Shown here: piece after piece, positions 1 to 22,524 of the stretch
Numbering within the stretch: the first letter of the stretch is position 1
How the letters are laid out: every line of letters begins with the position of its first letter
DNA from: a virus
DNA: 22,524 nucleotides
Virus record (IMG/VR): IMGVR_UViG_3300009419_000110
Coordinates: 1 to 22,524 of that record
Strand: one strand, 5' to 3'
Notes under the pieces: generated by a model
Database searches by the model: none
What the model was told of the DNA's origin: nothing
The model's input: the letters and a program-made list of their open reading frames with translations, nothing else
Position numbers and translations under genes: made by a program

Positions 1-1
1 T

Positions 2-205
2 ATGAGTGAAAGCACAAAAGTAAAAGTAGATCTCCAGTACACACGCAACCTTGGCAACTATGAAAGCATTAAGGTTAGCATAGGCGTAGAAGATTTTTTG
101 CGGTCAGAGGAAAATGTAGATAAGGCTACTGAGCGTGTATATGCATTTGTAGAGGGCAAGTTAATTGAAAAAATGCAGGAGATTGAAAAGGAGCTTAAGT
201 CTTAA
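2..205 (+). CDS. small hypothetical protein
   Basis: A 67-residue acidic and charged protein of unknown function. The N-terminal half alternates charged and hydrophobic residues as expected for beta strands; the C-terminal half is probably helical and ends in a Lys/Glu-rich stretch (about residues 40-67). Its ATG is at the very edge of the window, so the ribosome binding site cannot be seen and a start further upstream cannot be excluded. Its TAA shares its last base with the ATG of the next gene, as in translationally coupled phage operons. Position just ahead of the helicase suggests a role in DNA metabolism, but this is inference only. Confidence 0.6.
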   Translation: MSESTKVKVDLQYTRNLGNYESIKVSIGVEDFLRSEENVDKATERVYAFVEGKLIEKMQEIEKELKS

Positions 206-540
206 TGGCTAAAGAAGAGGCGAGACAACCATATGTTCTCATCTCAATCTATGAGATGCTGTATAAGGAGAAGTATAACCGAACTCCTAAGATCAATAAG
301 TATCGTGAAAAGTGGGCTATGCAGGATGTTATTGATAGTATAGGCTTTGATCGTGCACGAAATGTTTTAGAATACTATTTTAGAACTAATCGTCCAGGTC
401 ACCCATTGCAACATTTTTTCTTTAACTTTGACAAGCTTGACCAAGTAATGATAGAATTAGATAAAGACAAATTAGCTAGAGAAAAGCTAAGAATGCAAAC
501 AAAACAAATGGTAGAAGAAAGAGAATCACTTGAACACTGA
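205..540 (+). CDS. hypothetical protein upstream of helicase; possible helicase accessory or loader
   Basis: A 111-residue, mostly helical, strongly charged protein. The first 75 residues contain aromatic-rich segments (YYF near 57-59, HFFFNFD near 70-76), and the last 35 residues are a Lys/Glu-rich probable coiled coil. No catalytic motif is visible and I do not recognise the family. It starts at the base that ends the previous TAA and overlaps the helicase start by 11 bases. The position next to a DnaB-like helicase, the small size and the helical make-up fit a loader or accessory protein. That is inference from context; there is no loader-specific motif. Confidence 0.65.
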   Translation: MAKEEARQPYVLISIYEMLYKEKYNRTPKINKYREKWAMQDVIDSIGFDRARNVLEYYFRTNRPGHPLQHFFFNFDKLDQVMIELDKDKLAREKLRMQTKQMVEERESLEH

Positions 541-1738
541 AGCGGCAGTCATTAGTGCGGTATGTAAGAATAGAGACATCTCTGTTCTTATGCAAGAGAA
601 CGTGGACGATCTTTTCCAGTCACATAAGGATGTATGGGAAGGTTTAAAATCTTATTACTCTAAGTTCAAGTCTGTTCCAGAAGCGGATGTACTATCAGAT
701 AAGTTTAGAGATTTTGATGCAATTGCTACAAATGCGTAGACTGGATACTATTTAGATCAACTAAAGAATGAATTCCTTTCTGGTAAGATTAGAAATCTAT
801 TATTAAATACAGGCTCAGCACTTAAAGAAAATGCTGCATCTCGTGTAGTAGCAGATATGCAAAAAGAAATATCAAAGCTTGGTAAGTATACAAATAACGT
901 AAGAGACGTAGACCTAACAGACTATGAGAGTGCACAGAAGCATATCATGGCACTACGAGAGCGCTCAGATGCTATGGGAGGCTCTCCAGGTATTGCTACA
1001 GGTTTTAAGGCTATGGATATTGCATACCCAACTGGTATGGCTCCTGGACACCTTATTGTTGCCATTGGATGGCCAGGCCGTGGTAAGACATGGCTTACCT
1101 CTTACCTTGCATGCAAAGCTTGGGAACAAGGATTTAAGCCAATGATTGTTTCTCTTGAAATGTCTCCAGAAAATATGCGAGATCGTATTTATACAATGTT
1201 AGGTTCAGGACAATTTAGAGCCAGCGACTTTGCTCGTGGAGATGTAAACATTGATGACTTTGGTGCTTGGGGTAAAAAGAGATTTGCTGATAAGCGAGGA
1301 TTCATCCTTGTTTCTAATGAGGGAATGGCAGATGTAACTCCAGCAACAGTTCAAGCAAAAATTGACCAGCATAAACCAGACTTAGTTATTCTTGATTATC
1401 ACCAGTTGTTTACTGATACAAAGCGAAGCAACGGTGCTACTGAGCGTAATATGAATATCTCTCGTGAGTTTAAGATGCTGGCCGTAAGTAACAATATTCC
1501 AGTAATTGATATTACTGCAGCAACTATGGATGACGTATCAGATCAAGATGCGCCACCAATGCTATCTCAGGTTGCTTGGTCAAAAGCTATTGAGTATGAT
1601 GCGGACATGGCTATTGCCATCCACAAGCATACGGATACGGACCTTATTGAGGTAGTTAGTAGAAAAAATAGACACGGGAAAAACTTCTCATTCTATTTAA
1701 ATTGGGACATTGACAGGGGTATAATTGAAGAAGTATAA
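530..1738 (+). CDS. DnaB-like replicative helicase, interrupted by one in-frame TAG
   Basis: The reading frame from TTG 530 to TAA 1738 encodes 402 residues of a DnaB-family helicase, the hexameric motor of the replication fork. Residues 1-110 match the helical N-terminal domain. The RecA-like domain has Walker A GWPGRGKT (about residues 180-187), Walker B LVILDYHQL and a C-terminal SRKNRHGK element. The frame is continuous and protein-like on both sides of a single TAG at 737-739 (codon 70), with no insertion or frame change. Translation could restart at ATG 857, but no Shine-Dalgarno precedes it and the product would lack the N-terminal domain. The TTG start overlaps the previous gene by 11 bases. 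Explanations for the TAG are a sequence error, a real nonsense variant or readthrough. Confidence 0.88.
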
Positions 1739-1754
1739 CAGAACGGAAGTCAGA

Positions 1755-2084
1755 ATGACCCACAGAAAGATTCACCGATTTCAGGTTAACGGCATCATAC
1801 GTGATGACGCAGACTTTATACGACTAAGAAATCAATACGAGAATTTATTAACTCACCAGATGAGGATAACTGGATATGTCAGGGTACTTGACATAAACCC
1901 AGCCTTTTCGGTACAATTTAATACTATAGAGCAAAATTACGACTTTATGTTTACAATGCATGGGGTCTTCGTAGGAAAGAGAAAAGCGTGGCATTCAGAG
2001 GGAATGGTTCAGGGTCAATTGATTCACAGGTATACGCCCCATTACAAATCAGAGCTGTCCTCAGAGCGATCAATGTCGAAATAG
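1755..2084 (+). CDS. hypothetical protein between helicase and primase
   Basis: About 109 residues, rich in basic and aromatic residues, probably mostly beta, with segments such as GYVRVLDINPAFSVQFN and FTMHGVFVGKRKAW. No known catalytic motif is seen. ATG 1755 is preferred because GGAAG lies 5 bases upstream; the frame is open from TTG 1725, which would add 10 residues and overlap the helicase end. The last 97 bases overlap the start of the primase in another frame, and the C-terminal residues lose the regular pattern there. The position between helicase and primase suggests a replication role, but the function is unknown. Confidence 0.65.
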   Translation: MTHRKIHRFQVNGIIRDDADFIRLRNQYENLLTHQMRITGYVRVLDINPAFSVQFNTIEQNYDFMFTMHGVFVGKRKAWHSEGMVQGQLIHRYTPHYKSELSSERSMSK

Positions 2085-2989
2085 TTTCGCAAACAGGTAA
2101 CGACTTTCTTTGCCTTTGCCCATTTCACGGAAACAGAAATACACCAAGTTTTAGCGTAAGCAAAGAGCGTGGAGCTTTTATATGTTTTAATCCATCATGT
2201 GGTGAAGCAGGAAGCATCATAGAATTAGTTAAGAAGATGACTGAAAGAAACGACTTTGAATCAATTCGTTTTATTGCATCTAAGGAAGATGAGATTAAGG
2301 AAGACTTTGAAGAAAGACTTTCGGACATGTTAGTAGATTCAGAAGATCTAAAAGAATTTGATATGTCAATTATAACCAAGCTTTCTTCTGAGATGTCAGG
2401 TAGCAATGACGGTAGAGACTACATGCATATGCGTGGATTTACTGATCAGACTATATTAGACTTTGATATTGGATTCTCTTCAAATCAACAAATGGTTACT
2501 GTCCCAGTACACAGTGCCGATGGCAAATGCATCGGAATTGTTGGAAGGCATATAACAGAAAAAAGATTTAAGAATTCACCAGGCTTACCAAAAAGCAAAA
2601 CTGTATTTAATATACATAGAGCTAAGAAGGTAAGTCCAGTGGCTATAGTTACAGAAGCATCATTTGATGCCATGAGATTGCATCAAGCAGGATTTCCAAA
2701 CGGAGTCGCTACACTTGGTGGTCATATCTCTAATGATAGTATTAACCTTTTAAATAAATACTTTACTAAGGTTATTATTATGACAGACAATGATCAGGCA
2801 GGCAGAGAGCTTGGGCTGGCAATTGTAAAAAAGTTAAAGGGTAAAGAAGTCCTATGGGCTGTTTACGACAATAGCACAGTATATCCGCATGGAGCAAAAG
2901 ATGTTGGTGATATGACTGATGAGGAAATTAAGCATTGTGTAAATAATGCTATACCTCATTACGAGTACTCCAATAATATGATACAATAG
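1988..2989 (+). CDS. DNA primase, CHC2 zinc-binding and TOPRIM domains
   Basis: A 333-residue DnaG-type primase that makes RNA primers at the fork. The N-terminal zinc domain shows CPFH followed by CFNPSC (about residues 44-73), the CHC2 pattern. The TOPRIM part carries the conserved Glu in VTEASFDA and the acidic motif MTDNDQAG. It is shorter than bacterial DnaG (about 600 residues) and lacks an obvious C-terminal helicase-interaction domain, which is common in phages. The only sensible start is GTG 1988, preceded by AGGAAAG; no ATG, GTG or TTG lies between it and the zinc motif. This forces a 97-base overlap with the upstream gene. It lies directly downstream of the helicase region, so helicase and primase would be co-expressed. 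Confidence 0.92.
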   Translation: MAFRGNGSGSIDSQVYAPLQIRAVLRAINVEIVSQTGNDFLCLCPFHGNRNTPSFSVSKERGAFICFNPSCGEAGSIIELVKKMTERNDFESIRFIASKEDEIKEDFEERLSDMLVDSEDLKEFDMSIITKLSSEMSGSNDGRDYMHMRGFTDQTILDFDIGFSSNQQMVTVPVHSADGKCIGIVGRHITEKRFKNSPGLPKSKTVFNIHRAKKVSPVAIVTEASFDAMRLHQAGFPNGVATLGGHISNDSINLLNKYFTKVIIMTDNDQAGRELGLAIVKKLKGKEVLWAVYDNSTVYPHGAKDVGDMTDEEIKHCVNNAIPHYEYSNNMIQ

Positions 2990-3037
2990 AAGTAACGGGG
3001 CATTTATAGCCTCAACTATAAAAGGAGAATATATAAA

Positions 3038-3715
3038 ATGAGTATCGTTCGTGGTCTTAAGAATATGAATAAGACATTAGACAAGCCAACTTATAACAGC
3101 GGAGAAAGCTCAAAGGCTCGCTGGCTTAAGCTTGAAGATGGGGAAAGCATTAAGATTCGCTTTCTGCAAGAGTTAGATCCTGACTCACCAACATATGACG
3201 AAAAGATGGGCCTAGGTTTTATTGCACTAGAGCATACCAATCCAAAAGATTATCGTCGCAAGGCACTAGACACTATGGAATCAGACGGCAGAGACTGGGC
3301 TAATGAACAGCACCGTAAGGATCCAAAAGCAGGCTGGAAGGCCCGTAGCCGCCTTTATATCAACGTTCTAGTAGATGACGGCAAGGAAGAGCCATACGTG
3401 GCTATCCTGTCCCAAGGAACAAGCGCAAAGACAATTACTCCAACTCTTATTGAGTATGCTGGAGAAATGGGAAGCATTTCAAATTGTACATGGCGTATCA
3501 AGCGTACAGGTACAAAGACAGATACAAGCTACACAATCATCCCTCTTGCAAAGGATGAGCAACCATTTGACACATCAGAACTAGAACTAATTGATCTAGA
3601 AAAGAGCGCAGTGCGTTATGTACCTTATGCAGAACAAGAAGCATTCTACCTATACGGTGATGGCGGAGCTGCAGAAGAATCAGTAGAAACAACAACATCT
3701 AACCTAGAGTGGTAA
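3038..3715 (+). CDS. probable single-stranded DNA-binding protein
   Basis: A 225-residue protein with a basic, aromatic-containing core and an acidic, flexible C-terminus ending in Leu-Glu-Trp (last 15 residues rich in Glu, Thr, Ser). Acidic tails ending in an aromatic residue are the usual protein-interaction tip of single-strand binding proteins. Its place between primase and polymerase supports the call, but no bacterial SSB OB-fold signature is visible, so it is probably a phage-type protein. It is one of the few genes here with a separate leader: a strong AGGAG precedes ATG 3038, and the 48-base gap contains a small TTATAG/CTATAA inverted repeat. A GC-rich hairpin follows it, which suggests separately controlled abundant expression. 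Confidence 0.7.
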   Translation: MSIVRGLKNMNKTLDKPTYNSGESSKARWLKLEDGESIKIRFLQELDPDSPTYDEKMGLGFIALEHTNPKDYRRKALDTMESDGRDWANEQHRKDPKAGWKARSRLYINVLVDDGKEEPYVAILSQGTSAKTITPTLIEYAGEMGSISNCTWRIKRTGTKTDTSYTIIPLAKDEQPFDTSELELIDLEKSAVRYVPYAEQEAFYLYGDGGAAEESVETTTSNLEW

Positions 3716-3725
3716 ATAATTAATA

Positions 3726-3751
3726 TATAGGGGGGCGAAAGCCCCCCTATA
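3726..3751 (+). terminator. GC-rich hairpin after the single-strand binding gene
   Basis: An 11-bp perfect stem (3726-3736 with 3741-3751) made mainly of six G:C pairs plus a closing C:G, around a GAAA tetraloop. It lies 11 bases after the upstream stop codon and ends about 15 bases before the polymerase ATG. No long run of T follows, so it may be a weak or partial terminator, or a 3' stabiliser and processing site, rather than a classic intrinsic terminator. It would separate high expression of the binding protein from low expression of the polymerase. Confidence 0.7.
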
Positions 3752-3765
3752 AGTAATGGAGAATA

Positions 3766-6700
3766 ATGACAGACTTTACACACCTTCACGTTCATAGCTA
3801 TTATAGTCTTATGGATGGGTTGAATTCGCCTGCAGAATTAATGCAGGCAGCCAAGGATCTTGGTCATACATCTATAGCCATTACAGACCACGGAACATTG
3901 TCTTCGCATAGAGAAATGCAAATTGCGGCGGTAGAACAAGGATTGAAACCAATCCTTGGGTTAGAAGCATACATATCCCCTACAGATAGATTTGATAAGT
4001 CATCAAAGACAGATAAGACAGTACAGGCGTACAACCACATAATTTTATTGGCAAAAGATGAAAATGGATTAAAGAATTTAAATAGACTCTCAGAGATTGC
4101 TTGGACTGAAGGATACTATCATAAGCCTAGAATTGATAAAGAAATTTTGGCTGAATACAAAGAAGGAATCATTGCTTTATCTGGCTGCATGAATGGTCTT
4201 ATCTCAAAAGCAATTATTCGTGAAGAATACGAAGAGGCCAAGTCGCTTGCTAAATGGTTTAAAGATACATTTGGAGATGACTTCTATATGGAAGTGCAGC
4301 CACATAACCCACAAGATCTTAATAAGAAACTTTTAGAACTTGCGGATGCTTATGGAATCAAGCCTATTGCAACAGCAGACTGCCACTATGCAAAATCTGA
4401 AGACCGTGCAACAGAAGAAGCCATGTTAATTCTTTCAACATCTCCTAAGATTAATAAGGACGCAGATTTTGAAGCATCAAGAAAGATGACAAACATATTT
4501 GAAAGATTAAACTACCTGTATCCAGAAAGAAAGATTTCTTTTCAATATATTAACGTGTATGTGTCTTCAAGAGAAGAGATGCAAAAAGACTTTGTAGAGC
4601 AAGGTTTTACAAGAACTGATATGTATGATAATACATTAGAGGTTTCAAATAAGATTGGGTCTTATGAGTTCAGAAGAGGATTAGATTTACTTCCAGTTCC
4701 AAAAACAAATGCTGACAATAAGCTAAAAGAATTAGCTTTAAATAGCATGAAAGAAAAAGGTCTTACCAAAGATCTTCACGGAAATGATGAGTATGAGTTA
4801 AGACTAGATGAAGAGCTTAAAATTATTAAGGATAAGAGCTTTGCCTCTTACTTCCTAGTCGTTGCAGATATGATTAACTTTGCAAAGAATAAAGATATCA
4901 TGGTTGGTCCTGGACGTGGTTCTGCTGCTGGCTCGCTAGTCTGCTACCTGCTTGGCATTACTACTGTAGATCCAGTAAAATTTGATCTACTGTTCTTTAG
5001 GTTTATCAATCCAGAGCGCAATGACTTTCCTGATATTGATACAGACTTTGAGGACCGTCGTAGAAAAGAAGTTAAAGAGTATTTGAGAAAGAAGTTTAAG
5101 CACGTTGCTTAAATCTCAACGTTTACATATTTTAAAGATAAAGGAGTTGTAAGAGATGCTGCTCGTGTATTTGGAGTACCACTATCTGAAGTTAATAAAG
5201 CGCTTAAGCAAGTCGACACTTTTGAAGAGTTTGAGACAAGCCCTAATGCGTTCTGGTTCAGAGAAAGATATCCAGAAGTAACTGATTTAGCAAGAAACCT
5301 TCGTGGAAAGATTCGAAGTGTTGGAATGCATGCTGCTGGAATGGTTGTAGCTAAGGATGAACTGGTCAAGTTTGCACCAATTGAAACTAGATCTGATAAA
5401 GATGATGATGTAAGTGGAAGAATCCCAGTCGTAGCTTACGATATGGATACTGTTGCAGACATTGGCCTAATCAAAATTGACGCATTGGGATTAAAGACTT
5501 TATCTGTTATATCCGACACATTAAAGATGATTAGCGATAGACATGGAAAGCACATTGATTTAGAAAAGCTTGACCTTACTGATCCTAAAATTTACGAAGA
5601 CCTGTCTAAAGGGTATACTAAAGGTATATTCCAGGCGGAAGCAACGCCATATACAAACCTTCTTATTAAGATGGGTGTAAGTACATTTGAAGACCTTGCA
5701 GCATCAAACGCTTTGGTACGTCCTGGAGCAATGAATACTGTTGGTCATGCCTATATTGCTCGTAAAAAAGGATTAGAAGATATTGTTTATCAGCACGAAA
5801 TAATGAGACAGTTTACGGAGAGAACTTATGGCGTTATTATTTACCAGGAACAAGTTATGCAAGCATGCGTACACCTTGGCGGTATGTCCATGTCGGAAGC
5901 AGATAAAGTTAGAAAGATCATTGGAAAGAAAAAGGATGCTAAAGAGTTTGATGAGTTCAAGGAAAGGTTTGTCGAGGGCGCTTCAAAGCATATTCCAGTC
6001 AAAACTGCTGAAGAGCTTTGGCATGACTTCGAGGCACACTCTGGATATTCCTTTAATCGTTCTCATGCTATTGCTTACTCTCTTCTTAGTTATTGGACTG
6101 CTTGGCTAAAGCACTATTACCCAACTGAGTTTATGTTTGCAATCCTTAGAAATGAACACGACAAGGATGCTCGTACAGAGTATTTAATTGAAGCAAAGAG
6201 ATTAGGAATTAAGATCCTATTGCCACACGTTAATGAGTCAGATTTAGATTTTAAGATTCAAAAAGATGCAATTAGATTTGGTCTTTCAAATATTAAGTTT
6301 ATATCTGATAATATTGGTAAAAAGCTAATGGAAGCTGGTCCTTTTAAATCATATAAAGACTTAGAAGAGAAAGCATCAGTCAAGGGCAGCGGAATTAACT
6401 CCAGAGCACTTGCAGCGCTCAACTCTATTGGTGCAGCGGCATTTGAAGATAATCCAAGAACTGGCAAAGAGTCTGAGAACTTATATGAGTACCTAAGTAT
6501 TCCAAAGTTTGATCTAGGAAAGGTTTCCCCTCATATTAAAGCGCAGGTAACATCACTAGAGGACTTTGAAGAGCGTGGTACTTTTGTTATGCTTGCTATG
6601 GTTAAAGGAATTAAAAAGGGCAACGGCTGGTCAAGAATTGAAATGGTCGATGAGACTGGGACGATTGGCGTATTCCATACAGAACAAACTCAGATCGAGG

Positions 6701-7050
6701 TAGGAAACATGTACTTCTTCTTGGTCGGAGACAATAGAATCCATAGATATGTTACAATAGATGATGTAGCAAATAGAATAAACGATACATTCGTGACATT
6801 CTTACATTCAGAAAGTCTAAACATACCAGATGCAATGAAGATGAGCGTAAGCCTTCTCCCATATAGAACAAAACAGGGGAAGTCTATGGGCCATTTAATT
6901 ATGTCTAATAGTTCTAAAGAACTTACTCGTGCAATTGTTTTCCCACAATCGTATGATAAATTAAAGGGAAGAATTAAAGATGGAATGATATACATTCCAG
7001 AGATTGGCCAAACAGACGATGGCACTTATTCGCTAAGGAGCGTAAAATGA
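3766..7050 (+). CDS. dnaE: DNA polymerase III alpha subunit (DnaE-type), interrupted by one in-frame TAA
   Basis: The frame from ATG 3766 to TGA 7050 encodes a C-family replicative polymerase of about 1094 residues. The N-terminal PHP domain begins with FTHLHVHSYYSLMDGL. The palm has GPGRGSAAGS and the catalytic PDIDTDF (Asp 423, 425, 427). The third catalytic Asp lies in LIKIDALGLK (about 572), followed by finger and helix-hairpin-helix regions and an OB-like C-terminal part. One TAA (5110-5112, codon 449) interrupts the frame inside KHVA-stop-ISTF. In E. coli DnaE the same place reads VAQIITF, so the stop sits where Gln (CAA) is expected. It separates the catalytic Asps, so neither half alone could polymerise. 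ATG 3766 has GGAGA upstream. An error, a nonsense variant or readthrough are the options. Confidence 0.93.
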
Positions 7051-7304
7051 ACGAAGATATGCAAAATGAATTACCAGCAACAGAAGGTGACTTGGTAGCA
7101 CCGTTTGAAGGAAAACTAGATATAAGCCATGTTGTATCCGTTATAATGGATCACATTGGTGGAGTTGTAAGAATTCCAGCAGAAAAATTTACAAGCTCTA
7201 TGACAGTAGATAGAAAGCTTATTCTAGAGTATGATAATGAGTCTAGAGACTTTATTATTACAATTGAAAAAGGCTTGGTTGGTCAGGAGACTGAAGTTGA
7301 GTAA
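7047..7304 (+). CDS. small hypothetical protein
   Basis: An 85-residue acidic protein starting at ATG 7047, which overlaps the polymerase TGA by 4 bases (ATGA), with GGAG upstream. The sequence alternates short beta-like stretches (about residues 20-50 and 57-78) with charged turns. No motif is recognised. It sits between the polymerase and a MazG-like gene and overlaps the latter by 8 bases, so it belongs to the replication and nucleotide operon. Function unknown. Confidence 0.7.
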   Translation: MNEDMQNELPATEGDLVAPFEGKLDISHVVSVIMDHIGGVVRIPAEKFTSSMTVDRKLILEYDNESRDFIITIEKGLVGQETEVE

Positions 7305-7638
7305 TCTAGTAACAGACTATGGCTTAGACGCATTTGCAGCAACCTTACATGAATCTGCAATTGAAAAGGGTTTTTGGGACGGTGAGGTTTCATACGACAA
7401 GCTTGGAAATAAACTTGCTTTAGTTCACTCAGAGGTAACAGAAGTGCTTGAGGCACTACGCAAATCAAAGGGTAGTGAAGAAGTTGTAGAAGAGATATCT
7501 GATGTTATTATTAGACTTCTAGATGTTTACGCAGCAATGAGAAATGCTGGAATAGTAGATCATTCATTGGATGAAGTATTACATAATAAGATTAATAAAA
7601 ATCTATCTAGACCAAAGCTTCACGGAAATCTTTTTTAG
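7297..7638 (+). CDS. MazG-like nucleoside triphosphate pyrophosphohydrolase
   Basis: A 113-residue all-helical protein of the MazG type, which hydrolyses (d)NTPs to monophosphate and pyrophosphate. The metal-binding pattern is visible: an acidic helix with HSEVTEVLEALR and a second with EEVVEEISDVIIRLLDV (Glu-x-x-Asp). TTG 7297 is chosen as start because CAGGAGA lies 7 bases upstream and the MazG fold begins at once; the open frame reaches further upstream but only within the previous gene. Phage MazG proteins are thought to adjust nucleotide or alarmone pools during infection; which substrate applies here cannot be read from sequence. Confidence 0.82.
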   Translation: MSNLVTDYGLDAFAATLHESAIEKGFWDGEVSYDKLGNKLALVHSEVTEVLEALRKSKGSEEVVEEISDVIIRLLDVYAAMRNAGIVDHSLDEVLHNKINKNLSRPKLHGNLF

Positions 7639-7923
7639 ATGACACTTGGCGGTTACTTCCTATACGGTAGCGAGGGAGAACTACTGCTAGTTATTAAAAG
7701 CAACAATGAAGATCTTTTACTAACTATAATTAAAAAGCTACAAGCTTCAAGAGATAAAGATATTAAAAAACTAGGATCAGAATTAGAGGAAAACTTTCAT
7801 GACAGAGATATCAGAAATTCTAGCAAAGCTAGACCCCAAAACAAGACAAAGAGTTCAAGCCGCAGTAGAGGTGGAAACACTAAAGCAAAAGACACCAAGC
7901 ATAGGTCTAAACCTAGCACTTAA
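7639..7923 (+). CDS. hypothetical protein with a long 3' overlap into recA
   Basis: A 94-residue frame starting directly after the MazG stop. Residues 1-53 look like a real small protein (hydrophobic strand, helix, acidic end). Residues 54-94 are a Lys/Arg/Ser-rich tail encoded entirely inside the recA start region in another frame. The 125-base overlap is unusually long. The N-terminal part has to be explained by something, because 160 bases otherwise lie between MazG and RecA. The tail may be a by-product of overlap or a nucleic-acid-binding extension. No family recognised. Confidence 0.5.
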   Translation: MTLGGYFLYGSEGELLLVIKSNNEDLLLTIIKKLQASRDKDIKKLGSELEENFHDRDIRNSSKARPQNKTKSSSRSRGGNTKAKDTKHRSKPST

Positions 7924-8800
7924 GGGTGGATTTGGTCACGGTAGACAGATCCTTGTTTGGGGAAATAAGTCTGCTGGAAAATCTTCATTCTGCTTGCAAA
8001 TGATTGCTGAAGCTCAAAAAGAAGGTAAGACTTGTGCTTGGATTGATGCTGAGCATTCTTATTCTCAAGAATGGGCAGAAAAGCTAGGTGTAAATTCAGA
8101 TGAGCTCATCTATTCACCAGCAAAAACAATTAATGATATGGTAGATGTAGCGCAACAATTAATGGAGGCAGATGTAGACATTATTGTTGTTGACTCTATT
8201 TCAGCATTGCTACCAGCCATCTACTTTGAAAAAGACAGTACAGATTTAAAGAAATTAGAAGACACCAAGCAAATTGGTGCGGAAGCAAAGGATATGACAC
8301 ATGCAGTCAAAATGCTTAACTACGCAAACAAAAACACACTACTTGTACTCATTTCGCAACAACGAAATCAATTTGGATCTATGCATGCTAGCCACATCCC
8401 AACGGGAGGAATGGCAGTTAAGTTTTTCTCATCCACAGTTGTCAAGCTTTGGTCTTCAGAAGCTGAAGCTAATGCTATCAAGGCTGGCATTACGGTTGGT
8501 GACAAAATTATTGAGCAGAGAGTTGGCAGACCCGTTAACTGGATTATTGATTACAACAAACTCGGCCCCCCTAATTTATCGGGGCAATACGACTTCTATT
8601 ATCAAGGAGACCATGTAGGTATTGATGAAGTAGGAGAAGTTCTAGATGTTGCAGAGCAGCACGGAGCTATTGAAAAAGGCGGAGCATGGTATACTATAGG
8701 TGAAGAAAGATTTCAGGGTAGAGCAAAAACTGTTCAATATTTAAGAGAAAATCCTGACGTAGTAGAGAGCTTGAAGAAAAAAATCTATGGGCAAGATTGA
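7799..8800 (+). CDS. recA: RecA/UvsX-like recombinase
   Basis: A 333-residue strand-exchange ATPase that loads on single-stranded DNA and promotes homologous recombination and replication-fork repair. Walker A is GNKSAGKSS (about residues 54-62). Walker B is DVDIIVVDSISALLP, followed by a RecA-like L1/L2 region with LLVLISQQRNQFG and a Gly-rich loop near HIPTGGMAVKF. ATG 7799 is preferred: GAGGAAAAC lies about 8 bases upstream and no better start exists before the conserved core. It lies between nucleotide-metabolism genes and the nuclease/resolvase genes, so a recombination-dependent replication scheme is likely. Confidence 0.93.
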   Translation: MTEISEILAKLDPKTRQRVQAAVEVETLKQKTPSIGLNLALKGGFGHGRQILVWGNKSAGKSSFCLQMIAEAQKEGKTCAWIDAEHSYSQEWAEKLGVNSDELIYSPAKTINDMVDVAQQLMEADVDIIVVDSISALLPAIYFEKDSTDLKKLEDTKQIGAEAKDMTHAVKMLNYANKNTLLVLISQQRNQFGSMHASHIPTGGMAVKFFSSTVVKLWSSEAEANAIKAGITVGDKIIEQRVGRPVNWIIDYNKLGPPNLSGQYDFYYQGDHVGIDEVGEVLDVAEQHGAIEKGGAWYTIGEERFQGRAKTVQYLRENPDVVESLKKKIYGQD

Positions 8801-8981
8801 AGATCTAATAGGTAAAAAGCCTAAGCCAACTGTAGTATCTGAAGACAAAATAGAAATGGGTGGCGCATTTAGTTGCCAGACATGCAATAAAGTTGTCAGC
8901 GAAGCAGAGTATAATCGCTCAGAATATTTTATATTCTGGGTATGTCCAGATGGACACACATCAAGAGTTAATTTAGCATAA
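8787..8981 (+). CDS. small zinc-ribbon-like protein
   Basis: A 64-residue protein with a probable zinc site formed by Cys30-x2-Cys33 and Cys53-x3-His57, preceded by a basic N-terminal segment with several Lys-Pro. It overlaps the end of recA by 14 bases and its TAA shares a base with the next ATG. Zinc ribbons of this size are common in phages as DNA, RNA or protein adaptors. The partner is unknown; tight linkage to recA suggests co-expression with recombination genes. Confidence 0.72.
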   Translation: MGKIEDLIGKKPKPTVVSEDKIEMGGAFSCQTCNKVVSEAEYNRSEYFIFWVCPDGHTSRVNLA

Positions 8982-9292
8982 TGTCAGAACGTGGTGAAGT
9001 AAAGCGTGATGGCGCTAAGGCTCAAAAAAATAGTGGCCGTGGTGATTATCAAAAGGGTGATGCACAATGGAAACAGTTCCTTGTAGACTATAAGGAAGCA
9101 TCTTCATCTTTTACATTAAATAAGCCAGTATGGTCAAAGATATGTACTGATACATTTAGAGTTAATAGAGATATGTATCCAGCACTTAAGATAATACTAG
9201 GCACAGATTCAAAAGTCAGGCTTGGGATAATTGAGTGGGCAATTTTAGAAGAACTAATTACATTTTGGGAGGATAATCATGGGGTCAAATAA
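8981..9292 (+). CDS. hypothetical protein
   Basis: A 103-residue protein. The first 25 residues are charged and probably disordered; the rest is mainly helical with conserved-looking aromatic positions (Trp30, Phe33, Tyr37, Trp51). No cysteine pair or catalytic motif is evident and I do not recognise the family. It starts in the TAATG overlap with the previous gene and ends 14 bases inside the next small gene. A replication or recombination accessory role is possible from context only. Confidence 0.68.
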   Translation: MSERGEVKRDGAKAQKNSGRGDYQKGDAQWKQFLVDYKEASSSFTLNKPVWSKICTDTFRVNRDMYPALKIILGTDSKVRLGIIEWAILEELITFWEDNHGVK

Positions 9293-9422
9293 TAAGCATC
9301 CAATGAATAAAACTGTCATTAAGAATGGCAGAATAGTAAGAATTCGCAAGGACGGAGCTATTAAGGCTGATCTAGGTCCTTATTTAACAGTACATAAAAA
9401 GAACCTGGAGAAAAAGAAGTGA
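9279..9422 (+). CDS. short basic protein (47 residues)
   Basis: A short reading frame with very good start signals: GGGAGG lies 6-7 bases before ATG 9279. The 47-residue product is strongly basic, with a predicted beta-like centre (KTVIKNGRIVRIRKDG) and a Lys-rich C-terminus. It overlaps both neighbours, the next start using the GTGA four-base overlap. The signals and the tight coupling make it a credible gene despite its length. A basic peptide inside a DNA-metabolism operon might bind nucleic acid; function unknown. Confidence 0.6.
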   Translation: MGSNNKHPMNKTVIKNGRIVRIRKDGAIKADLGPYLTVHKKNLEKKK

Positions 9423-9532
9423 CAGGTTTCTTGTTTGGTATTATGTTAGGATTTTCAGTTGGATATCCACTGGGATTATTTATAGATAGATTGGATAAGC
9501 GTGTCAGACAAAAGCGTACTAGAGCTAATTAG
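9419..9532 (+). CDS. tiny single-pass membrane protein (37 residues)
   Basis: GTG 9419 overlaps the previous TGA (GTGA). The 37-residue product has one hydrophobic Gly-rich helix (residues 3-22: Phe, Leu, Gly, Ile, Met, Val, Pro, Tyr) followed by a basic tail, which would be cytoplasmic by the positive-inside rule. No cleavage site is visible. Such small membrane proteins occur in phage early operons, sometimes as inhibitors of host membrane proteins, but nothing here identifies the target. Its 3' end overlaps the next gene by 32 bases. Confidence 0.5.
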   Translation: MTGFLFGIMLGFSVGYPLGLFIDRLDKRVRQKRTRAN

Positions 9533-9830
9533 TGATGTAACGGAATTTAACGACCTTCATGATTTAATGAAGGATGAACAACTTGACAGAGCATTAGCAA
9601 TTGTTGTTAAGTTGATTATGAATCCTGACATTCCTTCAGCAAAAGCCCCAATGTTAATCATTGAATTGCAAGCAATCAGCGCAAAACTAGCCGTACTCGC
9701 TGCCTATTATACAACTTTCGGCAGAGATAAGAGCAATACATTGAATTACAACAAAAAGAATATTTACTACTCTGCAAAAGAAGCTATCGATAGACTAGTT
9801 GATGCACTAAAGTATGCTGCGAGAAACTAA
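9501..9830 (+). CDS. helical hypothetical protein
   Basis: A 109-residue protein predicted to be almost entirely helical, acidic in its first third and basic near the end, with no cysteines. It starts at GTG 9501 within the previous small gene, with GGATAAG just upstream, and its stop directly abuts the ATG of the nuclease gene. The family is not recognised. The four-helix-like hydrophobic pattern (about residues 5-15, 22-42, 50-70, 88-107) suggests a small helical bundle. A role linked to the downstream nuclease is possible but unproved. Confidence 0.68.
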   Translation: MSDKSVLELISDVTEFNDLHDLMKDEQLDRALAIVVKLIMNPDIPSAKAPMLIIELQAISAKLAVLAAYYTTFGRDKSNTLNYNKKNIYYSAKEAIDRLVDALKYAARN

Positions 9831-10604
9831 ATGGGTAGAGATCTAGTAACAAATTTAAAATTCAAGAAAACAATGGGTGAGTTTGACCCAATTGAATTCG
9901 GAAGAATGATGAATGAGGCTTACACAGCAAATAGAAACTTAGATAGATATGCCAAGAAGCATACCTTTTCTCCAAGTACTGTTGGCTATGGCTACGGCAT
10001 GTGTCCAAGATACTGGTTCATAGCCTTTAACGGCTGTGAGTTTGAAGACAATTTTGACGCCATTGCAATTGCTAACATGGAAAATGGCAAGCAGGCACAC
10101 GAAAGAATTCAAACTCTATTAGAGGGCGCTGGTCTTGCCAAAGAGCTTGAAAGAGAAATTCTATGTGATGATCCTCCAATCAGAGGCTTTGCAGATATGA
10201 TTGTTGACTGGTATGGCACTGAAATAATTGGCGAGCTAAAGACAGTAAGAGATGAAGTTTTTGCTGCACGACAAACTAGTATGGCTCCAACCACATCACA
10301 CTTAATTCAGTTACTGCTTTATATGTGGGTTGAAAAGCTTGATGAAGGATTCTTGATGTATGAAAATAAGAATAGTAATGAGATTCTTATTATGCCTATT
10401 AATATGAATGCTAGACACAGAGCACTTATTGAAAAGACTATTGATTGGATGAGGATAGTATATAAAAACTATCAGGCAGGACATTTGCCAGAAAGACCAT
10501 TTACTAAGAGTACATCTACATGCAAGTATTGTCCAGTAAGAAAAGAATGTTGGGCTGGAGAGCACGGAGATTTAATTATAGAAAAGTTGGATCTTCCAAA
10601 GTGA
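9831..10604 (+). CDS. Cas4/RecB-like PD-(D/E)XK nuclease with probable Fe-S cluster
   Basis: A 257-residue nuclease of the PD-(D/E)XK superfamily. Visible motifs are His90, Asp122 (GFADMIVD), Glu135-x-Lys137 (GELKT) and a Gln160-x-x-x-Tyr motif (QLLLY). Cys58 near the N-terminus and Cys231, Cys234 and Cys240 at the C-terminus match the four-Cys layout of Cas4/AddB-type 4Fe-4S nucleases. Phage members are thought to resect DNA ends for recombination. Here the gene lies between recA and ruvC-like genes, which supports that role. No CRISPR array or other cas gene is seen, so a CRISPR role is not indicated. The start directly follows the previous stop. Confidence 0.85.
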   Translation: MGRDLVTNLKFKKTMGEFDPIEFGRMMNEAYTANRNLDRYAKKHTFSPSTVGYGYGMCPRYWFIAFNGCEFEDNFDAIAIANMENGKQAHERIQTLLEGAGLAKELEREILCDDPPIRGFADMIVDWYGTEIIGELKTVRDEVFAARQTSMAPTTSHLIQLLLYMWVEKLDEGFLMYENKNSNEILIMPINMNARHRALIEKTIDWMRIVYKNYQAGHLPERPFTKSTSTCKYCPVRKECWAGEHGDLIIEKLDLPK

Positions 10605-10894
10605 TATGTGCTAGATTAGAGTGCTCATTAGATTTTGAGCCAAAGACACACAATCAAAAGTATTGCTCTGACGAATGCTGCCGAATTGCTACTAATAAAA
10701 GAATCATGGAAAAATACTATGAAAAGAAAGCTATTAGAAGCGGAGCTGTAAGAATATGCAAGAATAAGGGATGTGGAAAGCAGCTCAGTAGGTATAACTA
10801 TGAATCTGTCTGCTCCTCTTGCGAGTCTGCTGCAATAAAAAATGCTAAGAAGAAGTTATTGGATATGATAAATGACGCTGGCAAAGCTAAATAA
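10601..10894 (+). CDS. double zinc-knuckle protein
   Basis: A 97-residue protein from GTG 10601, which overlaps the nuclease TGA by four bases (GTGA). The frame is open further upstream, but that part only shadows the nuclease. Two Cys4-like knuckles are visible: Cys3, Cys8, Cys22 and Cys26 (with YCSDEC) and Cys53, Cys58, Cys71 and Cys74. A basic helical linker lies between them and a Lys-rich tail follows. The first knuckle resembles those seen in phage DNA-binding and HNH-linked proteins. It probably binds nucleic acid with the neighbouring nuclease or resolvase; exact role unknown. Confidence 0.75.
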   Translation: MICARLECSLDFEPKTHNQKYCSDECCRIATNKRIMEKYYEKKAIRSGAVRICKNKGCGKQLSRYNYESVCSSCESAAIKNAKKKLLDMINDAGKAK

Positions 10895-11441
10895 AGTAAG
10901 CGCATCTACCGTAATTGGTATTGATGCTTCTACTAATTCCGTAGCTTTTTGTCTTTTTAGAGATGGAAAGCCAGAAAGATATGGAAAGATTATTCTAAAT
11001 GGAATGACAATTTATGAGAAGATAGCAGACGCTAGAAATAAAATTGGAGCATTTAGTGGAGAGCTTAAGGCTGATTATATTGCAATGGAGGGCGCAATTA
11101 TGGTTAAGTCTGCTGATGCAGTTATTAAGCTATCATATGTTTACGGCGTGGTTCTTGCTGAGCTTATGCAATACAATCCAGAAGTTATAACTGTTGCCCC
11201 TATATCTTGGCAGTCATACATAGGAAATAAGAACCTTACTAATGATGAAAAGAATGGTATTAAAATTACAAACCCAGGAAAAACAGATTCCTGGTACAAG
11301 ACAAAGCAAAGAGAAATAAGGAAGCAGAGAACCGTAGACTGGGTAAAAAGATCTTTTGGTATTGAGCTAGATGATTTTGATGTTGCAGACGCAGTAGGTA
11401 TTGCATTTTTTGCACAAAAGACTTTGACGGAGAAGAAGTGA
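10872..11441 (+). CDS. ruvC: RuvC-like Holliday junction resolvase
   Basis: A 189-residue RNase H-fold endonuclease that cuts branched DNA. It has the expected acidic residues: Asp18 in VIGIDAS, Glu in DYIAMEGA, and the C-terminal DDFDVADAVGIA motif. Length is close to bacterial RuvC (about 170-190 residues). ATG 10872 overlaps the zinc-knuckle gene by 23 bases. The role fits the recA and nuclease neighbours: resolving recombination intermediates so that unbranched DNA can be packaged. The insertion containing the GNKNLTNDEKNG stretch is typical of phage variants rather than chromosomal RuvC. Confidence 0.86.
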   Translation: MTLAKLNKVSASTVIGIDASTNSVAFCLFRDGKPERYGKIILNGMTIYEKIADARNKIGAFSGELKADYIAMEGAIMVKSADAVIKLSYVYGVVLAELMQYNPEVITVAPISWQSYIGNKNLTNDEKNGIKITNPGKTDSWYKTKQREIRKQRTVDWVKRSFGIELDDFDVADAVGIAFFAQKTLTEKK

Positions 11442-11599
11442 AACTCTACCAAAGCAAAGATTATTTATTTAGAAGATATGTACTTCAAAAGAAAACGATA
11501 AAGGAGATAGCAGAAGAATGTCAAGTATCGCACATGACAATCCAGAGATATCTGGAAGACTTTGGTCTGATAAAGAATCAGAGGAAGTGGAAAAGGTAG
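11438..11599 (+). CDS. short helix-turn-helix protein (53 residues)
   Basis: GTG 11438 overlaps the resolvase TGA by four bases (GTGA), a strong coupling signal. The 53-residue product has a basic N-terminal helix followed by a classic helix-turn-helix: KTIKEIAEECQVSHMTIQRY, with the turn around Cys29-Val-Ser and a recognition helix at about residues 32-40. Its length and architecture resemble minimal phage DNA-binding proteins, or the DNA-recognition end of homing endonucleases. The 3' half overlaps the first 82 bases of the longest possible frame of the downstream methyltransferase. Confidence 0.62.
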   Translation: MKLYQSKDYLFRRYVLQKKTIKEIAEECQVSHMTIQRYLEDFGLIKNQRKWKR

Positions 11600-12348
11600 A
11601 AACTATCTACCCAATAACTATGGCTAAAACCAATTATGGCTTTAGTTTATATGTCGTTGATGGAGACGAACACGTCGGCGGAAACATCCAGAAGCTTGGA
11701 TTCTGGGAGCCAGAGACAACAAATTGGCTAATAAAGAATATACAAGAAACTGATACATGCCTAGACATAGGAATGAATATTGGTTACTTTACAGAGATCA
11801 TGGCTAGAGCCACTGGTCCATACGGAAGAGTTTTCTCGTTTGAAGCAAACAAAGAGCTTGTTAATGTTTATGAAAAAACTATCTTAGAGTCAGATAATGA
11901 CTATGAGTCTACAGGAGCAATCAACCTATTTGATATTGGCTTATCTAATGAAACTAAAGAGGCATTTATTTTAGTTCCAAATACTAATATTGGCGGAGCT
12001 GGAATAACAGATGAAGATAGCACAATAGATGGAATGTCAAGTCTTCCAGTAATGCTTGATAATATAAACAATATTATTGATGATGTTACAATTGATGAAA
12101 TAGACATCATTAAGATGGATGTAGAAGGGCATGAAGAAAAGATCTGGGACACTTTAGAGAGACCATTAAAATCATGTCGTGCTGCAATCGTAGAGCTTGG
12201 ACCATATCACTCAGAAGAGTTTTTAAATAAAGTATCATCTCAATTTAACATGTATAAATTAGTTAATGATGAAGAGATGGAAATTGTAGTCGGAGATATT
12301 ATGGATGCTCCACACCATATGAATGTTTTATTAAGGCATAAATCTTAG
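11518..12348 (+). CDS. FkbM-family SAM-dependent methyltransferase
   Basis: A protein of up to 276 residues with a Rossmann-type methyltransferase fold. The SAM-binding motif is DIGMNIGYFTE, the acidic end of strand 2 is FSFEAN, and the FkbM signature IIKMDVEGHE is near the C-terminal third. FkbM enzymes O-methylate sugars, polyketides or other small molecules; in phages they may modify host or virion glycans. ATG 11518 gives the longest form, but it overlaps the small helix-turn-helix gene and its AAGGAG is 11 bases away. GTG 11587 or ATG 11620 (starting MAKTNYGF) would avoid the overlap and still keep the whole domain. A glycosyltransferase further downstream makes glycan modification plausible. 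Confidence 0.83.
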   Translation: MSSIAHDNPEISGRLWSDKESEEVEKVETIYPITMAKTNYGFSLYVVDGDEHVGGNIQKLGFWEPETTNWLIKNIQETDTCLDIGMNIGYFTEIMARATGPYGRVFSFEANKELVNVYEKTILESDNDYESTGAINLFDIGLSNETKEAFILVPNTNIGGAGITDEDSTIDGMSSLPVMLDNINNIIDDVTIDEIDIIKMDVEGHEEKIWDTLERPLKSCRAAIVELGPYHSEEFLNKVSSQFNMYKLVNDEEMEIVVGDIMDAPHHMNVLLRHKS

Positions 12349-12358
12349 TTAATTAGCT

Positions 12359-12387
12359 TTGACATTTTAGTTGACCAAGAGTATACT
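12359..12387 (+). promoter_or_regulatory. consensus sigma70-type promoter for the packaging genes
   Basis: TTGACA (12359-12364) and TATACT (12382-12387) are separated by exactly 17 bases. Transcription would begin near 12394, giving a 15-base leader that contains AGGAG before ATG 12409. It lies in one of the few real intergenic gaps of the first 15 kb, at the switch from replication genes to packaging genes. It should be read by a host primary sigma factor. Confidence 0.8.
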
Positions 12388-12408
12388 TTATATAGAACAG
12401 GAGATAGC

Positions 12409-12978
12409 ATGTCTGAAATAGAATTAGCAGAGCGTTTTGACCGTATGAACAAAGTTGTAGAACAAATGCTGATGGGCAATAGCGCTACACAAATATCAAA
12501 GACACTATCCATACCACGCAAGGACGTTCTTGATTTAATTGAAGAATGGAAAGCTGTTGTCCGTGATGATTCAAGCGCAAGAGACCGTGCAAAAGAAGCA
12601 GTAGCTGGTGCAGATCAGCACTACGCAATGCTTATTAAAGAAGCGTGGAAGACTGTAGACGATGCAGATCAGGCAGGACAATTAAATGTTAAGGCTAGCA
12701 CATTAAAGCTTATTGCAGACATTGAGCAAAAAAGAATTGCCATGCTTCAACAACTAGGACTTTTAGATAACGCAGAGCTTGCGAGCCATTTGGCGGAAAC
12801 AGAAAGAAAGCAAGACATACTCATTGGAATACTTAAGGATATATCTGCAGAGTACCCACAGGTAAGAAATGAAATTATGCGTAGGCTGTCTCAAATATCT
12901 AATCAGGTTGAAGAAGTAATTATTGCTGAGCAAAATAATGTAACAAGTCTTAGAAGTGTGAGCGAAGATGACGTTTAA
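12409..12978 (+). CDS. probable terminase small subunit
   Basis: A 189-residue helical protein directly upstream of, and overlapping by 11 bases, the large terminase. An N-terminal helix-turn-helix-like segment (about residues 25-50, containing NSATQISKTLSIPRKDVLDL) could bind DNA. The middle and C-terminal parts form long helices (about 68-155) suited to ring assembly. This arrangement and size fit small terminase proteins, which recognise the phage DNA and regulate the large subunit. There is no direct sequence signature, so the call relies on architecture and position. It has a strong promoter and AGGAG upstream. Confidence 0.65.
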   Translation: MSEIELAERFDRMNKVVEQMLMGNSATQISKTLSIPRKDVLDLIEEWKAVVRDDSSARDRAKEAVAGADQHYAMLIKEAWKTVDDADQAGQLNVKASTLKLIADIEQKRIAMLQQLGLLDNAELASHLAETERKQDILIGILKDISAEYPQVRNEIMRRLSQISNQVEEVIIAEQNNVTSLRSVSEDDV

Positions 12979-14746
12979 TTTTTCAGACATAATAGATATT
13001 CTTGACGGAGAAGAATTTGATGAGCGTCCAGTAGAGCTGGATGAATTTGTTGTTAGCAACGAGTACCTTGGTTTGCCACCATTATCAGAGTATCAGTATA
13101 TGCTTATCAGGGCAAGCTCTCAAATATACAAGAGAGCAACATTAAACAAACTATATGGTGAAGAAGCTGGTGAAAAGCGCTGGAAAGAAACAGTAAATGA
13201 GGTTGTAGCACAATTAGGTAAAGGATCAGGAAAAGACTACTGCTCAACCATTGCGGTTGCTTACATTGTTTATCTTCTTCTATGCTTAAAAGATCCAGCA
13301 AAATATTTTGGTAAACCTCCTGGAGACTCAATTGATCTTATCAATATTGCTGTTAACGCTCAGCAGGCAAAGAACGTTTTCTTTAAAGGCTTAAAGACTA
13401 GAATTGATAAGTCACCTTGGTTTGCAGGTAAGTATGTGCCAAAGGCTGACGTAATTGAATTTGATAAGGGAATTAGTTGTCACTCAGGTCACTCAGAAAG
13501 AGAAGCTTTTGAGGGATACAACGCACTAGTAGTTATCCTAGACGAGATCTCTGGATTTAGCATTGATAATACAACTGGTCACGAGCAAGCAAAAACAGCT
13601 GGAGCGATATATGACATGTATCGTGCATCAGTTGACTCACGTTTCCCAGACTTTGGTAAAGTAATTCTTCTTTCTTTCCCACGTTATAAGAATGACTATA
13701 TTCAGCAAAGATATGAGGCGGTAGTTGCTCAAAAAGAAGTAAAAGTATTAAGTCATAAGTTTAAGATGGACGAAGATCTTGCGGATGGAGTAGATGGAAA
13801 TGAGTTTACTGTTGAGTGGGAAGAGGATCAGATCATATCCTATAAGATTCCAAAGACGTTTGCTCTGCGTAGACCTACATGGCAAATTAATCCAACTAGA
13901 ACTATTGATGATTTTAAGGTAGCTTTTTATACAAATCCAACAGATGCTTTGTCACGTTTTGCATGTATGCCACCAGAAGCAGTAGACGCCTTCTTTAAAT
14001 CAAGAGAGAAGATTGAAGCGGCTTTTGTATTAAATAACGGTGTAGATAACTCTACTGGTAGATTTGAAGAGGCTCTAAAGCCTATTGACGATATGGAATA
14101 TTTTGTTCACGTAGACTTAGCTCAAAAGCATGACCATTGTGCGGTATCTATGTCTCATGTAAGTGAGTGGGTAAAGATCAGATCATTTAATGATTATGAG
14201 CAGGTAGCACCTAAAGTTATTGTTGATGCAGTAAGATGGTGGACTCCTACATCAGATAAGTCAGTAGATTTTACTGAGGTTAAAGATTATATAATCTCAC
14301 TTAAGTCAAGAGGATTCAATATTAAAGCTGTGACATTTGACAGATGGAACTCACACGACATGATGCAGCAGATTAAAAATTATAATATTCATACAGAGAT
14401 CCTGTCGGTAGCAAAGAAGCACTACGAAGACATGGCTTTGGGGATTATGGAAGAGAGAATAAAAGGGCCAGATATTAAGTTGCTCATAGACGAACTCTTA
14501 CAACTAAGAATTATGAGAGATAAGGTAGATCACCCTAGAAAGGGCTCTAAAGACCTTGCAGACGCCGTATGCGGGTCAATATACAATGCCATATCAAGAT
14601 CACAGAAAGGCGATAGAGAAATTAACATTCACACTTGGGCTGGAAGTAAAGAAGATAATGTAAATAGCAAGGTGACTAAGGATGGAGTACCCAAGAGGAT
14701 GCCAGCAGAACTCTTGGATGCAATATCAGGAATGAGTATACTATGA
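12968..14746 (+). CDS. terL: terminase large subunit (ATPase and nuclease)
   Basis: A 592-residue DNA packaging motor. The ATPase domain has a Walker A-like QLGKGSGKD (about residues 75-83), Walker B VVILDE followed by ISGF, and the coupling motif VILLSFPR. The C-terminal RNase H-like nuclease domain starts with YFVHVDLAQKHDHCAVS (catalytic Asp), followed by VTFDRWNS and the final DLADAVCG motif. All motifs are intact. It translocates DNA into the prohead and cuts concatemers. ATG 12968 lies within the end of the small subunit gene, so translation is coupled. Confidence 0.95.
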   Translation: MTFNFSDIIDILDGEEFDERPVELDEFVVSNEYLGLPPLSEYQYMLIRASSQIYKRATLNKLYGEEAGEKRWKETVNEVVAQLGKGSGKDYCSTIAVAYIVYLLLCLKDPAKYFGKPPGDSIDLINIAVNAQQAKNVFFKGLKTRIDKSPWFAGKYVPKADVIEFDKGISCHSGHSEREAFEGYNALVVILDEISGFSIDNTTGHEQAKTAGAIYDMYRASVDSRFPDFGKVILLSFPRYKNDYIQQRYEAVVAQKEVKVLSHKFKMDEDLADGVDGNEFTVEWEEDQIISYKIPKTFALRRPTWQINPTRTIDDFKVAFYTNPTDALSRFACMPPEAVDAFFKSREKIEAAFVLNNGVDNSTGRFEEALKPIDDMEYFVHVDLAQKHDHCAVSMSHVSEWVKIRSFNDYEQVAPKVIVDAVRWWTPTSDKSVDFTEVKDYIISLKSRGFNIKAVTFDRWNSHDMMQQIKNYNIHTEILSVAKKHYEDMALGIMEERIKGPDIKLLIDELLQLRIMRDKVDHPRKGSKDLADAVCGSIYNAISRSQKGDREINIHTWAGSKEDNVNSKVTKDGVPKRMPAELLDAISGMSIL

Positions 14747-14997
14747 GTAAATACGTAAGCACTAAATTTAATGGCATGATGTGTGCCTGTGTTGGCAAGC
14801 ATGTTCCGCTTCCAGTAACACTTGAGACATATGAGGGAAATCATTTATGTCCAACAACATACAATAATGTTATTGAATATAAAAAGATATGGGAAGTTCT
14901 TGGCAAAGAACCGCCTGGAAGTATTAGAAAGCATTTTAGCGAGTTTGTACAAGATCTTGTACGATCAAGTGTAGACAAATCCAAGCAACTGTTGTAG
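14743..14997 (+). CDS. small hypothetical protein after terminase
   Basis: An 84-residue protein whose ATG overlaps the terminase TGA (ATGA). Cysteines at about positions 14, 16 and 36 and a histidine at 19 (MMCACVGKH, HLCPTTY) could hold a metal, though the pattern is not a standard zinc finger. The C-terminal half is helical and charged. Family not recognised. Coupling to terminase suggests a packaging or head-related accessory role; this is inference. Confidence 0.65.
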   Translation: MSKYVSTKFNGMMCACVGKHVPLPVTLETYEGNHLCPTTYNNVIEYKKIWEVLGKEPPGSIRKHFSEFVQDLVRSSVDKSKQLL

Positions 14998-14999
14998 AA
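14972..14999 (+). promoter_or_regulatory. possible promoter for the CAT-anticodon tRNA
   Basis: TAGACA (14972-14977) and TAGAAT (14994-14999) are 16 bases apart. A start near 15006 would leave only about three extra bases before the tRNA. The hexamers each differ by one base from consensus and lie in the 3' end of the upstream gene, so this is a weak call; read-through from upstream is equally possible. Confidence 0.35.
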
Positions 15000-15008
15000 T
15001 GGTATAAG

Positions 15009-15082
15009 GCGGCAGTAGCTTAGTTGGTTAAAGCCCCGAACTCATAATTCGGTAATCGTAGGTTCGAGTCCTACCTGCCGCA
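15009..15082 (+). tRNA. tRNA with anticodon CAT (elongator Met, or Ile2)
   Basis: A complete cloverleaf. The acceptor stem is GCGGCAG/CTGCCGC, the D stem GCTT/AAGC, and the anticodon stem CCGAA/TTCGG with loop CTCATAA. The T stem is GTAGG/CCTAC and the discriminator is A. CCA is not encoded. The paired first base (G1:C72) argues against an initiator tRNA. CAT could be methionine, or isoleucine if the C is modified to lysidine; sequence alone does not decide. Confidence 0.93.
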
Positions 15083-15099
15083 CAAAGAAAGGAGTAATC

Positions 15100-15201
15100 A
15101 TGGCTAACAAAGAACAAAAAGGCAACGCAAATAAAAAGAAAGAGCCTAAGCTCTCTCTAAAAGAAAAACGTGCAAAGAAGCAAGAGAAGAAGAACAAGTA
15201 G
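15100..15201 (+). CDS. 33-residue lysine-rich peptide (MANKEQ type)
   Basis: A very short gene with an ideal AAGGAG ribosome site 5 bases before ATG 15100. The 33-residue product is about 40 percent Lys and begins MANKEQKGNANKKK. I recall very similar short peptides (MANKEQRGN followed by Lys/Pro-rich sequence) as conserved hypothetical proteins in many bacteria. It is probably disordered and nucleic-acid or ribosome associated, but its function is unknown. It lies just after a tRNA and just before a GC-rich intergenic segment. Confidence 0.6.
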   Translation: MANKEQKGNANKKKEPKLSLKEKRAKKQEKKNK

Positions 15202-15325
15202 TATAATTGTATTACCATAGTTTGTGGATGAGCCACAGCTCTGGTCCTGGCCAACGTGCTTGTAGGTACCTTGGGATGGAAGACTAGTTACTGCTGCCCA
15301 GCCTTCGGGCTGGGCAGTACTATAG
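15202..15325 (+). ncRNA. candidate structured RNA or leader in a GC-rich gap
   Basis: Between the 33-residue peptide and the next gene lies about 130 bases that are visibly richer in G and C than the surrounding genes. A TATAAT occurs at 15202-15207 without a good -35. A small hairpin (15223-15227 with 15233-15237) follows, and a very stable hairpin closes the region. The only short frame inside it (15228-15287, 19 codons, MSHSSGPGQRACRYLGMED) is not convincing as a gene. Possibilities are a small phage RNA ending in the strong hairpin, or a structured leader of the downstream gene. No known RNA family was recognised. Confidence 0.35.
15294..15317 (+). terminator. strong hairpin with TTCG loop
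   Basis: A perfect 10-bp stem (15294-15303 with 15308-15317), eight of the pairs G:C, closed by the very stable TTCG tetraloop. It is not followed by a T-run, and 17 bases lie between it and the next ATG (15335), where GGAAGG serves as ribosome site. It may be a terminator, the 3' end of a small RNA, or a 5' stabilising structure. Confidence 0.65.
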
Positions 15326-15334
15326 GGAAGGCAC

Positions 15335-15664
15335 ATGGAAGATTTCGAGATGGACCAAGATGGCTTTGATCAGATGATGGAGCACTATGTTGAAATAGGT
15401 GCGGTAACTGTCAACGGAATAGATAAGTCTGGTAATTTTATTTATGTTATTACAGACAAGGCAAAAGAATTAGCTCCAGATTTATGGGAAGTACATCATG
15501 AAATGATTGATGAGGCTCTTATAAGTTTATTTGAGCAGGGATTAATAGAAGTAGAATACGATGAAGATCTAAACGCCAACATGAAAATATCAGAAGCGGC
15601 TAAAGAAGTTATGTATCAATTAGGATACGTAGATATGGAAAATTTGGATGACCCAGACAACTAG
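15335..15664 (+). CDS. acidic hypothetical protein
   Basis: A 109-residue, strongly acidic protein (Asp/Glu-rich at both ends). The middle and C-terminal parts read like a winged-helix fold: helix, a short beta pair (NFIYVITDKAKELA), a helix with LISLFEQGLIEVEYDE, and a final helix. The ITDKAKELA and LFEQGLIEVEYDE elements resemble transcriptional-regulator wings, but the acidity argues against simple DNA binding. GGAAGG lies upstream of ATG 15335. Function unknown; it could be a protein-binding winged helix. Confidence 0.68.
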   Translation: MEDFEMDQDGFDQMMEHYVEIGAVTVNGIDKSGNFIYVITDKAKELAPDLWEVHHEMIDEALISLFEQGLIEVEYDEDLNANMKISEAAKEVMYQLGYVDMENLDDPDN

Positions 15665-15986
15665 AGATAGATATTATTCAGATCTAGAAAGACTATTACC
15701 AACAAAAAGAAAAGACAAGACTGGCCATAAAAGGCGGTTTATTCAAGAATATAAAAATAATAAGCCGTGTGCGGATTGCCAAACAGTACTTCCTTGGTAT
15801 ATAATGGAATATGACCATGTTAGAGGGGAAAAGAAAGCTAATCTAACTAAAATGTATGCTACCCATACTATGGAAGAGATAATAGAAGAAATTGCGAAGT
15901 GTGACATTGTTTGTTCTAATTGTCATAAACATCGCACTTGGGTGTCCATGATTGGGCAGGATAGGGCTGGAAATGCAAAAGATTGA
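15648..15986 (+). CDS. HNH endonuclease
   Basis: A 112-residue HNH nuclease. The zinc-stabilised core has CADCQ, then the catalytic MEYDHVRGEKKANL (Asp-His), and CDIVCSNCHKHRT with the second Cys pair and final His. A basic N-terminal segment (about residues 6-33) precedes it. Small HNH proteins encoded near terminase genes can be required with terminase for specific DNA cleavage during packaging; this one is about 900 bases downstream of terL. A free-standing homing nuclease is the alternative. ATG 15648 overlaps the previous gene by 17 bases. Confidence 0.85.
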   Translation: MTQTTRDRYYSDLERLLPTKRKDKTGHKRRFIQEYKNNKPCADCQTVLPWYIMEYDHVRGEKKANLTKMYATHTMEEIIEEIAKCDIVCSNCHKHRTWVSMIGQDRAGNAKD

Positions 15987-16200
15987 GTTAACTACTGATC
16001 AGGCAAAACAACTAGAAGCATTTGTAGAAGACCACATGAGTGGTTGCTATATGATGCTACATGATGAAGAAGATGTTAGAGAAGGCTTTCAGCCATATGA
16101 CGCTTATAGCGGATGTCAAACTTGTGACACAAGAGAGCATCTAATGGCAACATTTGATTGGCTAAGATCTCAAAATATTGTTGACGTATACGTCAACTAA
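15973..16200 (+). CDS. small hypothetical protein
   Basis: A 75-residue acidic protein from ATG 15973 (a TTG at 15952 would add 7 residues). It contains Cys25 and a Cys pair (GCQTCDTREH, about 47-54) with nearby His residues that might bind a metal. The segment HLMATFDWLRSQNI is helical. It overlaps the HNH gene by 14 bases and ends just before tRNA-Arg. Its last codons form an 18-base perfect palindrome. Family not recognised. Confidence 0.65.
   Translation: MQKIELTTDQAKQLEAFVEDHMSGCYMMLHDEEDVREGFQPYDAYSGCQTCDTREHLMATFDWLRSQNIVDVYVN
16180..16197. repeat. 18-base perfect palindrome before tRNA-Arg
   Basis: GTTGACGTATACGTCAAC reads identically on both strands. It covers the last codons before the TAA of the upstream gene and ends 8 bases before tRNA-Arg. 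With no loop it is more like a binding site for a dimeric regulator or nuclease than a terminator. No second copy was noticed in the window. Confidence 0.6.
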
Positions 16201-16205
16201 TATAT

Positions 16206-16278
16206 GCCTCTGTAGCTCAGGGGATAGAGCGACGGACTTCTAATCCGCAGGCCGCAGGTTCGATTCCTGCCAGGGGCA
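16206..16278 (+). tRNA. tRNA-Arg (anticodon TCT)
   Basis: The acceptor GCCTCTG pairs with CAGGGGC (one G:T pair). The anticodon loop CTTCTAA carries TCT, reading AGA, a codon used very often in these genes. The T arm is GCAGG/CCTGC with loop TTCGATT, and the discriminator is A. CCA is not encoded. The first pair of the anticodon stem is A:C, a small irregularity. Confidence 0.92.
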
Positions 16279-16281
16279 CTA

Positions 16282-16310
16282 TTGACACATTAATCTAAAG
16301 AGAGTATAAT
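16282..16310 (+). promoter_or_regulatory. perfect consensus sigma70-type promoter
   Basis: TTGACA (16282-16287) and TATAAT (16305-16310), both perfect, are separated by 17 bases directly after tRNA-Arg. Transcription would start near 16317 and the leader contains AAGGAG 5 bases before ATG 16333. It is among the strongest-looking promoters in the window and drives the Cys-motif protein and downstream accessory genes. Confidence 0.88.
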
Positions 16311-16332
16311 TAAAATATAACAAGGAGCTCAT

Positions 16333-16899
16333 ATGCCAAAGGGTAGATATACAGTCGGCGGTAAAGGTACACACGGATGTTCAGGTTATCCAGTAGTTGG
16401 GGATACGGGTAAAGTTCATGGTTGCCATAAAACACCAGAAGGCGCTAGAGCACAACAAGCAGCAATTTACGCTAATGAGTCACAGAAGTCTTACGATGGA
16501 TGTTGCCCAGAGGATAATCCATTTGCAAAAGCACAAGGACCTTGCTGGGAAGGATATGAGCAGGTTGGATTTAAAACTCAAAATGGTAAAAAGGTTCCAA
16601 ATTGCGTAAAGGTTGATTCAAATAAAGCTGCAGATAATGAAGATCAGTCTGGTGAAGGACATGATAAAAAGAAAAAGAAGAAGTTAGTTAAATCAGATTA
16701 TACTATTGTTGATTCTCACCCAAGATGTGAAGGCGTAGCATTAGTTGATAACGATGGAACAAATGTTTTGTGTTATGGATCTAGAGAAGACGCACAGAAT
16801 GCACTTGATGGAATGAATGACGATAACGAAGAATCCTCAGTAAGACCTAATGATATGAATAAAATTTGGAAGGGATCTGGATTTGACACTCGTAGATGA
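16333..16899 (+). CDS. three-module Cys-motif protein of phage type
   Basis: A 188-residue protein with three small Cys-pair modules. The first (residues 12-48) has Cys16 and Cys31 in GCSGYPVV...GCHKTPEGA. The second (70-92) is CWEGYEQVGFK...VPNCV with Cys71 and Cys91. The third (131-165) has Cys132 and Cys147 in RCEGVALV...LCYGSREDA. Modules one and three keep the same 15-residue Cys spacing and a following Glu-x-Ala. The first two are motifs I recall from phage structural or protease proteins, there usually attached to larger domains. A Lys run (112-117) joins two and three. It may bind metal or form disulfides in the virion; function unproved. It has its own consensus promoter. Confidence 0.72.
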   Translation: MPKGRYTVGGKGTHGCSGYPVVGDTGKVHGCHKTPEGARAQQAAIYANESQKSYDGCCPEDNPFAKAQGPCWEGYEQVGFKTQNGKKVPNCVKVDSNKAADNEDQSGEGHDKKKKKKLVKSDYTIVDSHPRCEGVALVDNDGTNVLCYGSREDAQNALDGMNDDNEESSVRPNDMNKIWKGSGFDTRR

Positions 16900-17110
16900 G
16901 AAAGTTGAAACAAGAGAAGTAGAATTAAAAGTAACAGATAGATGTGATGCTTGCTCAGCTCAAGCATTTGTATACCTTAAGGGTATATCTGGTGAGTTGT
17001 ATTTTTGTGGTCACCATTATGCAAAAAATGAAGAAAAGTTACAGTCGTGGGCATTTACAATAGTTGATGCTCGTGATACAATTAATAGTAAGCCAGATTC
17101 AAGTAACTAA
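16883..17110 (+). CDS. DUF7455-like zinc-binding protein
   Basis: A 75-residue protein resembling the actinobacterial DUF7455 family. The zinc site is Cys21-x2-Cys24 (CDACSAQAFV) with Cys42, His44 and His45 (LYFCGHH), followed by a short helix and an IVDARDT segment. This family is frequent in Actinobacteria and is part of the argument for an actinobacterial host. TTG 16883 is taken as start because AAGGGA lies about 8 bases upstream; it overlaps the previous gene by 17 bases. Molecular role unknown. Confidence 0.75.
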   Translation: MTLVDEKVETREVELKVTDRCDACSAQAFVYLKGISGELYFCGHHYAKNEEKLQSWAFTIVDARDTINSKPDSSN

Positions 17111-17125
17111 GAGAACGGATATGCG

Positions 17126-17596
17126 GTGCAAACATTTTTACCATACAGCGATTTTGACGAATGCGCTTCAGTTTTAGATTCACGCAGATGAAATAAGCAG
17201 TTGTTAGAGGGAAGGCAGATCCTTAACTCTTTATCTGGAGTCTCAAAAGGTTGGCGTAATCATCCAGCAGTTAAGATGTGGGCGGGATCAGAATTAGTTT
17301 TATATAACTACCTTAACGCTATTGCTAAAGAATGTTACAATCGTGGCATTAAGTTTAAGAATAACCTAGATGCAATTGATCAAACAATTGACACTCATTT
17401 TCAGGCAGTAGAGTTTAATAATCGTCCATTCTGGATGAAAGATCAAACACTTTTACGAAGAGTAAATGCAACACACCAAGCTAATCTATATAGAAAGGAT
17501 AGCCACGAATACGCACTATTTCAATCGGCATATGATGATGTAAATAATGATCCATGCTGTGATACCTGTAGCTATTTTTGGCCAACTCACGAATAA
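17126..17596 (+). CDS. MSMEG_6728-family protein, interrupted by one in-frame TGA
   Basis: From GTG 17126 the frame reads VQTFLPYSDFDECASVLDSRR, then TGA (17189-17191, codon 22), then NKQLLEGRQILNSL and onward to TAA 17596. The whole fits the actinobacterial MSMEG_6728 family, whose N-terminus is typically MQTFLPYPDF...LDxxRLGKQRVE...QIL; the domain includes the HPAVKMW motif and ends with a CCDTCSYFWP Cys cluster. The stop lies where Leu is usual, so TTA-to-TGA is one explanation; CGA or TGG changed to TGA are others. Translation from TTG 17201 could make a shortened product lacking the conserved N-terminus. No frameshift is seen. Confidence 0.78.
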
Positions 17597-17797
17597 ATGC
17601 CCAAGTACCAATATAAGTGTGACTGTGATGTAAGCGTAGCAGTTGAAGATAATATTCATGAGTTCGAAAGATCAATCATGGACGATGAGCCCAAGTATCC
17701 TTGCCCTTATTGTGGTGAAGATATGTCACGTGTATACAGTTCATTCGGAATTAAGTTTAACGGACCAGGGTTTTATAAAACAGACTCAGGAAAGTAA
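17597..17797 (+). CDS. FmdB-like zinc-ribbon protein
   Basis: A 66-residue protein of the FmdB/zinc-ribbon type: MPKYQYKC at the N-terminus, a second Cys pair CPYCG (36-40), then a stretch ending GIKFNGPGFYKTDSGK, the usual end of this family. The first Cys pair is Cys8-Asp-Cys10, where family members usually have two residues between the cysteines; this could weaken zinc binding. The ATG directly follows the upstream TAA, and its own TAA directly precedes the next ATG. Regulatory or chaperone-like roles are proposed for the family; none is proved here. Confidence 0.77.
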   Translation: MPKYQYKCDCDVSVAVEDNIHEFERSIMDDEPKYPCPYCGEDMSRVYSSFGIKFNGPGFYKTDSGK

Positions 17798-18496
17798 ATG
17801 ATAAATCAAATTTTATTGTTGGATGATGAAACAAATGAAGCTGATGCTTTAGTAGATAGCAATAAAAAGCTATTTAATATGTTTTATCCAGATCTTGGCT
17901 ATAAAATTTGGAAGATGCAGGATATCAGATCATTTTTGTCTAGCAGTTTTGACAGTGATGTGATTAATGCATTTGATAGTTTGAAGCCATACGCATATAA
18001 ATCAGATCTAGCAAGGCTATGTATCTTATATGAGCTAGGTGGATTCTATTTTGATATTCATACAAAGCCAGCGTCAAGTTTTATTCCAGATAAAAAGATT
18101 ATGGCATTTAGGGATATTCAAAAAAATAGTTTTACCTCATGGTCTGTACAAACAAATGTATTGTTTTCACAGCCAGGACAAAAAGTTTTCTCTGATGCTA
18201 TATCCATACTGTTAGAGAATGTAAGAAATAGGTACTACGGAATTACTGCTTTATGTCCAACTGGTCCAACAGTTATGGGAAAAGCTTTTGCTAATTTTGG
18301 AGCTACATTAGATCATCTAATTGGTGATTTTATGGAACTTACTCCATCTTTTGGCATAAAGAATAATGCTTCAGTGCTACCAGACGGAAAGATATTTGCA
18401 TTTGGCAAGAATTTGCCTGGTGGAGATATAAGTATGTATGGGTCAAACAACTATGGGAAAATGTGGTTTGATAAAAATATTTATAGTGGGGATTAG
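17798..18496 (+). CDS. GT32-like glycosyltransferase
   Basis: A 232-residue enzyme resembling the DXD-containing sugar transferases of family GT32 (Gly_transf_sug). The signature AYKSDLARLCILYELGG then FYFDIHT is clear (Asp70, Asp86). The normal DXD reads Asp86-Ile-His88, so the second acidic residue is His; either metal use differs or activity is reduced. The C-terminal half has PTGPTVMGKAF and a Gly-rich end. It may glycosylate host surface polymers, virion proteins or DNA bases; the substrate cannot be read. AGGAAAG lies upstream of ATG 17798. The last 10 bases and the stop codon lie inside tRNA-Asn. Confidence 0.82.
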   Translation: MINQILLLDDETNEADALVDSNKKLFNMFYPDLGYKIWKMQDIRSFLSSSFDSDVINAFDSLKPYAYKSDLARLCILYELGGFYFDIHTKPASSFIPDKKIMAFRDIQKNSFTSWSVQTNVLFSQPGQKVFSDAISILLENVRNRYYGITALCPTGPTVMGKAFANFGATLDHLIGDFMELTPSFGIKNNASVLPDGKIFAFGKNLPGGDISMYGSNNYGKMWFDKNIYSGD

Positions 18497-18559
18497 CTCA
18501 GTCGGCAGAGCGGGAAACTGTTAATTTCTAGGTCATAGGTTCGAGTCCTATATCCCCAG
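18487..18559 (+). tRNA. tRNA-Asn (anticodon GTT)
   Basis: The acceptor TGGGGAT pairs with ATCCCCA. The anticodon stem GGAAA/TTTCT (one G:T) carries loop CTGTTAA with GTT. The T stem is ATAGG/CCTAT and the discriminator is G. Its first ten bases are shared with the end of the glycosyltransferase gene. First of five tRNAs in a row. Confidence 0.92.
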
Positions 18560-18563
18560 CAGT

Positions 18564-18634
18564 GCGAGTGTTACATAATGGTAGTGTCTCTGCCTTCCAA
18601 GCAGATAGTGCCAGTTCGATTCTGGTCACTCGCT
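18564..18634 (+). tRNA. tRNA-Gly (anticodon TCC)
   Basis: The acceptor GCGAGTG pairs with CACTCGC. The anticodon stem TCTGC/GCAGA carries loop CTTCCAA with TCC, reading GGA, a very common codon here. The discriminator is T, and CCA follows directly at 18635-18637, so the 3' end is encoded. Confidence 0.93.
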
Positions 18635-18637
18635 CCA

Positions 18638-18720
18638 GGAAGTATGGCAGAGTGGTCGAATGCAACGGTTTGCTAAATCGTAGATCGAAAGATCCACAGG
18701 TTCGAATCCTGTTACTTCCG
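18638..18720 (+). tRNA. tRNA-Ser (anticodon GCT)
   Basis: A class II tRNA with a long variable arm (around AGATCGAAAGATCC). The acceptor is GGAAGTA/TACTTCC. The anticodon stem ACGGT/ATCGT carries loop TTGCTAA with GCT, reading AGC and AGT. The discriminator is G, followed by an encoded CCA at 18721-18723. Confidence 0.93.
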
Positions 18721-18724
18721 CCAG

Positions 18725-18795
18725 TTTCCACTCGTCCAACGGCAGGACATCGCCCTTTGGAGGCGAGAATCGTGGTTCGAATCCATGGTGGAAAG
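18725..18795 (+). tRNA. tRNA-Gln (anticodon TTG)
   Basis: The acceptor TTTCCAC pairs with GTGGAAA. The D stem is GTCC/GGAC. The anticodon stem TCGCC/GGCGA carries loop CTTTGGA with TTG, reading CAA. The T stem is CGTGG/CCATG with one wobble. The discriminator is G. The weak U1:A72 first pair is typical of glutamine tRNAs. Confidence 0.9.
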
Positions 18796-18799
18796 CTAG

Positions 18800-18872
18800 G
18801 CCCCTATAGCCCAGCGGTAGAGGCACACGACTTAAAATCGTGACAGCGTTGGTTCGAATCCAACTAGGGGTA
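18800..18872 (+). tRNA. class I tRNA with anticodon TAA (nominal Leu, lacking a long variable arm)
   Basis: A well-formed cloverleaf. The acceptor is GCCCCTA/TAGGGGT (G:T at the first pair), the anticodon stem CACGA/TCGTG with loop CTTAAAA, and the T stem GTTGG/CCAAC. The discriminator is A. The anticodon TAA reads the Leu codon TTA, but the variable region is only five bases (ACAGC), whereas bacterial Leu tRNAs are class II with a long arm. The D stem has one mismatched pair. Amino acid identity is therefore uncertain. Confidence 0.85.
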
Positions 18873-18878
18873 CTATTC

Positions 18879-18887
18879 TGGTATAAT
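18879..18887 (+). promoter_or_regulatory. extended -10 promoter giving a leaderless mRNA
   Basis: TGGTATAAT (18879-18887) is an extended -10 element with a perfect hexamer at 18882-18887. Exactly six bases separate it from ATG 18894, so transcription should start at or next to the start codon. There is no Shine-Dalgarno. Leaderless genes are common in Actinobacteria. Confidence 0.7.
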
Positions 18888-18893
18888 CGATAC

Positions 18894-19280
18894 ATGAGCA
18901 TGTACACATATTATACAAAGATTGACAAGGTAGTCGACGGTGATACAGTAGATGTATTTATCGATCTAGGTTTCAGCGTATGGCACAAGGAAAGAATTAG
19001 ACTTTCTGGAATTGATACAGCTGAAAAGAATACTCCGCTTGGCAAAGCACTAAAGACTTATATGATCTCTCTACTAGAGGGAAAACTTGTTAAGCTTGAA
19101 GTATCTAAGCCAGATAAGTATGGAAGATACTTAGGAAAGATTTACCTTGACTCAGAAGAAAGTATTAATGATCAACTTATTAAAGTTGGTCTAGCTAAGC
19201 CTTATGGCGGAGATTCAAAAGTTGGTCTCTGGACAGAGGAAGAGTTATCTAAAACAACCATAACTGCAATACTAAAGTAA
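18894..19280 (+). CDS. thermonuclease (SNase family)
   Basis: A 128-residue staphylococcal-nuclease-like protein with the OB-type fold. The motifs are VVDGDTVDVFIDLGF, RIRLSGIDTAEKN (catalytic Arg and Glu) and DKYGRYLGKIYL (second Arg), then INDQLIKVGLAKPY. No signal peptide is visible, so it would act inside the cell, perhaps degrading host nucleic acid. ATG 18894 is preferred to any start inside the tRNA because an extended -10 promoter places the mRNA 5' end there. ATG 18900 is a second possibility. Confidence 0.9.
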   Translation: MSMYTYYTKIDKVVDGDTVDVFIDLGFSVWHKERIRLSGIDTAEKNTPLGKALKTYMISLLEGKLVKLEVSKPDKYGRYLGKIYLDSEESINDQLIKVGLAKPYGGDSKVGLWTEEELSKTTITAILK

Positions 19281-19288
19281 GGAATAAT

Positions 19289-19459
19289 ATGTCAGAAGAC
19301 AAGTACATTGACAAGCTAGAGCCGCATGTCAATAAAGAGCCAGACCTACAGAAAAAATCAGTTTGGGAAGGTGTTTTTAATCCAGCAACCCCAAACACAG
19401 CAGAGGAAATTCTAGAAGAAATTCTTGTAGAAACCCTTGACGAAAAGCTATCAGACTGA
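19289..19459 (+). CDS. short acidic protein (56 residues)
   Basis: A 56-residue acidic peptide with AAGGA just upstream of ATG 19289. The N-terminal third is charged, the middle has a Trp-containing loop (SVWEGVFNPATPNTAEE), and the C-terminus is an acidic amphipathic helix (EILEEILVETLDEKL). It may be a protein-binding adaptor. No family recognised. A probable promoter for the next gene lies in its last 23 bases. Confidence 0.58.
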   Translation: MSEDKYIDKLEPHVNKEPDLQKKSVWEGVFNPATPNTAEEILEEILVETLDEKLSD

Positions 19460-19465
19460 TAGAAT
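19437..19465 (+). promoter_or_regulatory. probable sigma70-type promoter
   Basis: TTGACG (19437-19442) and TAGAAT (19460-19465) are 17 bases apart, each hexamer one base from consensus. Transcription would begin near 19472, about 20 bases before ATG 19491, where GAAAGAAG serves as a purine-rich ribosome site. The -35 lies inside the upstream small gene. Confidence 0.55.
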
Positions 19466-19490
19466 TAAATATACTAACTGAAAGAAGAAA

Positions 19491-19712
19491 ATGGCTAAAT
19501 TGAATTACGAGGCAGCTCATAAAGTTGTCGACGCAAACTATAACCTATACTGGGACGGATGGAACATCTGTTCTTGGCGTAGAGACCATAAAGGATTTTT
19601 TAATAAGCAAGGAATTTTTAGAAATGGTAACTGGGGAATTGTAGAGTGCTTCAATATGGAAGATGATGGCACGTGGAAGGTCCCAGATAAATATGTCAAA
19701 TATATTAAATGA
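19491..19712 (+). CDS. aromatic-rich small hypothetical protein
   Basis: A 73-residue protein unusually rich in Trp and Tyr (five Trp, six Tyr). The pattern NYNLYWDGWNICSWRRDHKGFFNKQG...NGNWGIVECFNMEDDGTWKVP reads like a compact beta-sheet domain. No catalytic motif is seen and the family is not recognised. It has its own probable promoter and overlaps the WhiB-like gene by 20 bases, so both may be expressed together. Confidence 0.68.
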   Translation: MAKLNYEAAHKVVDANYNLYWDGWNICSWRRDHKGFFNKQGIFRNGNWGIVECFNMEDDGTWKVPDKYVKYIK

Positions 19713-20007
19713 TTTAGGCGTAGATGTAGAAGATTTAGATTGGACAGATTTAGCAGCATGTTCAGGTATGCCAGCCGAATTCTTTTTTGACACGTACGAA
19801 ATTGATCAAACATTAGCTAAGAACATTGATGAGATGTGCTTAGTTTGTCCAGTAGCAAAGCAATGTCTTGCCGCTGGTGTAGAGGGAGATGAGTATGGCG
19901 TATGGGGCGGAGCCTATTTAACTTTGGGTGATGTAGATAAAACTAGGAACTCTCATAAAACTCCAGAAATCTGGAAAAGATGGAAGAGTAAGCATGGACA
20001 AAAGTAG
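19693..20007 (+). CDS. whiB: WhiB-like Fe-S transcription regulator
   Basis: A 104-residue WhiB-family protein with all key features: Cys23, Cys49-x2-Cys52-x5-Cys58 for the 4Fe-4S cluster, the GVWGG turn (69-73), and a basic C-terminal tail (about 84-104). WhiB proteins occur in Actinobacteria and their phages, bind the primary sigma factor and change promoter choice; the phage TM4 WhiB is a known example that affects host growth. ATG 19693 is used because the 10 extra upstream residues are a shadow of the previous gene. Neighbouring promoters resemble the sigma70 type, so it might control phage or host promoters. Confidence 0.92.
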   Translation: MSNILNDLGVDVEDLDWTDLAACSGMPAEFFFDTYEIDQTLAKNIDEMCLVCPVAKQCLAAGVEGDEYGVWGGAYLTLGDVDKTRNSHKTPEIWKRWKSKHGQK

Positions 20008-20266
20008 GGTTATTTACAATAGGGAGATGGCTAAAGCTGTAAGACAGGTAAAGCCACCATTTCCAGGAATTGTAATTGACATAGCGGAATATCCAGAATT
20101 TTTAACTATAAGAATGTATGAAGATAATATAATGTCTTTTGATATTAACCAAAGGGTTACTATAACGGACTACATAACTTTAGTTAGAAAAGTGATCGAA
20201 TCATATGGTGTAAGATGCGAGTTCGAAGGAGTCCCAGGCGATGGCAGAACAAAGGTACAACGATAG
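19994..20266 (+). CDS. hypothetical protein
   Basis: A 90-residue protein starting at ATG 19994 inside the end of whiB (14-base overlap). The basic N-terminus is followed by beta-like segments (IVIDIAEYPEFLTIRMYEDN, VTITDYITLVRKV) and a helix. The regular strand/helix alternation suggests a real small domain but gives no function. Overlap with whiB and with the next gene indicates co-expression. Confidence 0.66.
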   Translation: MDKSRVIYNREMAKAVRQVKPPFPGIVIDIAEYPEFLTIRMYEDNIMSFDINQRVTITDYITLVRKVIESYGVRCEFEGVPGDGRTKVQR

Positions 20267-20465
20267 AATACAGATAGTATGGCTCCATGAAGAACAATGT
20301 CATGGATCTATAGTTAAAGAAGGTGCATATGCATCTCTAGTTCGATACCAGCAAGATGGTATAGATTTCGAGGTGTTTGTTGACAACGGAGATTTCTCTA
20401 TTGTAGATGAAATAGGCTTTGAACATATTGAGGAGTATGATGATGGATCAGATACTTTGCTATAG
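20241..20465 (+). CDS. small acidic beta-rich hypothetical protein
   Basis: A 74-residue protein beginning at ATG 20241 within the previous gene (26-base overlap). It is beta-rich with segments such as RIQIVWLHEEQCHGSIV and GIDFEVFVDNGDFSIV, and ends in an acidic tail. The pattern resembles small SH3- or Tudor-like barrels, but that is only a visual impression. Family not recognised. It ends 23 bases into the next gene. Confidence 0.65.
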   Translation: MAEQRYNDRIQIVWLHEEQCHGSIVKEGAYASLVRYQQDGIDFEVFVDNGDFSIVDEIGFEHIEEYDDGSDTLL

Positions 20466-20682
20466 TTGTAGCAAATCTAGATTTAAGATAAGTGCAAAAA
20501 AATCTGTGCTTATTAAAGGAATAAATCTACTCCTTTGCGAGCAATGCATATCTAATGGATATGAGCCAAGATGGGCCATCATTCTTGCTGGCAGACAATA
20601 TGGGTCGGAGTTAGTAAAAGAATACGTGCTTAACCATAAATACTATGGAGAAGAGATAAGTGCTACGGAGCTTCTTGTATGA
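20443..20682 (+). CDS. small zinc-binding protein
   Basis: A 79-residue protein with two Cys pairs, Cys6-x2-Cys9 and Cys32-x2-Cys35, forming a probable treble-clef or zinc-ribbon site. A basic segment (11-25) lies between them and a helical C-terminal half follows. Three consecutive ATG codons occur (20437, 20440, 20443); AGGAG at 20431-20435 is best spaced for 20443, so this start is chosen. Function unknown; it may bind nucleic acid or a protein partner. Confidence 0.68.
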   Translation: MDQILCYSCSKSRFKISAKKSVLIKGINLLLCEQCISNGYEPRWAIILAGRQYGSELVKEYVLNHKYYGEEISATELLV

Positions 20683-20903
20683 AAACATCAGAAAGAATTG
20701 GTTATATATTAGGAATACTAATAGGATTATCAGTCTGGGGATACATAATTTATTATGTAGCATCGGAGTTGTTTAATAGAATTATCAATGATTCTGCTGA
20801 TCCATTCCCAGTGTTGACACTATTGGTTGGAATTGCTATACTTATAAGACAGACTTCCTTAACTAAGAAATTTAAAGCTATTCAAGAATGGATAAATAAA
20901 TGA
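20679..20903 (+). CDS. small membrane protein with two transmembrane helices
   Basis: A 74-residue protein whose ATG overlaps the previous TGA (ATGA). Two hydrophobic segments are visible (about residues 7-29 and 43-57) separated by a short acidic loop, with a basic C-terminal tail (about 58-74). The basic tail would be cytoplasmic, giving a hairpin topology. The size and topology fit a holin or a small inner-membrane modifier, but no lysin is seen nearby, so holin is only a possibility. Confidence 0.7.
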   Translation: MKTSERIGYILGILIGLSVWGYIIYYVASELFNRIINDSADPFPVLTLLVGIAILIRQTSLTKKFKAIQEWINK

Positions 20904-21454
20904 CAGTCATCGCTGCCGTTGTAAATGAAAATGGTTCCTATATTGCTGGTGACCGTGGTGCATCTGATGACAACATTATTCTTCCATTAGCTCACCCAAA
21001 GGTTTGGCAGATAGGTCAGTACCTGTTTGGCTATTATGGTAGTATGGACGGCGAAAAGGTTATGTATAACTTTGACCCACCAGTACCAACAGCAGCACAA
21101 AGAAAGAACATAGATAAGTTCATGGGGAATGACTTTACTAAAGCATTAAAAGATTTCTATGATGAGCATTTTGTATTTACTGCAGAAAAAGAATGCGACT
21201 TTGGAATGATAATTATTGCAGAGGGTAGAATGTATGAGCATGATGCTGGAACTATGTCAATGACAAGATTTGAAACAGATTATCTTTCTGTCGGAAGCGG
21301 ATCAGAGTATGCTTATGGATCACTATACAGCACACAGGTGTGGAGCGACGGAAAGAAAAGAGTAAGAATTGCTATTGAGGCGGCTACAAAGTACAGCCCC
21401 TCCTGTATGCAACCAATAGACGTAATATCAATACCAAGAAAAGAGATAAAGTAA
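20900..21454 (+). CDS. proteasome/HslV-like Ntn hydrolase
   Basis: A 184-residue protein resembling proteasome beta and HslV peptidases. After removal of Met, Thr would be the N-terminal nucleophile. With Thr as 1, Asp17 lies in the AGDRGAS motif and Lys33 in HPKVW, exactly the proteasome catalytic positions. FGYYGS follows in the usual place, and a later SVGSGSEYAYGSL matches the Gly-rich active-site loop. No long propeptide is present, as in HslV. It probably self-assembles into a chamber and digests proteins. No HslU- or Mpa-like ATPase partner is visible in the window. ATG 20900 overlaps the previous stop by 4 bases. Confidence 0.83.
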   Translation: MTVIAAVVNENGSYIAGDRGASDDNIILPLAHPKVWQIGQYLFGYYGSMDGEKVMYNFDPPVPTAAQRKNIDKFMGNDFTKALKDFYDEHFVFTAEKECDFGMIIIAEGRMYEHDAGTMSMTRFETDYLSVGSGSEYAYGSLYSTQVWSDGKKRVRIAIEAATKYSPSCMQPIDVISIPRKEIK

Positions 21455-21663
21455 TGAATGACTTCACATTGCAAGACCTAGAGCAAATGATTTCTGATAT
21501 TTCAAAAGAATTCTATGCAGAATTCTACGCTCATCAGAATCCAGAAGGTGACCAGGAATTTATTACTGTTCACAGGCAGTTTGCAGAAACATATGTAGTG
21601 TTTACTGTAAATCGACTTATCCAAAGATTTAATGAATTGATGGCTCCAAATGCCACAGAATGA
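21454..21663 (+). CDS. small helical hypothetical protein
   Basis: A 69-residue mostly helical acidic protein. Its ATG shares a base with the TAA of the proteasome-like gene (TAATG), so translation is probably coupled. It has amphipathic helices at about residues 5-27 and 38-62 and no Cys or motif. Coupling to the peptidase makes it a candidate partner or adaptor, but this is only inference from position. Confidence 0.62.
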   Translation: MNDFTLQDLEQMISDISKEFYAEFYAHQNPEGDQEFITVHRQFAETYVVFTVNRLIQRFNELMAPNATE

Positions 21664-21940
21664 TTTTGAGACAGATGTAAAGAAAATTTTTGATGAGGCG
21701 TACGACCTCCTGCTAAGAAAGCATAAGGACTACGGCCCAAAGAATATCTCATCTGCTCCAGGAGGAGCTCTTAATGGTCTTATTGTACGAAAGCATGATA
21801 AGTTTGAAAGAATTAAGAATCTATTCTTCAATAAAAAGGATAGCAAGCCTCAGTTTGAGACACTTAGAGAGTCATTCATTGATGATCTTAACTATAGCGC
21901 CATAGCAATGTTAGTCATTGATGGAAAATGGCCAGACTAA
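21650..21940 (+). CDS. Nmad1/DUF1599-like protein
   Basis: A 96-residue helical protein with RKHKDYGPKNI...NGLIVRKHDKFERI and a final DDLNYSAIAMLVIDG, the pattern of the DUF1599 / nucleotide modification-associated domain 1 family. These are all-helical proteins related to MazG-type pyrophosphatases and common in phages. They have been proposed, from gene neighbourhoods, to take part in modified-nucleotide metabolism. With the MazG gene at 7297 this is a second nucleotide-related gene. ATG 21650 overlaps the previous gene by 14 bases. Confidence 0.78.
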   Translation: MPQNDFETDVKKIFDEAYDLLLRKHKDYGPKNISSAPGGALNGLIVRKHDKFERIKNLFFNKKDSKPQFETLRESFIDDLNYSAIAMLVIDGKWPD

Positions 21941-21942
21941 AT

Positions 21943-21971
21943 TTGACGGATAGTGCCATTTTTGGTACTAT
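21943..21971 (+). promoter_or_regulatory. sigma70-type promoter for the secreted protein
   Basis: TTGACG (21943-21948) and TACTAT (21966-21971) are 17 bases apart. Transcription should start near A21978. The spacer and -10 also form an imperfect inverted repeat (21950-21957 with 21964-21971, one mismatch) that could double as a hairpin for RNA coming from upstream. It lies immediately after the stop of the upstream gene. Confidence 0.7.
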
Positions 21972-21977
21972 TGTTAG

Positions 21978-21996
21978 ATGTGTGAGAGACACACAT
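21978..21996 (+). promoter_or_regulatory. 5' mRNA hairpin
   Basis: A perfect 7-bp stem ATGTGTG/CACACAT with a five-base loop (AGAGA). It begins at the predicted transcription start, so it would cap the 5' end of the mRNA. Such 5' stem-loops protect abundant mRNAs from decay. It is 40 bases upstream of the start codon and does not cover the ribosome site. Confidence 0.6.
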
Positions 21997-22035
21997 AAAT
22001 AAACCAAATCATATGAAGAGGAATAAAAAAACAAC

Positions 22036-22524
22036 ATGAAGAAACTATCAATTATCACGGCAGTGCTTGTGGCAATGACTACTTTAGTAGCAGCCCCAGC
22101 AGCCAATGCTAATGCTGGAACTGTTACCCTTACGGTAGCTGGATCAGCAGCAACAGGTGGAACAGTAGTAGGAACTCCTGTATCACTACCAGTACCAGCA
22201 GACAACAGCATTGATGCAGCAGATGCATTAAAGATTGCTGTAACATCAGTTGACACTGGAACAGTAGTAACAGCAGTTGCAACTAATGCAACGATTGTCC
22301 CAGCTTTGGCGACATCAACAGCACCAGTAACTGCATCAAGCGGTTCATCAACACTTTCAGTTTCAACAGGAACTGGAAACTCAGCAGACTTCTACGTCTA
22401 TACAAAGAGCACATCAGTAGGAACAGTATCGATTACTCGTGCTGGAACTACAACAGTGTACTATGTACAAGGTACAGCAGGAGCACTGAACTCAATTGCA
22501 ATCACCGCACCAGCAACTGGAGCA
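22036..22524 (+). CDS. secreted Ala/Thr/Val-rich surface-type protein (3' end outside window)
   Basis: The frame is open from ATG 22036 to the window end (163 codons, incomplete). It starts with a clear Sec signal peptide: MKK, a hydrophobic stretch to about residue 20, and an AxA cleavage site in AAPAANANA. The mature part is low in charged residues and rich in Ala, Thr, Val, Ser and Gly in beta-like repeats, resembling bacterial surface-layer or Ig-like proteins and not virion proteins I know. The GAGGA ribosome site is about 14 bases from the ATG, longer than usual. It has its own promoter and 5' hairpin, suggesting high expression. A host-surface coat or exclusion role is inference. Confidence 0.75.
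   Translation, partial: MKKLSIITAVLVAMTTLVAAPAANANAGTVTLTVAGSAATGGTVVGTPVSLPVPADNSIDAADALKIAVTSVDTGTVVTAVATNATIVPALATSTAPVTASSGSSTLSVSTGTGNSADFYVYTKSTSVGTVSITRAGTTTVYYVQGTAGALNSIAITAPATGA

Follow-up and report, generated by a model that had tools for sequence, protein, structure and literature searches.

The stretch of viral DNA analysed here (22,524 nt, hereafter the window) encodes a protein that resembles a single subunit of the proteasome. The locus raises the question whether this is a genuine enzyme, to which kind of proteasome homologue it belongs, and how such a free-standing subunit may act in a phage. An earlier note, made from the sequence alone, had read the gene as a proteasome/HslV-like protease and had linked it to its two small neighbours. 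The features discussed are collected in Table 1.

Table 1. Features of the window that bear on the protease locus and on the host group.
Feature	Coordinates	Strand	Remarks
Terminase large subunit (TerL)	12968..14746	+	6.2 kb upstream of protease; nearest known relatives in Streptomyces phages (60% identity)
tRNA Met	15009		
tRNA Arg	16206		
Cluster of five tRNA genes (Asn, Gly, Ser, Gln, Leu)	18487-18873		
WhiB-type regulator	19663..20007	+	actinophage host-group marker
Two-transmembrane-helix protein	20679..20903	+	74 aa; stop overlaps protease start (ATGA)
Proteasome-type N-terminal-threonine (Ntn) hydrolase	20900..21454	+	184 aa; assigned by PHROG 1040, residues in register, predicted fold and dN/dS
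Predicted two-helix protein	21454..21663	+	69 aa; start overlaps protease stop (TAATG)
PHROG 1485 protein	21650..21940	+	96 aa; weak DUF1599 match; next gene downstream

Catalytic residues and selection

The protease open reading frame is intact, has an ATG start and encodes a protein that begins with Met-Thr and has no propeptide. Counting from the threonine that follows Met1 confirmed the earlier assignment: Thr1 (residue 2), Asp17 (residue 18) and Lys33 (residue 34) fall at the canonical positions, and a Gly131-Ser132-Gly133 loop (residues 132-134) comes after them. In an alignment of 98 diverse relatives, mostly only 20-30% identical to the window protease, T1, D17, K33, G131 and G133 are each present in 98/98 sequences, and a glycine at position 43 is kept in 97/98. 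The same five residues are each found in 131/131 Planktophila-type homologues, which form a separate branch; identity between the protease branches is ≈20-30%. Loss of Thr1, Asp17 or Lys33 in homologues, which would have spoken against the earlier reading, was thus not seen in either set. The dN/dS ratios of the window gene versus its relatives (0.035-0.135, Nei-Gojobori) indicate purifying selection. The invariance across branches and the dN/dS ratios show that the register reflects homology and selection rather than chance and, together with the predicted fold described below, that the gene is real and is selected for catalysis. Judged by its sequence, the window protease is apparently an active-looking enzyme with the build of a proteasome subunit. 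One close relative (L003/L014) has a frameshift near codon 154, close to the end of the gene, which is either an assembly error or real.

Family membership and predicted fold

The only PHROG family matched by the window protease is PHROG 1040 ('peptidase HslV family', E 1.1e-16), which is also matched by 16/16 diverse family members. With Pfam PF00227 the window protein stays below threshold, and 12 of the 16 members match at E ≤0.1 (best E 4.9e-9). When a profile of 61 relatives was compared with the PDB, 20S beta and HslV chains were among the matches, and the best full-length one was BPH (E 1.2e-6). The AlphaFold2 monomer, computed from the 61-relative alignment, adopts a confident proteasome-type Ntn fold (pLDDT 93.2, pTM 0.90) and not the non-Ntn fold that the earlier note had named as evidence against itself. 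Its nearest structure in the PDB by Foldseek is BPH 5ovs (E 4.9e-12), followed by HslV and then by 20S beta. The same model compared with viral models gave 42 proteins at E <0.001, including those of the Gordonia phages Daredevil and Nymphadora. BPH (Td-BPH 5ovs, Cm-BPH 5ovu) is thus the best solved relative by both profile and predicted fold, at an identity of 17-21%; the pore loop is shorter by about three residues in the pairwise alignment of BPH and the window protease.

Of the earlier designation 'proteasome/HslV-like', the proteasome-type Ntn part stands and HslV itself does not. HslV shares the fold, the Met-Thr start and T1/D17/K33 with the window protease, but the profile match is weak: no HslV NCBIfam model was matched at E 0.01, and hhalign against E. 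coli HslV reached only 36.8% over 38 columns. No HslU-type ATPase (AAA_2, PF07724) was found in the 11 contigs of the clade, which are fragments. The label of PHROG 1040 implies HslV, whereas the window protein, a direct HMM member of that family, is closer to BPH and to the AAH-type proteins. A 20S proteasome beta subunit was rejected on the basis of TIGR03690 (27 bits versus a cut-off of 191.9) and of the Met-Thr start with no propeptide. PPH was rejected by length and architecture, as the window protein has 184 residues and a long helix within positions 65-90, while PPH has about 140 residues and lacks helix H2.

PPH and AAH of phages are among the 22 new proteasome homologues that Fuchs, Alva and Lupas reported in 2021 (PMC8665760). 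Profile-profile comparison by hhalign aligned the window protease with AAH-type proteins at 99.1% over 172 columns; the near relatives of these comparison proteins are actinobacterial chromosomal genes, and by their hosts the proteins probably correspond to the published AAH set. The AlphaFold2 model has predicted helices at 51-57, 65-90, 135-144 and 151-165 and a final strand at 174-179, just beyond which the chain stops. It shows the compact group I architecture with two helix pairs, no insertions and no C-terminal S12/H5. The phage PPH and AAH-type homologues are likewise compact, phage-borne group I subunits with T1/D17/K33. The window protease differs from the AAH type in its identity of only ≈25% and its separate long stem, in reading GYYGSMDGE where the AAH type has GFTSSFRMGQ, and in a GSG loop where GCG is commoner. 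By sequence and model, it is a phage 'group I' proteasome-like protein, an AAH-type (PHROG 1040) member in a deeply separate actinophage clade.

Distribution and host group

Close homologues (74-99% identical) occur in ten IMG/VR contigs. A pattern scan derived from the close alignment returned these same ten and no others, and the corresponding scan of bacterial genomes gave no protease match, so that the window clade looks phage-only at that sensitivity. Megablast of the whole window against phages gave no match. The tree recovers the window clade as a monophyletic group (100/99) with a long stem, distinct from the AAH core as well as from the Planktophila type; support for the deeper forks is weak. 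The idea that a proteasome-like protease is a rarity in phages had to be abandoned: the family is published (PMC8665760), hundreds of phage contigs carry it, and the Planktophila-type branch alone is found in at least 540 IMG/VR contigs. Homologues in GenBank actinophages are annotated as 'protease' in Microbacterium phage Pumpernickel and as 'ATP-dependent protease subunit' in Actinomycetia phage DSL-LC01. A chromosomal homologue is present in 20/247 genomes sampled from the class of one actinobacterial carrier.

Some members depart from the single-gene, compact form. Aeromonas phage 2L372X (NC_048770), L023 and L033 have two adjacent genes, both annotated as peptidase HslV family; the second of the pair is divergent and crosses the record start, and the two are possibly alpha/beta-like. 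The homologue of Pseudoalteromonas phage J2-1 (L022:2501-3667) has 388 residues with a long C-terminal extension.

WhiB, an accepted actinophage marker (PMC10202952, PMC6802176), is encoded in 11/11 contigs of the window clade (the ten relatives and the window) versus 2/50 contigs of the wider family. Streptomyces phages have the nearest terminase and DNA polymerase (58-60% identity), and the GC content is 38%. The host is therefore likely to be a low-GC freshwater actinobacterium. In the 60-90 kb segment of Streptomyces phage Gilson, from the closest named phage group, no protease gene was found. The freshwater actinophages Planktophila phage LanE43-AprE7 and F5 (OX376640, OX376641) resemble the window phage in several respects: they carry WhiB (PMC10202952), a PHROG 1040 homologue with T1/D17/K33, and a homologue of the PHROG 1485 protein, which in these phages is not adjacent to the protease. 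Their protease is only 29% identical to that of the window, lies behind the portal gene and belongs to a separate clade of the tree.

Further observations concern the remainder of the window and its relatives. Hsp20 is encoded in 7/11 contigs of the clade, and at L013:13716-15759 the genes for a CHAP endolysin, Hsp20 and thioredoxin follow one another, 5-7 kb from the protease on its downstream side. A glycosyltransferase-like protein (Gly_transf_sug, DXD motif family) is encoded at 17798-18496 of the window and has a homologue at this locus only in L012. A DnaE-like DNA polymerase is split into two open reading frames (3766-5112 and 5326-7050) that are separated by a gap of 213 nt and correspond to consecutive parts of PHROG 405. 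Some open reading frames listed across the tRNA cluster are probably spurious.

The window clade does not represent a new kind of protein but adds a branch to one that is published. The novelty is a clade that is deeply separated and is carried by large actinophages with WhiB; Fuchs, Alva and Lupas could find no Actinobacteria-specific phage with AAH (PMC8665760). New as well are the cassette of overlapping genes and the gene context across the wider family, both of which are described in the following.

A cassette of overlapping genes

The coupling of the protease to a two-helix membrane protein upstream and to a small helical protein downstream, as claimed before, is borne out by the start/stop overlaps ATGA and TAATG and by the presence of the cassette in 10/11 phages, the window counted. 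The upstream protein has hydrophobic stretches at about residues 6-32 and 38-63 (19-residue windows), a conserved inter-helix loop around DPFPVLT with an invariant core D-P-x-P-x-L-T, and the tail EWINK. Its gene overlaps the protease start by 4 nt in all nine relatives that have it (ATGA, once GTGA), and a pattern scan of IMG/VR for the protein returned nine contigs, 9/9 of which also encode the protease. The 69-residue downstream protein is predicted to form two helices (pLDDT 88) and evolves fast, with only 16-32% identity outside the closest kin. The exception is contig G004 (= L004/L015), whose protease is 77% identical to that of the window: both small genes are absent at the locus, and the membrane protein was not found in the whole 96.5 kb of the contig. 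The cassette is thus real, yet not obligatory. As a family-wide feature the membrane partner was rejected, since a predicted transmembrane segment occurred in only 2/78 upstream neighbours of the wider family; on sequence evidence this link is specific to the window clade, which by its overlapping partner and its WhiB-carrying phages differs from the AAH of PMC8665760.

Mechanistic considerations

With search settings for which positive controls matched, neither AAA (PF00004) nor AAA_2 domains were found over cut-off in the window, itself a 22.5-kb fragment, or in the ten related contigs (≈536 kb). The statement of the earlier note that no ATPase unfoldase is seen at the locus can accordingly be extended to its relatives. 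The same holds for the known homologues: no AAA+ partner has been reported for BPH (PMC5777263) or for the new homologues of Fuchs, Alva and Lupas, who also found no informative gene context (PMC8665760).

The best explanation, which we hold with moderate confidence, is a catalytically competent N-terminal-threonine protease that would work without a phage-encoded unfoldase. By analogy to the fold and to BPH and HslV, the methionine aminopeptidase of the host would remove Met1 and expose Thr1 as the nucleophile; Lys33 would serve as the general base, supported by Asp17. The compact subunits, having neither propeptide nor C-terminal extension, would form a ring that hides the active sites. Lacking a dedicated phage unfoldase, the enzyme would most likely cleave proteins that are unfolded or flexible, or else a small number of specific proteins of the phage or the host, independently of ATP. 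At the membrane, the protease may be tethered or gated by the two-transmembrane-helix protein from the overlapping upstream gene, with the small helical protein as a possible adaptor. The literature searched reports no activity for any phage member of the family; BPH bound epoxomicin and had no protease activity in vitro (PMC5777263).

A possible but doubtful alternative is a head-assembly protease, in which the family would take the slot of a prohead protease and trim or clear internal head proteins, scaffold or proteins associated with the portal; the window clade would have kept this role although its gene has moved. It draws on the gene context of the wider family, which points to head and packaging genes and lay outside the view of the earlier note. 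In the Planktophila-type contigs (L168-L299) a portal homologue ends ≤150 nt upstream of the protease in 126/131 cases and ≤190 nt upstream in 130/131. In Planktophila phage F5, TerL is followed by portal, Ntn, ..., scaffold and major head protein, and among 20 of its open reading frames that were scanned none matched a PHROG head maturation protease. In AAH-core phages the genes immediately next to the protease repeatedly encode the terminase subunits (small and large), the portal, or minor head and head morphogenesis proteins. Among AAH-core contigs of at least 25 kb, with TerL located independently, the protease lies ≤3 kb from TerL in 13/23, versus 3.9 expected for random placement (P ≈1e-5, which overstates the strength because the contigs are related and not independent). 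At L043:49-2823 the AAH-core homologue sits between TerS and TerL, at distances of about 30 nt and 14 nt. Against this reading, the terminase region is a common insertion site, and some of the genes next to AAH-core proteases are themselves matches to a head maturation protease family. In T5-like phages the gene has thymidylate synthase and RNase H as its neighbours. The window clade has it in an accessory region 6.2 kb downstream of TerL, where it is coupled to a membrane protein; the link to the head is thus not universal. Of the functional leads for the wider family, head morphogenesis has the best support; for the window clade it is one possibility among several. A broader proposal would make the Ntn hydrolase a head-assembly enzyme that is general among tailed phages and has gone unrecognised. 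In the abundant freshwater actinophages it would occupy the place of the prohead protease behind the portal, and the window clade would be a membrane-coupled offshoot; we regard this proposal as unlikely.

The earlier note had suggested a protein-degradation module that may borrow Mpa/ARC or ClpX of the host or may work alone. A peptidase that borrows a host unfoldase (Mpa/ARC, ClpX or ClpC) and thereby redirects the protein degradation of the host we consider distinctly unlikely. The absence of AAA and AAA_2 matches over cut-off in the 11 contigs would fit such a dependence. In addition, 7/7 examined actinobacterial genomes with AAH-type genes also encode a 20S beta subunit; actinobacterial hosts with this subunit hold proteasome ATPases, so these carriers should hold them too. 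The family is, however, also found in Salmonella and Vibrio phages, whose hosts are not known to have Mpa, and the literature searched gave nothing on a proteasome of the window phage's host.

Improbable, too, is a non-degradative Ntn enzyme, be it a processing enzyme, a transpeptidase (connectase-like ligase) or an amidohydrolase, which would have a single substrate, perhaps a surface protein or the membrane partner. Connectase sets the precedent of a ligase with the proteasome fold (PMC8665760), and both the tight linkage to a small membrane protein with an invariant loop and the missing unfoldase would suit such a function, but the two-helix S3-S4 insertion of connectase is absent from the predicted secondary structure of the window protease, and the nearest structures are ring-forming proteases. 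That the protein is a decoy or poison subunit which co-assembles with the host proteasome or HslV and blocks it is hardly credible: the phage contigs do show the subunit alone with no ATPase partner, but a pure decoy would not need the catalytic residues that are invariant in every relative examined, and on this invariance of T1/D17/K33 a catalytic decoy was rejected.

Implications

A competent threonine protease acting without an unfoldase of the phage thus is the reading that we prefer for the window clade, and the head-module context concerns the family as a whole. Phage proteasome homologues have been known since 2021 without a functional lead, and this context supplies one that is testable. 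In a large number of phage contigs the present survey finds the gene at a conserved place, either following the portal or close to the terminase, and it adds several actinophage lineages that carry the gene. Among these are Planktophila phages E7 and F5, two isolates that grow on a cultured host and in which the role of a proteasome-like subunit in a phage can be tested.
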